From contig JAFDZO010000010.1 in the NCBI GenBank assembly GCA_018266845.1, positions 1 to 64,000 on the forward strand: DNA of 64,000 nt, in the 5' to 3' direction. The DNA comes from Bacteroidota bacterium (GTDB lineage Bacteria > Bacteroidota > Ignavibacteria > Tepidaquicellales > Tepidaquicellaceae). Below the pieces are notes generated by a model. It was not told the DNA's origin. It saw only the letters and a program-made list of their open reading frames with translations, and searched no databases. Below, piece after piece: positions 1 through 64,000 of this stretch. How positions within the stretch are numbered: the stretch's first letter is position 1; every line of letters starts with the position of its first letter. Made by a program: the position numbers and the translations under genes.

Positions 1-636
1 AAAAAACAGCTTTCTTCCTTTCCGAACCTTTCAGTCGGCGATACAGTTTTCATTCCGAAAAGGACATAAAAGCATTCTCCCAAACTTTTTATATGCCGGA
101 GAGTTTGTGAATTTTTGGTTTCAAAATTTTTCCGGCAGAGTACATTTTATATATGACTAAAATTTTTATCTTCAAAAGCTCTGCTTAAAGAGTGCGAAAG
201 AGAAATCTTAAAGCAGTTTTAAAAAGCTATACAAATTTAACGCAGTAAATTTCGCATAACAAATAAAATGTATTAAAAATGTTAGAGATACCGAGCAGGA
301 AAATGCTTGAAATAGTGTAAAACCAGAGTAAAAATGGGTAAAATCTGTTAGAGGGGGTATTTTTTAAAAATACGCATTAATGTTATAGGGAAAGAAAATA
401 AATTTTACCAAAAGGTTGGTTTTTGGTGATTATTTGAAGATTTTCATTGGTTTTTTGTTAGAGAAAAAGCAGTAACTTGTTTAGATGTAGTGCCGCTTGA
501 AATTGAAAAAACAAATATTTAAGTGAAAACTTACGAGGGGGCGTAAGTTTTGCACTGTATTTTTTCAGTAATTTACGCCCTCAAAAAATTGACTTTAAAA
601 CCTCAAAAAATTAACCTATTTTAGAATTTTTTCCAA
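1..636. other. Non-coding stretch before the tRNA
   Basis: No convincing reading frame is visible on either strand in these 636 bases. They are strongly AT-rich. The only organised parts are the hairpins at 523-582, described separately, and a 12-base direct repeat, CCTCAAAAAATT, at 579-590 and 601-612. The repeat copies are 22 bp apart, about two helical turns, just upstream of the tRNA. I looked for hallmark segments of tmRNA and RNase P RNA and saw none. The region may carry the 3' untranslated end of an upstream transcript. Confidence 0.5.
523..582 (+). promoter_or_regulatory. Two mutually exclusive hairpins, attenuator-like
   Basis: AAAACTTACG (526-535) pairs perfectly with CGTAAGTTTT (542-551) around the loop AGGGGG. 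The outer GTG (523-525) and CAC (553-555) extend the stem past a bulge. A T-rich run follows near 558-565, so the first hairpin can act as a terminator on the + strand. The same loop plus right arm, GAGGGGGCGTAA, can instead pair with TTACGCCCTC at 573-582. The two folds cannot coexist. Seen in the sequence: the pairings. Inferred: a switch or simply a compound terminator for an unseen upstream transcript. Confidence 0.45.
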
Positions 637-708
637 GCCCCCATAGGCTAATGGATAAACCTTCTGACTACGGATCAGATATTAGAGGTTCGAATCCTCT
701 TGGGGGTA
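637..708 (+). tRNA. tRNA-Arg (anticodon ACG)
   Basis: A full cloverleaf is visible. The acceptor stem is GCCCCCA (637-643) with TGGGGGT (701-707), giving a G1-U72 wobble pair. The anticodon stem TCTGA/TCAGA flanks the loop CTACGGA, so the anticodon is ACG at 670-672 (read as ICG after deamination, for CGN arginine codons). The T arm is AGAGG-TTCGAAT-CCTCT. The discriminator is A708 and a complete CCA is not encoded (it continues CA), so the end must be added by CCA transferase. It stands alone, with no other tRNA nearby. Confidence 0.95.
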
Positions 709-849
709 CAACTTTCCTTTCCTGCCTCAATTTTTCCCAAAAACAAATTCCATACCGAGATTTATAAAATAATTTTTTTCTTATGATGTAAATCATACAA
801 TAATTGCTGAAATGTATCTAATTTGTTATAGGTAAGTTAACCAATAGCC
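709..849 (+). promoter_or_regulatory. Intergenic region with FNR/CRP-like dyad at 782-797
   Basis: TATGAT-GTAA-ATCATA (782-797) is a perfect 6+6 dyad with a 4-base spacer. Its TGAT-N4-ATCA core has the geometry of CRP/FNR-superfamily sites (FNR consensus TTGAT-N4-ATCAA). It lies about 53 bp upstream of the small ORF at 850 and about 225 bp upstream of the 29-aa peptide gene, in the right place for activating a promoter. The rest of the stretch is plain AT-rich DNA. Site identity is inferred from pattern only. Confidence 0.45.
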
Positions 850-1002
850 ATGAATAAAAGCGTCATACATCACAAAGCGGATTCACTCTTTTTAGTAAAT
901 GATGTGAATTCGGATGACTCTGATGCGCCTGTCTCCTCACTTGATATCAGGGGAAATGTTTACTGGGTAAAATTGCTTTATAACAATACCAGCTCATTGT
1001 AA
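850..1002 (+). CDS. Possible small protein, 50 aa, unknown
   Basis: An ATG-started frame of 50 codons begins MNKSVIHHKADSLFL and ends in NNTSSL before TAA. I recognise no family. There is no visible Shine-Dalgarno sequence, but genes of this lineage often lack one. The composition is mixed and polar (DVNSDDSDAP in the middle), with no signal peptide or membrane segment. The frame lies between an FNR/CRP-like dyad and the well-marked 29-aa peptide gene that starts 18 bases after its stop, so it may be a coupled leader or the first gene of a two-gene unit. It could equally be a chance frame in the 5' leader. Confidence 0.3.
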   Translation: MNKSVIHHKADSLFLVNDVNSDDSDAPVSSLDIRGNVYWVKLLYNNTSSL

Positions 1003-1009
1003 ACTAATA

Positions 1010-1017
1010 AAGGAGGA
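1010..1017 (+). promoter_or_regulatory. Strong Shine-Dalgarno, AAGGAGGA
   Basis: AAGGAGGA lies 3 bases before the ATG at 1021. Such a perfect anti-16S match is unusual in this window, where most genes have poor or no Shine-Dalgarno. It is the best argument that the 29-codon frame behind it is translated. Confidence 0.7.
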
Positions 1018-1020
1018 TTT

Positions 1021-1110
1021 ATGAAAACCCTTCTTAAATTTTTTATTTTTGTTGTATTTCTAATTATAATTCTTTCGCCGGCTGGTTCACTCGGTGCCTG
1101 TAGTTTCTAA
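1021..1110 (+). CDS. 29-aa hydrophobic mini-peptide, membrane or lipopeptide
   Basis: This 29-codon gene starts MKTLLKFFIFVVF and ends SLGACSF before TAA. It is essentially one charged N-terminus (two Lys) and a hydrophobic helix of about 17 residues. The tail LGAC-SF resembles a lipobox (L-G-A-C), so signal peptidase II could leave a lipidated Cys-Ser-Phe; alternatively it is a single-span membrane micro-protein. It has a strong AAGGAGGA site and is followed 35 bases later by a good intrinsic terminator, so it looks like a genuine stand-alone or bicistronic unit. I recognise no family. Candidates by form alone are a type I toxin-like peptide, a small subunit of a membrane complex, or a signalling lipopeptide. 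Confidence 0.55.
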   Translation: MKTLLKFFIFVVFLIIILSPAGSLGACSF

Positions 1111-1145
1111 TATCCTGCAGGCAATGGAAGTATAGAAAGTATGAT

Positions 1146-1184
1146 AAGGTTACTGAAAAGTAGTTCAGTAGCCTTTTATTTTTT
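1146..1184 (+). terminator. Intrinsic terminator after mini-peptide gene
   Basis: AAGGTTACTGAA (1146-1157) pairs with TTCAGTAGCCTT (1164-1175) through one T-G wobble around a 6-base loop. The tract TTATTTTTT follows. This is a classical rho-independent terminator on the + strand, closing the unit of tiny ORFs and separating it from the DUF4783 gene at 1266. Confidence 0.85.
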
Positions 1185-1265
1185 GAACCTTTTTCCGTTT
1201 CTTAAGTTAAAATTTAATCATTTAAAACATATCATAAAAACGCTATTATTATTCATTAAGTACTT

Positions 1266-1736
1266 ATGTCCCGATATCCTCTTTTTGTCTTAATACTTTT
1301 CTGTTTCACTTTTTTTCTTTTGCATAGCGCAAATGCGCAAGACGGCTGGTGGAAGGAAAAAAAATATAAGGATGAATTTACCCGGCAAAAATATGCCCTG
1401 TGTAAGAAAACTTTCAAAGATATTGGAAGCGGTTTAAGCTTTAAACAAATTTCTGCTGTAAGCAAATACTTTGATGAACAGGTTTACCTGAATGTGATAA
1501 GCAATGAAAAAGGATATTACAGCTCTTCCCAGGCGGAATTAATTCTCACTGATTTTATGGATTACTTCAGAGTGATTTCTTTCAGCTTTAAACGCTCTAC
1601 CCGTTATAACACCTATGCTTTTGCAACTGGAAAATACAAATATTCAATTAACGGAAATAAAAGCGAACTTGAAGTATCTATCTCTCTCAAATTTTATAAA
1701 GACGAATGGTTTATTGACCAGATAATGATTAACTGA
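1266..1736 (+). CDS. DUF4783-type exported protein
   Basis: A 156-aa protein with an N-terminal signal peptide (about residues 1-24, hydrophobic run then ANAQ). The mature part matches the Bacteroidota DUF4783 pattern: a region around FDEQVYL, then the YYSSSQAELILTDFM helix, then alternating strands to the C-terminus (VSISLKFYKDEWFIDQIMI). Family members are predicted to have an NTF2-like fold and to sit in the periplasm; the function is unknown. It precedes the large sensor kinase by 13 bases and is probably co-transcribed with it, so it may act in the same envelope-sensing pathway (inference). Start chosen at the ATG giving the full signal peptide. Confidence 0.8.
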   Translation: MSRYPLFVLILFCFTFFLLHSANAQDGWWKEKKYKDEFTRQKYALCKKTFKDIGSGLSFKQISAVSKYFDEQVYLNVISNEKGYYSSSQAELILTDFMDYFRVISFSFKRSTRYNTYAFATGKYKYSINGNKSELEVSISLKFYKDEWFIDQIMIN

Positions 1737-1749
1737 TAATAATCATGTA

Positions 1750-4700
1750 ATGCTTAAAAAAATTCTCGGGATTAATACTGCTCTTAATAATAAATTTGGA
1801 AGGCGGTTAAAATTTTTAATTTTAATCGCTTTTTTACTTTTATTCTGGAATATTGTTTCAAACGTTACCTTCCAGACTATCCTTACTACAAACCGCCAGA
1901 ATAACTCTGTTTTCAAAGAGAAAAATGAAGAGAGAATAAACTACATTCAAACTCTATACACCAATATTTCTTCTGAAACAATTTCAGAGGCGAAAGAAAT
2001 CGCATCTGATAAAGAGATAAGAAAATATCTTCAGTCCGGTGAAAATAAAAAAGTATTTGATGAGTTTTTGAAAAAATTTCCGGGACAGCTGTATCAAATG
2101 GAAATTTATAACAGAAAACTTGAACTTGTCGCATTTGAAGGAAGAGAAATCCAGCCGAAAATTTTCAGCCTGCAAAAAGCTCTATCAGGAAAGTCTTTCT
2201 CGATTTTAAAAAATATTAGCTTCTATTCATATCTGGTTGTATATTTGCCTGTAAGAGATGCAGTTGATACAAACTCAATTATAGGGGTTTCGGTAACAGC
2301 CCGCCTGTTGGATACAAAATTTCAAATCAAGAACAAATTTATTTCTTATCTGGGGCTTTCCGGGGAGATTGAGAATAAATATAAAGTAGCTGCCTCTGTT
2401 ATTCCTTCTGATGAAGTGTCAGGAAACTTGCAAACGGATTCGTCTGCTTTCAAATCTTCCGTGTCATTAAATATCAAAGGGCTTGACGGCACAGCAATCG
2501 GGAAAATTTCTCTGCCCGAATACACCGCTGAAAACTATATTTCGGAAATAAATAATCTTATTGATAAAATTAACTCACTCACAATTTTTTTGCTCTCGGT
2601 TATAATTCTATCAGTAATTTTTACATTTGCGAATAAGTTAAAGTCAGTCTGGCTAAAGGGCGGCATATTTCTTCTTTTGCTTGTTTTGCTCAGACTTCTA
2701 TGGGTAAAAATAGGCTTCCCCTCCGTTCTCTTTGATACTGATTTATTTTCTCCTTCTTATTATGCCTCAACTTTTGGTAAGGGGATTGTAAGGTCAGCGG
2801 GCGATTTGCTTATCAGCTCTCTTCTTCTGCTTATCTGGTCATTTTATTTTTTCAAGATAATTTTTTTCCATTACAAAGAAAATATCAGCAGGCAGCAAAG
2901 TATTGGATATGCAGCTGCCAAATTTTCTGGACAGATTATCCTTTTTTTCGGCATTCTCTATTTGCTTGGCGTAGTCATTCAAAGTGTTGTTTCTGATTCT
3001 AATTTAAAATTTCTCGATAAGACAAATCTTATCCCGGATACAGGATTAATTTTTATTCTGGTTTCGATTTTCTTGTGCGGAATTTCAGCTTTCACTTTTC
3101 TGACGATCATCATTGTGAATGAGTTTTACTTCGCAGTAAAACAGGATTTAATAAAAAATAAATTTTTAAAAAAATATTTTTTTATTGCCTTATTTATTTT
3201 ATTTGCCGTGATTAGTCAGGTTGTTGAGCTTGCTTTTCCTGAGTTTCCCGTGAATTATTACCAGCGTCTTATAATTATTGCTTCGATTTTTTTATTCTCG
3301 TTTTTTCTCAGCAAAAATATTCTGCTGAAAAGGGAGTTCAGAATCTTTTCCTATGCAAATATTTCCCTGCTTGTTTTAATTAGCTTAATTTCTATTCCTT
3401 ACATTCTTCTGGATAAGCTTACCGCTCAGGAAACAAAATTCGTTGAGCTAATTGGCAGTAAGCTTTCTGAAGATGATAATGATAAAATTCTCTTTCTGAT
3501 TACAGGCGAACTGAATAAAATTGTTGAAAGCAAAGAAGTTGAAAATCTCCTTAAAAGCAAAGCTAACTCATCAAATCTTGCTTTTACAACGTGGGCGGAG
3601 AGCAAACTTAGCACTGAAAATCTCAACACCTCAATTATTTTACTGGATACGAACTTTAATTCAGTAAGCGATTTCAGTATTAACTACAATTCTCTGAACG
3701 TAGATTCGTTAATTTCGTTTGTAAAAAAATCGGTTAAAGGAGCGGGTATAAATCAAATGCAGCCGGCTCCTGATAGTTTGCAGTCTTCTGATAGCCTTGT
3801 CTCTGAAGAGCCGGAGTACGATGGAACTTCACTTGAAGAGTTTGTCAGAGCGTCGGAAGATGATTCATCAAAGATAAAAAATAAATTTTCTGTTTATAAA
3901 AATTCAGGGGACAAATATTATGCCGGAGTGGTAAAGCTGGAAAACCTTGATTTAAGAAATACTGAGTTTGCCAAGAAAACCGGATATGCTCTTGTAACAG
4001 TGCAGTATGAACCCAAAAATCTTCTTGCTCAATCATCTTTTCAGATTTTTAAAAACTATACTAAAGATAATCTTTTTGATAAGCTGATTTCTACACCTGT
4101 CATTACGGAGTACATTGATGATGAATTTGTAAGCTCAACAAATCCTGAAATTTCAAAAGGGAATACAAAATCTCTTGAGAGCTTTAAAGATTTTGTCAAA
4201 AGTAAACCCGTAAAATCTGCATGGAGATACGAAATATTTAACAATGAAAAATTCAGAACATTCTATGTGCTTACAAACACATCTGACGGCTATCAAAAAG
4301 TATATTCTATAAGTATCAAAAGAAATGATGCTTACCTTATATTGTTTTTCTACCTTAAGTTTGTTCTGTTTATTGTTATGATATTCGGCCTTATCAGTGT
4401 ATTGTATTTTTTATATTACGTCGTATCTCAAAACAGGATTGTGTTTAATTTCCGTGAAAAGCTGCTGACATCGTTTATAATCGTTTCAGTCATTCCTATT
4501 ATTTTACTGGCAATTTACACCAGAGGATATATTAAGAATAAATATGATAGCTCATTTGAAAACCAGATTAAGTCAGATTTAAACCTTGTAGCTGAAAGCT
4601 TTAGAAACAGTAATACCGGATTTATAAGCGGCAAGTTGACTGACAGCCTGAAACAGAAAGAAAAATCAACCTTCAATAAGCCGTTGATACGCTCAGATAA

Positions 4701-5898
4701 AAACTTCAATATATATTCTGGATTGAAATTATCTTCCACAACAAATGAAGAGTTGTTTAAATCCGATTTATTGGATAACAGAGTTGACGGGGGAGCATAC
4801 TATAATTTGAACTACGAGAAAAAAGATGTTTACTTTAAATATTTAGACCTGCCGGGCTTTTCATTTTATGCAGGATATATTCCCATACTAGATAAAAGCA
4901 ACAATCTTAGCGCGATTATTTCCTCTCAAACCGTTTACAGGCAGGCTGAGATAAGTGAAGAGTTGACAGAGTCGCTAACGTTTATTTTCGGAATCTATAT
5001 AATAGTTATAATTATTCTTTTGCTGTTTATTACTTTTTTTGTAGAGAGAATAACCAGACCTATTTCCATACTAAAAATCGCAACGGAAAGGCTTTCAAGA
5101 GGGGAGAGCAATATAGAAATTCCGCTGAAAAGGAAAGATGAGTTTGGGACATTAGTAGAATCGTTTAACAGAATGACGCGCGAGCTTGAGGCTTCTAAAG
5201 AAAAACTGAAGAGAGCGGAAAGAGAAGCTGCTTGGAGGGATATTGCAAGGCGGGTTGCGCATGAAATAAAAAATCCTCTTACTCCTATGAAACTTTCTGT
5301 CCAGCATCTCTATGATTTGTATTTAAGAAAAAAAGATAGCGGCGATTTTGAAAACACCCTGACTAAGACAAAGGATATAATGCTGAACGAGATTGACAAG
5401 CTGAACAAAATTGCAACTGAATTTTCTAATTTTGCTAAATTGCCTCAGCGAAATTATGAATTGATAGAGCCGAATGAAATAATGCGCGACGTGATAATGC
5501 TTTATGAAAAATTCCCTGATATTTCATTTGAAATTGATTTAAAAGAAAATTTAGGCACAATCACTGCTGATAAACAGGAGCTGAACAGAATTTTTCAAAA
5601 TCTGATAAAAAATGCGCTGCAGGCGATTGATGGAGAAGGAAGCATAAGAATTTCTTCGGATGAAGATAGAGGATATGTGATTTTTATTATTCAGGATAAT
5701 GGCGAAGGGATGGATGGAGAGACTTTAAAAAAATTGTTTGAACCGAATTTTTCAACAAAGTCTGCCGGTATGGGGCTTGGGCTTTCCATTACGAAAAAAT
5801 CTTTAGATAATATGAATGCAGTAATTACTTATGAAAGCGCTAAAGGAAAAGGCACAAAGGTTACGCTAAAATTTTCTAAAAAATTTTACGGAAAATAA
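1750..5898 (+). CDS. NtrY-like membrane sensor histidine kinase, giant form
   Basis: A 1382-aa histidine kinase, about twice the length of typical NtrY. The C-terminal core is clear: a HAMP linker (about 1090-1155), an H-box with His1171 in RRVAHEIKNPLTPMKL, an N-box near 1279 (NLIKNALQAI), a G1 box near 1316 (DNGEGM) and G2 GMGLGLS. HEIKNPLTP is the NtrY-type H-box. N-terminal to it are about ten to twelve membrane helices that split the protein into three extracytoplasmic segments (roughly 40-275, 555-860 and 925-1085) plus a central multi-helix block (about 276-550). It autophosphorylates on His and should pass phosphate to a response regulator, but none is encoded nearby. It is 13 bases after the DUF4783 gene and abuts the lipoprotein gene at 5899. 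Confidence 0.9.
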   Translation: MLKKILGINTALNNKFGRRLKFLILIAFLLLFWNIVSNVTFQTILTTNRQNNSVFKEKNEERINYIQTLYTNISSETISEAKEIASDKEIRKYLQSGENKKVFDEFLKKFPGQLYQMEIYNRKLELVAFEGREIQPKIFSLQKALSGKSFSILKNISFYSYLVVYLPVRDAVDTNSIIGVSVTARLLDTKFQIKNKFISYLGLSGEIENKYKVAASVIPSDEVSGNLQTDSSAFKSSVSLNIKGLDGTAIGKISLPEYTAENYISEINNLIDKINSLTIFLLSVIILSVIFTFANKLKSVWLKGGIFLLLLVLLRLLWVKIGFPSVLFDTDLFSPSYYASTFGKGIVRSAGDLLISSLLLLIWSFYFFKIIFFHYKENISRQQSIGYAAAKFSGQIILFFGILYLLGVVIQSVVSDSNLKFLDKTNLIPDTGLIFILVSIFLCGISAFTFLTIIIVNEFYFAVKQDLIKNKFLKKYFFIALFILFAVISQVVELAFPEFPVNYYQRLIIIASIFLFSFFLSKNILLKREFRIFSYANISLLVLISLISIPYILLDKLTAQETKFVELIGSKLSEDDNDKILFLITGELNKIVESKEVENLLKSKANSSNLAFTTWAESKLSTENLNTSIILLDTNFNSVSDFSINYNSLNVDSLISFVKKSVKGAGINQMQPAPDSLQSSDSLVSEEPEYDGTSLEEFVRASEDDSSKIKNKFSVYKNSGDKYYAGVVKLENLDLRNTEFAKKTGYALVTVQYEPKNLLAQSSFQIFKNYTKDNLFDKLISTPVITEYIDDEFVSSTNPEISKGNTKSLESFKDFVKSKPVKSAWRYEIFNNEKFRTFYVLTNTSDGYQKVYSISIKRNDAYLILFFYLKFVLFIVMIFGLISVLYFLYYVVSQNRIVFNFREKLLTSFIIVSVIPIILLAIYTRGYIKNKYDSSFENQIKSDLNLVAESFRNSNTGFISGKLTDSLKQKEKSTFNKPLIRSDKNFNIYSGLKLSSTTNEELFKSDLLDNRVDGGAYYNLNYEKKDVYFKYLDLPGFSFYAGYIPILDKSNNLSAIISSQTVYRQAEISEELTESLTFIFGIYIIVIIILLLFITFFVERITRPISILKIATERLSRGESNIEIPLKRKDEFGTLVESFNRMTRELEASKEKLKRAEREAAWRDIARRVAHEIKNPLTPMKLSVQHLYDLYLRKKDSGDFENTLTKTKDIMLNEIDKLNKIATEFSNFAKLPQRNYELIEPNEIMRDVIMLYEKFPDISFEIDLKENLGTITADKQELNRIFQNLIKNALQAIDGEGSIRISSDEDRGYVIFIIQDNGEGMDGETLKKLFEPNFSTKSAGMGLGLSITKKSLDNMNAVITYESAKGKGTKVTLKFSKKFYGK

Positions 5899-7302
5899 TT
5901 GAAATCTCATAAACTCATATTGATAAAATTCTTACTGCTCATCGCAGGCGCAATTTTTTTCTCATCCTGCGCAAACCAGCAGCCGCCTTCCGGCGGAGAG
6001 GATGATAAAACTCCACCTAAGATTATAAAAGTAAATCCTGAAAGTAACACAATAAAATTTACAGGTAACTCGATAAAGTTTTACTTTGATGAATATGTGA
6101 ATAGGAGAAGTTTTGAAGATGCTTTTAAAATCTCGCCATTGCCTGAGGGACGTAAGAAGTTTGACTGGGGAGCAAAAGATGTTGAAGTAATTTTTGAAAA
6201 CGGATTTGAAAAGAATAAAACTTATTCAATAGTAATTACGAAGGACTTACGGGATGTTAACGGAGGAAACCAGCTTACTTCTCCTATGAATTTTGCATTC
6301 TCTACGGGTGATAAAATTGACAAGGGAGGTGTAGCCGGGAAAATTTTCTCGGATAATCTTGAAAAGATGATTGTTTCCTGTTATAAAGTTACAAGCCTGA
6401 ACGGGAATTTTGTTAAGCCTGACACCATTAAGCCTGATTTTATTACTCAGCCTGATGAAAAAGGAAACTATGCTTTTTCAAATCTTCCCGAAGGAAAATT
6501 TCGTTTGTTTGCTTTTAATGATGATGATAGAAATTTTTTATACAATAAATCGGACGGGAAAATTGCTCTGCTGTCTTCCGATATAGAGATTTTGGATTCT
6601 ACGAAGCTAAGCGGAAAAAATTTTCTATTTAAAAATTTTAATTTTGATGTAAAAAGCAAAGAGTTTATTCAGTCACTAAAGTCTGACTCGCTTAATCTTG
6701 TTTTTGCTTCTTTCCACAATGGTTCAAACTCAATACGGGATAATGAGCGTTTTTATTTTTATTTTAGGAATACAAATTTAAGCAAGTATGAGCTTGCTGA
6801 TAACCTGAAACTCACGGATTCTGCATCAAACACAAACGTAAAAATTGCCTTTAACTGGATAAACGATTCATTGCTGCAGGTTTTTTCACCGGAGAAATTA
6901 AAGCAGAACAGAACTTACAAATTTTCCGTGCTTAAACTGCCGTTAAATTTTGTAAGATTTTTTAAGACAATTTCAGAAAGCAAAACAGGAACAGTTTCCG
7001 GCTCGGTGATTGTAAGCGACTCTGCCATAAATTCCGGGGTAAATATTGTCATTCAATTAATAGAGAAAAATAATTTTTCAAACAAGTTTACTCAAAGCCT
7101 TACTAACGCAGGAGCATATAAATTTGAAAATATTCCCGAGGGGGATTACATTTTATTTTCATTTATTGATTATAACAGAAATGGAGTTTATGATGCAGGT
7201 GCTTATTTCCCATTTGAGCCTTCAGAGCCTTTTTTCTTATATGAGAAAGATTTGAAAGTAAAAGGAATGTGGAATACCGATAATGCACAGATTATTTTTT
7301 AA
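5899..7302 (+). CDS. Lipoprotein with N-terminal bacterial Ig-like domain
   Basis: A 467-aa predicted lipoprotein starting at TTG directly after the kinase stop, with no spacing; there is no ATG that keeps the signal peptide. The lipobox is FSSC with Cys24. Residues about 37-135 match the SbsA/Big_5 Ig-like fold (TPPKI.KVNPES, IKFYFDEYV, ending NFAFSTGD). The C-terminal 100 residues have a prealbumin-like carboxypeptidase-regulatory look and a calcium-loop-like DYNRNGVYD. Ig-like lipoproteins of this type are common and uncharacterised in Bacteroidota. Likely anchored in the outer membrane and translated with the kinase. Its 3' end overlaps the convergent holB gene by 4 bases. Confidence 0.75.
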   Translation: MKSHKLILIKFLLLIAGAIFFSSCANQQPPSGGEDDKTPPKIIKVNPESNTIKFTGNSIKFYFDEYVNRRSFEDAFKISPLPEGRKKFDWGAKDVEVIFENGFEKNKTYSIVITKDLRDVNGGNQLTSPMNFAFSTGDKIDKGGVAGKIFSDNLEKMIVSCYKVTSLNGNFVKPDTIKPDFITQPDEKGNYAFSNLPEGKFRLFAFNDDDRNFLYNKSDGKIALLSSDIEILDSTKLSGKNFLFKNFNFDVKSKEFIQSLKSDSLNLVFASFHNGSNSIRDNERFYFYFRNTNLSKYELADNLKLTDSASNTNVKIAFNWINDSLLQVFSPEKLKQNRTYKFSVLKLPLNFVRFFKTISESKTGTVSGSVIVSDSAINSGVNIVIQLIEKNNFSNKFTQSLTNAGAYKFENIPEGDYILFSFIDYNRNGVYDAGAYFPFEPSEPFFLYEKDLKVKGMWNTDNAQIIF

Positions 7303-8432
7303 GTATTAGCTTCTCCCGCTAATATCATTTCCCTGATTTTTATAAATAGATTAAACAACATCAACTCTAAGTTCACATTGTAATCTACATCATTTATTGA
7401 GTTTTCCAGCATACTTATTATCCCGTAGTAATCTGCATTATATTTTAATGCGAATTTTGAGATACTATCGAGTTCATCCTTATTGATTATAAGGTTTTCA
7501 GCCCCGCTTCTTTTGTACTGAACATCGCGAAGCCATATCTGCATTAAAATTAAAAATTGACGCACTCTTTCCTTATCTTTTTTGCCGATAACAAAATCAA
7601 TATCAAATCCGGCTTTTACAGTATTCATAGTTACAAGATTTCTCAACAATACAAGAACTTTTTTCCTGAGTTCATCATAGCTTCCGCGCAATATGTTTTG
7701 CGCTTTTGTGATGCTTCCGTCAGCTAATTCGGAGTAAAAATTCAATTCTGCATCATTTATACCGGGCTGAATTTTTTTAATATAGCCGGTAAGTTCGGAT
7801 TTGCCGATACTGTCGAAATGAATTTTTTGGCATCGTCCTATAATCGTAGGCAGAAGGGAGTTCAGCTTTGAAGTCGTTAAAATCAAAAGAGAATTTTTGG
7901 GAGGCTCTTCAAGAATTTTCAGCAAAGCATTGGCGCTCTGCGGATTCATATTATCTGCATCGGAGATTAAAAAAACTTTTGTTCTGTTTTCGGTCCCTGT
8001 AAGATAAATTAAATCTTTGATTTCCCGTATTGAACTTATCCTGATGAAGTTTGCTTTCTCAAGCTGAATTTTATGATATGGATTTTTAGATTTCTCCTCA
8101 ATCTCGCTGAGATAGCTTTCATAATCGGATTTATCTAACGATTCCAAAACAGAGCTTTCATTGTCATCCTTTCCGGTAGGAAGGGCTGTGATAAATTTTA
8201 GCAAAAGCGACTTCAGACTTTGGATGTCTTTGCAGTTTTTGCACTCATCGCATGCTCCTTTTTCTATATCAGGGTTTTCGCAGTTGAGAAATTTAGCCGT
8301 CTCTATAGCAGCAGCATCTTTGCCTGTCCCTGGTTTTCCGTAAAAAATATAAGCATGAGAAATTCTGCCGCTGGAAAGAATGCTCTTTAAAATATTTTTT
8401 ACCCGTTCCTGTCCTATTATATTTGACCACAT
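7299..8432 (-). CDS. holB: DNA polymerase III delta' subunit
   Basis: A 377-aa AAA+ clamp-loader subunit. Seen: a Walker A-like loop GKPGTGKD (32-39); a zinc module from Cys51, Cys61, Cys64 and Cys67; ISDADNMNPQSANALLKILEEPP, the signature of the delta'/DnaX family; and GRCQ, the sensor-1 'SRC'-like motif. Delta' works with delta and tau/gamma to open the beta clamp and load it on DNA in the cytoplasm. It is convergent with the lipoprotein gene (4-base overlap). The Omp85-type gene lies just upstream on the same strand with a 4-base gap, so the two may share a transcript. Confidence 0.9.
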   Translation of the reverse strand: MWSNIIGQERVKNILKSILSSGRISHAYIFYGKPGTGKDAAAIETAKFLNCENPDIEKGACDECKNCKDIQSLKSLLLKFITALPTGKDDNESSVLESLDKSDYESYLSEIEEKSKNPYHKIQLEKANFIRISSIREIKDLIYLTGTENRTKVFLISDADNMNPQSANALLKILEEPPKNSLLILTTSKLNSLLPTIIGRCQKIHFDSIGKSELTGYIKKIQPGINDAELNFYSELADGSITKAQNILRGSYDELRKKVLVLLRNLVTMNTVKAGFDIDFVIGKKDKERVRQFLILMQIWLRDVQYKRSGAENLIINKDELDSISKFALKYNADYYGIISMLENSINDVDYNVNLELMLFNLFIKIREMILAGEANT

Positions 8433-8436
8433 AAAA

Positions 8437-10461
8437 TTAAAAAGTGTTTCCTATTCCGAATTGAATTACCATTTTTTCCCCGCTTTTAAAAATTGTGCCG
8501 ATATTATTATCGAATAGCCATCGCCTATCATCTACTCCCGGGTCAAACAGCTTAAAGCCTAAATCAAATCTGAAAGCGCCGACAATTGTGTAGTATCTTA
8601 TACCTGCGCCGATAGCCATCGCAATTTGATTAAATTGAAAATCTTTATAGCTATCCCAAATATTTCCATAATCGAAAAACGTTGCAAACCCAAGGTCTTT
8701 TATTAAAAGATTTTTTGATTTTGAAAACGGCTTTGTTCTGTGTTCAAAACTTCCGTCTATAATAAACCTTCCTCCTAATGAAGGACTTTCTACTGCTCCC
8801 AGTGTTCCTGCTCTCCATCCTCGCAAGCTGACGCTTCCTCCTATTGTGTAGTTCGCGTCTGTTGGAACAATATCACTTGAAATAGAAACATCACCAAGTT
8901 CAAATGTATTATCCCCGTATTCAAAAATATTTCCAACCACTAATTTTGTGCCGAATACGGAAGCACCTTTGTTCTCTTCCGACAAATTCCAGAAGAATTT
9001 ATTCTGAGTTGTAACTTTTAGATAGCTTGAAGTGCTTGTGTTAAAAATTTTTCGTACAAGAGTGCCAAGCAAACCTGCTTCTTCAAACGAATAGGAAGCA
9101 TAGGAGCCGTCTGTAGGGTACTGAAGATTATCAACATGATTATGAATTACAGATAATCCAATTGAAGATGTGAAATCATTATATACGGGATTCACTATAC
9201 TAAGCAAGGTGTCAAAAATAATTGTTCTTTCGTTAGCTATCTTCCAGTCTAAAATCAAATTGTTAAAATAGGTATAATTTTTGAGTTCATATTTTAAGCT
9301 TGCCAGATTCTTTACGCTAGTAAGTTGATAATCAAGTGAATCGTTATACAACTGCCTTTGGCTGGTAATCCCAAAGTTATCATTACCCGTAATTTTATCA
9401 TTATCAAAAAGATGAGGCTGGAACAAAGTAGTCAGTCCCTCATATCTGTAAAAATTAAAACTATGTATAAGGGCTTTTAAGCTGGCAGTAAAAACTCTCC
9501 CGCCGCCGAAAAAATATTTATTCGAAAAAGTCAGTCCGGCACCCGCGTAAAATCTGCCCCCAATATCATAGGCAAGAATTTCCGGCTTCAGCTCAAACTT
9601 GTTTGTTACTGCGGCATCAATTTTTAAATTAATTACACCTTCTAAGGAATCAATTTCATCAATTTGAATTCTTGCATTCTGGAAAATCGCAATTTTGGAA
9701 ATGCGGTTTTCGGAAGAGATGAGCTTTTCCTTTGAGTACAGCTCCCCCTCTTTGTATTCAAGCTCTCTTCTTATATCATCTGAATTTATTCCATAGCTGT
9801 TGTTGCTGATTGTTATATTTGTTCTTCCAAAGTTAAACCTGCTGCGGGGAGTAAAATTCAGAACAATATCAACCCGGTTTGCCAAAGCGGAATCTTTAGA
9901 GACAAACTTAACTATATCCGGCACATCTGCTTGAGCCAGCGCATAACCGTTATTCAAAAGAATACCTAACACTCTGGTGATTTCAAGCTGTACTTCAGCC
10001 TTGTTATAATTTCTGTTATTTTTTAGAAAGTTGTCATTAGAAACCAGTGAGTAGGTCTGTTCGTTTATATCTTCCAGACCGTTGTAAAAGACTTTGTTTA
10101 TTTTGTATCTCGTATTTTCATTAATAATAAATGTCGCAATTATCATACTGCTGTCACTTCCAATGGCAGTTGATGTATCAACAAAGGCATCAAGAAATCC
10201 ATTATCAAAATAGTATTTCTGTATCCTTTTAGAATCAGTATAGAATTCTGATCTTAAAAAGTTGTCGCTTTTAGTTGTGTTTATTATTCCTTCCAGAGTG
10301 GATTCGTCGAAGTCCTGTTTATTGTCCGCAAATTTGAATCTGACTTCGTCTAATTTTAGAATTGTAGATTTTCTTTCCGTGTCATCATTGTTATCCTGCG
10401 CAAAAATAGAAGCGAAGGAAAGGAACACAAATATAGCACAAAAATATTTTAATAAACTCAT
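8437..10461 (-). CDS. Omp85-family outer membrane protein (BamA/TamA type)
   Basis: A 674-aa protein with a signal peptide (MSLLKYFCAIFVF.., cleavage after ASIFAQ). Roughly three POTRA-like units occupy about residues 30-300 (for example RYKINKVFYNGL and RFNFGRTNITI), followed by a C-terminal beta-barrel that ends in Phe (FGIGNTF). The barrel holds LRGW, the loop-6 [VIL]RG[FYW] motif of Omp85 proteins. BamA usually has five POTRA domains, so this shorter protein may be a TamA-like or accessory assembly factor. A longer frame reaches 10623 but would run over the terminator at 10507-10543 and into the neighbouring gene, so I start at the ATG at 10461. Confidence 0.8.
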   Translation of the reverse strand: MSLLKYFCAIFVFLSFASIFAQDNNDDTERKSTILKLDEVRFKFADNKQDFDESTLEGIINTTKSDNFLRSEFYTDSKRIQKYYFDNGFLDAFVDTSTAIGSDSSMIIATFIINENTRYKINKVFYNGLEDINEQTYSLVSNDNFLKNNRNYNKAEVQLEITRVLGILLNNGYALAQADVPDIVKFVSKDSALANRVDIVLNFTPRSRFNFGRTNITISNNSYGINSDDIRRELEYKEGELYSKEKLISSENRISKIAIFQNARIQIDEIDSLEGVINLKIDAAVTNKFELKPEILAYDIGGRFYAGAGLTFSNKYFFGGGRVFTASLKALIHSFNFYRYEGLTTLFQPHLFDNDKITGNDNFGITSQRQLYNDSLDYQLTSVKNLASLKYELKNYTYFNNLILDWKIANERTIIFDTLLSIVNPVYNDFTSSIGLSVIHNHVDNLQYPTDGSYASYSFEEAGLLGTLVRKIFNTSTSSYLKVTTQNKFFWNLSEENKGASVFGTKLVVGNIFEYGDNTFELGDVSISSDIVPTDANYTIGGSVSLRGWRAGTLGAVESPSLGGRFIIDGSFEHRTKPFSKSKNLLIKDLGFATFFDYGNIWDSYKDFQFNQIAMAIGAGIRYYTIVGAFRFDLGFKLFDPGVDDRRWLFDNNIGTIFKSGEKMVIQFGIGNTF

Positions 10462-10506
10462 CCGCAGTAAAAATTGAGATAGTGGAAAACTAATAACTAT
10501 TGATAA

Positions 10507-10543
10507 CAAAAAAAGCCCAATAATAGAAACATTATTGGGCTTT
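10507..10543 (-). terminator. Intrinsic terminator for the DUF2795-like gene
   Basis: AAAGCCCAATAAT (10512-10524) pairs perfectly over 13 bp with ATTATTGGGCTTT (10531-10543) around a 6-base loop. On the minus strand the hairpin is followed by a run of T (complement of 10508-10514). It ends the small acidic-protein transcript and implies that the Omp85 gene downstream has its own promoter in 10462-10506 or depends on read-through. Confidence 0.9.
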
Positions 10544-10567
10544 GAAAAATATAGTTTGAAATTTTCT

Positions 10568-10795
10568 CTAAAAATCCTTTGCTTCTTCGTCGTAGAAAAA
10601 GTCCTCGTCAGTGGGATAGTCAAGCCAAATTTCTTCTATGCTTTCATAAGGTTCGTCATGGTCTTCCAGGTCTTCAAGGTTTTCTATTACTTCCTGTGGA
10701 GCACCGGACCTCGTTGCATAATCAATAAGTTCAGATTTATTTGCGGGCCAAGGCGCGTCATCAAGATAGGAAGCAAGCTCAAGCGTCCAAACCAT
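10568..10795 (-). CDS. DUF2795-like small acidic protein
   Basis: A 75-aa protein, very acidic in its second half (EDLEDHDEPYESIEEIW, DEDFFYDEEAKDF). The N-terminal part WTLELASYLDDAPWPANK followed by ELIDYATRSGAPQEVIENL resembles the DUF2795 'treble' helix module (ELI.yA...GAP.EV...L) as I remember it from Chlorobi and Bacteroidota small proteins. Function unknown; cytoplasmic, no signal peptide. Well supported as a gene by an AAGGAGGT site 9 bases upstream and a perfect terminator after it. A frame on the opposite strand here is a shadow. Confidence 0.75.
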   Translation of the reverse strand: MVWTLELASYLDDAPWPANKSELIDYATRSGAPQEVIENLEDLEDHDEPYESIEEIWLDYPTDEDFFYDEEAKDF

Positions 10796-10802
10796 TTTCT
10801 TT

Positions 10803-10811
10803 TACCTCCTT
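10803..10811 (-). promoter_or_regulatory. Strong Shine-Dalgarno, AAGGAGGT
   Basis: The minus strand reads AAGGAGGTA here, with 7-9 bases to the ATG at 10795. It is one of the few near-perfect ribosome-binding sites in the window and fixes the start of the small acidic protein. Confidence 0.75.
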
Positions 10812-10952
10812 AATGTTAATAAATGATTTTAGCAAAATTAACTAAAAATTTTTTTACTTCAAAGAAACTTTTTTATTTTTTTTTTACGAATTTTATTCGT
10901 TTCCTCTTTTAGAACAATAAACTAATTTTTTGTATAAAAGTTTCACAAATTT

Positions 10953-12038
10953 TTAGTCTCTTAATCTTGGGTCTAATGCGTCCCTAAGCCCTTCGCCGAT
11001 CAAGTTATATGCCACTACAGAGAGGAATATCATAAAACCTGGAAATATTGCCAGCCACCAAGCGCTTGAAGATTCTCTTGCGGAATTCAATAATGAACCC
11101 CATGTAACGGTAGTTGCTGCTACTCCGAATCCCAAAAAGCTTAACGATGCTTCAACTAAAATTGCGGAAGCTACTGCAAATGCGCCAGAAACCAAAACCG
11201 GAGCAATTGCATTTGGCAATATATGTCTGAAAAGTATTCTCATATTGGGCAATCCTACTGAGTTTGCGGCAACAACATACTCCATGTTTCTTACTTTCAA
11301 AATCTCTCCCCGTATTAATTTTGCATCTGTAGTCCAGCCTGTAAGCCCTATGGCAGCCATAATATACCATATGCTTGAGCCGTATATCGCAACTATTACT
11401 ATAATTAAAAAGAAAGTCGGCATGTTAGTCATAATTTCAACAAATCTCATAATTAAAATATCAGTAGTGCCTCCATAAAATCCTGCCAGACTGCCAAGCA
11501 GCACTCCTATAAGCACAGCAAGCCCTGCCGCTACAAATCCTACCGATAATGAGATACGCGAGCCATGTATAATCCCTGCCAGTAAATCTCTGCCAATTGG
11601 GTCAGTGCCGAGCAAATGCGTGCCTGTTGGTTTTGAGAGGACGTTTCCTAAATCTATTTCACCGGGTCCGAATGGAGTTATCAGCGGCCAGATAGTAGTT
11701 CCTAATTTTCCTTCATCATCAAGTTTTTTCCAGTCTATGTTTATTAATTCAGGGTTTTCCCATTTGGAAATTCCCAATGAAACTCCGTAATCCTTAAAAA
11801 TCGGGAAATAAGTTTCGCCTTTATAAGAAGTATAGATTGGTTTTTTGTACGCTAAAAAATCAGCGAATACAGCCATTATTACTAATAAAATCACTATATA
11901 TAAAGAAATAATAGCAGGTTTATTTTTTTTAAATTGATGCTTTACAAACGACCAATAAGTTGAATCAACTTCCTTTTGGGATTTTTTTTGGTCGTCTGAT
12001 AACTCTGAATTATTTGGTAAATCCTCTATTGTGTTCAT
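10953..12038 (-). CDS. Peptide ABC transporter permease, DppC/OppC type
   Basis: A 361-aa inner-membrane permease. After one N-terminal helix (about 45-65 from the start) there is a roughly 90-residue non-membrane insert. The BPD_transp_1 domain follows, with the EAA-type cytoplasmic loop YVVAANSVGLPNMRILFRHI that docks an ATPase. HLLGTDPIGRDLLAGIIHGSRISL is a hallmark of DppC/OppC. A frame extends to a TTG at 12089 inside oppB; I prefer the ATG at 12038, 13 bases after the oppB stop. It pairs with the OppB-like permease upstream. No OppD/OppF ATPase is nearby, so the ATPases must be encoded elsewhere. Confidence 0.85.
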   Translation of the reverse strand: MNTIEDLPNNSELSDDQKKSQKEVDSTYWSFVKHQFKKNKPAIISLYIVILLVIMAVFADFLAYKKPIYTSYKGETYFPIFKDYGVSLGISKWENPELINIDWKKLDDEGKLGTTIWPLITPFGPGEIDLGNVLSKPTGTHLLGTDPIGRDLLAGIIHGSRISLSVGFVAAGLAVLIGVLLGSLAGFYGGTTDILIMRFVEIMTNMPTFFLIIVIVAIYGSSIWYIMAAIGLTGWTTDAKLIRGEILKVRNMEYVVAANSVGLPNMRILFRHILPNAIAPVLVSGAFAVASAILVEASLSFLGFGVAATTVTWGSLLNSARESSSAWWLAIFPGFMIFLSVVAYNLIGEGLRDALDPRLRD

Positions 12039-12051
12039 TTCTTTTAAAATT

Positions 12052-13068
12052 TTATGCGGCTTTTTGAGTAAATGCAATTCTTGGGTCAACTACAGAGTAT
12101 AGTATATCTACAAGTAGTATTCCAATAACTGTCAAAAAGGAAACAAGGAAAAGTTCTGCCATTATAATAGGGTAATCCCTGTCAAAAATCGCCTGTGTTG
12201 CCAGCTGACCGACACCGGGAATAGAAAATATTGTTTCAATAATAAAGCTGCCTCCAACCATCGCAGGAAGTAAACCCCCCAATAAGGTCAAAATTGGAAT
12301 TAGTGAGTTTCTCAAAGCGTGTTTCATAATTACTTTCTTTTCAGAGAGTCCTTTAGCTCGGGCAGTTCTTATATAATCCTGTCTAATAACTTCAAGCATA
12401 GAGCTTCTCATCTGACGGGATATAAATGCAAAACTTCCGAGGGAGGAAACTGTTATCGGCAGGAAGAAGTGCATAAATCGGTCTTTCATTTGTTCAAAGA
12501 AAGTCATGGAATCATAAGTTAGGGATTTTATACCTGATGTTGGGAATATTTTTATATATTCAACATTACATAAAAATACTATTGCAAGCGTTGCAACCCA
12601 GAAACTTGGCAGTGAATATAAAACAAACATCAGAATTGTAGTAACTCTATCTCCGAATGAATATTGCCGCGCCGCGCTGTATATACCTATTGGAACTGCA
12701 ATGAGATAGATAAGAAGAAATGAAGCTATGTTCATTCCTATAGTGATTGGCATGCGTTCAAGTATTTTATCAATTACAGGTCTGTTATCTTTAAACGAAT
12801 TCCCAAAATCTCCCTGAAGCATATTTCCCATCCAGATAAAATATTGCTGATAAAGCGGCTTATCTAATCCGAATTTTTGTCTGTAGTATTTTTTAGTAGT
12901 TTCATTTATCTGGTTCTTTGAATCTGTTTTTTGCGATTCCCCTGTGTTACCCATCTTCATTTCTGTTGGGTCTCCGGGCGCTAACCGACAGACACAAAAT
13001 GTTATAACCGTAATAATTATAAGGGTAGGAATAAAAAGAAGAATTCTTTTTATTACGTATTGTGTCAT
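12052..13068 (-). CDS. Peptide ABC transporter permease, DppB/OppB type
   Basis: A 338-aa inner-membrane permease. It begins with the family's N-terminal helix (MTQYVIKRILLFIPTLIII) followed by RLAPGDP, typical of OppB. The EAA loop YIRTARAKGLSEKKVIMKHALRNSLIP and IIETIFSIPGVGQL confirm the family. It forms the channel with the OppC-like partner just downstream, importing peptides (or nickel, or other SBP_bac_5 ligands) delivered by the lipoprotein encoded upstream at 13286-15085. About 217 bp with a hairpin separate it from that gene. Confidence 0.88.
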   Translation of the reverse strand: MTQYVIKRILLFIPTLIIITVITFCVCRLAPGDPTEMKMGNTGESQKTDSKNQINETTKKYYRQKFGLDKPLYQQYFIWMGNMLQGDFGNSFKDNRPVIDKILERMPITIGMNIASFLLIYLIAVPIGIYSAARQYSFGDRVTTILMFVLYSLPSFWVATLAIVFLCNVEYIKIFPTSGIKSLTYDSMTFFEQMKDRFMHFFLPITVSSLGSFAFISRQMRSSMLEVIRQDYIRTARAKGLSEKKVIMKHALRNSLIPILTLLGGLLPAMVGGSFIIETIFSIPGVGQLATQAIFDRDYPIIMAELFLVSFLTVIGILLVDILYSVVDPRIAFTQKAA

Positions 13069-13229
13069 TAGAAGATTATTTTATTAATTAAAATTTTTTC
13101 GCTTGGTGGTATTGAATAATCCACAAATATAAAGCAAAAAGACTTTATATTCTAATAATAAATTTAAAATACCAAAATTTTTTGCAGTCCGCTAAAAAAT
13201 AGAATTCAAAACTTTTACTACATAAAAGT

Positions 13230-13263
13230 AACCCCATTCCCGTAAAAAAGCGAAAATGGGGTT
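13230..13263 (-). terminator. Hairpin after the binding-protein gene
   Basis: AACCCCATT (13230-13238) pairs with AATGGGGTT (13255-13263) around a 16-base loop. On the minus strand a short T-rich tract (ACTTTTATG) follows. It lies between the abundant binding protein and its permeases, where a leaky terminator commonly lowers permease expression relative to binding protein. Confidence 0.55.
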
Positions 13264-13285
13264 GTTAAAATATTACGAATTACGA

Positions 13286-15085
13286 TTACTGGTATCTTTG
13301 CAAAGTTGTCGGAGTCCACCACTCATTAAGCAGACCTGAACTTGGATATGAATACCATCTTGTATTTCTGAATCTATCGCTATAGAAATATCTGGAGGTT
13401 TCTGTCCACATAAATGTTACAGGCTGGTCATCGTAAACAATCTGCTGCCATTTATCTAATATTTCTTTTCTCTTTACATCATCAAATGTAATTCTGTTTT
13501 CTTCGAGAAGTTTATCTGCTTCAGGATTTTTATAACTGATATGATTGCTGCCTTCGCCTTCTGCCTGAGATGAGTGCCAGATTTGATACGGGTCATCAGG
13601 AGTAACAGTCAACTGCCATGAAGAGTAACTTGCATCATAGTCATGCTTCTTCGTTTTATCCAGGAACACTGACCACTCATATTCCTGAAGGTCTGCCTGA
13701 ATACCGATTTGTTTCAATGCTTCGATTACAATAAGCATTACTTTTTTTCTCTTCGGGTTATTGTTGTTCATAAAAGTAAATTTAAAATCTACTTTTTTAC
13801 CGTCTATCATTTTATCTCTTATGCCGTCTCCATCAGAATCTTTCCAACCTGCTTCATCAAGTAATTGTTTTGATTTTTCTATGTCGTATGGAATTTGCGG
13901 CAACTTATCATTAATAAATTTGCTTTTGTAAAAAATGTGTGACTGAATTGGAACCGCAGCGCTGAATAAAATTTTATCAATTATTTCCTGTCTGTTAATT
14001 GCATAACTTAATGCCCATCTGACTTTTTTATCTTTGAAGAAAGGTCTTAAGTTATTCCATGAGATGTAAACATAAGAAGGCTCAAGAACAATAGCTTTCT
14101 TAATATTAAACTGTTCAGGATTTGTAACACCTGTGTAAAAATCAGCAGGCTGAATTACGAACATGTAGTCAACTTCTTTGTTTTTTGCAGCAACAACTGC
14201 TGCGTTTTGATCTTGAATAATTTTATAAACAATTTTGTTTGCATAGTTAGGAGTTCTTGATTTGTTCCAGTACTTATCATTTCTTACCAAATTAATTGCC
14301 TGACCGGTTGTCCACTTCTCAAATTTATAAGGACCTGTTGCTACTAAATACTTTGCGCTTCTTGCTACTTCCTGCGAGTTTATAAAATCTGCAAATTTTT
14401 GCATATCTGCATATTTTTTATTATCAACAGTTTTTTGAGCATCGGCAATCATATCCCACGTAAATTTATCGGTAACGTTTTCAGGGTCAAGAACTTTTTT
14501 AGGGGTAATTTTCATTTCGCCTAAAGAATAAATAGCTCTGAAGTAAGGCTTGGACATATTAATTTTTACTTTGTACTTATTACCATCTACAAACTCTGCG
14601 CTTTTAACATCATCAAAATAGTTTCTCAATGACTGAGCATCTACAAACGGAACTTTTATACTCTTTATTGTGAAAATAACATCTTCACCGGTGCAAGGTG
14701 TGCCGTCTGAGAAAGTAACGTCTTCTCTTAAAGTAAATGTGTATGACATGTGGTCATCGGATAATGTAGGGAGCTCTTTTGCAATCAATGGTTCAAGCTG
14801 ATATGTCTCGCGGTTAGTAATCAAAAGACCTTCGTAAATTAAGTCATCGATTTCAGAGGCAGTTGCATCATTAGTAACAGTTGGAAGAAGCTTTTCAGCG
14901 TCAGCCATCTCGTGCTTTATAACCCAGTCGCCGTTTACTGCTTCTTTAGTATCCGGAGGGTCAAGAGGAGTTACGACTTTAATTGAGTTTTTGTTTTCTA
15001 CCGTTTCCGTCTTTTTTCTTCCGCAGGAAGAGAGGGTAATTGCTCCTAAGAGAACAAGAGCAATCAGAATGTTAATTCTTCTCAT
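13286..15085 (-). CDS. Peptide-binding lipoprotein of an ABC importer (SBP_bac_5)
   Basis: A 599-aa lipoprotein with lipobox LSSC at Cys21, followed by GRKKTE. The body has the SBP_bac_5 layout: DLIYEGLLITNRETYQLEPLIAKELP near the N-terminus, FTLREDVTFSDGTPCTGEDV, a YVYISWNNLRPFFKDKKVRWALSYAINRQEI region and a C-terminal domain with YNPEADKLLEENR-type ends. It is slightly longer than DppA/OppA (about 540). As the first gene of the opp-like unit it captures the ligand outside the inner membrane and hands it to the two permeases downstream. Confidence 0.88.
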   Translation of the reverse strand: MRRINILIALVLLGAITLSSCGRKKTETVENKNSIKVVTPLDPPDTKEAVNGDWVIKHEMADAEKLLPTVTNDATASEIDDLIYEGLLITNRETYQLEPLIAKELPTLSDDHMSYTFTLREDVTFSDGTPCTGEDVIFTIKSIKVPFVDAQSLRNYFDDVKSAEFVDGNKYKVKINMSKPYFRAIYSLGEMKITPKKVLDPENVTDKFTWDMIADAQKTVDNKKYADMQKFADFINSQEVARSAKYLVATGPYKFEKWTTGQAINLVRNDKYWNKSRTPNYANKIVYKIIQDQNAAVVAAKNKEVDYMFVIQPADFYTGVTNPEQFNIKKAIVLEPSYVYISWNNLRPFFKDKKVRWALSYAINRQEIIDKILFSAAVPIQSHIFYKSKFINDKLPQIPYDIEKSKQLLDEAGWKDSDGDGIRDKMIDGKKVDFKFTFMNNNNPKRKKVMLIVIEALKQIGIQADLQEYEWSVFLDKTKKHDYDASYSSWQLTVTPDDPYQIWHSSQAEGEGSNHISYKNPEADKLLEENRITFDDVKRKEILDKWQQIVYDDQPVTFMWTETSRYFYSDRFRNTRWYSYPSSGLLNEWWTPTTLQRYQ

Positions 15086-15123
15086 TTTAATTTTGTTTAG
15101 TCTGATATAAAAATTTATACGGA

Positions 15124-16155
15124 TTACTCAAAGTCATGCTCAAAATACTCGATGCTTCTGTCTAATCCGTTTGTTTTCTTTTGTGCTATATTGCTTTTTA
15201 TTTTTGCGTCCAGATTTTGCTGAAACTTCATCGCAGCGTTATATCCATAATGTTTGCAAAGGTAGTTTAAAGCGATTACTTCTGCAATTACTGTAATATT
15301 TTTACCCGGGAAAATAGGCAGCGTAACGTGCTCTATATCAATTCCCAGCAGGCTTATATTTCTTGAATCCAATCCTGTTCTTTCGTATGCTTTGTTTTTA
15401 TCCCAATCTTCCAGCTCGACTATTACTTCCACTCTTTTCTGGTATCTTATAGCGCGAATTCCAAAAATGCTCCTTACATCTATAATGCCAAGCCCGCGTA
15501 TTTCCATAAAATTTTTCGTCAGGGAAGTGCCCGCTCCCATAAGAACAGATTCTCCTTTTTTCAAAACCATCACAATGTCATCTGCAACTAACCTATGACC
15601 TCTTTCAACAAGGTCTAATGCAATTTCCGATTTTCCGATTCCCGATTTCCCGGCGAAGAGCAGCCCGACTCCGTAAACATCAATAAAAGAGCCGTGGATT
15701 GCTGCCTGAATGGCAAACTGGTCGTCTAAAAAATCGGTTATAAAATATGCAAATCTTGTTGTAGGATATGGCGTAATAAAAAGGGGAGTGCTGGTCTTTT
15801 CTGCTAAGTAAGCCAGTTCTTCCTGAGGACTGTTATCATTTGTAATTATTACACAAGGAACATTGAACGAAAAAAACCTGGTCAGCGTTTCAACTCTTTT
15901 TTCATGCGGAAGCTGGTTAAGGTATTTCATCTCGGTATTTCCGAATACCTGAACTCTGTTATAAGTAAAGAGGTCAACATACCCTGCAAGCGCAAGACCG
16001 GGTCTGTGAATATCTTTATCAACAATTAGTTTTTCAGGATTAATAGGAGAGGGTGAGAGTTTTGAAAGCTTAAACCTGTCTCTGCATTCTTCATAAAAAA
16101 ATTCTACAGTAATAGATTCTTTTTTTATTTCCTTAATATCACTGAAATTCCGCAT
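15124..16155 (-). CDS. hprK: HPr kinase/phosphorylase
   Basis: A 343-aa protein with the HprK N-terminal domain and C-terminal P-loop kinase domain. Walker A GKSGIGKS is at 169-176, the catalytic His is in the HG motif (His154), the acidic pair is in LVADD (192-193), and the family signature MEIRGLGIIDVRSIFGI is at 217-233. HprK phosphorylates and dephosphorylates a serine of HPr or a related carrier, linking carbon/energy state to regulation. No PTS gene is in this window; in Chlorobi-Bacteroidota relatives hprK often occurs without a full sugar PTS. It follows the hibernation-factor gene on the same strand with a hairpin between them. Confidence 0.93.
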   Translation of the reverse strand: MRNFSDIKEIKKESITVEFFYEECRDRFKLSKLSPSPINPEKLIVDKDIHRPGLALAGYVDLFTYNRVQVFGNTEMKYLNQLPHEKRVETLTRFFSFNVPCVIITNDNSPQEELAYLAEKTSTPLFITPYPTTRFAYFITDFLDDQFAIQAAIHGSFIDVYGVGLLFAGKSGIGKSEIALDLVERGHRLVADDIVMVLKKGESVLMGAGTSLTKNFMEIRGLGIIDVRSIFGIRAIRYQKRVEVIVELEDWDKNKAYERTGLDSRNISLLGIDIEHVTLPIFPGKNITVIAEVIALNYLCKHYGYNAAMKFQQNLDAKIKSNIAQKKTNGLDRSIEYFEHDFE

Positions 16156-16187
16156 TAATAAATCCGGTAAGATTGGCTTTTAAAACA

Positions 16188-16211
16188 TAAGGCGGAAAAC
16201 ATTCCGCCTTA
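16188..16211 (-). terminator. Hairpin between hibernation-factor and hprK genes
   Basis: TAAGGCGGAA (16188-16197) pairs perfectly with TTCCGCCTTA (16202-16211) around the loop AACA. The minus strand continues TGTTTTAAAAG, a weak T tract. It is a likely partial terminator or an RNA-stabilising stem after the hibernation-factor gene; hprK may be expressed by read-through. Confidence 0.6.
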
Positions 16212-16228
16212 CCATATTGAAATAAATT

Positions 16229-16570
16229 TTATTCTTCTTCAACTAACTCGGCATATTTAATCGAGTGAGACTTTTTGCCGTTTTTTCTTCTGTCAAAAAA
16301 TTTAACCAGCTGCGCCTCTACTCTTTCTACTGCCTTATCAGTTGACTTTAGGAAATCTTCCGATGTCTCTTTTGCTATTATTACTTTGTTTTTTACTTTT
16401 ACATTTAGTTCGCAGGTTTTAATACTGTTTATTGCTCTTTCATAGTACAAAATAACATCTACATGAATTATTGGGAAGCTGTGTCTTTCAAGTGATTCCA
16501 GTTTTTCTTTGATTTGTTCCTGAAGTGTTTCGTGTAGTTTGAAGTGTCTGGAAGTGAAATTTACTTTCAT
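16229..16570 (-). CDS. raiA: Ribosome hibernation promoting factor, short form (HPF/RaiA)
   Basis: A 113-aa protein with the S30AE/sigma-54 modulation fold: MKVNFTSRHFKLHETLQEQIKEKL at the start, a beta-rich middle (CELNVKVKNKVIIAKE), then the helix DFLKSTDKAVERVEAQLVKFFDRRK and a basic tail. It lacks the C-terminal dimerisation domain of long HPF, so it is the short type that binds the 30S subunit in slow growth. The neighbour hprK downstream is a recurrent arrangement in this phylum. Confidence 0.88.
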   Translation of the reverse strand: MKVNFTSRHFKLHETLQEQIKEKLESLERHSFPIIHVDVILYYERAINSIKTCELNVKVKNKVIIAKETSEDFLKSTDKAVERVEAQLVKFFDRRKNGKKSHSIKYAELVEEE

Positions 16571-16714
16571 TTTTACTGTTTTAAAAGAGTTAAAAATTAA
16601 ATAGTTCTCAAGAATAATATGCGAAAGAAAGTTTAGAAAAACAATTTATTTTCGCATGTTTGCCTGTACTTTTATAACGAATTTTTTGGAATTTAGTTCA
16701 AGAAATTTATAAAA

Positions 16715-16805
16715 TGCCACTAAAACTCAAAATCACAAATACCCACGAAACTGAATATTTAATGTAATTTTATGTGAGCTTTTGTGTTTTAGTGTTTTTG
16801 CGGCA
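16715..16805. repeat. Dispersed imperfect palindrome, copy A
   Basis: The left arm begins TGCCACTAAAACTCAAAATC. The right arm, read on the other strand from 16805, begins TGCCGCAAAAACACTAAAAC and continues ACAAAAGCTCACATAAA. The arms are similar but not identical, so the element is an imperfect inverted repeat of about 91 bp. A second element with the same ends and inner words lies at 47093-47210. It directly abuts the 3' end of the GNAT gene. Such GCCGC-AAAACAC-AAAAC elements recall short non-coding repeats found in many environmental genomes (from memory). Confidence 0.5.
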
Positions 16806-16810
16806 AAATA

Positions 16811-17317
16811 TTATGAAGATAATTTTTTACTCATCACGACGCTTCTGTAATTAGTAACATCCCATTGATGATATTCAATAAATCGGTAACCTCTTTTTTT
16901 ATAATAATCTATAAGGTGCAGCGCTTTTTCAGATGTATCTAAGGCAAGTTCGGTTTTACCTTTCGACTTCGCGTATTCTTCGAGAAAATCCATCAGCATT
17001 CCTCCGATACCCTTGTTTTGATACTCCGGCATCACGGCAAATTTTCCAAAGTAAGAAACAAAATCTTTTTTATACCAGGCAGGAGCATCTTCTTCTTTCA
17101 TAAAAAAAGAGTTGTAATACATCACTGTTGCAATAATCATTTCATTTTCTTTTATGATAAAACATTCTCCGTTTTTCAGGAAACTTTTTGTGTATTCCGA
17201 AGTTTGATATGTGGCAACAAATTTCAAACCCATATCAGCGAGCCGTTTATAAGAAGAATGTAAAAGGTTTGTAAGCTCTTCAACGGAATCATTTTCTGAA
17301 AATTTTACAATTTCCAC
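16811..17317 (-). CDS. GNAT-family N-acetyltransferase
   Basis: A 168-aa acetyltransferase. Motif A is plain: FAVMPEYQNKGIGGMLMDFL, with the acetyl-CoA pyrophosphate loop Q100-x-x-G103-x-G105. The C-terminal LALDTSEKALHLIDYYKKRGYRFI is the motif B region with the usual 'YyekrGF' pattern. The N-terminal half contains the variable acceptor side, so the substrate cannot be told. Cytoplasmic. Its gene stands alone on the minus strand, and its 3' end touches a dispersed palindrome. Confidence 0.85.
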   Translation of the reverse strand: MEIVKFSENDSVEELTNLLHSSYKRLADMGLKFVATYQTSEYTKSFLKNGECFIIKENEMIIATVMYYNSFFMKEEDAPAWYKKDFVSYFGKFAVMPEYQNKGIGGMLMDFLEEYAKSKGKTELALDTSEKALHLIDYYKKRGYRFIEYHQWDVTNYRSVVMSKKLSS

Positions 17318-17382
17318 TTTATATTCAAATTAATTCAAAAATATCATATTTTGTAACTTATCAAATTAAACCTCAAATATTA

Positions 17383-18921
17383 ATGAAGAAAAAACTTACC
17401 TTTTCTTTTGTTCTTTTATTGTTTTTTTCGGTTCAATGCTCTTTTGCAGGAGAAAATCCCGGGGACAGGATTAAGAAATTACTGCATGATTCCAAAAAAG
17501 AAAAAACCAATGCCAAATTGTATTTCCCCGCTGAATTAAGCAAGAAAAAAGAATTCTTGCAAAATCTTAAATCTTCAAGAAAGTTGTTCCAAAAAATTCC
17601 TGACCTTGCATACGACAGGAATTACAATGAGAAAAATGAATGGAATTTTGAAACCGGGCTTGGTTTGACTTCCGTTGACAGCACTAATTTTTATCTCTTC
17701 AATGCATTTCCTTCATATACCACTAAAGATGAAACATTTCAGGCAAAGCTGAATATTCCGCTTAGGTTTGCAACTAAAGGTTTTGATTTCAGAAAAGATG
17801 ATTACAAAACCGGCACGCAGGTTCTGAGCGCTTTGAACCTAGCATATAATTATGTTTCCTATGACAGGAGCTTTGGCTTAACGGGAAATTTCCGCGAAGT
17901 AAAAGAGCAGTCAATGGGTAAAGGAAGCATTATGTATCAATATAACAACTCTACTTCATATGAAGACAGAAAAGGCGGAGTTGACTTATCTATGGCGATA
18001 CAGGGCAGCAGCATTAATTTCCTTCTTGCTGATATTACAAAGGGAGGAGTTGTAGGCGCTGATTTTAATCTTGAGCTTATGACTTTGCTTGGTGAGAAAA
18101 ATTCCAGATTAGATATTCCTGTACTAAAGCATTTCTTCCTTGGTTTTAACTATGGCGGAGATTTCAATGAAAAAGCCGGGATTACGAAAATTGATTCATT
18201 GACAGGAGCTATACGCGAAGATAAAGGGGCAATGCATATTATTGATACTTATGCCCAGATGAGATTGTTCGATGAGCCGAATTTTAATATAGAGCTATAC
18301 GGAGATTACTCTAAAATAATGAAATTTGGAAGCAACTTTATGGCAGGGCTTGATTTTAATTTCACTTCTAAAGCCGGCTCGCTTTCGCTTTCTGCTCAAA
18401 GAAGATTTCAACAGGGGAAATATCTTCCGACATACTTTGACGCATTTTATGAGACAGATAGATTTCAGGATATAGTAGGTTCAAACGGCAGGCATATACT
18501 TAATTCAAAAGCTGCGCTGCTCGATAGTCTTGAAGAATTACAGGGAAGCACACTTGCGCAGGCATTCGGGGAAATCGGCAAACAGCTTTATGTGCTCGGA
18601 GCTTATCAGAAAATTGATAAGGGCGGATTTGGTGGAGAGATATATTTAGTTGCAGCGCTTCCAAAGGCAATTGAAAAGACATCAATCTACGGAGGCTACT
18701 ACAAGCGTAACATACAGGATGCTTCTGAAATATTTACTCTCAATCAGGACGCTTATTTCTTCGGAAGATTAGATTATCTTTTAAATGATTTTATGGTGTT
18801 CTCTTTATCATATCAGCAGACATTTGCGCCGGTGAGGGATGCGCAAAATAATATTGTTGATTTTACTCCGCAGAAAAGATTTCAGCCGGAACTGAATTTT
18901 ATATTGCCTCTGGGCAGATAG
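17383..18921 (+). CDS. Exported protein of unknown function, beta-rich
   Basis: A 512-aa protein with a clear signal peptide (about 1-22, ending CSFAG). The mature protein starts with a charged helical stretch (DRIKKLLHDSKKEKTNAK), then long alternating polar/hydrophobic strands with aromatic girdles (WNFETGLGLTSV, FFLGFNYGGDF, LSLSAQRRFQ, YGGYYKRN, FSLSYQQTF) and a final ELNFILPLGR. This reads like an outer-membrane beta-barrel or a large beta-sheet surface protein. I recognise no named family. It has its own terminator and no operon partner. Function unknown. Confidence 0.7.
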   Translation: MKKKLTFSFVLLLFFSVQCSFAGENPGDRIKKLLHDSKKEKTNAKLYFPAELSKKKEFLQNLKSSRKLFQKIPDLAYDRNYNEKNEWNFETGLGLTSVDSTNFYLFNAFPSYTTKDETFQAKLNIPLRFATKGFDFRKDDYKTGTQVLSALNLAYNYVSYDRSFGLTGNFREVKEQSMGKGSIMYQYNNSTSYEDRKGGVDLSMAIQGSSINFLLADITKGGVVGADFNLELMTLLGEKNSRLDIPVLKHFFLGFNYGGDFNEKAGITKIDSLTGAIREDKGAMHIIDTYAQMRLFDEPNFNIELYGDYSKIMKFGSNFMAGLDFNFTSKAGSLSLSAQRRFQQGKYLPTYFDAFYETDRFQDIVGSNGRHILNSKAALLDSLEELQGSTLAQAFGEIGKQLYVLGAYQKIDKGGFGGEIYLVAALPKAIEKTSIYGGYYKRNIQDASEIFTLNQDAYFFGRLDYLLNDFMVFSLSYQQTFAPVRDAQNNIVDFTPQKRFQPELNFILPLGR

Positions 18922-18940
18922 TATGGTGCGCTTTTAATTT

Positions 18941-18969
18941 AAGCCGGACTTGTCCGGCTTTTTTTTTTG
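18941..18969 (+). terminator. Intrinsic terminator after the 512-aa protein gene
   Basis: AAGCCGGA (18941-18948) and TCCGGCTT (18953-18960) form a perfect 8-bp stem around CTTG, followed by nine T residues. A textbook terminator on the + strand, between convergent genes. Confidence 0.92.
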
Positions 18970-18972
18970 TTC

Positions 18973-20103
18973 TTATTCTAGTTTTTTACTAAACCTTAAA
19001 GCGCTAAGGACAAGTATAATCACCCCAATAGCAAAAAGTATAGCTAAGTCCTGCCATAATTCAGCGAATCCTATTCCTTTCAATACTATTCCCCGAATAA
19101 TTGTAATATAATATTTCAAAGGAATAATTGTTGTAAGATACTGAACTGCCTTTGGCATGTTTTCAATAGGAAAAATAAACCCGGATAAAAAAAGCATCGG
19201 CAGCATAACGCCGAATGCAGAAGTCATCATTGCCTGCTGCTGCGTTTTTGAAATTGTAGAGACAAACAATCCAAGCCCTAAAGTAGAAAGCATATATATA
19301 AATGTGCAAAGGTAAAGAAAAGCAATGCTTCCCCTTACGTCTATTCCAAACCAGTATCTCATTACTGTCAGCACTATTGTGGCGGAAATAAATCCTATAG
19401 CTATGAAGGGAACGAATTTTCCCAGAATCATTTGATATGGCTTTACAGGTGTTACAATTAATTGTTCGAGCGTTCCGACTTCTCTTTCTTTTACTATTGC
19501 AAGCGAAGTTAAGCTGGTTGTAACAATTAAAATTATGAGTGATACAACACCCGGAAGCATATAATTTCTTGTTGTGAGATTGGGATTGTACCAAACCCTT
19601 ACTTCGGGGGTAATTGTGCCGGAAAATTTTGTTTTCATTCCGTAACGCTCGGCTTTCTCTATCAATAAATTTTGTGAATAACCTGATACTATTCCCGCCG
19701 AGTATCCCGCAGCTATTGATGCTTTGTTGCCGTCAGAGCCGTCAAAGATTAATTGAACATTTGCTGTTTTGTTTGAGTTGAGATTTTTCTCGTAATCGGA
19801 AGAAATCACAATCGCCATAAGAACATTTCCTTTATCGAGAAGATTTGTAACATCGTCATAGTCTGAAACATAATAATCCATAGCAAAGTAACCCGACTTC
19901 TCAAAAAGCTGAATAAAATTACGGCTCGATTCAGATTTGTCCCTATCTAGAACAACAGTGTGAACGGTATTTAAGTCATAGTTCGCAGCATAACCCAGCA
20001 TAATTAATTGAATAACGGGAAGTATCAGAACGACTGCAAACATCTTAGGGTCTCTTCTGAATTGAATTAATTCTTTCTTAATGAATTGAATCAGCAGCTG
20101 CAT
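18973..20103 (-). CDS. ABC-2 exporter permease, second of pair (YbhR-like)
   Basis: A 376-aa ABC-2 type membrane protein: one N-terminal helix (MFAVVLILPVIQLIMLGYA), a large periplasmic domain (about 45-175), then five helices with GVVSLIILIVTTSLTSLAIVKEREVGTLEQL in the first. This is the YhiP/YbhS-YbhR architecture (ABC2_membrane_3). It overlaps the sister permease by one base and ends the TetR-HlyD-ATPase-ATPase-permease-permease operon. Together the two permeases likely form the inner-membrane channel of a multidrug or lipid exporter. It is distinct from its sister but clearly paralogous. Confidence 0.85.
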   Translation of the reverse strand: MQLLIQFIKKELIQFRRDPKMFAVVLILPVIQLIMLGYAANYDLNTVHTVVLDRDKSESSRNFIQLFEKSGYFAMDYYVSDYDDVTNLLDKGNVLMAIVISSDYEKNLNSNKTANVQLIFDGSDGNKASIAAGYSAGIVSGYSQNLLIEKAERYGMKTKFSGTITPEVRVWYNPNLTTRNYMLPGVVSLIILIVTTSLTSLAIVKEREVGTLEQLIVTPVKPYQMILGKFVPFIAIGFISATIVLTVMRYWFGIDVRGSIAFLYLCTFIYMLSTLGLGLFVSTISKTQQQAMMTSAFGVMLPMLFLSGFIFPIENMPKAVQYLTTIIPLKYYITIIRGIVLKGIGFAELWQDLAILFAIGVIILVLSALRFSKKLE

Positions 20104-21236
20104 TATACAGTTCTCCTTTGCCGCGCTGTTTTAATCATCGAAATCGTCAGGAAAAAAAGAGCAAATATAGTAATGTATATATATTGCTGCCAGAACGCTT
20201 CTATGCCTGTCCCCTTTATTACAACAGACCTTAAAATGATTATAAAAAATTTTGCGGGAGTTAAATTTGTAATTATCTGTATAAATGGCGGCATGCTTTC
20301 AATCGGAAAAGTAAAGCCTGAAAGTATGTTTGTCGGCAGCTGTGAAATTAACGTGCTTAATTGAAAAGCAACCTGCATAGAATCAGCTATGGTAGAAACA
20401 AAAATTCCTAGGCTTAGTCCTGCTATGATGTATAATATTGTTCCTGCAGCAAGATAAATTATCCTGCCTTTTATTTCCAAACCAAATAAAAAATGCCCGA
20501 GTATAAGCACTAAAATTGAAATCAATATTGCAAGAAAAATATAGGGAATGATTTTACCGAGAATTAACTCGAACGGCGAAACGGGCGACACATTTATCTG
20601 TTCGATAGTGCCCTGCTCTTTTTCACGCACTATTGAAATAGCTGTGAGGGTAACGCAAATAACCATTAAGATAGTTGCGATAAGTCCGGGAATTAAAAAT
20701 TCCGTTGTCTTTAAATCAGGATTGTACCAGAAAATCCCTGCGATATTGAGTGGGCGCGTTATTCTGATGCCTTCTTTTGCTAAAATATCCGCTGAAACTT
20801 TTTCTGAAAAGCCAAGCGTTGCGGAGTTAACATAGTTCATAATAATTGTCGCAGTGTTGCCGTTGACTCCGTCAATTAAAAATTGAACTGAAGCATTTTC
20901 CTTTGAGTAAAACTTTTTTGAAAAATCCACAGGAATTGTAACAACGCACTGAACCGTTTTATCGTTAAGCGAGCGGTCAGCTTCTTCGGGAGAAGTAACG
21001 TATTTTACAATATCGAAATACTCGGATGAGTTAAACGTTTTTATAAATTCTCTGGATAGCTCGGATTTCTCCAAGTCGTATATTCCGATTTTTATGTGTG
21101 TAACATCATAGTTAAGAGCGTATCCGAAAAGAATAAGCATAAATACGGGATAGAAAAATATTAGTATCAGGGAACGGTTATCCCTTAATATCTGCCGGAA
21201 TTCCTTTTTTACTATGGCGTAAATTCTTGTCAGCAT
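20103..21236 (-). CDS. ABC-2 exporter permease, first of pair (YbhS-like)
   Basis: A 377-aa paralogue of the following permease with the same plan: N-terminal helix SLILIFFYPVFMLILFGYALNYDVTH, periplasmic domain, then LIPGLIATILMVICVTLTAISIVREKEQGTIEQI and four more helices ending in a basic tail. The pattern YALNYD is shared by the pair. It starts one base after the second ATPase gene ends, so translation is probably coupled. Transported substrate unknown; E. coli YbhFSR has been linked to drug and cation export. Confidence 0.85.
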   Translation of the reverse strand: MLTRIYAIVKKEFRQILRDNRSLILIFFYPVFMLILFGYALNYDVTHIKIGIYDLEKSELSREFIKTFNSSEYFDIVKYVTSPEEADRSLNDKTVQCVVTIPVDFSKKFYSKENASVQFLIDGVNGNTATIIMNYVNSATLGFSEKVSADILAKEGIRITRPLNIAGIFWYNPDLKTTEFLIPGLIATILMVICVTLTAISIVREKEQGTIEQINVSPVSPFELILGKIIPYIFLAILISILVLILGHFLFGLEIKGRIIYLAAGTILYIIAGLSLGIFVSTIADSMQVAFQLSTLISQLPTNILSGFTFPIESMPPFIQIITNLTPAKFFIIILRSVVIKGTGIEAFWQQYIYITIFALFFLTISMIKTARQRRTV

Positions 21237-21237
21237 C

Positions 21238-22170
21238 TTAATCTTTCTTTTCGAGCAGCGTTATAAAAACATCTTCGAGAGTAGGGGAGATTTTATCAAT
21301 TCTTGATGTGTTAATTTTGCTTTCAGAAAGAGTTTTCACTATAAAGTCTTTCGCATTTTCCTCGGTATCGTTTTCTTTCAGCTTCACGTGAATGTAGTTT
21401 CCGAATATAGTAGCGCTGCCAAAAAAATTTGAATCCTCTAATATCGTAAGAGCATCAATGGTTTTGCCGCACTCTATTTCAAGAATAATTGTCTTTATAT
21501 AATTTTCTTTCAGTTCTTTCGGGCTTCCGCCTGCAATAATTTTACCTGCATTAATTAATAAAATTCTGTTGCAAAATTCTGCCTCATCTAAATAGTGTGT
21601 CGTAACAAAAACTGTAGTGCCTTCTGAGGATAATGTGTTTATAAGGTCCCAGAAGTTTCTTCTTTCAATAGGGTCAACCCCTCCCGTAGGTTCATCGAGG
21701 AAAACAATATTAGGCGAGTGAATCACGGCTGTTCCCAATGCGAGACGCTGCTTTATACCTGTTGGCAGAGAGCCTGTGAGAAGTTTTTCTTTCCCTTCTA
21801 AGTTAGCAATTTTTAGAACCCATTTTTTTCTGTTGGATAAATTCTCTCCTTCAAGTCCGTAAACCCCTCCAAAAAAATTTATGTTTTCTTCAATCGTCAA
21901 ATCATTATAAAGCGAAAACTTCTGCGACATATATCCTATATTTCTTTTTACCTGCTCTGACTGCGTTTTAATTGAAAATCCGCCGACTGTGGCATCGCCT
22001 GAAGTCGGTTCTAAAATCCCGCACAGCATTTTTATAGTAGTGGATTTCCCCGCGCCATTTGCTCCGAGAAATCCGAAAATTTCTCCTCTGTAAACTTCAA
22101 ATGAGACATTATCCACCGATGTAAAATTGCCGAACTTCTTAGTAAGATTTTTTACTTCGATGGAATTCAT
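21238..22170 (-). CDS. ABC exporter ATPase, C-half of a split YbhF
   Basis: A 310-aa ABC ATPase. Walker A GANGAGKST is at 36-44; Walker B IVFLDEP is at 155-161 with the catalytic Glu present; the H-loop is in TTHYLDEAE. The signature is degenerate: LPTGIKQ in place of LSGGQ, as in the second ATPase half of YbhF-type proteins. It overlaps the upstream ATPase gene by 4 bases. Together the two genes equal the fused double ATPase of E. coli YbhF, here as separate polypeptides that should heterodimerise. The C-terminal extension (about 225-310) is typical of ABC-2 drug exporters. Confidence 0.87.
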   Translation of the reverse strand: MNSIEVKNLTKKFGNFTSVDNVSFEVYRGEIFGFLGANGAGKSTTIKMLCGILEPTSGDATVGGFSIKTQSEQVKRNIGYMSQKFSLYNDLTIEENINFFGGVYGLEGENLSNRKKWVLKIANLEGKEKLLTGSLPTGIKQRLALGTAVIHSPNIVFLDEPTGGVDPIERRNFWDLINTLSSEGTTVFVTTHYLDEAEFCNRILLINAGKIIAGGSPKELKENYIKTIILEIECGKTIDALTILEDSNFFGSATIFGNYIHVKLKENDTEENAKDFIVKTLSESKINTSRIDKISPTLEDVFITLLEKKD

Positions 22171-23102
22171 AATTGCTGTAATTCAGTTTTTTTTGTTTTC
22201 AATAAATGGATGAATACATTTTCGAGCGAAGCGGGAATGATTCTTTTGTCCTGAATCTCTATTCCGTTTTTACTTAAAATATTTTCAATAACCGGAAAAT
22301 CTTTTTCAAAGCTATCTGCTACGATGTTAAGTCTGTCGCCGAATGTCTGTATTTCATAATTAGTATTTTCCTTTAGCGCTTTATCAGCGCTGCGAATATT
22401 ATTACATACAATTTCAATCACTGTTTTATGCAGGCTTTCTCTTATCTTTGCCGGAGTATCAAGTTTTAATATTTTTGCATTATTAAATAACGCCAGTCTG
22501 TTAAACCGTTCCGCTTCATCTAAGTATGGAGTGGAAATAATTATTGTAATTTCTTCCTTAATTAAGTCAGAAAGTATCTTCCAGAAATCACGCCGCGAAA
22601 CCGGATCAACACCAGTTGTCGGCTCATCGAGGAAAATTATTTTCGGTTTATGAATTAAAGTGCATGCAAGAGCAAGCTTCTGCTTCATTCCGCCCGATAG
22701 TTTACCTGCATAAAATTTTCTGAAATCAGTCAGCCGTGTAAATTGCAGCAATTCGTTCCTTCTTTCTTTGTAGTCTTTTACTCCGTGAATGTCGGCAAAA
22801 AATTCTATGTTTTCATCCACGCTTAAATCAGTATATAGCGAAAACTTCTGAGAAAGATACCCGATATTATCTTTTATTTTCATCTTGTCCTTCCGCAAAT
22901 CATAGCCCATAATATCTGCGTTTCCATCGGTTGGATTTATCAATCCGCAAAGAAGTCTTATAGTGGTGGTTTTTCCTGCGCCGTCAGGACCTACAAATCC
23001 AAACATTTCATTTTTATAAATGCTGAAGCTGATGTCATCTATTCCGATAACACCGCCTTCGTAAATTTTTTTCAGGTTCGATATTTTTATTATTTCCTGC
23101 AC
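22167..23102 (-). CDS. ABC exporter ATPase, N-half of a split YbhF
   Basis: A 311-aa ABC ATPase with a full set of motifs: Walker A GPDGAGKTT (38-46), signature LSGGMKQ (135-141), Walker B IIFLDEP (155-161). The switch His is replaced: the segment reads STPYLDEAE where the partner has TTHYLDEAE. GPDGAGKTT with an Asp is characteristic of the first half of YbhF/RbbA-like proteins. It therefore has a good signature but no H-loop His, while its partner has the His but a poor signature, which is a complementary pair with probably one working ATP site. The 4-base overlap with the next gene suggests coupled translation. Confidence 0.87.
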   Translation of the reverse strand: MQEIIKISNLKKIYEGGVIGIDDISFSIYKNEMFGFVGPDGAGKTTTIRLLCGLINPTDGNADIMGYDLRKDKMKIKDNIGYLSQKFSLYTDLSVDENIEFFADIHGVKDYKERRNELLQFTRLTDFRKFYAGKLSGGMKQKLALACTLIHKPKIIFLDEPTTGVDPVSRRDFWKILSDLIKEEITIIISTPYLDEAERFNRLALFNNAKILKLDTPAKIRESLHKTVIEIVCNNIRSADKALKENTNYEIQTFGDRLNIVADSFEKDFPVIENILSKNGIEIQDKRIIPASLENVFIHLLKTKKTELQQL

Positions 23103-23125
23103 TATTTGGCTATATGGCTATTTCA

Positions 23126-24088
23126 CTATTTTGTGTACAACTTTGCATCAGCCGGCATGCCGGGTTTTAAATCAAATTGCGGATTTTGTATCTCAAGCTT
23201 TACGCCAAAGACAAGTTTTGTTCTTTCATCTTTCGTTTGAATATTTTTCGGAGTGAACTCTGCATCGGGAGAAATAAAAATTACTTTTCCCTTGTAAACT
23301 TTATCTTTGTAGCTGTCAACCGTAACATCGGCTGTCTCGTTTAATTTTACTTTTCCAAGCTCCATTTCGGAAACATAAATTATAAGATTAACAGTTTCCA
23401 GATTTGAAATTTTTAAAAGCGATGATTGCGGATTTACTATCTCGCCTTTCTCAATAAATTTTTTTGAAATAATTCCGCTTGCGGGAGCGTACACGCTGCA
23501 ATCGGCTATATTCTGCTTCAGCATGTCATAGGCAGATATTGCTTTATTAAGATTTGCTCTTGCCGATTCTATATCTTCAGGTCTGGCAATATTTTTTATT
23601 TTTGTGAGATTATCTTTTGCAGTCTGATATTGTGATGCTGAAAGGTCGTATCGTGAAACTGCATTATCGTATTGCTGCTTTGTAATGGTATTTTCTCTAT
23701 ACAAATTTTCCGCTCTGTCTCTTTCAGTTTTTGCCGCATCAAGATTTATTCGTGCCTGCTCTACTAAATCGCTTTGAATCCTAATATCGTTTTTTGTGGC
23801 TCCGTTCTTCACAAGATTATATTGAGCTTGCGCAAGGTCAACACCTGCCTGCGCCTGACGCAGCTGTATGTCGAGTAAATCGTGATTAATAGTCAGGAGC
23901 AAATCACCCTCTTTTACCTTATCGCCTTCTTTAAAGTTAAGCTCGCTAATTTGTCCGGCGACTTTAGAGCTTACGGTAACGTTTACACTTTCTATTGTTC
24001 CCGTGGAAGAAATTGTATCCGTCTCTTCTTTTTTTGAGCAGCCGTATAGTAAAAAGCAAATGAGGATTACGATATTAATGTATTTCAT
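23126..24088 (-). CDS. HlyD-family periplasmic adaptor lipoprotein (YbhG-like)
   Basis: A 320-aa membrane-fusion protein beginning MKYINIVILICFLLYGC, with lipobox Cys17. Then come a biotinyl-lipoyl half (GQISELNFKEGDKVKEGDLL), a long coiled-coil hairpin (about 75-180, rich in QAQAGVDLAQAQYN and DAAKTERDRAENLYRE repeats), the second lipoyl half (CSVYAPASGIISKKFIEKGEIV) and a beta-barrel (ADVTVDSYKDKVYKGKV). A longer frame to 24178 exists, but the start at 24088 gives a proper lipoprotein signal and overlaps the TetR gene end by 14 bases. It bridges the ABC-2 permeases to an outer-membrane channel that is not encoded here. Confidence 0.88.
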   Translation of the reverse strand: MKYINIVILICFLLYGCSKKEETDTISSTGTIESVNVTVSSKVAGQISELNFKEGDKVKEGDLLLTINHDLLDIQLRQAQAGVDLAQAQYNLVKNGATKNDIRIQSDLVEQARINLDAAKTERDRAENLYRENTITKQQYDNAVSRYDLSASQYQTAKDNLTKIKNIARPEDIESARANLNKAISAYDMLKQNIADCSVYAPASGIISKKFIEKGEIVNPQSSLLKISNLETVNLIIYVSEMELGKVKLNETADVTVDSYKDKVYKGKVIFISPDAEFTPKNIQTKDERTKLVFGVKLEIQNPQFDLKPGMPADAKLYTK

Positions 24089-24692
24089 GATTTTGTGATG
24101 AAAAATTTTTATAAACTTTTTTTCCTTTTTTTGTAAGAATGCCGTTGAGTAATATATCAAATACACTTTTTGCAGCAAGTTGATACGATAAATCGCTTGA
24201 TGTAAGAAAGTAAGGATTTATCACGGAGCGCACAGAGCTGATGAATATTTCAATTATTATAGGAGGTGGAAACTTTTCAACAAGCTCTTCTTTTTGTCCC
24301 TGAAGAATCACTTTAGAAAGAAATCCGTGCAGTCTTTCTTTCCTAAAATCATCTATTTTTTGCCAAAGGTCTGGGGCATAAATTTTTAAATCGTTGTGCC
24401 ATTTAGGTGAGTGCTGGGCAAGTTTGCCGCTTGCAAAATTAAGCAGGGAAATAAATTTATTTACGGAGTTGGTATTACTTTCAGCAATTTTTGTAATCCC
24501 TTCATACATCCCTGCTAGAAAAACATTTACAACTTCCTGCAGCAGTTCATCTTTGGATTTAAAATGTTTGTAAATTGTATTTTTGCTAATCATCAAGCCG
24601 GAGGCGATTTCATTCAAAGTGATTTTGTAAAAACCTTCTTTAAAAAAAACTCTGCCCGAGTAATCAATAATTTTTTGTTTATCGTTAAGCAT
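24075..24692 (-). CDS. TetR-family repressor of the exporter operon
   Basis: A 205-aa regulator. The N-terminal helix-turn-helix is typical: ARVFF-like SGRVFFKEGFYKITLNEIASGLMISKNTIYKHFKSKDELL. The C-terminal part is the variable ligand-binding and dimerisation domain. It is first in the operon with the HlyD, ATPase and permease genes, like CecR (YbiH) before ybhGFSR in E. coli. A perfect 9+9 dyad 12 to 39 bases upstream of its ATG is the probable autoregulatory operator. An inducing drug or metabolite is expected but cannot be read from sequence. Confidence 0.88.
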   Translation of the reverse strand: MLNDKQKIIDYSGRVFFKEGFYKITLNEIASGLMISKNTIYKHFKSKDELLQEVVNVFLAGMYEGITKIAESNTNSVNKFISLLNFASGKLAQHSPKWHNDLKIYAPDLWQKIDDFRKERLHGFLSKVILQGQKEELVEKFPPPIIIEIFISSVRSVINPYFLTSSDLSYQLAAKSVFDILLNGILTKKGKKVYKNFSSQNHEIH

Positions 24693-24703
24693 GTAATATC
24701 TTG

Positions 24704-24731
24704 GGAAACTATATTGGTCTTGATAGTTTCC
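24704..24731. promoter_or_regulatory. Probable TetR operator
   Basis: GGAAACTAT (24704-24712) and ATAGTTTCC (24723-24731) form a perfect inverted repeat with a 10-base spacer, so the half-site centres are 19 bp apart. It sits just before the TetR gene start, in the 228-bp region shared with the divergent PorV/PorQ-like gene. Position and symmetry fit a TetR-dimer operator; binding is inferred. Confidence 0.65.
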
Positions 24732-24920
24732 AATCTACTTTATTTATCCTTCTCATTCAAGTTAATTTTAGAGTTGCTTTTGAAAAGAATGAGTTGTAGT
24801 TTATATTATTCAATAAAAATACAAATCTTATAGAGCGTTTTTCTACCATTCCGCAAATCAACCTTAATTTATAAAAAATAATTTTACGGATTTTTTTCAT
24901 TCAGAAAATTAAATTCATTT

Positions 24921-26042
24921 ATGAAAATCCGTGCAGGTTTATTTTTAATCCTAATTTTAGGTTTACCTAATTCTTCCTTTCCTCAGGAAACATACGATAA
25001 CAATTTTTATGAAGGCATTTTTAGCAATATTTACCTGAATCATCATCCGAATATCAGAGCTGAAGCAATGGGCAGGGGACTCTCGGCAAGTGATAACGGA
25101 GATTATGCGCCTTTATATAATCCAGCGCTTTCAAGTCTAACAAAAGGTGTGAAAGTAAATTATTCTTATTCTCAGCAGGAAAGTGAAAAGCCGAGCCTGA
25201 ATTATTACGAAGCTTCTTATTCCAATCAAAAAATGGGTAGTATAGGATTAAGCGCATATTATTATTCCAAAAGTCCATTATCCGGCTGGTTTATTGAGAT
25301 GCAGAATCATAAAAGTTATTATGATGCACTATATACAATAAACTACGCAAGGGAAGTTTCAAAAGATTTTTATGCAGGTATAAATTTCAATGTCTTTCAC
25401 TATTCGCAAATATATGACAGCTGGACTACTTTTGATTATTTGATTTTTGAAGACGGATTTTCTTTTGATGCTGGGGTATTGAAAAAGTTTGAGTTAAGCA
25501 AAGAACAAGGGACTCAGATTGCAGAAGTTTCGGCAGCATTTTATAACCTTACAAATTCAAAATACACTCATGATAGTTATGGCTATACATACAAATCTCC
25601 TTTGCCTTCTATTCTTAGAATCGGAGGAAGTTATTTATTCAAGGCAGGTACTGAAACACTGAACGGAAAATTTTATCCCGTTACTTCTTTTACACATATT
25701 GAATTTGAAAAAGTCGTTAATTCAAATCTGGGCATCTTTGTGAAAGTGGGTCAGGAAATTACGCTGCACGAAGTGCTTTCATTGAGAGCCGGAATGTTTT
25801 TTATTAATAGAAAAGATTTAGATGTATATTCAGTAAATGACTTTATTTCATCGCAATTTTTGTGGGGAGGAGGTGTTAATTTTCCGTTTCATAAGTTCTT
25901 TAATTTAAAGAAAGATTTTACTCTGAAAATTGATTATGCTAAAACAGATTTTTCCGGTTACATAAACCCATACGGATATAGAGAATATTACTCAACCGGA
26001 ATATATAACTCTTTAGGACTTTCTTTAAACTACGGCTTGTAA
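24921..26042 (+). CDS. PorV/PorQ-like outer membrane beta-barrel protein
   Basis: A 373-aa protein with a signal peptide (1-21, ending FPQ). The mature N-terminus carries RAEAMGRGLSASDNGDYAPL followed by YNPALSSL, very like the conserved PorV/PorQ opening (R.aamGga..A..dd..a.y.NPA.L) of the FadL-related family tied to type IX secretion. Repeated aromatic-ended strands follow, and the C-terminus is SLGLSLNYGL. PorV/PorQ proteins shuttle or anchor T9SS cargo at the outer membrane, and a T9SS cargo is encoded at 43507. The match is to motif and layout only; it could be a related barrel with another role. Confidence 0.65.
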   Translation: MKIRAGLFLILILGLPNSSFPQETYDNNFYEGIFSNIYLNHHPNIRAEAMGRGLSASDNGDYAPLYNPALSSLTKGVKVNYSYSQQESEKPSLNYYEASYSNQKMGSIGLSAYYYSKSPLSGWFIEMQNHKSYYDALYTINYAREVSKDFYAGINFNVFHYSQIYDSWTTFDYLIFEDGFSFDAGVLKKFELSKEQGTQIAEVSAAFYNLTNSKYTHDSYGYTYKSPLPSILRIGGSYLFKAGTETLNGKFYPVTSFTHIEFEKVVNSNLGIFVKVGQEITLHEVLSLRAGMFFINRKDLDVYSVNDFISSQFLWGGGVNFPFHKFFNLKKDFTLKIDYAKTDFSGYINPYGYREYYSTGIYNSLGLSLNYGL

Positions 26043-26049
26043 TTTTTTC

Positions 26050-26074
26050 CCTATTACTGCTAATAGGCTCTTTT
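26050..26074 (+). terminator. Intrinsic terminator after the PorV/PorQ-like gene
   Basis: CCTATTA (26050-26056), loop CTGC, then TAATAGG (26061-26067), followed by CTCTTTTG. A 7-bp AT-rich stem with a short T tract, 8 bases after the stop codon. Confidence 0.6.
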
Positions 26075-26188
26075 GCATTTTATAGAGTAAAATGAATTTT
26101 TAATTTGTATTCTAGTTCTTTTAAATTTTATAATTTGCTAAGCGGCAATTTTCAAACGGTAACTGAGAATTGTAATTTTATTTTGCAG

Positions 26189-26275
26189 AAAAACCCGTCA
26201 AAAACCCGACACTACGTCGAAAAATATTTTCGGCGGTATTGTTTTTACAATATTCTGCAAATTAAAAACCCGACA
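26189..26275 (+). repeat. Three direct copies of AAAAACCCG[AT]CA
   Basis: Copies lie at 26189-26200, 26200-26211 and 26264-26275. The first two are one helical turn (11 bp) apart; the third is 64 bp further. They lie 110-200 bp upstream of lexA. Repeated words on the same DNA face are a common form of protein-binding site. Whether LexA or another factor binds them is unknown. Confidence 0.5.
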
Positions 26276-26385
26276 GTGATTTGCGCAGTTGGATAAGCCC
26301 CTTTATTCTAAGGCAAATATCACTTGCATTTTAAATAAATTTAAGCCATATTTGTTTAAGGTAAATTAAATAAAGTAAATAATAT

Positions 26386-27009
26386 ATGGCACGAGCAAAA
26401 AAACTTACTCAAAAGCAGGATGCAATTCTCAATTTTATTGAGAAGTTTTCTATCGAAAATCCGTTTCCTCCGACCTTAAAGGAAATTGCGGAGGAGTTCA
26501 AAATTACTCTTGGAACTGTTCAAGACCACGTTTTTGCCATAGAGAAAAAGGGCTTTATAAAAAGATTTCCAGATGTTGCGCGCGGTTTTAAAGTTACCCG
26601 TCCCGGCGATAATAAAACTCAGGATATGGCAGATATGATTCCTATTTATGGAAACGTTGCAGCAGGAGAGCCTATTTTTGCTCAGGAAAATATTCAGGGC
26701 TATGTTACGATGGAAAAAAATAAGGCAGGACACAAAATACATTTCGCTTTGAAAATAAAAGGTGAAAGTATGAAGGATGCCGGAATTTATGACGGCGATA
26801 TAGTTATTGTAAGAAAGCAGGACGATGCAGATAATGGAGACGTTGTGATTGCATTGCTTGATGACGAAGCAACCTGCAAAACTTTAAAGAAGACCAAGAT
26901 AAAAGCCTACCTTGAAGCGGCTAATCCGAGATACAAAGCAATAATGAACAGACCGTTCAGCATCATAGGAAAGGTTATCGAGCTTAGAAGGGGTTACGTA
27001 GCAGCGTAG
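26386..27009 (+). CDS. lexA: LexA SOS repressor
   Basis: A 207-aa LexA with all functional residues. The N-terminal winged helix includes PPTLKEIAEEFKITLGTVQDH. The self-cleavage bond is Ala93-Gly94 in NVAAGEPIFA, with catalytic Ser128 in GESM and Lys165 in EATCK. RecA filaments stimulate the cleavage, which releases the DNA-damage regulon. Length is normal. The gene stands alone; a cluster of AAAAACCCGACA words and small dyads lies upstream. The DNA target is not the E. coli SOS box as far as I can see. Confidence 0.95.
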   Translation: MARAKKLTQKQDAILNFIEKFSIENPFPPTLKEIAEEFKITLGTVQDHVFAIEKKGFIKRFPDVARGFKVTRPGDNKTQDMADMIPIYGNVAAGEPIFAQENIQGYVTMEKNKAGHKIHFALKIKGESMKDAGIYDGDIVIVRKQDDADNGDVVIALLDDEATCKTLKKTKIKAYLEAANPRYKAIMNRPFSIIGKVIELRRGYVAA

Positions 27010-27102
27010 TTTTATTTAAGAATTAAGAAATAAGATTTAAGATTTTTATTTATTAATTTTATATTTTCAATTTTAGATTATTACACTTCTGAAGTATAAA
27101 AC

Positions 27103-27144
27103 CTGAAATCTGAAATCTGAAATCTGAAATCTGAAATCTGAAAT
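27103..27144. repeat. Six tandem copies of CTGAAAT
   Basis: Six exact 7-base units run from 27103 to 27144, with the array ending at the stop codon of purB on the minus strand (TGA at 27146-27144). Units are identical, the mark of slippage. Because the array is downstream of the purB stop, copy-number change would not alter the protein but would shift its 3' untranslated region. AAGAAATAAGATTTAAGAT-like sequence lies just before it (27021-27045). Confidence 0.9.
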
Positions 27145-28436
27145 CATAACCCCACTCTCTTAAAAATAAAATCAACGTTCTTTTTCGATTTATTGTAATC
27201 GGATATCTCTTTCAGTTCTTTTTCCGTTAAATACTTTTTTACTTCTTCATCGTTCTTGAGCAGTTCGTAGAAGCTTATTTTTTCCCGCCAGCATTTCATT
27301 GCAACATCCTGTACAATTTTATATGCAGTCTCGCGTTTCATTTTCTTTTCAATTAGCTTCAATAAAACTGTCTGTGAAAATATTAATCCGTTTGTAAGAT
27401 TCAAATTCTTCTTTATATTCTCTTCGTAAACTACAATATTATCTACGATTTTTTTGAACTGATAAAGAATATAGTCGGTAAGAATGGTGGAATCCGGCAC
27501 GACAATTCTTTCCACCGAAGAATGGCTTATATCCCGCTCGTGCCATAGAGCAATATTTTCCATGCAAGCAAGTGCATTACCGCGTAGTACGCGAGCCATT
27601 CCTGAAAGCCGCTCGCAGGTAATGGGATTCTTTTTGTGCGGCATTGCAGAAGAACCTTTTTGACCTTTGGAAAAAGATTCCTCCAGCTCAAGTGTTTCGG
27701 TTTTTTGCAAGTGCCTTATTTCAGTTGTGAATTTTTCTATTGATGCGCCTATCAATGCAAGCGTATTCATATATTCTGCGTGCCTGTCGCGCTGCAAAAT
27801 CTGTGTTGCAATTTTGGTTGTCTTTAAACCAAGCTTTTTGCAAACGTAAGCTTCCACTTTTGGAGAAAGATGTTCGTATGTTCCTACTGCGCCCGATATT
27901 TGCCCGACTGAAATAACATCTAATGCTCTTTTCATACGCTCGATGTTACGGTTCATTTCATCGTACCATAAAGCAAATTTTAATCCCAGCGTAATCGGCT
28001 CTGCATGGACTCCATGGGTTCTGCCAATTTGAGCAAGGTATTTATATTTTTTCGCTTTCTTGCTTAAGCTCGATTTTACTTCAATGAGGTCTTTCAAAAT
28101 TATTTCGCCTGCCAATTTCATCTGGACGGATAGGCAGGTATCAACTACATCGGAGCTTGTCATTCCCATATGAATAAAACGTGAATCCATACCGACATAT
28201 TCCGCGACGTTAGTAAGAAACGCAATTACATCGTGCTTAACTTCTTCTTCTATTTTTAAAACTTTCTCTGTATTAAACTTTGCTTTTTTCTTTATATTTA
28301 CAACGGCTGATTTCGGAATATTTCCAAGCTGCGCCTGTGCCTCACAGGCAAGTACTTCAATTTGCAGCCATATATTAAAGCGCGACTCATCCGACCAAAT
28401 ATCGGATATTTCTTTTCGTGAATAACGCGGTATCAT
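27144..28436 (-). CDS. purB: Adenylosuccinate lyase
   Basis: A 430-aa member of the fumarase/aspartase superfamily. Seen: KHDV with His68; GMTSSDVVDT (91-100); GRTHG with His141, the general acid; and the mobile-loop signature GSSAMPHKKNP (261-271). It catalyses two steps of purine synthesis, SAICAR to AICAR and adenylosuccinate to AMP, releasing fumarate. Length fits the short bacterial class. It follows the two phosphatase genes on the same strand after 50 bases and may be the last gene of that unit. Its stop codon borders the CTGAAAT array. Confidence 0.95.
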   Translation of the reverse strand: MIPRYSRKEISDIWSDESRFNIWLQIEVLACEAQAQLGNIPKSAVVNIKKKAKFNTEKVLKIEEEVKHDVIAFLTNVAEYVGMDSRFIHMGMTSSDVVDTCLSVQMKLAGEIILKDLIEVKSSLSKKAKKYKYLAQIGRTHGVHAEPITLGLKFALWYDEMNRNIERMKRALDVISVGQISGAVGTYEHLSPKVEAYVCKKLGLKTTKIATQILQRDRHAEYMNTLALIGASIEKFTTEIRHLQKTETLELEESFSKGQKGSSAMPHKKNPITCERLSGMARVLRGNALACMENIALWHERDISHSSVERIVVPDSTILTDYILYQFKKIVDNIVVYEENIKKNLNLTNGLIFSQTVLLKLIEKKMKRETAYKIVQDVAMKCWREKISFYELLKNDEEVKKYLTEKELKEISDYNKSKKNVDFIFKRVGL

Positions 28437-28486
28437 TGATTTTAAAATTGATTGAGAGAATAATAAAATTTTGTGAGAGCGAAATG

Positions 28487-30988
28487 CTATTTTATTTTTA
28501 CAGTAACAAGAGTAATATCATCATTCTGTTCTGCATTGCCCTTAAATTCTTTTACGGCATCATTTAAAGCTTTCTGAATTTCGCGCGAATTTTTGCCGGA
28601 GTCTTCTTTTAGTATTTTTTTTACGTTTTGAAGTCCGAATTCTTCTTTGAATGAATTCATTGCTTCGGTCAATCCGTCAGAGTAAAATAAGAATATATCA
28701 CCGGAATGTAACGGCAATTCAATTTCCTGCAGGTTTGCGTCGAAGAGTTTGGCATTATCCAAACCAAGACCTATGCCCTTGCTGTTAATTTCTTTTACCT
28801 CGTTTGAATTTGCAAAGAGTATAGGATTGTGCCCGGCTCGGCAGATTTTTAAAGTCATTTTTTCAAGGTCAAACAATCCGGCAGCAATCGTAACGAATGA
28901 TTTTCTGTCAATCTTGTTATATATCTGCTTGTTAACCGATTTCAATATTTCCATAGGTGAATCGAAAACCTTAGAAGAAAACTGAATCATCGCCTGAACT
29001 TTTGACAAGTTTAGCGCAGCCGGAATACCCTTACCCGAAACATCCGCTACTATTACAAGCAGCTTTGTATCTCTTATTTTGATTAAGTCATAAAAATCCC
29101 CGCCGATTGTTTTTGCAGGGGAAGAAGAGCCTTCAATTTCCAATCCTTCTATTGAAACGGCAGTATCAGGCAAAAGACTTTCCTGAATTTTTCTTGCTAT
29201 ATCAAGTTCTTCATCTATTTTTTGTTTATCAAGCTCCTCATGCTGCAATCTTGTGCTTTCAAATGAAATTGCTATCTGGGATGCGATAGTCTTTAAGAGG
29301 TCAATATCTTCATCAGAATACTCTTTACCGGAAGGTTTTTTGCTAAATGAAAGAACTCCTATTAAATTGTCTTTTAAATAAATCGGAACTCCAAGGTATA
29401 TGTTTTCCCTTTGAATGGTTTCTATATCTTCCTTCGACAGGTTCATTTCTCCGATTTCCAGCGCAGAAAGCAAAACCGGCTCAGAATTGTTCCCGAATAT
29501 TTTATTCATCAATGTATCCTGATGAATATCTTTTATCTCCTGTAAAACACCGGCAGTTGCCAATTGTTCTTTGGCAAGTATTTGTAAATATCTTTCATCC
29601 TGAATCCACACATCGAGCTTTTCAATACCCATAGTTTCATTGACGGAAAGCCCCAGTCTGTCAACTGCCTGCCTAATGCTTTTTATTCTGGGAAGCTCCT
29701 GCGAAAACTCCAATAAGGCTTTTCTGTAATTATATCTGTCTTTATAGAACTGCTTATCAACGAAATCTTTTGCTTTTTTATTAAAGAAGTCGAACGTAAA
29801 AGTTATTACAATGATTGCAGTAAAAGTTATAACCTTTGCGTTTCCTCCTATGTATCCGCTGAGAAATGAATCTGCCGTGTAAACTATTCCGAGATAAAAT
29901 AAAATAATAATAGTTGTAAGAATTCCGAAAACCATTCCCCGTTTTATAACGAATTCAGTGTCAAGAATTTTATATTTAAAAATCGAATAGCCGAGAGACA
30001 TTGGAATTGCCAGAACAAGAAGGAACGGCGCAAACCATAACGGCGATACGAGAAATGCCGCTGATTTTACGAAGAGTCCATACACTAACAGATAAGTCAA
30101 TCCGGTTACACCAATAAAGAAGCCTGCAATTATGATTTTAAAAGATTTCTTTATAACTTCATTTTCAGCTTTATGATAAGATTTTATCATGTAAAATACG
30201 CCGATGAAAGAATATAGAACACTCAAAATAGTTGGCAGGGCATTACCGAGTTTAAACAATGTGCTTACTAAAGGTATAGTAATTCCGGCAATATAGATAA
30301 TCCAAATAACTAATTTTCTTTTCTTAAACTCATACTTAATCGGATATGTAATAAAGAAATGGACAAACAGCGGATTTGCAAATGACGAACTGATAAGCCT
30401 TACTACTAAATAAAAAATAAGTACTGCAGCGCTATAATTAGAAAAATAATCCAGCGCAGGCGAATATGAGACAGCAATTGTAAGACCTAGAAAAAAGAAA
30501 AGCTGTGAAGTAATTTCCTTAGGTTTTGAGTAGCCGACAATGAATCCATTGAACAGAAAACCCATGCCTACAAGAAAACTGATTATTAAATATAGATTAA
30601 AAAACTTATATGCCTTGAAGGATAATTTAAGAACTTCATTTCCCCGTTTAATAGTATAAATAAGCACATCGCCGGTTTCGGCAGCGTTAATTAATAGCTG
30701 GGCTTCTTTTAAGTCTTTGAATCTTTTCCCGTTTATTTCATAAAGTATGTCTCCATTTTTTACGCCGGCTTTATCCGTAACACCGTCAGGGACTACCTGA
30801 ATAATAAACAAACCTTCTTTCAGTTTTTCTCCATTGTATTCTTCCACCCACAAGCAGTCATCATTTGTCATTCTGTTAAAAACAGAATTATCAATGAAGG
30901 CATACGAGCTTAGAAAAAAAACAAAAAGGGTAAGTAAGCTGAAAAAATACCTTAAATTTTGTTCTGAAAGTTTGTTTAAATATTTCAT
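28487..30988 (-). CDS. PDZ-membrane-GAF-SpoIIE (PP2C-like) phosphatase 1
   Basis: An 833-aa protein. Order of parts: N-terminal helix (about 12-32); a PDZ-like domain (about 43-118) with FIIQVVPDGVTDKAGVKNGDILYEING; about eight membrane helices (125-400); a GAF-like domain (about 430-600); and a C-terminal SpoIIE/RsbU phosphatase (about 625-833) with GGDFYDLI, VSGKGIPAAL, YSDGLTEAMN and the metal-binding end EQNDDITLV. RsbU-type enzymes dephosphorylate anti-sigma-antagonist serines. A periplasmic PDZ facing outward could sense peptide ends. No STAS or anti-sigma gene is nearby. It has a paralogue of almost equal size directly upstream. Confidence 0.85.
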   Translation of the reverse strand: MKYLNKLSEQNLRYFFSLLTLFVFFLSSYAFIDNSVFNRMTNDDCLWVEEYNGEKLKEGLFIIQVVPDGVTDKAGVKNGDILYEINGKRFKDLKEAQLLINAAETGDVLIYTIKRGNEVLKLSFKAYKFFNLYLIISFLVGMGFLFNGFIVGYSKPKEITSQLFFFLGLTIAVSYSPALDYFSNYSAAVLIFYLVVRLISSSFANPLFVHFFITYPIKYEFKKRKLVIWIIYIAGITIPLVSTLFKLGNALPTILSVLYSFIGVFYMIKSYHKAENEVIKKSFKIIIAGFFIGVTGLTYLLVYGLFVKSAAFLVSPLWFAPFLLVLAIPMSLGYSIFKYKILDTEFVIKRGMVFGILTTIIILFYLGIVYTADSFLSGYIGGNAKVITFTAIIVITFTFDFFNKKAKDFVDKQFYKDRYNYRKALLEFSQELPRIKSIRQAVDRLGLSVNETMGIEKLDVWIQDERYLQILAKEQLATAGVLQEIKDIHQDTLMNKIFGNNSEPVLLSALEIGEMNLSKEDIETIQRENIYLGVPIYLKDNLIGVLSFSKKPSGKEYSDEDIDLLKTIASQIAISFESTRLQHEELDKQKIDEELDIARKIQESLLPDTAVSIEGLEIEGSSSPAKTIGGDFYDLIKIRDTKLLVIVADVSGKGIPAALNLSKVQAMIQFSSKVFDSPMEILKSVNKQIYNKIDRKSFVTIAAGLFDLEKMTLKICRAGHNPILFANSNEVKEINSKGIGLGLDNAKLFDANLQEIELPLHSGDIFLFYSDGLTEAMNSFKEEFGLQNVKKILKEDSGKNSREIQKALNDAVKEFKGNAEQNDDITLVTVKIK

Positions 30989-31033
30989 AACTATTATATA
31001 TTTTTATACATATAAATATAGAATTTGTTACAG

Positions 31034-33547
31034 CTATTCTGTTATTTTTACAACCAGAAGCGTGATGTCATCGTTCTGCTCCGCCGCTCCTCTAAATTGC
31101 TTCAGGTCATCAAGACAGGCATCCGTAATTTCAACTGCGCTTTTATTCATATTTTCCGAAAGGACTGACGATAATCTTGCCTGCGAATAAAGTTCTTTCT
31201 TTTCATTAAATGCCTCAGTCAAGCCGTCTGTGTAAAAAACAAAAGCGGCATTTTCATATAGAGAAATTTCGGTTTCAGTAAGAGTATCATTAAATACTTT
31301 TTCCTTATCCAGTCCGATGCCTATTCCTGTATTGCTGACAAAATTTACCTCATCTTTTTTTATTGTAATAGACGGGTTATGCCCGGCTCTGCAAATTTTT
31401 ACTTTCTTTTCGTGTAAATCAAAAATGGCGAGTTCAATCGTAACAAATGATTTTTTATCTAAGCTGTCGTATATAAGTTTGTTTACTTCCTGGAGAATTT
31501 CTTTCGGAGTCGAATATATTCCCGAAGCAAACTGTATCATTGCCTGAATCTTAGCCATGTATAAAGCTGCCGGAATTCCCTTGCCCGAAACGTCTCCAAT
31601 CACAAACAGGTACTTATCTTTTTCCATTTCTATGCAGTCGTAGAAATCTCCGCCGATTTCTTTTGCGGAAATTGAAATTCCGCTTACATCAAGTGATTTT
31701 AATTTCTTGTTTAATTTTGGCAGAAGTCCTGCCTGAATATTTCTTGCAATTAAAAGCTCTTCTTCAAGTTTTTTCTTTTCAATTTCTTCCCTCAAAAGCC
31801 GGGAATTTTCAAACGCAACTGCGCAGTGTGAAGAAAGCGTAGTAAGCAAATCTATATCTTCATCGGAGTATGCCTTACCTGATTCTTTTTCTCCGAAATT
31901 CAGCACACCTATAAGGTTATCACTATAAATAATGGGCACGGCAAGAACAATTCCGGTTTCGGATATTACTTGCCTGTCTTTTTCGTTTAAGTTTAGCTCG
32001 TTGAGTTTTATATGGTAAAGCTGTTTTGCGTTTTTATCTTTTGCAAACAATTTAAGGTAAACATTGCTGATTTCCTCATATTGCCCGAATTGCTTTTCGT
32101 CAAGATAATCTGTTTCCTGCAGCAGCCGGAAATAATCAAGTTCTTTTATGATTATATCCATCCGTTTCACTCCCATTGATTTTTTTACAATACGCGCAAA
32201 AGATTCGATTATTTGTTTTATATTCGGTAAATATTGAATTTCATTGGTGAATTCCAGCAGCGACTTTCTGTAATTATAAACTTCGCGATAAAGAATTTTA
32301 TCAACATATTCTTTGGCGCGTTTATTGACAAAATCGAAAGTAAAAGTAATGATAATAACAATTGCGATAGTAACAATCTGTTTGTTTGTGTTAAAATAAA
32401 CAGTGATAATGCTGTCAATTAAATAGACTGCAAAAAGATAAAATCCTACTATAAAAGCTGTTACTATCCCAAAAACAAGACTCTTTTTTATTATAAATTC
32501 AGTCTCAAGAATCCTGTATTTAAAAATAGAGTACCCAAGTGTAAGGGGAATTGCAAGAACTGCAATTGCCGGAATTCTTAAAAGAACATTGTAAGCATTG
32601 TCTGTTGTGTAAACTATTGAGAGCAGAAGGAAATAATAAATGAACCCAAGTCCGCCTATAATAAAGCCGAACAAAATAATCTTTAACGATTTTTTAAGCT
32701 GTTCGTCTTTAATCTTAAAAAACGATTTTATAAAAAATAAAAGAGCAGCAATTATATAAACCAGATTTATATACTGCATTGATTGATAAAACACAAACGG
32801 CAGCTCAATTATTTTATAGATGAAATTCAGATTTAATCCGAACTCAAAGCCGAATAGAATAAAGTAGTTTAAGAAAATCAGCAGCTTTCTGTACTTCCTG
32901 CCATACTCCAGAGGATATGTGGCAAAAAAGTGAACCAGTACAGGAGGAAAAAGCAATGAAAAGAAAAAGCAGTTAAGAAAAACAAAAGAGCTTGAAACGA
33001 AATACAACTGAACGCCGCCATACACCATAAACCCGAGCGAACAACTCATTCCCAGAAAATAAAACAGCAGAGAAACTTTTTCTTTAGGCGCAGAATATCC
33101 TACGAGAAATCCGATTAACAAAAACAAGAAGCCCAGAAGCGCAAAAATATAAAACAACAGATGGAAGTATTTTCTTACTTTTACATTTACCGTAACTTCT
33201 CTGTCATTTCTGATAACTGTATATTCGGCTATCTCATTCGGTTTTAAAGCATTTAAAATATGCTGGTCTTGCAAAAGGGCAGTGATTTTTTCTCCGTTAA
33301 TGGCAAGTAAAATATCTCCTGACTTTATCCCGGCTTTGTCTGTCGCTCCATCCTTTTCTACATTAAGGAAATAAATCATTCCGGCATACTTTCCCTCTTG
33401 AGAAACAGATTTCACAGAGTCATCTATTCCCAGAGGGTTCAAAAATGCCTTTAGTATTACAGCGCCAAATAAAATAACGAAATAAGTTGTTATTACAATT
33501 AGCGCAGTTCTTATAGTATTTTCCGAAAGTTTTCGGGAGAGCATCAA
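31034..33547 (-). CDS. PDZ-membrane-GAF-SpoIIE (PP2C-like) phosphatase 2
   Basis: An 837-aa paralogue of phosphatase 1 with the same domain order. PDZ-like segment: GMIYFLNVEKDGATDKAGIKSGD. The membrane block is followed by SVKRM-like linker GVKRMDIII, then GAF with VPIIYSDNLIGVLNFGEKESGKAYSDEDIDLL, a passage nearly identical in pattern to the first protein. Phosphatase motifs: GGDFYDCIEM, VSGKGIPAAL, YTDGLTEAFN and EQNDDITLL. The two genes are 45 bases apart on one strand, suggesting a recent tandem duplication that has diverged mainly in the sensory half. Confidence 0.85.
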   Translation of the reverse strand: MMLSRKLSENTIRTALIVITTYFVILFGAVILKAFLNPLGIDDSVKSVSQEGKYAGMIYFLNVEKDGATDKAGIKSGDILLAINGEKITALLQDQHILNALKPNEIAEYTVIRNDREVTVNVKVRKYFHLLFYIFALLGFLFLLIGFLVGYSAPKEKVSLLFYFLGMSCSLGFMVYGGVQLYFVSSSFVFLNCFFFSLLFPPVLVHFFATYPLEYGRKYRKLLIFLNYFILFGFEFGLNLNFIYKIIELPFVFYQSMQYINLVYIIAALLFFIKSFFKIKDEQLKKSLKIILFGFIIGGLGFIYYFLLLSIVYTTDNAYNVLLRIPAIAVLAIPLTLGYSIFKYRILETEFIIKKSLVFGIVTAFIVGFYLFAVYLIDSIITVYFNTNKQIVTIAIVIIITFTFDFVNKRAKEYVDKILYREVYNYRKSLLEFTNEIQYLPNIKQIIESFARIVKKSMGVKRMDIIIKELDYFRLLQETDYLDEKQFGQYEEISNVYLKLFAKDKNAKQLYHIKLNELNLNEKDRQVISETGIVLAVPIIYSDNLIGVLNFGEKESGKAYSDEDIDLLTTLSSHCAVAFENSRLLREEIEKKKLEEELLIARNIQAGLLPKLNKKLKSLDVSGISISAKEIGGDFYDCIEMEKDKYLFVIGDVSGKGIPAALYMAKIQAMIQFASGIYSTPKEILQEVNKLIYDSLDKKSFVTIELAIFDLHEKKVKICRAGHNPSITIKKDEVNFVSNTGIGIGLDKEKVFNDTLTETEISLYENAAFVFYTDGLTEAFNEKKELYSQARLSSVLSENMNKSAVEITDACLDDLKQFRGAAEQNDDITLLVVKITE

Positions 33548-33636
33548 GTAAAAGTGAAGTTTGGTAGTTAATACGAAAATTAACTATTTATGTTGTAAAA
33601 AAAACTTCAATAGAGTATAGGGTTTTAAGAAAGGTA

Positions 33637-36414
33637 TTAAAATTTATATCCTATCGAAAAATAGTATGTATAAGGACCGAAAATAAACGAGTCTTTTGAT
33701 AATCCTTTTTGTATAAGAAAAGTTTTTCCTACTGAAAAGCTTGATTCCCCGACAGGCGTATCGAAGCAAATAGATGCCCCGATTCCGTGCCGTAAATCCT
33801 TAAATTTAATATCTGTTGTGTTTTCCCATATTCTTCCAAGGTCATATCTGGTTTTTAGGTAAGTATCAAAAAATAATTTATAAGGCGACTTAAATCTGTA
33901 TTCCATTGATAATTCTAATACTTGCCTGCCTGTGTTTTCGTCTTCTACCATCCCGAAGAAAGAATTTTCCCCTCCAATAGAGAAAAACTCAGGCAGGGGA
34001 GCGGTTTTATCTGCCGAACCGAATATAAAACGCGGTTTTATTGTGTGAAGTTTTCCCAATGAAAAATACTGCTCATAATTTATGAAAAGTTTTGAGTAAG
34101 TAATGTCCGTTCCTAATTTATTTTGCGCAGTCTCATAATAAAAATTTAGCAGTGAACCGGAGGAAGGGTATGGCAATATATCGCGCGAATCAAAATTTCC
34201 GCCGAAAACAAACTTCAAAGTATTATACTCTTCTCTCAAAGTATTTGCCGGAGATAAGTCAAGAGCAGCGAGATATTCAAAACTAAACTTACCGTATATT
34301 GTGCCGAGCTTTTCTGCCTGCAATCCTACAAGAATACTGTAGCCCGTCTTTTTATTTTTATATTCGGAAGTTTGCGTTCTTTCATATTCATTTTTATCGT
34401 TGTCTATTTCGGTTTTATATTCGTAGATATTTCTAAATCCGGTATAATACGATAAATCGTATGTAAGAGGCGATTTAAAAAGCTGGTTTGATTTAAACTC
34501 AAACTCAAAATTCTGATTTCTTAAGCCGCCTGCAATGAATGCTCCTGTTTCCAGACCGGTTCCGAACAGATTCTCATCCCTAATGTCAAAAAATCCCTGC
34601 AGGTTTCTTTCATTATCCACTCTTCCCGATATTCTGATGTTTCTTGCGCTTCTTTCAACGACTCTTATTTTCATGTTTGGGTGAAATTTCTTCTTAGAAA
34701 AATCAAAATCAAAACTTACCTGCTTAAATAGATTTGTGCCGATAACATTTTTTAATGATTTCTCAAGGTCGTCTTTTTTTACCGGTTCGTTGTTTTCAAA
34801 TGAGATTTCCCTCAATATGAGGTTGTCATTCGATTTTTTATTTCCTGAAATTTCCAGACTATCTATTCTTCCTTCGGTAAAATAAACTTCCAGTGTTCCC
34901 GAAGCATGATTAAAGTAAAATTTATCTATTTCGACTAAGCTAAGATTATTCTCGCGTAGTTCTTGTAATAGGTTTTCATAAAACTTAAAACATTTGTTTA
35001 AGTTTAATACCGTATTTTTATTCTGAAGTTTGAATTCATTAATTTTATTTGTAAGAAAAGGATAAGAGCTATTTGAAACTACATTTTCAAGTACTTCGTT
35101 TGAATGCGCCATGAAGTTAATGGTTGCTCCGTTGGTTTCACCTGTAATTTGAGCTTCCACACTGCTGAAATATCCTGTTCTGTATAATTGCTTCAATTTC
35201 TGTTCAATCTCTGTATATCTGATAAATTTCTCATCCTTAAACTGATTAATTATGGTGGAAAAATTCTCTCCAGGCGTAACGCCTGTAATCGTCAGCTTTG
35301 ACGACGCATTGATTAAGAAATTGTTGAAATACTGCGATGAAGCTACTTCTGTTGAATCAATACCTGCGATAATTTTGTCAACCTCTTTTTCGGCTGCTTC
35401 TCTGCCCTTTTGATAGAGGTAGTCTATTTTCTCAAAATCAAACGAAGATGTGTTTGAAATTTCAGGGGTTATAACAATATTTGAATTCTGAAGCTGTGAA
35501 TTATTCAGCTGATTCATTGTGATGGAAAGAATATGGTCGGCAGTGTAAAGAGGGTTCGTAATTTCCTCACGCTTTCTCAATGGGCTTGTCGAGTTTACCG
35601 TTATGATAAAATTTGAACCCATTTCTTTGGAAATACTTACAGGAATATTTGCAGTCAAACCGCCGTCAACTAAATTTTTTCCGTTAATGTTAATAGATGA
35701 ATACAAAAGAGGGAAGGTAAAAGAGGCTTTAATGCTTTCACTAAGATTACCATCCTGTAAAATAACTTTTTCACCTTTGTCAAAATCTGTTGCTACAACT
35801 GCAAGCGGGATTTTTAAATCGTTAAAACTTTTCTTTGTGTGGTATTTGGCATTTAAAACTAAAATGTTTACCAGCTCAGTGAGTTTTTGCCCTGATGAAA
35901 TTGAAGAGGGCAAAGTAGGAGTTAATCCGTCTATCGAAATTGTCAGCAGACTTTTATCCTGAATATTTTTCTGGTCTAAAAATAAATATTGCCGTTGATG
36001 CTTATCCGATAAGCTGAGAGTGTTTACCCAGTCAACGTTCTTAAAAATTTCCTTAATATTTTCGGGAGAATACCCCGCCGAATACAATCCGCCCGTAACT
36101 GCTCCAATGCTTGTTCCTGTAACTCTGTCTATTTCTACATTGTGCTCGTTTAGAACACTCAATACACCCAATTGAGAGATGCCGCGCGCGCCGCCTCCGC
36201 TTAAAACTAATCCGACTTGTATTTTATTTACTTTCTTCGGGAATATGTTAAAAAAATTCGTATCAAGAGATTCTTTCGTTTTATAATTCAATCTTATGGT
36301 GTCTGAAATCAAGCCCGTTTGGGGAAATGCCTGCGGAGCAAGTGTCAATTCCAAAAAGATAAAAAGACCGCCTAAAAAATATTTTGTTACTGTTTTTATA
36401 AATTCGGTTTTCAA
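33637..36414 (-). CDS. Patatin-Omp85 fusion phospholipase, PlpD-like
   Basis: A 925-aa exported protein. After an N-terminal signal (about 1-32) comes a patatin domain with the oxyanion loop SGGGARG (72-78), nucleophile Ser102 in GTSIG and the partner Asp250 in VDGG, so the catalytic dyad is intact. Next are POTRA-like repeats (about 370-600) and a 16-strand-like barrel of the Omp85 surface antigen type to the C-terminus (FSIGYKF). This is the layout of type Vd autotransporters such as PlpD, where the barrel exports or displays the lipase. Its start overlaps the symporter gene by 4 bases. Confidence 0.87.
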   Translation of the reverse strand: MKTEFIKTVTKYFLGGLFIFLELTLAPQAFPQTGLISDTIRLNYKTKESLDTNFFNIFPKKVNKIQVGLVLSGGGARGISQLGVLSVLNEHNVEIDRVTGTSIGAVTGGLYSAGYSPENIKEIFKNVDWVNTLSLSDKHQRQYLFLDQKNIQDKSLLTISIDGLTPTLPSSISSGQKLTELVNILVLNAKYHTKKSFNDLKIPLAVVATDFDKGEKVILQDGNLSESIKASFTFPLLYSSININGKNLVDGGLTANIPVSISKEMGSNFIITVNSTSPLRKREEITNPLYTADHILSITMNQLNNSQLQNSNIVITPEISNTSSFDFEKIDYLYQKGREAAEKEVDKIIAGIDSTEVASSQYFNNFLINASSKLTITGVTPGENFSTIINQFKDEKFIRYTEIEQKLKQLYRTGYFSSVEAQITGETNGATINFMAHSNEVLENVVSNSSYPFLTNKINEFKLQNKNTVLNLNKCFKFYENLLQELRENNLSLVEIDKFYFNHASGTLEVYFTEGRIDSLEISGNKKSNDNLILREISFENNEPVKKDDLEKSLKNVIGTNLFKQVSFDFDFSKKKFHPNMKIRVVERSARNIRISGRVDNERNLQGFFDIRDENLFGTGLETGAFIAGGLRNQNFEFEFKSNQLFKSPLTYDLSYYTGFRNIYEYKTEIDNDKNEYERTQTSEYKNKKTGYSILVGLQAEKLGTIYGKFSFEYLAALDLSPANTLREEYNTLKFVFGGNFDSRDILPYPSSGSLLNFYYETAQNKLGTDITYSKLFINYEQYFSLGKLHTIKPRFIFGSADKTAPLPEFFSIGGENSFFGMVEDENTGRQVLELSMEYRFKSPYKLFFDTYLKTRYDLGRIWENTTDIKFKDLRHGIGASICFDTPVGESSFSVGKTFLIQKGLSKDSFIFGPYTYYFSIGYKF

Positions 36415-37826
36415 GGTAAGGGAGATTCTGTTCGTTTATTATTTTTTACTAGTAGCCCTATAAAATATATTCCAAGTCCTGCAATAAGACCCGGGTACAC
36501 CGGTTCAATTCCAAAAAGATAAAGAGGGTTTCCGTTTACCTGATTGAATTGTCCGGTTAAAAATGATACAAGCGATATTAAGAATGAAATCATCATTGAA
36601 AGTAAAACATAAGTAGAATTTATATTTAACTTTTCAAAGTATGAAGAAACTACACTTATTAATAACGGAGGAATACATAAAGTTCCTATCAAATACCATA
36701 TCTGAACAATAGATGGAAAATAAAAAGAAATAACTATCGAGATAACTGACGTAACGATTATGCCAAGCTTTGAAAACTTATTCATTGTATCTGTTTTGCT
36801 TTTCATTCGCCCGATTATATCGTTACCGAATGTAGCAGCAGAAACAAAAATATATGAGTGCAGAGTGGACATCACTGTGGCAATCATTCCCGTAAAGAAA
36901 ATTCCCTTTGCCACAGAGGGCAAAATGGAATCAGCCAGCAGGGGATAAGCCATCGGAGCGTCTTTCAAATCAGGCAGAAATACTTTTGCATACAAGCCCG
37001 CAGTTACAGTAAGAAAATCAAAAACAAACCAGAATAAAAGCGAAATTAAAACACCTTTCTTAGCAGTGTTTTCATTTTTAGCGGCGTAACATCTCTGGTG
37101 AAACGTAGGGTCAACAAGCGACCATGAGCCTATGAGGAACCAAACTATAATATACGAAAAGGAGTTTCCTCCGGTTAACGATAGATGCTCAGGCGGAAGC
37201 TTTTCTGCAAGAACTCCGAAGCCGCCGATTTTCATAAAGCAGAACGGAAGTATAATTGCAAAGCCGAGATACATAATAACGAACTCAAAAATATTTACGT
37301 TCACGTCTGCCTTCAGCCCGCCTTTGAATAAATAAATCACGGAGACGATAAGGCACACTAAAATTGAAATCTGTATTGACCAACCCGTTATAAGCTGCAA
37401 TATTATTCCCATCATTAGCAGATAAGGAGCGGGAGTAACCAATAGAAAAACGAGCAACGCTCCAATGATGCTGACTTTTTTTCCGTAAACTAATTCCAGC
37501 TTATCTGGTATTGTATAGAGTGAGCTTTTCCTGATTTTTTTCGCAAGCAGGAAAGCAAAAATCGTAATGAAAAAATAATACGGAAAGGCGTTCATTATCC
37601 AACTTGAAAATCCGTAATTGTAAGTGAACTCGCCTACGCCTAATATACCTCCGTAAAAAGTTGAGACTAACGTTGCAACAAATGCCGGCAGTGAAATTCT
37701 TCTTCCTGCAACAAGGTATGCTTCGTTAGTTTTATCCGATGCCTTAACCTTTAATCCTATGAAAATTGAAACGGCAAAGTAAATTATTATTACAGCGTAA
37801 TCGTATATTGAAAAAGAAATCCTCAA
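36411..37826 (-). CDS. Sodium:solute symporter (SSS family)
   Basis: A 471-aa integral membrane protein with about 13 helices. The start DYAVIIIYFAVSIFIGLKVK followed by SDKTNEAYLVAGRRISL and FVATLVSTFYGGILGVGE is the SSS/PutP-type pattern. The region PTFHQRCYAAKNENTAKKG is also typical. It abuts the thiamine pyrophosphokinase gene (one-base gap) and overlaps the patatin gene by 4 bases. ThiV, a candidate thiamine transporter known from other bacteria, also belongs to this family, so thiamine or a precursor is a reasonable substrate guess (inference). Other SSS substrates cannot be excluded. Confidence 0.85.
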   Translation of the reverse strand: MRISFSIYDYAVIIIYFAVSIFIGLKVKASDKTNEAYLVAGRRISLPAFVATLVSTFYGGILGVGEFTYNYGFSSWIMNAFPYYFFITIFAFLLAKKIRKSSLYTIPDKLELVYGKKVSIIGALLVFLLVTPAPYLLMMGIILQLITGWSIQISILVCLIVSVIYLFKGGLKADVNVNIFEFVIMYLGFAIILPFCFMKIGGFGVLAEKLPPEHLSLTGGNSFSYIIVWFLIGSWSLVDPTFHQRCYAAKNENTAKKGVLISLLFWFVFDFLTVTAGLYAKVFLPDLKDAPMAYPLLADSILPSVAKGIFFTGMIATVMSTLHSYIFVSAATFGNDIIGRMKSKTDTMNKFSKLGIIVTSVISIVISFYFPSIVQIWYLIGTLCIPPLLISVVSSYFEKLNINSTYVLLSMMISFLISLVSFLTGQFNQVNGNPLYLFGIEPVYPGLIAGLGIYFIGLLVKNNKRTESPLP

Positions 37827-37827
37827 A

Positions 37828-38460
37828 TTATTTTAAAAAGTGTTTTCTGAAAATAAGCAAATCGCCTTCTTTGAAACTTATACTGACTTTATCCGAATCA
37901 GATTTATTAAGGGCACCCTCACGTTTCCCAAACTCCAGCGTTTCGTTGTTCAGCGGATACATAAGACCCTTTGTTTTTACTCCCGCTGCTATGGGCATCG
38001 GCACCAATGAAACTGTTTCACCGCTTTTGTAGTTAAATGAGAAACGCTTCGGGAGATAAAACACTGCGAACTCATCTGTAATGAGAACGATATTAGTTTT
38101 TTTATAAAATCTTTTTAATATGCTGAAGTTGTTCAACGTATGGTCAGGTCTCATTCCTGTTGCGCCGAAAACAGTAATACCTTTAACTTTATTTTTAATG
38201 CAAAGCTTCAGCGCTTTTTCAAAGTCAGTTGTCTCCTGGTCATTTTCCTGAATTACAACAGTTTGTTTTTTTTTAAAGTGCGCAAGGCTTGCTTCATTTA
38301 TTGAATCAAAATCACCGATGACAAAATGCGCTGAGAGTTTTATTTCTTTTAAGTAGTTTGCTCCGCCGTCTGCAGCAATAATTAAAGTATTTTTATGAAG
38401 AAATTTTTTTATGATTTTTATATCCGGCAGTCTGCCGTTGAGAAAAACTACTGCTTGCAT
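37828..38460 (-). CDS. Thiamine pyrophosphokinase
   Basis: A 210-aa enzyme making thiamine diphosphate from thiamine and ATP. Seen motifs: AADGGAN (29-35), IGDFDSI (48-54), the DQETTDFEKAL block (74-84) with acidic metal-binding residues, and the GATGMRPDHTLNN block (99-111). All are diagnostic of the TPK catalytic and thiamine-binding domains. It is the first gene of a tight operon with a sodium symporter and the patatin-Omp85 protein. No TPP riboswitch is seen in the 71-bp gap to the divergent VWA gene. Confidence 0.9.
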   Translation of the reverse strand: MQAVVFLNGRLPDIKIIKKFLHKNTLIIAADGGANYLKEIKLSAHFVIGDFDSINEASLAHFKKKQTVVIQENDQETTDFEKALKLCIKNKVKGITVFGATGMRPDHTLNNFSILKRFYKKTNIVLITDEFAVFYLPKRFSFNYKSGETVSLVPMPIAAGVKTKGLMYPLNNETLEFGKREGALNKSDSDKVSISFKEGDLLIFRKHFLK

Positions 38461-38531
38461 TAAAAATTTTTCGTAAAATATTGCTATTAATAATAACTTT
38501 TTAAATACAAATACTAGACCTTAACCGCTGA

Positions 38532-40646
38532 ATGACATTTCTGAATCCTGCCATACTTTTCGCCCTTTTTGCAATATCCATCCCTATCATAATTCATTTT
38601 TTTAATTTGCGAAAATTAAAAAAGGTTAAGTTCAGCACTCTTATGTTTTTGAAGGAGCTGCAAAAATCTAAAATGAAAAGAATAAAGCTGAAACAGCTTC
38701 TGCTTCTTTTATTCAGGATTCTTGCGATAGTTTTTCTTGTGCTTGCTTTTGCTAATCCCGTTTATAAATCTGCTGCGGGAAATGACTCTTCATCAAGCGC
38801 AATAATTGTCATTGATAATTCATTCAGCATGTCCGCTAAAGATGCTTACGGTGAATATCTCGAGCAGGCAAAAACTTCGGCTAATGATATTATCTCTTCG
38901 TTAAACCCTTCCGATGAAATTTATGTAATTTCTTCCTCTGAAATCGGTAAGCAATCGCCGCGGTATTGGACGAATACGCAATCCAATTACAGAGACTCGT
39001 TGAAAAACATTTCAATCTCGTATAAGGATTTTGATATGCTGCAATGCCTTGAGTATTCTAAATCTTTATTAAGTAAGACTACTACACTCAATAAAAGTTT
39101 ATATATAATTTCCGACTTTCAGAAAAATAATTTTACTGAAGCAAAAAGCCTGAGCGGATTTTCTGATTACTCCATTCTTGCCGTGAATATTGGTAAGAGG
39201 GAAGTAAACAATATTTCACTGGAAGATATTAAAATAGAATCTGCATTGATTGAGCAAGGTAGAGATGTGAAGATTTCCGTCAATGTTCGTAACTATTCCA
39301 AGTATAATCTTTCCAATAAAACACTGAGAATTTACTCGAAGAATACTGATTCACTTTTTACGCTGAAAGGTGAAAAAGTCGTTGACCTTCAATCATCTGA
39401 AAATAAAAAAGTCGAACTCACATTCAAAGCGGAGAAGGCGGGAAATAATTCAGGAATGATTGAGCTTGCAATAGATAATGCGCAGGATGACGAGATAAAA
39501 TACGATAACAAAATTTATTTTTCATTTTATATACCTGAAAAATATAAGATAGGGCTTGCAGGCAGCGATACAAAGTTCATTAAGCTTGCAATCGAATCCG
39601 CAACTTCAATGATTGCTGATTCTGGTAAGACAAAAAATAATTTATTTGATGTAAGCGAGCTTTCTTCTCTTTCAAATCTTTCTTCTTACAATATAATTTT
39701 CTTATCGGGAGCGGAAAAAATAAATCCTGCCGATGCAGAGCAGTTATCTTCATTCATAAATAATGGCGGTACAGCTTACATTTTTCCTCCGCAGAATGCA
39801 GATATTAATTCCTATAATTCATTTTTCACAAAAATAAATTCTGCTAAGCTTGGCAATCTGAACTCTGATGCTGAAGCGAATAAACCGCTTAAATTCGGAA
39901 GAGTGAACTTTGAACATCCATTGCTATCGGGAATTTTCAAAAATGAAAAATTAAATTTCACCTCTGAAAAATTTATTCTTGATTCGCCTGAATTTAAAAA
40001 TTATTTCTCTATTATTCCCGGAGAAAAAGATGTTACATTAATCGAGCTTTCAAACAACAAACCTTTTCTTATAGAAAACAATATTGGACAGGGAAGAATT
40101 TTATTAAGCTCTATTTCGGCAAGCGATAAAATGTCGGATTTCCCCATGAAAAGTATTTTTGTGCCGCTGATTGTAAGGGGCGTTTTTTATTCACAGGGAA
40201 ATGTAAATAAAAACTCTTATATAATAGGTAAGAATAATGTTATCGGGCTGAACAAATTTTCAAAAATTGCCGAAGCAGTAAATTCACAGAACAATAAAGA
40301 AATTTATAAAACGCAAAGCCCTTCTTCTTACATCGCTCTGCCTTTCAGCAGCTTTGCATCACAGCCTGGAATTTATTATTTCAGGGATTCGCTGAATAGC
40401 AAATCTGAATTTGCTCTCAATGCAAATCCAAATGAAAGCAGTTTAGCAAAAGAAGAGCAGAAGGAAATTGAAAAATATTTTAAAGGGATTTTCCGAAGCA
40501 TTAATATCGTAAACGATATTAACAATGTGAAAGAATCAGTAAAGGAAACCAAGTCAGGTATTGAGCTTTGGAAGTATGCAATATTCCTTGCTCTGCTTTT
40601 TATAGCTGCTGAGATGTTCCTATCACGAAAATTAATGCAAGATTAA
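38532..40646 (+). CDS. BatA/VWA-domain membrane protein
   Basis: A 704-aa protein. The N-terminus (MTFLNPAILFALFAISIPII then HFFNLRK) is the BatA-type domain, with a second helix at about 57-73. A von Willebrand A domain follows, with the MIDAS motif DNSFS (Asp95-Ser97-Ser99). A long periplasmic beta-rich part contains a glutamine-amidotransferase-like segment (IIFLSGAEKINPADAEQLSSFI), and a C-terminal helix anchors it (about 680-698). In Bacteroidota such proteins belong to Bat/aerotolerance-type or related envelope complexes. It is monocistronic here, divergent from the TPK gene, with convergent neighbour 7 bases away. Confidence 0.8.
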   Translation: MTFLNPAILFALFAISIPIIIHFFNLRKLKKVKFSTLMFLKELQKSKMKRIKLKQLLLLLFRILAIVFLVLAFANPVYKSAAGNDSSSSAIIVIDNSFSMSAKDAYGEYLEQAKTSANDIISSLNPSDEIYVISSSEIGKQSPRYWTNTQSNYRDSLKNISISYKDFDMLQCLEYSKSLLSKTTTLNKSLYIISDFQKNNFTEAKSLSGFSDYSILAVNIGKREVNNISLEDIKIESALIEQGRDVKISVNVRNYSKYNLSNKTLRIYSKNTDSLFTLKGEKVVDLQSSENKKVELTFKAEKAGNNSGMIELAIDNAQDDEIKYDNKIYFSFYIPEKYKIGLAGSDTKFIKLAIESATSMIADSGKTKNNLFDVSELSSLSNLSSYNIIFLSGAEKINPADAEQLSSFINNGGTAYIFPPQNADINSYNSFFTKINSAKLGNLNSDAEANKPLKFGRVNFEHPLLSGIFKNEKLNFTSEKFILDSPEFKNYFSIIPGEKDVTLIELSNNKPFLIENNIGQGRILLSSISASDKMSDFPMKSIFVPLIVRGVFYSQGNVNKNSYIIGKNNVIGLNKFSKIAEAVNSQNNKEIYKTQSPSSYIALPFSSFASQPGIYYFRDSLNSKSEFALNANPNESSLAKEEQKEIEKYFKGIFRSINIVNDINNVKESVKETKSGIELWKYAIFLALLFIAAEMFLSRKLMQD

Positions 40647-40652
40647 TTTCTT

Positions 40653-41414
40653 TTATTGAGAAAGTTCATCAAGCAGTTCCTGAATTTTCTTCTTTGCAAT
40701 CATTGCCTTCTTTTCCATATCGGTGCCGTCTTTTACAAAAACTAATTGTTCTATTAGCTTAAATTCTTCCTCTGGCAAATCATAGCTAAGGTAACGCAAT
40801 CCGAAGTTATACCTGAACGGCTTATATTTTATTCTAAGAAGCTCTACCAGCGGATTTATGTAATGCCCCATATAAAATGCAAATGTATCTACATATTGCT
40901 TGCGGTAAAGCTCTTTCAATGGCAGGATGTCAAACACTTGAAATCTCTCCCTATGCGCCGCAATTCTCTCCGCCATTTTTTTATCCCACTCTCCTTTTTC
41001 AAGCTCCTTGTTTTCCGTCATTCCGATTTTATCAAAATGTACTTTTACATCGCCATGTATTTCAGGTTGAGTTAAATTATCCTTCGTCTCTCCGTGGTGC
41101 AGAAAACCTATATCAAGCAAAAGAAACGGCGAAGTGTTTTTAAACTTGTAAAATATCTGAGTCATTCCCTGAAAGAAATTCTGCTTCATTTCATAGCGGT
41201 ACTCTATGCCGACAACTTCTTCAAGAATTTTTTCTGCTTTTTCTATAAGGGAGGGAATAGCGTTAGTTTCGCATTCTACGGCTAAATCAATATCGCTGTA
41301 ATCATCAACCCGGTTGAATGCAGTCGAGCCGTTTTCCCAAACGGCATAAACATCATCTGAGGGTTCATAAAGTTTTACGAGGGCATTTACAATTTTTTCT
41401 CTTTGTTGTTCCAT
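40653..41414 (-). CDS. Nucleotidyltransferase-fold protein
   Basis: A 253-aa cytoplasmic protein with the polymerase-beta-like nucleotidyltransferase motif: Gly29-Ser30 in ENGSTAFNRVDDYSDIDL, metal ligands Asp41 and Asp43 (D-x-D). The rest is helical with a KELYRKQYVDTFAFYMGHYI segment. It is far longer than MNT-type toxin-antitoxin proteins and lacks an HEPN partner, so it may be an aminoglycoside-adenylyltransferase-like or regulatory enzyme. The substrate is unknown. It is convergent with the VWA gene. Confidence 0.75.
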   Translation of the reverse strand: MEQQREKIVNALVKLYEPSDDVYAVWENGSTAFNRVDDYSDIDLAVECETNAIPSLIEKAEKILEEVVGIEYRYEMKQNFFQGMTQIFYKFKNTSPFLLLDIGFLHHGETKDNLTQPEIHGDVKVHFDKIGMTENKELEKGEWDKKMAERIAAHRERFQVFDILPLKELYRKQYVDTFAFYMGHYINPLVELLRIKYKPFRYNFGLRYLSYDLPEEEFKLIEQLVFVKDGTDMEKKAMIAKKKIQELLDELSQ

Positions 41415-41477
41415 TTTACTTCAGATTATTCCATAGTATAACGGAAAATTCTTTTTGGTGTTTCATTTATACTTATT

Positions 41478-42587
41478 CTACTCCGCAATACTTAATTCTC
41501 CATTATCACTAATGCGTAATTCAGAGTCAGGAAAATCCATACCTGTTAACTTTGCAATTAATTGCACCGATTTATTCGTCTCGTCTATTTCAGGTACCCC
41601 TTTCCCTTTTTGAATTATTGAAGTAATCTCTCCTTTAACAAAATTTCCTTTTTCGTCAAGATACACTTTTAATATCGGAGCCATACCAAGCGCCCCTGCC
41701 AAGCCGAATTTTCCATAGGTGCAAAAATTTCCTAAGCTGTATGCTATTAATTTCCCTTCGTATAATTCCATTGCCCTTGCAACATGAGGACCGCTGCCCA
41801 AAACCAAGTCTGCGCCGGCTTCAATTACTCCGTGAGCAAACTCAACTACATTTCCTCTTTTTTCTCCGAGGTAATATTCTGTTTCGTTTCTTACTCTCTG
41901 CGCGCCTGTGCCTTCTGCTCCGCCGTGAAAGCATACTACTACTATATCACAACTTTTTTTCAAATCTTTTACAAGCTCTTTTGCCGAACTTAAATCATTT
42001 ATGCTGCATGTTCCCCAGTTAGGAGCGAATCCTGCAACGCCGATTTTCTTATTTCCTATTTCTATTATGCTTGACTTGGCAGCTTCGAGTCCGGCATATT
42101 TTATATCGTATCTTTCAAGCGTGTTCATTGTGGATTCTCTTCCAATGATTCCGAAGTCTCCGCTGTGATTGTTTGCAAGGTTCATAAAATCAAAACCTGC
42201 ATCTTTCAGATACTCTGCATAATGCTCCGGCATTCTGAAAGCGTGGCAATGCTCTCCGCAGTCTTTCGCCTTGCCTCCTGAGTTTAGCAGCGTTCCTTCA
42301 AGATTACCTATGGTAATATCTGCATTGGATAGAACTTCACTCACTCCGCTTAAAATATCTTTTCCGTCATTGGGAGGAAGCGAGGCATTGGAAGGATAAT
42401 TAGAACCCATCATTATATCACCCACTGCTATAAATGAAATCAAGTTTTCTTTTTTTGTATCGGGGCTTTTCGTAATTGAATCTGTATGTGAGGTTGAGTC
42501 TTTTACGTTTGGTTTTTTCGTAACATGCTCTTCTTTTCCGCAGGCGGAAAGCAGTATGATAAAAATTAATGCTGTAAGTTTTTGCAT
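41478..42587 (-). CDS. CapA-family (PGA_cap) lipoprotein
   Basis: A 369-aa lipoprotein, lipobox LSAC with Cys16. Then a Ser/Thr/Lys linker (about 20-48) and the CapA metallophosphatase-like domain: AVGDIMMGSNYP, ITIGNLEGTLL, MNLANNHSGDFG, VVCFHGGAEG, VLGSGPHVARAMELYEG and IAYSLGNF. CapA is needed for poly-gamma-glutamate capsule in Bacillus, but most bacterial members have unknown roles. The start codon is immediately after the stop of marC, so the two are coupled. It may act on envelope polymers outside the inner membrane. Confidence 0.87.
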   Translation of the reverse strand: MQKLTALIFIILLSACGKEEHVTKKPNVKDSTSHTDSITKSPDTKKENLISFIAVGDIMMGSNYPSNASLPPNDGKDILSGVSEVLSNADITIGNLEGTLLNSGGKAKDCGEHCHAFRMPEHYAEYLKDAGFDFMNLANNHSGDFGIIGRESTMNTLERYDIKYAGLEAAKSSIIEIGNKKIGVAGFAPNWGTCSINDLSSAKELVKDLKKSCDIVVVCFHGGAEGTGAQRVRNETEYYLGEKRGNVVEFAHGVIEAGADLVLGSGPHVARAMELYEGKLIAYSLGNFCTYGKFGLAGALGMAPILKVYLDEKGNFVKGEITSIIQKGKGVPEIDETNKSVQLIAKLTGMDFPDSELRISDNGELSIAE

Positions 42588-43223
42588 TTAATTAGCGTGA
42601 AGTTTCGGAAGGAGTTTTATCAATCCGTTCAGAGCCATTTCTACTGCGATTGCGGCAACAAGCAGCCCTGAAATTTTAGTTAGCACTCTTACTCCTGTCT
42701 GGTGAAGAAATGTTGTCATAGGAACGGCAGCTTTTAAAGAGAGCCACGCTGCAAGTCCTACAGCAAGAATTATTCCGCTTAAAACTATGTAGTGAGTGAT
42801 TCCTGTTCCCATGCTTCCATAGAGGATAACGGTAGAAATTGCGCCGGGTCCTGCAAGCAGCGGAATTGCCAAAGGCACGATTGCAATTCTATCAGGGTCT
42901 TTTGCCGGCTGTGTATCCCCTGTATCTTTAGATGAATCATCGCTCGATAAAACCATATTAAGCGCTATGAGAAAAATTATTATTCCTCCCGCAAGCTGAA
43001 ACGCAGGGAGGTCAATTCCGAATAACTCCAGAATATATTTTCCCGAAAAAAGGGAGAGCAATAATATAACCGTAACTGCTATTGAAGTTTTTTTTGCTAT
43101 AGCTGTTCTTTTTTCCTTAGGTACATTTTGTGTTTCGCTTAGGAAAAGCGGGATGCCTTCCAATGGATTTACCAGAACAAATACGGCGATAAATGTTTTT
43201 ATGTAAGTGGTAATTTCTGCCAA
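42588..43223 (-). CDS. MarC-family integral membrane protein
   Basis: A 211-aa protein with six predicted helices. NPLEGIPLFLS near the N-terminus, FGIDLPAFQLAGGIIIFLIALNMV in the middle, and IAIVPLAIPLLAGPGAISTVIL are hallmarks of MarC/YhgN proteins. The family is widespread but unassigned; early links to multiple drug resistance were not upheld. It is transcribed first, followed without gap by the CapA-like gene. Confidence 0.9.
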   Translation of the reverse strand: MAEITTYIKTFIAVFVLVNPLEGIPLFLSETQNVPKEKRTAIAKKTSIAVTVILLLSLFSGKYILELFGIDLPAFQLAGGIIIFLIALNMVLSSDDSSKDTGDTQPAKDPDRIAIVPLAIPLLAGPGAISTVILYGSMGTGITHYIVLSGIILAVGLAAWLSLKAAVPMTTFLHQTGVRVLTKISGLLVAAIAVEMALNGLIKLLPKLHAN

Positions 43224-43310
43224 TGAGTTTTTTTTTATAAAATAGGAAAGTTTGATTTCATAGGAAAGTAATATAAATTGGGCAAGGAGAATCTTTTTAT
43301 AATCTTCTAT

Positions 43311-43336
43311 TCATCGTTCCTACGTAGGAACGATGA
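43311..43336. repeat. 26-bp perfect palindrome, REP-like
   Basis: TCATCGTTCCTAC and its exact reverse complement form a 26-bp uninterrupted palindrome centred between 43323 and 43324, in the divergent gap between marC and the T9SS-cargo gene. Perfect palindromes around 'TCATtCCTaC/GTAGGaATGA' are typical of REP/BIME-type extragenic repeats in many genomes. No REP-associated transposase gene is seen here. No second copy is in this window. Confidence 0.75.
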
Positions 43337-43478
43337 CACATTACACTACATTCCGGTTACCAGCTCCGGCGCTGTAACTCATTAATCCTTTCTTAAATGT
43401 TTTCACAACGGAACGCAGGAACTGGACAACGAATCTATTAATCATTTGCATTTCAATTACATTATTGCTTGAAAAAAG

Positions 43479-43496
43479 TTAGTTTTGTAAAACTAA
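43479..43496. promoter_or_regulatory. Palindrome just before the GTG start
   Basis: TTAGTTTT-GT-AAAACTAA is a perfect 8+8 dyad lying 10 bases before the GTG at 43507. It may be an operator, or as RNA a stem covering the start region. Confidence 0.4.
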
Positions 43497-43506
43497 ATTT
43501 TTACCC

Positions 43507-44715
43507 GTGAAAAAAACTTTATGGCTTATTTTTTTAACTCTGATATTCACCGGCGGGGCTTTTGCGCAATGGACAACTATGAACGGACCTAACGGCGCGC
43601 AGATAAAGTGCATTATCCCCGTATCAGGAAAAGTTTTTGTCGGAACGGCAAATAATAAGTTTAACTATACCACGAATGACGGAGCGACTTGGATTAATTC
43701 AGGAGCAGGGCTTATTGATAATGGAGTTTATGCGATGACAATTTTCGGAACGAGCGTTGTTATAGGCACTAACTCAGGTATCTTCTATAACGATATTAAT
43801 ATCAGCGGTTCATGGACTCCTACCAACAACGGTCTTACTAATTTTAGTATTTCTGCATTTACTTCAATTGGCACAAAGCTGCTTGCCGGAACTTACGGCG
43901 GCGGTGTTTTCATCAGCAATGGTCCGGCTACTGACTGGGTGCAATCCAATCTCGGGCTGACGAATCAAACTGTTATTGGACTTTTAACTAAAGGGTCTGA
44001 TATTTATGCCGGAACTTACGGCGGCGGAGTTTTTAAATCAACCAATCAGGGGAGCAGCTGGTTTGCTGTCAATAATGGACTTATAAATCAGTATGTGCCG
44101 AGCTTTACTTTCTCAGGAAATACTATTTACTGCGGCACTTACGGAGCAGGGGTTTTTCGGTCAACTGATGATGGTGCATCGTGGGTACAGATAAATAACG
44201 GATTAACGAATACTACTATTAACGGATTAGTTTCAACCGGAAACAAAGTTATTGCTGCTACACAGTCAGGTGTATTTGCTACTTTTAATAGCGGCGGTAC
44301 TTGGGTGCAGTTCAATACAGGATTGTCAAACCAGTTCATCACTGCGCTGGCTATAAATGCCACTACTGCTTATGCGGGAACCGATTTTGCAGGAGCTTGG
44401 AAAAGAAATCTTACGGAAATCGTTTCTGTTGGGAATAATTCTTCACCTGTAAGCTCTTTCAGGTTATATCAAAACTATCCCAATCCCTTTAATCCTGAAA
44501 CGAATATCTCATTTTATCTAGATAAAAATACGGATGTAAAACTTTCTCTTTACGATGCCTCCGGGAAGTTAATTCGCCCGTTACAGGAAGGATTTTTTAC
44601 AGCAGGGGATTATTCTTTAAGAGTAAATCTTCAGGATTTACAATCGGGTGTCTATTTCTATTCTTTAGAAACAAAGGATGGAACATTAACTCAAAAAATG
44701 ATTTTAATAAAATAA
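43507..44715 (+). CDS. T9SS-secreted protein with propeller-like repeats
   Basis: A 402-aa protein starting at GTG, with signal peptide MKKTLWLIFLTLIFTGGAFAQ (1-21; 20-residue limit observed: cleavage after AFAQ). About seven repeats of roughly 40 residues follow, each with a 'yaGTygGGVFkStn.G.sW...n.GL' theme typical of BNR/photosystem II stability-factor-like beta-propellers. The last 80 residues are a type A T9SS sorting domain: FRLYQNYPNPFNPETNI, VKLSLYDASGKLI, LQSGVYFYSLE and a basic end (QKMILIK). It should be secreted across the outer membrane and attached or released there. Function and binding partner unknown. Confidence 0.87.
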   Translation: MKKTLWLIFLTLIFTGGAFAQWTTMNGPNGAQIKCIIPVSGKVFVGTANNKFNYTTNDGATWINSGAGLIDNGVYAMTIFGTSVVIGTNSGIFYNDINISGSWTPTNNGLTNFSISAFTSIGTKLLAGTYGGGVFISNGPATDWVQSNLGLTNQTVIGLLTKGSDIYAGTYGGGVFKSTNQGSSWFAVNNGLINQYVPSFTFSGNTIYCGTYGAGVFRSTDDGASWVQINNGLTNTTINGLVSTGNKVIAATQSGVFATFNSGGTWVQFNTGLSNQFITALAINATTAYAGTDFAGAWKRNLTEIVSVGNNSSPVSSFRLYQNYPNPFNPETNISFYLDKNTDVKLSLYDASGKLIRPLQEGFFTAGDYSLRVNLQDLQSGVYFYSLETKDGTLTQKMILIK

Positions 44716-44727
44716 AATATACCAACT

Positions 44728-45129
44728 ATGAAAATTGTTTTGCTTGCTGCGTTTCTTCTTGTTTTCGCTAAGCTTGGTTACTCCCAGTCGGCGGAAGTGC
44801 TTTGCAACAAGGGAAATTATTTTATGAATAAGGGGCAGATGGATTCTGCTATGACGTGCTTCAACCGTGCTATTGAAACCGATACAACGTACTATAAAGC
44901 TTACCATGGAAGAGCAACCATTTATCTTGCTGCGCAAAAATTCAGTGAGGCAATAAAAGATTATTCAACTGTCGTCAGGCAAAAATTTAATTACTCCGAA
45001 GCTTTTTACGGACGTGGAATTGCCTATCTCGGCATAGGTAAAAATGATAAAGCTTGTTTGGATTTTCAGGAAGCGATGAACTTCGGGCTGAAGGAGGCGA
45101 AGGAAGCTATGGAGCTTTATTGCCGGTGA
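44728..45129 (+). CDS. Small exported TPR protein
   Basis: A 133-aa protein with a signal peptide (about 1-19, ending GYSQ). It has three tetratricopeptide-type helix pairs: LCNKGNYFMNKGQMDSAMTC, the next beginning AYHGRATIYLAAQKFSEAIK, and AFYGRGIAYLGIGKNDKACL. Cys residues near the start and at the very end (YCR) could form a disulfide. TPR modules bind proteins; this one should act in the periplasm. It begins 12 bases after the T9SS-cargo gene and is probably co-transcribed with it. Confidence 0.8.
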   Translation: MKIVLLAAFLLVFAKLGYSQSAEVLCNKGNYFMNKGQMDSAMTCFNRAIETDTTYYKAYHGRATIYLAAQKFSEAIKDYSTVVRQKFNYSEAFYGRGIAYLGIGKNDKACLDFQEAMNFGLKEAKEAMELYCR

Positions 45130-45177
45130 GAGTTGTGCGTTAGTCGTTGTTTATTCATCGCTGCTCTTTTTTTGTTT

Positions 45178-45208
45178 CCCCCTGCCTGCAAAGCTGTATG
45201 GCAGGGGG
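45178..45208. terminator. GC-rich hairpin between convergent genes
   Basis: CCCCCTGCC (45178-45186) and GGCAGGGGG (45200-45208) form a perfect 9-bp GC stem with a 13-base loop. It is not followed by a T run on either strand, though T residues precede it on the + strand. As a bidirectional stop between the TPR gene and the minus-strand operon it is plausible; it could also be an extragenic repeat. Confidence 0.45.
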
Positions 45209-45224
45209 TGTGAATTACTTTCCT

Positions 45225-45677
45225 TTACCTGTCATCGGGTTTTCTATGCCCTCGTTTCTTTTTATCAATCTGCTTCTTCAACTCTTTAGCAAATTTAATC
45301 TGAAATACTAAAGATTGCCCAAGCTGTTTTGGTGTCAGAAATGTTTTAAGCACAGTATAAAACTCTTTCTTTTTTTCCAGTATTTTTGACTCAATATCCA
45401 AAGTTTCTTCAATCTTCGTAACAACATCAGAGGCATCCGGGTTTCTTTCTACATAATCCATGTTTTCTTTTTTCTGCCTGTTCAGTTTCATAATGCTTTC
45501 AAAATTTTCATCAACTGCCTTAAAATATTTATCCGCTGTAGCTTCATCCACCGAAACAGCATCCATATATTTCTGCTTACGGATTTTTTTAAGCTCATCA
45601 TTCATTTTTTTAGGCTGAGCATTAAGAGCAGAGAGAGAAACCAGAACTATTAACAGGGGTAGAATAAATTTTTTCAT
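45225..45677 (-). CDS. Periplasmic helical protein, Spy/CpxP-like in form
   Basis: A 150-aa protein with a signal peptide (1-20, ending LNAQ). The mature protein is highly charged and helical; the second half, LKTFLTPKQLGQSLVFQIKFAKELKKQI, resembles the 'LTxxQ' helix of Spy/CpxP-type periplasmic chaperone-sensors. It ends in a very basic tail. It follows the sigma and anti-sigma genes with 5-base spacing, so it is likely their target or sensor partner. The family assignment is by form only. Confidence 0.6.
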   Translation of the reverse strand: MKKFILPLLIVLVSLSALNAQPKKMNDELKKIRKQKYMDAVSVDEATADKYFKAVDENFESIMKLNRQKKENMDYVERNPDASDVVTKIEETLDIESKILEKKKEFYTVLKTFLTPKQLGQSLVFQIKFAKELKKQIDKKKRGHRKPDDR

Positions 45678-45682
45678 AACAT

Positions 45683-46396
45683 TTAATTAAAATTTTGAGC
45701 TTTTAAGCTTTCTAAAATGTCCTGCTGGTCATCGGGTGAAAGATTATCGTATTCGTCCTGAACTTGTGAATCGTCATCTCTGCCGAAGATATATGTTGCA
45801 TCCGTATCATCATTAACAGAGTTTGTTTCAGTATCAGCGGTAACAGTTTTAACAGGAGTAAAAGTGTCCGTTCTTTTTTGTTTAGATATACTTTCATCCG
45901 TATTATCTTTTGAAGTATTATCCGCGGGGGAAACACTTTCGTTAGTATTGCTGTCTTTTGCGCTGGTATCCTGATTGGAAACTACATTCTTCTCTGAATT
46001 AATCTGAGAAATTTTATCTTCTTTCAAGGGCAGTTCCGGTGTATTCATATTTCTTGTATAAATCACAATTACCACGCAGACAGTAAGCGCCGGAACAACA
46101 ATTTTCCACCAGCCCAAAAGCCTTGCAAAGAAGCTTTGTTCAGAACGGCTTTCGTTTTTGTGTACTTTTGAAAGTATATTTGCCTGAAGATTGGCAAAAT
46201 AAACTTCCGAAGGCGGCTCTAATTCAGTTTCCTGTATAAAATTCATTGCAGCTTTCAATGAATCGTATTCTTTCCTGAAAGACGAGTCGCTTAATAGTTT
46301 TTCCTCAATTTGTTTCTTTACATGCTCATCGTGAAGCTCGCCCGAAATGTAATCGGGAAGGCTATAAAGCAGCTCATCGAAATTATTGCTTTCCAT
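45683..46396 (-). CDS. Putative membrane anti-sigma factor
   Basis: A 237-aa single-span protein encoded right after an ECF sigma gene. The cytoplasmic N-terminus (1-90) is helical (LPDYISGELHDEHVKKQIEEKL, 20-residue core YISGELHDEHVKKQIEEKLL) and, like many anti-sigma domains, includes an 'ISGEL' start, but has no H-x3-C-x2-C zinc motif. The membrane helix (about 98-114: VVPALTVCVVIVIYT) is followed by a Ser/Thr/Asp-rich periplasmic region. Position, topology and size fit an anti-sigma factor; no direct family match was recognised beyond that. Confidence 0.65.
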   Translation of the reverse strand: MESNNFDELLYSLPDYISGELHDEHVKKQIEEKLLSDSSFRKEYDSLKAAMNFIQETELEPPSEVYFANLQANILSKVHKNESRSEQSFFARLLGWWKIVVPALTVCVVIVIYTRNMNTPELPLKEDKISQINSEKNVVSNQDTSAKDSNTNESVSPADNTSKDNTDESISKQKRTDTFTPVKTVTADTETNSVNDDTDATYIFGRDDDSQVQDEYDNLSPDDQQDILESLKAQNFN

Positions 46397-46411
46397 AACT
46401 GTAAATTATAA

Positions 46412-47008
46412 TTAACAACTGAAAATCTCTTTTATATCTTTTTTGCTTTTGATGTAAGCTTCAATTTTTTTTACGGCGTGAAAATAGTTTGCTTTCATTC
46501 CGCCGACAGACTTATTTAATATTTTAGCGATTTCATCATAGCTCAAATTATCATAAAATCTCATATTGAAAACCGCTCTTTGCTGACCTTCAAGGTTTTC
46601 AATTGCTTCCTGCAGGAGTTTCTGTTTTCTTTTTTCATCGAAGTGTTCATCTGTAGCCATTTCATCGCTTTTAATTTCTAAGGTATCATCTTCAATATCC
46701 GTGTGTTTATTGGTGGTACGGCTTTTTTTGTTGAGATGATTTAAAGAAAAATTTACGCTTATTTTATAGATGTAGGTGAAAAATTTTGATTCACCCCGGA
46801 ATTCTTTCAAAGAACTGTATATCTTAATAAAAATATCCTGTGTAATGTCGTTTGCTTCATCGTGGTCGAGAACCATCTTTCGCACTATCCAGTAAACTTT
46901 TTTTTGATATTTGCTGACAAGGAGATTAAATGCACGTTCGTTTCCATTTTTAAAACTTTCAATTATTTCAAAATCATCGGAATCTATATTTAATAATCCG
47001 CCAGTCAA
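46412..47008 (-). CDS. ECF RNA polymerase sigma factor
   Basis: A 198-aa sigma-70-family protein of the extracytoplasmic-function class. Region 2 is clear (LVSKYQKKVYWIVRKM then DHDEANDITQDIFIKIYSSL and the YIYKISVNFSLNHL core-binding/-10 part). Region 4 has ENLEGQQRAVFNMRFYDNLS and YDEIAKILNKSVGGMKANYF for -35 binding. It is the first gene of an operon with an anti-sigma factor and a small periplasmic protein, so it should answer an envelope signal. The start ATG at 47008 is the only one keeping the full region 2. Confidence 0.92.
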   Translation of the reverse strand: MTGGLLNIDSDDFEIIESFKNGNERAFNLLVSKYQKKVYWIVRKMVLDHDEANDITQDIFIKIYSSLKEFRGESKFFTYIYKISVNFSLNHLNKKSRTTNKHTDIEDDTLEIKSDEMATDEHFDEKRKQKLLQEAIENLEGQQRAVFNMRFYDNLSYDEIAKILNKSVGGMKANYFHAVKKIEAYIKSKKDIKEIFSC

Positions 47009-47092
47009 TTACTTTATTATGTTTGCTATAAAATACTAAATTCTGATTGAGGATAAAATGCTCTGTTTCCTCTGTTCCTTACTTTTCTTTTC

Positions 47093-47210
47093 TGCCGCGA
47101 AAACACCAAAACTCACAAAAAAGAATATGAAAAATTATTTAAGAACGCTTGTAAAATCTATTTTAAATCTTTTGTGAAGTTTAGAGCTTTCGGGTTTTAG
47201 TGTCAAAATC
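47093..47210. repeat. Dispersed imperfect palindrome, copy B
   Basis: The left end begins TGCCGCGAAAACACCAAAAC followed by TCACAAAAAAG. The right end, read on the other strand from 47210, gives TTTTGACACTAAAACCCGAA and then AGCTCTAAACTTCACAAAAG. The ends share words with copy A at 16715-16805 (TGCCGC, AAAACAC, ACTAAAAC, AGCTC, CACAAA). It lies in the 234-bp gap between the sigma operon start and the lipoprotein gene end. Confidence 0.5.
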
Positions 47211-47229
47211 TTATTGTTACTAAAACCCG
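47191..47229 (-). terminator. Hairpin after the 329-aa lipoprotein gene
   Basis: CGGGTTTTAGT (47191-47201) and ACTAAAACCCG (47219-47229) are exact inverted repeats with a 17-base loop, 14 bases after the stop of the lipoprotein gene. No clear T run follows, so it is a possible but not classical terminator. It overlaps the right part of dispersed palindrome B. Confidence 0.4.
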
Positions 47230-47242
47230 AGTCAGCTTTCAA

Positions 47243-48232
47243 TTAAAACGAAATCCTGTAAGGAGTTCCCATATATGTTGATGAGAACATGCTCACATCA
47301 TTATTCCATAGCGAGTTTCTTGTGTTTGCGCTAATGAATGAGTTGAAAATCCCGAACCTGTGAGTATTGTAAATCGTAAAGCTCTTTTCATATACTCTAT
47401 CGTAGTTAGAGCCGTTTGGTGTCTGCGAAATCATGGTAAACGGTACTCTATGGAATCCGAATGAATTTCTTGACCAGTGGAAAGCAACAATGTCTGTATC
47501 TGCCTGATTGCTTGTGAGATATACTTTTACTTTTACGTTTGCATTTCTTCCAATATTAATTATTCCGCCGCCGCTGAAATATCTTGTGGTGAATAAGTTT
47601 GATGTGAAATCGGGACCGTTTAAAGTAGCGGCAAGTACATCATTGGCATAGATTTCTACTTTGTTCATTACAATATTTGATTTTCCCTGTTGAGGCGAGG
47701 TTGTCTGTCCGTCAACTGCGGAAACCTGATATAATCTCCAGTCTCTTCTATGATGACCTGTATTTGCAACTCGCTTGAATGAAGCAGTCCGGTTTTGCTC
47801 TTCAGTATAAGGTTTGGAAGTTGAATCCAGAGTTCCTCCGATATATCCTTTTATGATGAAGTTTCCCGAAATAGTTCTTTTTACCGCAATAGATTTTAGC
47901 GTATCGGTATCAACAGTAAATGTTGTTGAAACTGTTACTCCGGTAATGCGTCTTCCGTAAAATTTTAGCGAGTCGTAACCCGTTAAAGAAGAGTTTGTGT
48001 TATTGAACACTGCTCCATCATCGGAAAAATCGGAAATCTGATTTCCGAGAAGCTCGTTGTCATCATTATTGCTTCCATCGGTTGATTGAACGGCTTCACC
48101 TTTCAGATAATCGTTTATTGTGCCCGAATCAGACGATGTTACATCGTTTTTATTACAGCCTGAAATAATTAGAAGAACTGAAAAAATAACAGGAATAATA
48201 CCTAAAAATAACTTTTTTTGAACCTTTTTCAT
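47243..48232 (-). CDS. Lipoprotein of unknown function
   Basis: A 329-aa protein beginning MKKVQKKLFLGIIPVIF, with lipobox ISGC (Cys26). A Ser/Asp/Asn-rich linker (about 28-75, for example STDGSNNDDNELLGN) is followed by a beta-rich region (VSTTFTVDTDTLKSIAVKRTISGNFIIKGYI). I recognise no family. A frame reaching 48295 exists, but the start at 48232 gives the lipoprotein signal. HHRRDW and HRFGIF segments are rich in His and aromatic residues. It stands alone on the minus strand; likely outer-membrane or periplasmic surface. Confidence 0.7.
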   Translation of the reverse strand: MKKVQKKLFLGIIPVIFSVLLIISGCNKNDVTSSDSGTINDYLKGEAVQSTDGSNNDDNELLGNQISDFSDDGAVFNNTNSSLTGYDSLKFYGRRITGVTVSTTFTVDTDTLKSIAVKRTISGNFIIKGYIGGTLDSTSKPYTEEQNRTASFKRVANTGHHRRDWRLYQVSAVDGQTTSPQQGKSNIVMNKVEIYANDVLAATLNGPDFTSNLFTTRYFSGGGIINIGRNANVKVKVYLTSNQADTDIVAFHWSRNSFGFHRVPFTMISQTPNGSNYDRVYEKSFTIYNTHRFGIFNSFISANTRNSLWNNDVSMFSSTYMGTPYRISF

Positions 48233-48837
48233 AGAAATAGCTTTTTGGTTGATAAATAATTGCAAGAAAAATTTTTCTTTCTGTAGGTAAGACAAATGTA
48301 TTGCAGAAAAGGTTTAAAAGAGAGAATTTACAAACACAAATGGCACAGCGCAGATGTATTATTGAGTGCAGGTTGTTTGATGTGTACAAATAATTGACTT
48401 TATTTTTGGAATAAATTACCCATATATTATTGTGGGTAGTTAGGCGATAATGTTTGCTTCTCAAAATATTGAACAGCTGAAATATGTGGCTAGCAACTTT
48501 TTTTGAATTACATGTTATTTTGCAGAAATGTTACAATAGTCCGATAGAGTAACATTTTAAAGGGAGGAGAAATATTGAATAATCAATACTTAAAATTCAA
48601 AATGTTACTATAATGTTACTTTCCACATAGAATACGATAACGTAACAAATGTTAAAAACGCCTTAAAAATGAACAATGTTACAAAAATGTTACTTTCCGG
48701 TTAAATCACTCCGGTAGCTCTCCTAAGCCCAAATGCTTTCGAACCGGAACAGTAATATTTTTTGCGAAGTGAGGCAGGCAAGATGCAGAATCATTTTGCC
48801 TTGAAGAAATACATTAATTAGAGTAATTTAGAAATTT
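48233..48837. other. 605-bp intergenic region with AATGTTAC repeats
   Basis: No convincing gene is present; a 103-codon minus-strand frame (48153-48464) has no protein-like features. The left part has a small dyad TACCCA-N10-TGGGTA (48417-48438). The right part (48527-48693) is packed with AATGTTAC words, described separately. The last 130 bases before the B12-domain gene are ordinary leader sequence. Confidence 0.5.
48527..48693. repeat. Cluster of AATGTTAC words, two 11-bp-period pairs
   Basis: Forward AATGTTAC occurs at 48527-48534, 48601-48608, 48612-48619, 48675-48682 and 48686-48693. The inverse GTAACATT is at 48549-48556, and a near copy (GTAACAAATGTTA) spans 48642-48654. The pairs 48601/48612 and 48675/48686 are each 11 bp apart, and each pair ends in ...TTACTTTCC. 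The two pairs are 74 bp apart. This looks like a binding-site array controlling the genes at 48838 or 48232, or a small repeat array. Confidence 0.65.
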
Positions 48838-49254
48838 ATGGAAAATTCGAACAAAAAAATCAGAGTTGTAATAGGTAAAGTCGGGCTTGACGGACATGAC
48901 CGCGGAGCAAAGGTAATTGCAGCAGCATTCAGAGATGCGGGTATTGAAGTTATTTACACAGGATTGAGACAAACCCCTGAAACCATAGTGGAAGCAGCTC
49001 TGCAGGAAGATGCAGACGCTATCGGAATCAGTATCCTCAGCGGAGCGCATATGACTATTTTCCCGAAGGTGAAGAAAATTATGGAAGAAAAAGGAATGAA
49101 CGATGTGCTGCTTTTCGGCGGCGGAATCATTCCAGATGCAGATATTGAAGAGTTAAAAACTATGGGTGTCGGGCAGCTTTTTACTCCCGGAACCCCTACT
49201 TTTGAAACTATCGAGTACGTAAAAAACTGGGTAAATACTCACAGGCAAAACTAA
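48838..49254 (+). CDS. Stand-alone cobalamin-binding domain protein (mutase C-terminal type)
   Basis: A 138-aa protein equal to the B12-binding domain of methylmalonyl-CoA mutase and relatives. The B12 lower-ligand motif D-x-H-x-x-G is Asp18-Gly-His20-Asp-Arg-Gly23, with the downstream ISILSGAHM and [16 protein letters not shown] loops that cradle the nucleotide tail. Sequence and length fit the small subunit (mcmA2/MutB-C-type) of a two-subunit mutase, whose catalytic partner is not in this window. It is followed 29 bases later by a phosphohexomutase gene, and a cluster of AATGTTAC words lies upstream. Confidence 0.9.
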
Positions 49255-49283
49255 CATACAAACTTAATTCATTCTAAACAATA

Positions 49284-50687
49284 ATGTCAGAACCAATTAA
49301 ATTCGGAACCGACGGCTGGAGAGCGGTTATCGGTGATACATATACTTTTACCAATGTAAGGCGCGCAGCATTAGCTACTGCAAGAGTTTTTAAAAATCAC
49401 CCTAAAATCGGCGCAGGAATTATTATAGGATACGATACAAGATTCCAGTCAGACGCATTTGCAGCAGCAGTTGCAGAAGTTTTCGGCAATGAAGGGATTA
49501 AGACAAAGCTCGTAAATAAATTTGTAACAACTCCGACTGTATCGCTTCTGGCAAGAGATTTAGGATGCGCATTCGGAATAATGATAACTGCATCACACAA
49601 TCCCGCCAAGTATAACGGATATAAGCTGAAGGATGAATTCGGCGGTTCAATGAGCCCTGATACAATCGCAATTATCGAAGGGGAACTAAAAAATATCGGT
49701 GAGGTTGCAATTAATAAAAATCTTGATGCACTTGTAAAAGAAGGCATCGTTGAATACTACGACGGCGACGGATATTATATTGACTACTTAAGAAAGCACA
49801 TTGATATTAAAAAAATAGATTCAGCAAATCTGAAAGTAATTTACGACTGCATGTACGGCGCAGGTCAGAACACAATCAGCAGGTTGATAAATGTAACACA
49901 GATTCACAACGAAGTAAATCCGGGATTTGGCAAAAGCGCACCGGAGCCTGTAGAGAAAAATCTTTCAGAGGTATGCGAAAGAGTTGCGCAGGATAAGTTC
50001 AATATTGGTATCGTAACGGACGGCGATGCAGACAGAATTGCAATCATTGATGACAACGGGAAATTTTTAGATGCGCAGAAAACATTTGCCCTTCTTCTGA
50101 AATATCTCTATGAGAAAAAAGGAATGACGGGGAAAGTTGTAAGAGGGTTTTCAACAAGCGATTTAATAAAGAAATTCTGCGAGAAAAACGGTCTTGAGCT
50201 GGCAACAGTACCAATCGGTTTTAAACACATTTCGCAGATAATGATAAATGAAGACGTGCTTATCGGCGCAGAAGAAAGCGGCGGCATAGGGATAAAAGGT
50301 CATTTACCTGAAAGAGACGGCGTTTACAACGGAATGTTATATCTAGAGATGCTTGCTTCGTACGGGAAAAGTATTTCTGAACTAAAAAAAGAACTTGAAG
50401 ACGAGTTTGGTTCTTATTATTATAGAAGGAATGATGTAAGCACGACAGAAGAAAAGAAGCAGGCAACTTTAGCAAAGTGTAAAGAAATAAAAGCAGGCGA
50501 TACAATAGCAGGCAAAAAAATTATTGGAATAGATGGTTTAGACGGAACAAAGTTTATGTTCGAAGACGGATGGCTAATTGTTAGAGCATCGGGCACAGAA
50601 CCGCTCTTAAGATTTTATTGTGAAACAACGGGCAAAGATGAAACCTCGGAAGTACTTTCAGCAGCCATAAAAGAATTTAATCTTTAA
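49284..50687 (+). CDS. Phosphoglucomutase/phosphomannomutase family enzyme
   Basis: A 467-aa alpha-D-phosphohexomutase. Phosphoserine loop TASHNPAKYNGYK with Ser104; metal loop DGDADR (246-251); sugar loop GAEESGGIG; phosphate loop RASGTEPLLRFY near the end. It interconverts hexose 1- and 6-phosphates (glucose, mannose or glucosamine) in the cytoplasm. Set before the polysaccharide cluster, it could supply sugar 1-phosphate for nucleotide-sugar synthesis (inference). Substrate preference cannot be told from the sequence. Confidence 0.9.
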   Translation: MSEPIKFGTDGWRAVIGDTYTFTNVRRAALATARVFKNHPKIGAGIIIGYDTRFQSDAFAAAVAEVFGNEGIKTKLVNKFVTTPTVSLLARDLGCAFGIMITASHNPAKYNGYKLKDEFGGSMSPDTIAIIEGELKNIGEVAINKNLDALVKEGIVEYYDGDGYYIDYLRKHIDIKKIDSANLKVIYDCMYGAGQNTISRLINVTQIHNEVNPGFGKSAPEPVEKNLSEVCERVAQDKFNIGIVTDGDADRIAIIDDNGKFLDAQKTFALLLKYLYEKKGMTGKVVRGFSTSDLIKKFCEKNGLELATVPIGFKHISQIMINEDVLIGAEESGGIGIKGHLPERDGVYNGMLYLEMLASYGKSISELKKELEDEFGSYYYRRNDVSTTEEKKQATLAKCKEIKAGDTIAGKKIIGIDGLDGTKFMFEDGWLIVRASGTEPLLRFYCETTGKDETSEVLSAAIKEFNL

Positions 50688-50774
50688 TAGCAAAACAGAA
50701 CCGGAGAATTTTATTTAAGAATATATACTCTTTGTATTGCCGAAGAATCGGTTATTTTTTGAATTAAATATTTT

Positions 50775-52478
50775 TTGATTTTGAAATTAAGGATTATAGT
50801 CTTACTCGCATTTCTTGTGAGTTTTTCCAATGCACTTTGTCAAAAAGATAATCCTCTTGACAAATTGACAGGAAAGACATCAACTACAACCCCCACCACA
50901 AGCACAAAAATAAATGCAGATGCGCCGCAGCTATTCGGGAGCATTTCCGATGCTAATGTTCATTCCAAAACTACACCGGTAGAAGGAGTTATAAAAGGCA
51001 ATGAATATATTGTGGGTCCCAATGATTTGTTTACACTGGGCTTGTATGGTTTTGTTAATCAACAAGTGCCGTTGTATGTATCCTTGGAAGGAACAGTGGT
51101 CATCCCTACGGTTGGAGAGATAAAAGTTGCAGAAGTAACATTAGCTGAAGCAAAAGATAAAGTAGTAAAAGCCGTAAAGAAAAGATACTATTCAAGCGAT
51201 GTTAGTTTTACGCTTACCCAGCCAAGAACTTTTTTGGTGAAAGTAAATGGATTATCACAGGGTACATATGAAGTAAGTCCTATAATGCGCGTGAGTGATT
51301 TGGTAGGATTAGTTTTCTATGATACTACCAACATTACTAATGTCTATAACCAAAAATTTAATGCAAGAGAGTATTTCCAAACTCAGACATCACTTCGAAA
51401 TATAATTTTAACAAGAAAAGACGGTTCTGTAATAAAAGTGGACTTATACAAATATTTTATTACGGGCGATGGAAAATATAATCCTCATTTTTTAGAAGGG
51501 GATTTATTGAAAATTCCAAAGCATCAGTTAGATAAAAATTATATAACCATTAACGGAGCGGTTCAGCTTGCAGGAGCGTATGAATATAACGAAAGCGATG
51601 ATTTGGAAACTGCCATTGGGCTTGCGAGAGGTTTTGATACTTATGCAGAACAGGATAGTATTGTTATTTACAGACCACATTTAGATAACAAAGGCTTTGA
51701 TGTGCTAAAGCTTTCATATCCATCGAGTAAAAATTTTAGAGTTGAGAATTTTGACAGGATTTTTGTTAAGTATAATACTGACTTTAGGAAAAAGGGAACT
51801 GTTTTAGTATTGGGTGAAGTCGAAAGACCGGGATATTATCCTATTACATTTAAATCTACAACTCTTAAAGAAGTGATAGCTATGGCAGGAGGAACGACAG
51901 ACAATGCGTATCTGCCGTTATCAATTTTATTCCGTACTTACGATAAAGAATATGCATCGAAAGATTCCATTGAAATATTCGTTAACCAAAGAGCTAATGA
52001 CCTTTTGGTAACCGATAAAGACAAAGCAAATTTTGATGTTGATGTAAAATCCAGAAGAGGAAGAGTAATAGTAGATTTTGAAAAACTTATAGTTCAAAAT
52101 GATAACTCACAGAATGTAATTTTGGAAAACGATGACATAGTATATATTAATGACGATAAGAAATCGGTTTACGTTTACGGAGCAGTCAATAGTGAAGGCT
52201 ATGTAAAATATGAGCCGGGCAAAGATTATACTTATTATATTGAAAAAGCCGGAGGATTTGGATTGAGTGCTGATGAAGGAGATACCAGAATAATTAAGTT
52301 CAATTCACGCGGTTGGTATAAACCTGACCAAACAAAAGTTGAGACGGGCGATTTTATTTATGTTCCTAAAAAGCAGAGAGAAACATTTAAAGATACGATG
52401 ACATTAATTGCCACCATAGTAGGTGCAATTGGAACTATTATTACATCTTATATTTTAATTAGCAATAATACGAAGTAA
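50775..52478 (+). CDS. Polysaccharide export protein, Wza-like (SLBB)
   Basis: A 567-aa exported protein. Start at TTG 50775 (or the TTG at 50781); no ATG precedes the signal sequence (IIVLLAFLVSFSNALCQ). Contains the Poly_export domain (YIVGPNDLFTLGLYG, PLYVSLEGTVVIPTVGEI, LAEAKDKVVKAVKKRYYSSD) and several SLBB-type beta-grasp repeats (ITINGAVQLAGAYEYNES, VLVLGEVERPGYYPI, VYVYGAVNSEGYVKYE). It ends in a membrane helix (about 540-562). Wza-type proteins form the outer-membrane gate for capsule or exopolysaccharide. It opens the cluster and is 26 bases before the Wzz-like gene. Confidence 0.88.
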   Translation: MILKLRIIVLLAFLVSFSNALCQKDNPLDKLTGKTSTTTPTTSTKINADAPQLFGSISDANVHSKTTPVEGVIKGNEYIVGPNDLFTLGLYGFVNQQVPLYVSLEGTVVIPTVGEIKVAEVTLAEAKDKVVKAVKKRYYSSDVSFTLTQPRTFLVKVNGLSQGTYEVSPIMRVSDLVGLVFYDTTNITNVYNQKFNAREYFQTQTSLRNIILTRKDGSVIKVDLYKYFITGDGKYNPHFLEGDLLKIPKHQLDKNYITINGAVQLAGAYEYNESDDLETAIGLARGFDTYAEQDSIVIYRPHLDNKGFDVLKLSYPSSKNFRVENFDRIFVKYNTDFRKKGTVLVLGEVERPGYYPITFKSTTLKEVIAMAGGTTDNAYLPLSILFRTYDKEYASKDSIEIFVNQRANDLLVTDKDKANFDVDVKSRRGRVIVDFEKLIVQNDNSQNVILENDDIVYINDDKKSVYVYGAVNSEGYVKYEPGKDYTYYIEKAGGFGLSADEGDTRIIKFNSRGWYKPDQTKVETGDFIYVPKKQRETFKDTMTLIATIVGAIGTIITSYILISNNTK

Positions 52479-52504
52479 TTAAAGATTCTTAAAAAGTAAG
52501 CGGA

Positions 52505-53674
52505 ATGGCAAATCAAAATGATATAAAAGAAAATTCAGGAACTCAATTGAATATTTATGATTTGTATAGAATATTTATCCGAAATTGGAAAAGAATAAGC
52601 ATTTTCCCTGTTTCAATTGCAATTATTGCAGCAATAATAGTTTTTTTTATTCTTGATCCTATTTTTTTATCAACCAGCACAGTAAAAACAGCATCAAAAT
52701 CAGGTGGTCTAAGTAGTTTAGTTGGCAACAGTATTCCGGATTTAGGTGATTTTGGTGATTTAACGGGTGCCGGAGGCGGTTCTATTTCTAAGGATTTAGC
52801 TCTGTATGAAAATATCTTGCTAAGTCGACGTTGCATAGAAGAAACAATTATCAAGTTTAAGCTTAATGATGAATGGGAATTTAAATATATGGAAGACGCT
52901 ATTAAGAATTTTAGGGAATCTGTAATTTCTATTAAAAAGGATAAATTAGCGGGGACAATGGAGGTCGGTGTTTATGATAAATTTCCGGCCAGAGCAAAGG
53001 AAATTAATGAATTTTTGATCGCTGAATTAAATAAAATAAATACCGAATTAAATGTATTAGACGCAAAAAATAACAGACAATTTCTGGAGGATAGATATAA
53101 TTTAATTAAAAAACAGTTAAGCCAATGTGAAGATAGTTTAAAGAAATTTCAAGATCGGTATGGAGTTTCTCCTGATTTGGTAATCAAAGCAGTTTCTCAG
53201 GCAGAATTACAGTTGGAAACTGAAATAAAATCACAGGAAATTAAAATTGAGTTATTGAAAAAAATTGTATCCCCGGATCAATCTGAAATAATTACTGAGG
53301 AGCAAAAATTAGTGGCGTTAAAGAGACAACTGGATGAGATAAAAAACTCCACAGATGTGACTACAAATTTTAAATTGAAGGGTGCACCAGAGATAGTTTT
53401 AAACTTTATCAGGCTCCAAAGAGATGTCGAAATCCAAAACAAAATATTAACTTTTGTCATACCGCTTTTAGAGCAAGCCAAAGTAGAAGAGAAAAAGCAA
53501 ACACCATCTGTATTATTGCTGGATCTTCCGAATATCCCTGAAAGAAAATCAAAACCGAAAAGACTTACAATTGTAGCAATTACTCTAGTTTTGGGATTCC
53601 TTCTTTCCACCTCATTTTTTATTGCCAAAAATAAATGGAAGAAATTTAAACTGAACAGCACTGCAGAGGTTTAA
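52505..53674 (+). CDS. Chain-length determinant, Wzz/GumC type without kinase domain
   Basis: A 389-aa inner-membrane protein with two helices (about 33-52 and 357-377) around a large periplasmic region. The N-terminus has IYDLYRIFIRNWK, typical of Wzz. Helical coiled-coil stretches (RQFLEDRYNLIKKQLSQCED and KFQDRYGVSPDL) and a proline segment PNIPERKSKPKR before the second helix mark the family. No tyrosine-kinase domain follows. With the Wza-like and Wzy-like neighbours it should set polymer length. It ends 11 bases before the Wzy-like gene. Confidence 0.88.
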   Translation: MANQNDIKENSGTQLNIYDLYRIFIRNWKRISIFPVSIAIIAAIIVFFILDPIFLSTSTVKTASKSGGLSSLVGNSIPDLGDFGDLTGAGGGSISKDLALYENILLSRRCIEETIIKFKLNDEWEFKYMEDAIKNFRESVISIKKDKLAGTMEVGVYDKFPARAKEINEFLIAELNKINTELNVLDAKNNRQFLEDRYNLIKKQLSQCEDSLKKFQDRYGVSPDLVIKAVSQAELQLETEIKSQEIKIELLKKIVSPDQSEIITEEQKLVALKRQLDEIKNSTDVTTNFKLKGAPEIVLNFIRLQRDVEIQNKILTFVIPLLEQAKVEEKKQTPSVLLLDLPNIPERKSKPKRLTIVAITLVLGFLLSTSFFIAKNKWKKFKLNSTAEV

Positions 53675-53685
53675 TTATAATTAAA

Positions 53686-54942
53686 TTGAAACCTAGTGAT
53701 AAATATTTATTCAATTCCTCTGTATTCATCATTGTTCTGATGATGTATAGGAATTCATGGTTTCCCGGGGCATCATTTGTAGAATCTTTTGATGTGTACT
53801 TCATTACGGGCATTGGTGTTTTCCTATTGTTGCTGAATTTTGATTTTAACAATCTCTTTCAATTAAACCTAAACATTTTATCATCCCGCAGTATAGTTTT
53901 TACTCTTTTAACAACCTGCCTTATTGTAACAGTCTCTGTGAATAAATTTTATGAATTTTCTCAACTTTGGTATTTAGTAAGATTTTTGTGTTTTTTGGTT
54001 TATTTTTTTCTTTTTTTTGTTTCACTGCCAAAGATCTTATTAAATTGTAAGGATTACTTTTTCAAATTTATAAAATTCTTTTCAGTGCTTGGCTCATATG
54101 TTGCAATATTTGGATTGATACTATTTTTCGGAGGTATAAAGCCGGCTCCAGCTTATGGAGAAAATTTTGTTTCGTTTTGTGTCCATCCGAACTATATCTC
54201 TTTTTTCCTTACAACAACTATTCTGTGCACATTGTTAATTCTCTATCAGAAGAGTCAATTTAGTCCTTTTTTAATTCGTTTTTCTTTAATAGGCATTTTC
54301 CTTCAATACATAGCACAATTACTGACTTTTTGCCGTGCGGGAATTATTGGAACTTCTTTAGCAATTTCAATCTTCTTTTTTCTACATTATAAGAAAAAGG
54401 CTTTAATAATTATTCCTCTTGTCGCGATACTCATTGTGTCATTTGTTTCAAGTTTTATTGTCGCTAAAGGCAATGTTTCAACAGTCTCAAGATTCTTGTT
54501 AATGGTACCTGCGTATAATATGCTGGTAGAAAGTAAATCTGCGTTTCTTTGGGGTTACGGTCCAACATATACTTTTGACGCGTATGCCTATTTTAGAGAT
54601 TTTTTCTTTATAGCCGAAAAAGTAAATAATCCTCATAATACTGTGGTTTCTATGGCAATTATGTTTGGAGTCTTATTTACCGTAATAATGTTATTTTTTG
54701 GAGGGAGTTTGCTTTTCAAAGGAAGCCTGAAAGCAATAACAGTTAAAAATAAAAACGAAAATGTAATTTATTCATTTTTAGTGGTAATTTTAGTTGGGCT
54801 TTTTGTCCAAGGATTGTTCGATTCTGCATTGCTCATGCCTGAATATTTTGATATGCAGTTCTATTTATTATTTTTAGGTATATTATATAAACTTACCGAT
54901 AAGAAGCCAACTAAAATTTTAAAAGAATTCTTTAATTATTAA
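53686..54942 (+). CDS. O-antigen polymerase/ligase, Wzy/WaaL type
   Basis: A 418-aa multi-spanning protein with about eleven helices, starting at TTG (53686). LTFCRAGIIGTS and NNPHNTVVSMAIMFGVLF are the Wzy_C-type signature: a large periplasmic loop and the P-H-N-T motif, found in O-antigen ligase and polymerase families. It should join repeat units flipped to the outer face of the inner membrane. Whether it acts as polymerase or as ligase cannot be told from sequence. It is followed by a glycosyltransferase 9 bases later. Confidence 0.8.
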   Translation: MKPSDKYLFNSSVFIIVLMMYRNSWFPGASFVESFDVYFITGIGVFLLLLNFDFNNLFQLNLNILSSRSIVFTLLTTCLIVTVSVNKFYEFSQLWYLVRFLCFLVYFFLFFVSLPKILLNCKDYFFKFIKFFSVLGSYVAIFGLILFFGGIKPAPAYGENFVSFCVHPNYISFFLTTTILCTLLILYQKSQFSPFLIRFSLIGIFLQYIAQLLTFCRAGIIGTSLAISIFFFLHYKKKALIIIPLVAILIVSFVSSFIVAKGNVSTVSRFLLMVPAYNMLVESKSAFLWGYGPTYTFDAYAYFRDFFFIAEKVNNPHNTVVSMAIMFGVLFTVIMLFFGGSLLFKGSLKAITVKNKNENVIYSFLVVILVGLFVQGLFDSALLMPEYFDMQFYLLFLGILYKLTDKKPTKILKEFFNY

Positions 54943-54951
54943 TTAAGATAA

Positions 54952-55923
54952 TTGGAAGTAAGTGTAATAATTCCGTGCTATAATGTAGAAAAATTTATTC
55001 TGAAATGTTTAGAATCTTTGAACACCCAGACATTTAGAGATTTTGAAATTATAGTAGTAGATGATGGTTCAACCGATAATTCTGAATTAGTGATAAAAAA
55101 ATATCTAAATGAAAATTGTTTAAATTATAAATATTTAAAGCAAAAAAATTCAGGTCCTTCAAAAGCAAGAAACACAGGAATAACAAATTCCTCTGGGAAA
55201 TATATTGCATTATTGGATTCGGATGATTCATTCACGAAAGATTCCCTTGAGAAAAAGATTTCAGCTGCTAAGAAAAACGACAACATTGATTTTATCTATT
55301 CTGATGCTTTTATAAACTATGAAAATGGTATGGAAACTAAGAGAAGAGAAAAAAATTTCAAAGAGGTTTATCACGGCTTCCATTCAGGAATTATTTTTGA
55401 AAATCTTATAGATAAAAATTTTATACCCACGACTACTGTTTTTTGTAAAAAGTACCTCTTTGAAAAATTTGGTTTTTTTAATGAAAATATTATTGTTGCA
55501 GAAGATTATGATCTTTGGTTGAGATTCGCAGTGAATAAATGTAATTTTTTTTACATAGATGAATGCTTATCATATTATTCGGTTCGAAGTACTTCTTTAT
55601 CCGGTGATCAGATAAGAATGAATTTGCAGTTAATTGAAATTTTAAAATCATTATATGCTTTTAACATTTCTAAAAATATAGAAAGAAAAATTTCCGAAAG
55701 AATTGGAAATATTTATTTCATAAATACTGTTTTAGAAATATTTCATCTTATTAATAATGAAGCTTTTAAGGCTGTATACAGAAAAATGTTTACGTTGATA
55801 CGAATTAAATTTTTTCATCCCGTCTATTATATAATGTTTTTATTATTAATATTTTCAAAAAAAAAATTTAGAGCTTTTTTTTATAAAAAATTTAAAAACT
55901 ACAGAAGGTTTAGCATTAAGTAA
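54952..55923 (+). CDS. Family 2 glycosyltransferase
   Basis: A 323-aa GT-A fold enzyme, starting at TTG. N-terminal VSVIIPCYNVEKFILKCLESL and IIVVDDGSTDNS, then the acceptor-nucleotide segment ALLDSDDS with the D-x-D-like pair, and EDYDLWLRFA, typical of GT2. The C-terminus has hydrophobic stretches (YYIMFLLLIF) that may tether it to the membrane. It adds one sugar to the lipid-linked unit; donor and linkage unknown. Its stop overlaps the Shine-Dalgarno of the next gene. Confidence 0.87.
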   Translation: MEVSVIIPCYNVEKFILKCLESLNTQTFRDFEIIVVDDGSTDNSELVIKKYLNENCLNYKYLKQKNSGPSKARNTGITNSSGKYIALLDSDDSFTKDSLEKKISAAKKNDNIDFIYSDAFINYENGMETKRREKNFKEVYHGFHSGIIFENLIDKNFIPTTTVFCKKYLFEKFGFFNENIIVAEDYDLWLRFAVNKCNFFYIDECLSYYSVRSTSLSGDQIRMNLQLIEILKSLYAFNISKNIERKISERIGNIYFINTVLEIFHLINNEAFKAVYRKMFTLIRIKFFHPVYYIMFLLLIFSKKKFRAFFYKKFKNYRRFSIK

Positions 55924-55935
55924 GGAGAGTCTGCC

Positions 55936-57381
55936 ATTAAAGATTTAATAAAAAATTCTGCTAAACTATATTCTTCTACACTAGTCAATATTGTATCATC
56001 CTATCTTAGGGTAAAATTTTGTGCAATATTTTTAGGGATTTACGGACTCGGAGTCATCTCACAGTTTAATAATTTTTTTGTTATACTTGGATATGCAATT
56101 ACATTAGGTTTACCTTTAGGTGTTACCAAGCTTGTCTCAGAAAGCGAAGATAACACAGAGAAAATTAACGAGATATTCAGTACTTCCTTATTTTTAATGA
56201 TGGGAAGTTTTTTTTTATGCTCCGTAGTATTAATAATTTTAAAGGATAACATTTCTAATCTCCTATTTGAAAATCCTACATATTCAAAATATTTATTAGC
56301 TTTCATCATCACAATCCCGTTTTCAACTTTTTTCTCTATTATAGATTCAGTTTTTAAGGGCAAAAAATTAATCGGGTTAGTGACTAAAGCCACAATTATC
56401 GGTACGGTTTTATCATTAATTTGTAACCTGTTGTTGATTTATTTTCTACAATTAAAAGGTGCAATAATTGGATTATTTATTATTCCTATTTTCGCAGCAT
56501 TAGCGTATACACCTTATCTCAAAAAAAATAATCTAAGATTTAATTTTAAATTCAGTAGGAACTTATTGCGTACCTTGATGGCAATAGGCCTCGTAAGTGT
56601 CTTAGCAGGATTAATTCAGCAGGTAACACTTTTAGTCTGCAGAATTTTTACAATTAAAAATTTTGGAATTGAAGGTAACGGGCTGCTCCAGAGTGTCGTA
56701 GGTTTATCCAATAATTATTTTACATTTATATTTATTACATTGACGGCGTATTCATTTCCTAAAATTGCAAGCATAAAAAACAATGATGTGCTTGTGAATA
56801 ATGAAATCAATCAAAATCTCCGGTTTATAACATTTATAATGGTGCCTCTCATAATAATGGTATTCGCATTCAAAGAGGTATTAGTAATAATTTTATATTC
56901 AAAAGACTTCAGTGTAATTGTAAGTTACTTGAAATTTCAATTAATCGGGGATTTTTTTAAAGCGCTTGGCTGGGTATTTGGTTTATGGCAGATTCCTAAA
57001 TCCAGGTTAAAGCTATGGATTGGTTTAGAGCTATTATATAATGTTAATCTTATTGTTATTTTTTATTTTCTTGTCAATTTTGTTTCCTCTGATTTGGTCG
57101 ATTACTCAATTGCCTATATGGTGGCAGGGATAATTCATGCTTCTTTAAATTTCTGGTTTGCGAGAAAAAATCTGGGATATAGAATTTCCAAGGCTAATAA
57201 TAATCTCCTTGTCTATAGTCTTATTTTGCTTACAGGTTCATTCTTATATTTGGTTTACCTGAAAAATACTTCTTCTGTATACTTAATATTTTTCTGCATG
57301 ATATGGGCTTTAGTCAGCATTACTAAAAATGAAAAAAGTATTATCTTATGCAATGTCCAAAAATTTTTAAGAAAAAGATGA
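55936..57381 (+). CDS. Oligosaccharide flippase, Wzx-like, apparent ATT start
   Basis: A 481-aa membrane protein of the polysaccharide transporter/MATE-like group. The first in-frame ATG (56197) would cut off about 87 residues that read exactly like a Wzx N-terminus (IKNSAKLYSSTLVNIVSSYL, then ILGIYGLGVISQFNNFF and GLPLGVTKLVSE). There is no ATG, GTG, TTG or CTG in frame between the upstream stop and 56197. AAGGAG (55922-55927) is followed 8 bases later by ATT (55936) and continues IKDLIKNSAK. I therefore place the start at this ATT, a rare but known initiation codon. About 12-13 helices. It flips the lipid-linked unit. Confidence 0.75.
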   Translation: MKDLIKNSAKLYSSTLVNIVSSYLRVKFCAIFLGIYGLGVISQFNNFFVILGYAITLGLPLGVTKLVSESEDNTEKINEIFSTSLFLMMGSFFLCSVVLIILKDNISNLLFENPTYSKYLLAFIITIPFSTFFSIIDSVFKGKKLIGLVTKATIIGTVLSLICNLLLIYFLQLKGAIIGLFIIPIFAALAYTPYLKKNNLRFNFKFSRNLLRTLMAIGLVSVLAGLIQQVTLLVCRIFTIKNFGIEGNGLLQSVVGLSNNYFTFIFITLTAYSFPKIASIKNNDVLVNNEINQNLRFITFIMVPLIIMVFAFKEVLVIILYSKDFSVIVSYLKFQLIGDFFKALGWVFGLWQIPKSRLKLWIGLELLYNVNLIVIFYFLVNFVSSDLVDYSIAYMVAGIIHASLNFWFARKNLGYRISKANNNLLVYSLILLTGSFLYLVYLKNTSSVYLIFFCMIWALVSITKNEKSIILCNVQKFLRKR

Positions 57382-58556
57382 GCAAAAAGAAAATATTATT
57401 CATTGGGCATCAGGCCGAATCGGTAGGAGGAGCCGAAGATGATTTAGAACGACTCTTGAAATTTACATATCAGTCGCAAGAGTTTGAAAATACATTATTA
57501 ATCCCTGAAGGTCCTCGAGTAAAGCAATACGGAATGTTTGCTGATAAAGTTATCACTTACAAAATTGGCTATCTGCCCGGGCTGTATACAAATATTCTGG
57601 ATTATTTCAAATATCTGTTAAAAATTTTAATTCAATTTTTTGACATAATTAGAAAAATAAAAAATACACGGCAATATAATATATGTGTTGTTAATGTTAC
57701 GGTTCTTGTAATGCCGGCAGTCTTTATAAAACTGTTAAATAGAAAAATAAAAACAATTTTCTTTATACGGGAAATGATAAAACCGAATTTTATCAGAAAA
57801 ATCGTCTTTAAAATCATAAGTAAAATTTCGTCCGGTGTGATATTTGTATCTGAAGGCTTGAAAACTGATTATATCAATTATGCAGGGGACTCTAAAAACT
57901 CTATTGTAATGTATTCTGCGTCAGAGCCATCGGATTTTTTTGAAAGTGATAAGGCAATTGAATATGTACGAAATTTTTTTGAACGTAACTTCTTCGTCGA
58001 AAACACTCGCATAATTTTAAATATCGGACCGGTATCGCCGATTAAAAATCAAAAGTTGATTATAGAGAGCTTGAAAAATATTATTTTATTGAACCCGGGT
58101 ATTCGTCCTGTATTTTTGCACCTGGGGCGGATAGAGCCAAATTTTTTTTACGCTAAAGAGTTGCTTAAATTAATAAAAGAGCAAGGCCTCGAAAAAAATG
58201 TTCTTTTTCTGAATGCTCTTGATAAAGAAACTACCCAAGAATTCATTAAAAAAAGTGATGTAGTTGTTATTTCTTCAATCAGTGAGGGATTCCCTTTAGT
58301 TGTAAGCGAAGCGTTTATGAATGAAACAGTATTAATTACTACTGACTGTATTTCCAATGAAAGAATCCTGGAAAATAATTATAATTGCATTATCATAAAA
58401 AACGACATAAGTGAATTATCAGAAGCAATTACTAAAATATTTCAGAATGAAAAATTACGCTTGGCACTCATTAAAAATGCACTAAAAACGGCTGATGAAT
58501 TTCTGAATCTGGAAAGGAATATGAATTTTTTTATTAAATATCTTCAGGTGGTGTAG
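57378..58556 (+). CDS. Family 4 glycosyltransferase
   Basis: A 392-aa GT-B enzyme. The start is the ATG at 57378, in a 4-base ATGA overlap with the flippase stop; a longer frame from 57348 is less likely. N-terminal ILFIGHQAESVGGAEDDLERL contacts the acceptor. The C-terminal half has the GT4 donor motifs ILNIGPVSPIKNQKLIIESL and SSISEGFPLVVSEAF (E-x7-E). It should transfer a sugar from a nucleotide donor at the cytoplasmic face. One of six transferases in the cluster. Confidence 0.87.
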   Translation: MSKKKILFIGHQAESVGGAEDDLERLLKFTYQSQEFENTLLIPEGPRVKQYGMFADKVITYKIGYLPGLYTNILDYFKYLLKILIQFFDIIRKIKNTRQYNICVVNVTVLVMPAVFIKLLNRKIKTIFFIREMIKPNFIRKIVFKIISKISSGVIFVSEGLKTDYINYAGDSKNSIVMYSASEPSDFFESDKAIEYVRNFFERNFFVENTRIILNIGPVSPIKNQKLIIESLKNIILLNPGIRPVFLHLGRIEPNFFYAKELLKLIKEQGLEKNVLFLNALDKETTQEFIKKSDVVVISSISEGFPLVVSEAFMNETVLITTDCISNERILENNYNCIIIKNDISELSEAITKIFQNEKLRLALIKNALKTADEFLNLERNMNFFIKYLQVV

Positions 58557-58560
58557 TGAA

Positions 58561-59517
58561 ATGGGTTTATCAATTATTTTTGTAAATTATCATACAGAGG
58601 ATTTTATTTACAGGGCGGTGAGCAGTTTATATCAATACCTGACGGATTTTAAATTTGAAGTTATTGTGGTAAACAACTCAATAAAGTCTGATTTACAAAA
58701 ATTAAATACTTTCAATGACTACACTAATTTTAAAATTATAAATAATACTGGTAATTACGGATTTTCTTCCGGGTGCAATTTAGGGGCCATGAATTCAAAC
58801 TATGAGTATTTTTTATTTTTAAATCCCGATGTAGAATTAGTTGACGACTCAATTAAAAAACTGTATGACTATCATCTTAAGAATAATGATATTGGTATTT
58901 CATCCGGATTAATGATGTACAGAGATACAACATTGCAATATTGTTTTAATTATTTCCCGAATATAAGCTGGGAGCTGTATCATCTTATAGCAACTGGATA
59001 TAATCAAAAAATAAAAAAACTTCTTTCACGCAAAGAGATAGCTTTGGGTGAAACTTTTGAGGTAGATTGGTTTCACGGAGCTTTTTTTATGATTAGTAAA
59101 AAAGATTTCTTTAATGTTGAAGGTTTTAATGAAAAATATTTTATGTACTACGAAGATGTCGAGATTTGTTTTAAGGTTAAAAAAAAGCTTAAGAAGAAAA
59201 ATGTATGTGTACCGTATGTAAGAATTTTACACGAAGAAAGATCTTCTGTGAAGGAAAATACTAACGATGATATATACTATTTTCACATTAACAGAAGCAA
59301 GCTTTTATTCTTAAGAAATTATTCTAAGCTTAAAGCGTTTTCTATGCGCACTGTTTCTTTGATAGCGATTGTGTTGAGGATTATTTCACTTCCGTTTTGG
59401 AAAAAACACAAAGGCCATGCTCAAAACAAGCTTAAGCAATTGCTCAAGATTCTAAGACTCTATGTAAGTAAAAATGCAGTAAACAATACTAAATTTGAGT
59501 TCATTTCCAATGCGTAA
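58561..59517 (+). CDS. Family 2 glycosyltransferase, rhamnosyltransferase-like
   Basis: A 318-aa GT2 enzyme. N-terminal LSIIFVNYHTEDFIYRAVSSL and VIVVNNS, then FLFLNPDVELVDDSI (the D-x-D-equivalent 'NPDv'), WFHGAFFMISKKDFF and YYEDVEICFKVKK. This is the pattern of WbbL/rhamnosyltransferase-like GT2 enzymes. The C-terminal FHINRSKLLFLRNYSK with a hydrophobic helix (about 275-292) suggests membrane contact. Its end overlaps the next gene by 8 bases. Confidence 0.85.
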   Translation: MGLSIIFVNYHTEDFIYRAVSSLYQYLTDFKFEVIVVNNSIKSDLQKLNTFNDYTNFKIINNTGNYGFSSGCNLGAMNSNYEYFLFLNPDVELVDDSIKKLYDYHLKNNDIGISSGLMMYRDTTLQYCFNYFPNISWELYHLIATGYNQKIKKLLSRKEIALGETFEVDWFHGAFFMISKKDFFNVEGFNEKYFMYYEDVEICFKVKKKLKKKNVCVPYVRILHEERSSVKENTNDDIYYFHINRSKLLFLRNYSKLKAFSMRTVSLIAIVLRIISLPFWKKHKGHAQNKLKQLLKILRLYVSKNAVNNTKFEFISNA

Positions 59518-60604
59518 AAAAGTCTTAATAACATTAAACAACTCAAAACTTAGCGGTATAGAAAGGTTTGTTTTACTGTTAGCTGAACATATTGATAAAG
59601 ATAAATTTGATTTAGTATTGGCATTGCCCACCGTAGGTCCTTTTTGTGAATTATTAAAAACAAAAAAAATCGCATATTTCGTTTTTGATAACAAAAAAAA
59701 CGGGAACTATACTTTGTCAGGAATAATATTTCTTCTAAAACATATTTTTAAAACGAAATACGATATCATTCATGCACAAGCGGGGATTGTTCCTTGTATC
59801 TTAGGAAAAGTCTTTGGAGTAGGATTAATCATTGAACATAAGCACGGGTTGGATTTTACGTACGAACAAATTCAGTCTTTTTCTTTTTTAAGCACTTTTT
59901 ATCAGAAGCTGAAAAAATTTTTCTGTGACTACACTATTACGGTTTGTGACAATGATAAAAATGTTCTTATAAATAAATTCAAATATAAAGCCGATAAAGT
60001 AATTACAGTGTATAACGGAATTGAGCCGGTTGCCCGAAATCCAAAACCGTTAAACCGCATAACTAAAATCGGCACAGTGGGTAGACTAACATACCAAAAA
60101 GCGCAAGAATACTTTATACATATGGCTGAAAAAATTTACAGTGCTGGATTGGAGTGTGAATTTTTAATTTACGGAGACGGGGAAGATTATAATAAGTTAA
60201 AAACTTTAATCGAAGAAAGGGGACTTACAAATTATGTAAAATTGATGGGATATACGGATGATGTGAATAGTGTTTTAAAAAACCTTGATATTTTTGTTTT
60301 AACCTCAAGATATGAAGGAATACCCTATATTTTACTTGAAGCAATGAATAACTCGCTACCTGTAATTTCTACAGATGTGGGGGGAATAAAAGAGATAATA
60401 AAAAATGATTATAATGGTATTTTGGTGAAACAGGGAGACGTTAATGCATTAGTAGAAAATGTAAAAGTATTAATTCGTAACGACAACTACCGGACTGAAT
60501 TGAGTAACAATGCAAAATCTTATTTTCAAGAAAAGTTTACAGTTGACAAAACTGTGCAAAAAGTAGAATCTATTTACAAATCAGGTTTTAAAAATCTTAC
60601 TTGA
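59510..60604 (+). CDS. Family 4 glycosyltransferase
   Basis: A 364-aa GT-B enzyme. The start is the ATG at 59510 (MRKKVLITLNNSKLSGIERF), overlapping the previous gene by 8 bases; a longer frame from 59495 also exists. GIERFVLLLAEHI is the N-terminal glycine-rich acceptor loop. Donor-site motifs: IGTVGRLTYQKAQEYFIHMA and SRYEGIPYILLEAM with the E-x7-E pair. It is translationally coupled to its neighbours on both sides. Confidence 0.86.
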   Translation: MRKKVLITLNNSKLSGIERFVLLLAEHIDKDKFDLVLALPTVGPFCELLKTKKIAYFVFDNKKNGNYTLSGIIFLLKHIFKTKYDIIHAQAGIVPCILGKVFGVGLIIEHKHGLDFTYEQIQSFSFLSTFYQKLKKFFCDYTITVCDNDKNVLINKFKYKADKVITVYNGIEPVARNPKPLNRITKIGTVGRLTYQKAQEYFIHMAEKIYSAGLECEFLIYGDGEDYNKLKTLIEERGLTNYVKLMGYTDDVNSVLKNLDIFVLTSRYEGIPYILLEAMNNSLPVISTDVGGIKEIIKNDYNGILVKQGDVNALVENVKVLIRNDNYRTELSNNAKSYFQEKFTVDKTVQKVESIYKSGFKNLT

Positions 60605-61737
60605 GAAAACTTAAAACAGTTCATATTATTTCCAATCTTTCTATAGGCGGTGCCCAATTACTTTTATTTGATTTATTGGAGAATTTAAAAAAAGAAAACC
60701 TTGATATCGTTGTAATCACGATTGATTCGGGGCATTATATAGAAAAGTTTGAGAAAGCAGGCATAAGAGTAATAAATCTTAGCTTGAAAGGGCTCGTTAA
60801 CCCTTTAATTTTTTTTAAGCTGTCAAATATTCTAAAAAAGATCCGTCCCGACATAGTACACACTCATCTTCTTAAAGCAGATTTTTATGGAAGGCTTACT
60901 GCTAAATTTTTAAAGATTCCTTTAGTTTTCTCTACATGCCATAATGATTCGACTACACACAATTTAAGAAGGACTGATGCAAAAAATTTCTTTGATTTTG
61001 TTGATAACTGGGTAATAGACTATACAAATTCTTACATTATTGCAATTTCTGAAAAAGTTAAAGAATATCTCTTACATAGGAAAAACGAAAAGATTTCCAA
61101 TAGGATTACTGTTGTTTATAATGGGATTAATATTAAGAAAGAACATTACATTTTAAATAATGAAGAAATAAAATATTTTAAAAATTCTTTGGGCTTGCAT
61201 GAAGAGGATTTTGTTATTGCAATTGTCGGACGACTGGAAAAACAAAAGGGCCATATAGAATTTCTTTCCTGTTGTGCTGATGTTATAAAAAAAAATAACC
61301 TAAAAATTTTAATTGTAGGTAGCGGAACACAAAAAATTAATATAGAAAATTGTGTAAAGGCGGAAAAAATTGAAAACAACATCATATTTACCGGATTTAA
61401 AGAAGATACTGAAAAATATTTTGAGATTTCAAATCTTGTTGCAGTACCATCTATTTGGGAAGGATTTGGAATAGTGGCATGCGAAGGAATGATTAAAGGA
61501 AAAATTGTACTTGCTGCAAATGTCGGGGGACTGCCTGAAATAATCGATGACGGTGTTGACGGATTTTTATATAATCATTCTGAACTTAAAGATAAATTAG
61601 AATTTATTGTAAAGAAATATGCTGAACTGAGTAATATGAAACGGAATGCAAGAGAAAAAATAAAAAGTAAGTTCGATATTCAAAAAAATTCCTTATTGTA
61701 CTACTCAGAATATACTAAAAGAAGTGTAATGGAATAG
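60601..61737 (+). CDS. Family 4 glycosyltransferase
   Basis: A 378-aa GT-B enzyme, starting at TTG in a 4-base TTGA overlap with the preceding stop. N-terminal TVHIISNLSIGGAQLLLFDL is the usual 'GGaq' acceptor loop. Later come HTHLLKADFYGRL, IAIVGRLEKQKGHIEFLSCC, and SIWEGFGIVACEGM with the E-x7-E pair and GLPEIIDDGVDGFLY. Close in plan to the previous gene product, but with a different acceptor half. Confidence 0.87.
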   Translation: MRKLKTVHIISNLSIGGAQLLLFDLLENLKKENLDIVVITIDSGHYIEKFEKAGIRVINLSLKGLVNPLIFFKLSNILKKIRPDIVHTHLLKADFYGRLTAKFLKIPLVFSTCHNDSTTHNLRRTDAKNFFDFVDNWVIDYTNSYIIAISEKVKEYLLHRKNEKISNRITVVYNGINIKKEHYILNNEEIKYFKNSLGLHEEDFVIAIVGRLEKQKGHIEFLSCCADVIKKNNLKILIVGSGTQKINIENCVKAEKIENNIIFTGFKEDTEKYFEISNLVAVPSIWEGFGIVACEGMIKGKIVLAANVGGLPEIIDDGVDGFLYNHSELKDKLEFIVKKYAELSNMKRNAREKIKSKFDIQKNSLLYYSEYTKRSVME

Positions 61738-61760
61738 TTTGATTTAAAATTGAAAGTACT

Positions 61761-62672
61761 ATGGATTATCAACTAAAAATTAAGATACAGAATTTTATTT
61801 CGAGACTTCCGAATCCCGAAAAAATAAATTATTTTCTCCAAAAATTCGTAACAAAATCATTACCGATTCCGTTGGCTGAGTTTAAGATTAAACTGTCCAG
61901 CATTAAATTGCATTTCGACAATATAAAAAAGTACGGCGTTAATGAAATTTCTGATTCTGTGTATTATGAAATAGGAGCCGGATACGACATGGCAATACCG
62001 ATAGGTATGAGCCTTTTAGGATTTAGAAAATTGATTTGTGTAGATGTAAGAAAACTTGTTTTTGAAGATCTGTTAAATGATACGCTTCGAAAGTTCCGGT
62101 TTGTAAATGATCCTTTTTTTCAGTTAAATGAAACTCAAAAAAATACAATTTTTACCAAACATAACTCGGGAAATACATTTGAAAAAAATTTTAATATATA
62201 CTATTTAGCTCCTTTTGATGCTAGAAATACGAAAATAAACGAAAACTCCATTGATTATTGCATTACTAATGCCGTTCTTGAACATGTGCCCGAGGATATT
62301 ATTTATGAATTATTGAAAGAAACTTTTCGGGTAATGAAAAAAGGTGGAATAATGTCAAACGTAATAGATTATAGAGATCACTTTGCGTATTTTGATAGTA
62401 AAATAAATTTTTATAATTATCTTCAATTCTCCAAACAGAAATGGGGAACTATGAATCCTGATGTTATGCATCAAAACAGAATGCGGCATAAAGACTATAT
62501 TAAAATTGTGCATGATGTCGGATTTGAAATTGTAAAGGAAGTACTAGCTTATCCGGATGATGTTTTATTTAGCAAATTGAAAGAGATGTATATCTCTGAA
62601 GAATATTTTAATAGTTACACTTTGGATGAGTTAAAGATACTTGGTTCACAATTAGTCTTAAGAAAACCCTGA
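61761..62672 (+). CDS. SAM-dependent methyltransferase
   Basis: A 303-aa class I methyltransferase. The SAM loop is YYEIGAGYDMAIPIGMSLLG, followed by ICVDVRKLVF (acidic residue for ribose), and the catalytic-region segment IDYCITNAVLEHVPED with KGGIMSNVIDYRDHF. This is the Methyltransf_11-type pattern. Within the polysaccharide cluster it may methylate a sugar of the repeat unit or cap the chain; the acceptor is unknown. Plain ATG start, 23 bases after the preceding gene. Confidence 0.82.
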   Translation: MDYQLKIKIQNFISRLPNPEKINYFLQKFVTKSLPIPLAEFKIKLSSIKLHFDNIKKYGVNEISDSVYYEIGAGYDMAIPIGMSLLGFRKLICVDVRKLVFEDLLNDTLRKFRFVNDPFFQLNETQKNTIFTKHNSGNTFEKNFNIYYLAPFDARNTKINENSIDYCITNAVLEHVPEDIIYELLKETFRVMKKGGIMSNVIDYRDHFAYFDSKINFYNYLQFSKQKWGTMNPDVMHQNRMRHKDYIKIVHDVGFEIVKEVLAYPDDVLFSKLKEMYISEEYFNSYTLDELKILGSQLVLRKP

Positions 62673-62673
62673 A

Positions 62674-63471
62674 ATGCCTCATCTCAATATTTCAATAGTA
62701 ATAATAACCTGGAATGCTTTAAATTTTTTACAAATTTGCCTGAAATCTTTGTTTGAAAAAAATTCTTCATTTGAATTTGAACTGATTGTAATTGATAACA
62801 ATTCTACCGACGGCTCCATAGAATACATTGAAAAAAATTATCCCGATGCAATACTTATAAAGAATAATACCAATAAAGGTGTAGGACCTGCGCGAAATCA
62901 GGGGCTGCAGATTGCCAAAGGAAAGTACATACTTATTCTCGATGTTGATACAGAATTTCTTACTGAAGACGGATTACAAAAACTTTATGGTTTTATGGAG
63001 GAAAATCCTTCTTATGGAGTTACCGGTGCTAAGCTTCTTTTTCCTAATAATGAAATTCAGCATACTTGCAGGAAGTTTCCAAGTGTAGCTGTAAAGCTTT
63101 TTAACAGGTTTGAGAGTATAGGTATTATTCGTGATTCCAAAAGTCTGAGGGAACATTACATGATAGATAAAGACCATAATAAAATTCAAAAAGTAGATTA
63201 TGTGATTGGCGCTTTTCAGTTTATACGAAAAGAAGTTGTAGATAAAATCGGTTTTTACGATGAGCATATTTTCTATGGTCCTGAAGATATTGATTTTTGT
63301 CTCCGTGCCAAAAAGGCAGGATACTATACGGCTTATTTTCCCTATGTAGAACTCTATCATTTTTATCAGAGAATTACTAAGAAATTTTTCACAAAGATCA
63401 CTTGGGAGCATATCAAGGGGCTTGTTTATTTTTACAGAAAGCATAAATATATTACTTATCCCAAAATTTAA
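62674..63471 (+). CDS. Family 2 glycosyltransferase
   Basis: A 265-aa GT2 enzyme. N-terminal NISIVIITWNALNFLQICLKS and LIVIDNNSTDGS; RNQGLQIAKGKYILILDVDT carries the D-x-D; VIGAFQFIRKEVVDKIGFYD and GPEDIDFCLRAKKAGY complete the family. It resembles rhamnosyl- or N-acetyl-sugar transferases with a 'DNNSTDGS' pocket. One base separates it from the methyltransferase gene, so they are coupled. It is the sixth transferase of the cluster. Confidence 0.86.
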   Translation: MPHLNISIVIITWNALNFLQICLKSLFEKNSSFEFELIVIDNNSTDGSIEYIEKNYPDAILIKNNTNKGVGPARNQGLQIAKGKYILILDVDTEFLTEDGLQKLYGFMEENPSYGVTGAKLLFPNNEIQHTCRKFPSVAVKLFNRFESIGIIRDSKSLREHYMIDKDHNKIQKVDYVIGAFQFIRKEVVDKIGFYDEHIFYGPEDIDFCLRAKKAGYYTAYFPYVELYHFYQRITKKFFTKITWEHIKGLVYFYRKHKYITYPKI

Positions 63472-63479
63472 CGTGGCAT

Positions 63480-64000
63480 TTGTCAAAGACACAGGAAAAA
63501 ATATTTCTTTTCCTCTCGGATTTTATATTTTTGAATCTCGCATGGGCTGTCTATTACTTTGTCCGCGTTGAAACAGGGTGGATTAAATATGCTAACCCGG
63601 TTCAGTTTTTAGTTCCGCTTGTTGTAATTTATTTATACTGGATTGTAATTTTTTCTTTTACAGGTCTATACCAATATTGGTTTGTTCGTTCACGATTCGA
63701 TGAGTTTGCTTCCGTAGTTAAGTCAGTTTCTATAGGCTGTTTCATATTGTTCTTTCTCATATTCATTGATGATACAATAAACAACGCGCCTATTATTTCG
63801 CGATTTCTTATTCTAATTTACTGGCTGCTTACGCTTCTGCTTGTGGGCTTTGGAAGAATTATCATCCGTGGTTTTCAGAGAAATCTTCTTCAGAAAGGAA
63901 TCGGTCTTCGTAATACTCTAATCATAGGAGAAGGTGAAAAAGCCGCCAATCTTTTTGAAATGGTTACAAAATTTCCTCAGCTGGGATATAAAGTAATCGG
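63480..64000 (+). CDS. Undecaprenyl-phosphate sugar phosphotransferase, WbaP type (partial)
   Basis: The frame opens at TTG 63480 (SKTQEKIFLFLSDFIFLNLA) and stays open to the window end, giving 173 codons. It has the N-terminal membrane helices of exopolysaccharide polyprenyl glycosylphosphotransferases (four helices: FLSDFIFLNLAWAVYYF, FLVPLVVIYLYWIVIFSF, then SVSIGCFILFFLIFI and LILIYWLLTLLLVGF), then the start of the CoA-binding-like domain (RNTLIIGEGEKAANLFEMV). The catalytic bacterial-transferase domain lies beyond the window. It starts the repeat unit by putting a sugar phosphate on undecaprenyl phosphate. Confidence 0.8.
   Translation, partial: MSKTQEKIFLFLSDFIFLNLAWAVYYFVRVETGWIKYANPVQFLVPLVVIYLYWIVIFSFTGLYQYWFVRSRFDEFASVVKSVSIGCFILFFLIFIDDTINNAPIISRFLILIYWLLTLLLVGFGRIIIRGFQRNLLQKGIGLRNTLIIGEGEKAANLFEMVTKFPQLGYKVI

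What the first reader, a model, noticed from the sequence alone, without database searches (positions are those of the whole stretch)
782..1184. Compact unit: FNR/CRP-like dyad, two tiny ORFs, perfect RBS and terminator around a 29-aa peptide
The sequence shows a TATGAT-N4-ATCATA dyad, a 50-codon frame, AAGGAGGA, a 29-codon hydrophobic frame ending LGACSF, and an intrinsic terminator. Genes this short are usually missed. The ending looks like a lipobox followed by only Ser-Phe, so the product might be a lipidated tripeptide, a membrane micro-protein or a toxin-like peptide. The dyad spacing matches CRP/FNR-family sites, hinting at redox or NO control.
Basis: partly seen in the sequence, partly recalled or inferred. 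Interest (0 to 1): 0.62.

Follow-up and report, generated by a model that had tools for sequence, protein, structure and literature searches.

The report
Signal-peptide stub behind FNR-type promoter
The supposed 29-amino-acid micro-gene is most likely the leftover secretion signal of a larger iron-protein-like gene whose body is missing here, but the oxygen-type control site and a conserved 50-amino-acid gene of unknown function just upstream look real.

Summary
A dyad (782-797), a 50-codon frame (850-1002), a strong RBS with a 29-codon frame (1021-1110) and a terminator (1146-1175) are all there. The single same-genus genome held (G001) explains them. There the 29-codon frame is the signal peptide of a 164-aa secreted protein that matches DUF2202 (ferritin-like). 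In the window's genome the protein body is missing, and no DUF2202 gene is found anywhere in that genome. The "lipobox" Cys is Lys in G001, and codon-position changes give no evidence of selection on the stub. So the lipidated tripeptide / micro-toxin reading is not supported. The 50-codon ORF is different. It keeps exactly 50 codons in G001, with dN/dS about 0.1, and was found in no other genome searched, so it is probably a genus-restricted small gene of unknown function. The dyad is the best-supported part. The exact 4-bp spacing is strongly preferred in related genomes. Sites lie upstream of micro-oxic and anaerobic genes. A TAnnTTTG-type promoter box recurs at the distance that places the dyad at -41.5, and the window shares this geometry. 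Overall: a real FNR-type transcription unit, decayed at its second gene. Interest is low.

The parts
637..709 (+). tRNA-Arg (ACG); neighbour, not part of the unit
   Evidence: ARAGORN and Rfam; in G001 the same tRNA is about 6 kb away, so the adjacency is not conserved
782..797 (.). FNR/CRP-type operator dyad TATGAT-GTAA-ATCATA
   Evidence: Identical in G001; N4 spacing enriched about 7-fold over other spacings in 8 genomes; intergenic, upstream of ccoI-like, sulfhydrogenase and PFOR genes in this and related genomes
819..826 (+). Putative -7 promoter box TAATTTGT; predicted transcription start near 831, which puts the dyad at -41.5
   Evidence: TTTG boxes cluster at this distance from other dyads; box position -12 to -5 taken from PMC9723704; the start itself is inferred
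850..1002 (+). 50-aa small protein gene, genus-restricted, function unknown
   Evidence: Same length, 78% aa identity in G001, dN/dS about 0.1, 22 of 35 differences at third positions, P = 3e-4; no other relative found
1010..1017 (+). Ribosome-binding site AAGGAGGA of the stub
   Evidence: Sequence; the equivalent CGGAGG lies ahead of the 164-aa gene in G001
1021..1110 (+). 29-aa frame: signal-peptide remnant of a truncated secreted DUF2202/ferritin-like gene
   Evidence: 14 of 26 residues identical to the signal peptide of the 164-aa G001 protein P0001 at the same place in the operon; P0001 matches PF09968; no DUF2202 in this genome
1146..1175 (+). Intrinsic terminator stem-loop
   Evidence: 12-bp stem plus T-run, z -5.3; homologous terminator with different stem bases in G001

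Best explanation
This is a small FNR-type transcription unit. An FNR-family regulator bound at 782-797, centred at about -41.5, activates a TAnnTTTG-type promoter under low oxygen. The transcript carries a genus-specific 50-aa protein gene and then what used to be a secreted ferritin-like (DUF2202) protein gene, and ends at the 1146-1175 terminator. In this genome the second gene has lost its whole body. Only its RBS and signal-peptide start remain, and a chance stop after LGACSF creates the 29-aa frame. Shown by comparison: homology of the unit, body missing here, conservation of the 50-aa gene, dyad enrichment and geometry. Inferred: FNR as the binder, activation rather than repression, the direction of change (loss here, not gain in G001), and that any stub peptide made has no function.
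For: G001 carries the same dyad, 50-aa ORF, RBS and terminator, and a 164-aa ORF in place of the 29-aa frame. P0001 matches DUF2202 at 25.5 bits against a cut-off of 22. G000 has no DUF2202 match, while 24 of 44 genomes searched do, and the only P0001 match in G000 is the stub itself. ORF50 has dN/dS about 0.1 and a third-position excess, P = 3e-4. Dyad: 52 of 156 half-site pairs with spacers 0-14 have N4; 29 of 35 inspected sites are intergenic. TTTG at +33 from the dyad centre occurs in 8 of 27 sites against about 0.3 per position on average. An FNR-like regulator (best hits Fnr and FnrL, E 2e-32, below those models' cut-offs) lies next to a dyad-preceded ccoI-like gene in G000.
Against: Only one sister genome is held, so loss here versus gain of the body in G001 rests on parsimony. 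After the stop, the 48 nt up to the terminator show no significant similarity to the G001 gene body, so the deletion ends are not resolved. The window box is one base different from the G001 TAAGTTTG. The P0001 match to DUF2202 is partial (profile positions 9-61 of 162). Some of the 27 dyad sites are orthologues of each other, so they are not independent.
Confidence: 0.8

Rival explanations
1. The 29-aa frame is a functional membrane micro-protein or lipopeptide that has kept its own RBS and terminator.
For: The RBS is strong and close to the start codon and the frame is open and hydrophobic; it could still be translated.
Against: In G001 the same start belongs to a 164-aa protein. The LGAC Cys is Lys in G001. 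Differences fall 12/6/15 over codon positions, P = 0.10 for a third-position excess, and the stretch is about twice as diverged as the neighbouring genes.
Confidence: 0.1
2. The missing body is an assembly or binning error in this genome, and the organism carries an intact gene.
For: The genome is in 46 contigs and the unit lies about 1 kb from a contig end.
Against: The terminator and downstream genes follow collinearly with about 80% identity to G001, the removal leaves unrelated sequence rather than a clean join, and no other contig holds a DUF2202 gene.
Confidence: 0.07
3. The 50-codon ORF is a regulatory leader (uORF or RNA structure) for the downstream gene rather than a protein gene in its own right.
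For: A 32-nt block at its start is identical in both species, and a stem can form there.
Against: Folding is not clearly better than shuffles (z -1.6 and -0.5), changes concentrate at third positions along the ORF, and the ORF is kept here although the downstream gene has lost its body.
Confidence: 0.15

Closest known systems
DUF2202 (PF09968), ferritin-like; solved relative MJ0754 (3q4n)
   Same: The G001 counterpart of the stub matches it over the first part of the profile, with a weak sequence match to MJ0754 (E 0.015)
   Different: The window keeps only the signal peptide and none of the domain
FNR/FixK-type operators (TTGAT-N4-ATCAA) at class II promoters
   Same: Dyad with N4 spacing, centred at about -41.5 from the predicted start, targets of micro-oxic and anaerobic type
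   Different: Half-site is ATGAT rather than TTGAT, and the promoter box is of the TAnnTTTG type described in flavobacteria (PMC9723704)

Membership tests
Bacterial lipoprotein (lipobox) | Conserved Cys at the end of the signal peptide | tested here: not met
   Cys 27 of the 29-aa frame is Lys in the G001 protein
Conserved small-protein gene: 29-aa ORF | Frame length and reading frame conserved, with mostly synonymous change | tested here: not met
   Length not conserved (164 aa in G001); differences 12/6/15, P = 0.10
Conserved small-protein gene: 50-aa ORF | Frame length conserved, with mostly synonymous change | tested here: met
   50 aa in both, dN/dS about 0.1, P = 3e-4; only two species
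DUF2202 protein | DUF2202 domain present in the window gene | tested here: not met
   No PF09968 match in G000; the stub has no domain
FNR-regulated promoter | Dyad with fixed 4-bp spacing | tested here: met
   N4 enriched about 7-fold over other spacings
FNR-regulated promoter | Fixed distance to the promoter (-41.5) | tested here: met
   TTTG at +33 in 8 of 27 other sites; +33 in G001, +32 in the window
FNR-regulated promoter | Binding by an oxygen-sensing FNR and low-oxygen induction | not testable with these tools
   An FNR-like regulator is encoded in G000; binding and induction need experiment

The most novel reading that the evidence does not exclude
After losing the DUF2202 body, the stub has been kept as a new FNR-controlled membrane micro-protein that works with the genus-specific 50-aa protein: a new small-protein pair born from gene decay.
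Probability: 0.06. Interest if true: 0.6.

Novelty: new member of a known kind. Interest (0 to 1): 0.2.

Why it matters
It shows how a well-formed RBS and a hydrophobic short frame can be the remains of a truncated secreted protein rather than a micro-gene, which is a trap for small-ORF annotation. The useful positive results are a predicted FNR-type operator and promoter layout usable across this bacterial group, and one new taxon-restricted small protein gene that low oxygen is predicted to switch on.

Tried and rejected
Searching 84,980 species genomes and the viral contigs with the 50-aa pair gave no relatives. Pfam and NCBIfam gave nothing for the 50-aa ORF. A single-sequence fold of it was low-confidence (pLDDT 60, pTM 0.27) and was not used. 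RNA structure inside the 50-aa ORF was not supported. I looked for the 50-aa ORF or the dyad upstream of other DUF2202 genes and found no such association. Residual homology after the stub's stop codon was not significant. Paper searches found nothing on DUF2202, on MJ0754, or on FNR sites in Ignavibacterium. The organism's taxonomy was not tested; genomes were compared by the tool's kinship labels.

Full report
Observation. A tRNA-Arg lies just upstream at 637-709.

Sister species. The genome search returned one other genome of the same genus, G001. It carries the whole unit. The dyad lies in a block of identical sequence. The 50-aa ORF is again exactly 50 codons. Next comes an RBS (CGGAGG) and a start that aligns with the start of the 29-aa frame, but the frame runs on to 164 aa. 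A terminator in the equivalent place has different stem bases but a similarly strong fold. The genes downstream (DUF4783, then the sensor kinase) follow in both.

The 29-aa frame. The 164-aa G001 protein matches DUF2202, PF09968, above its cut-off over part of the profile, and weakly matches the solved protein MJ0754. The first 26 residues align with the 29-aa frame with 14 identities and read as a signal peptide. The window's genome has no DUF2202 gene, while 24 of 44 genomes searched have one, and its only match to the G001 protein is the 29-aa stub itself. The Cys of the supposed lipobox is Lys in G001. Nucleotide differences over these 26 codons fall 12/6/15 on the three codon positions, which is not a significant third-position excess (P = 0.10). 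Over a comparable length, the signal peptide of the neighbouring DUF4783 gene has 16 differences in 75 nt against 33 in 78 here. The stretch between the stop and the terminator shows no significant similarity to the G001 gene body. The best reading is a truncated gene of which only the signal peptide remains. Loss here rather than gain in G001 is inferred from parsimony, since DUF2202 genes are common in the relatives.

The 50-aa ORF. It shows 35 differences, 22 of them at third positions (P = 3e-4), and dN/dS of 0.09-0.13. It has no Pfam or NCBIfam match and no relative in 84,980 species genomes or in the viral contigs. In the relatives searched, only G001 gave a convincing match. It is probably a real, genus-restricted small gene. 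Two species are too few to say more about its function, and a single-sequence structure prediction was uninformative.

The dyad. Across 44 genomes the pattern TATGAT-N4-ATCATA occurs far more often than its reversed control, which is not a perfect control because the reversed half-site contains TAG. In eight genomes, spacers of 0-14 bp gave 156 sites, 52 of them with N4, so N4 is about sevenfold over the mean of the other spacings. Of 35 N4 sites inspected, 29 are intergenic. In this genome they precede a ccoI-like metal ATPase followed by further cco-type genes, next to an FNR-like regulator, and a sulfhydrogenase subunit; in relatives they precede PFOR and a CcmF-type locus, among others. 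A TTTG promoter element sits exactly 33 bp from the dyad centre in 8 of 27 sites, and at 55-56 bp in 7, against a mean of about 0.3 per position. Since the flavobacterial TAnnTTTG box lies at -12 to -5 (PMC9723704), 33 bp corresponds to a dyad centred at -41.5, the class II position known from E. coli FNR (own knowledge). G001 has this layout exactly. In the window the box is TAATTTGT, one base shorter between TA and TTTG, matching the TAnnTTGY variant described in the same paper. Which protein binds, and whether oxygen or NO is the signal, was not testable.

Verdict. The finding is a decayed two-gene unit behind an FNR-type promoter, plus one orphan small gene. Interest is low.

Noticed in passing
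L084 (G001) 4928-10527, against window 709-782: In G001 a metal-efflux RND operon (adaptor 419 aa, pump 1447 aa) lies between the tRNA-Arg and the dyad. The window lacks it and the whole genome has only distant matches to the adaptor (30% identity or less).
   Followed up: partly
L144, L148, L204, L208, L213 and similar: In several related loci the N4 dyad lies about 22 bp further upstream than usual, and a second, weaker FNR-like dyad sits near the -41.5 position, suggesting tandem sites.
   Followed up: no
window 1790-1834, start of the sensor kinase gene: A terminator-like hairpin inside the first codons of the 1382-aa kinase gene is identical in G001 over about 45 nt, while the surrounding region is about 80% identical.
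   Followed up: no
L199 and L200 (G029): Two nearly identical 478-479 aa proteins about 2 kb apart, each with the same dyad about 64 bp upstream, look like a tandem duplication.
   Followed up: no
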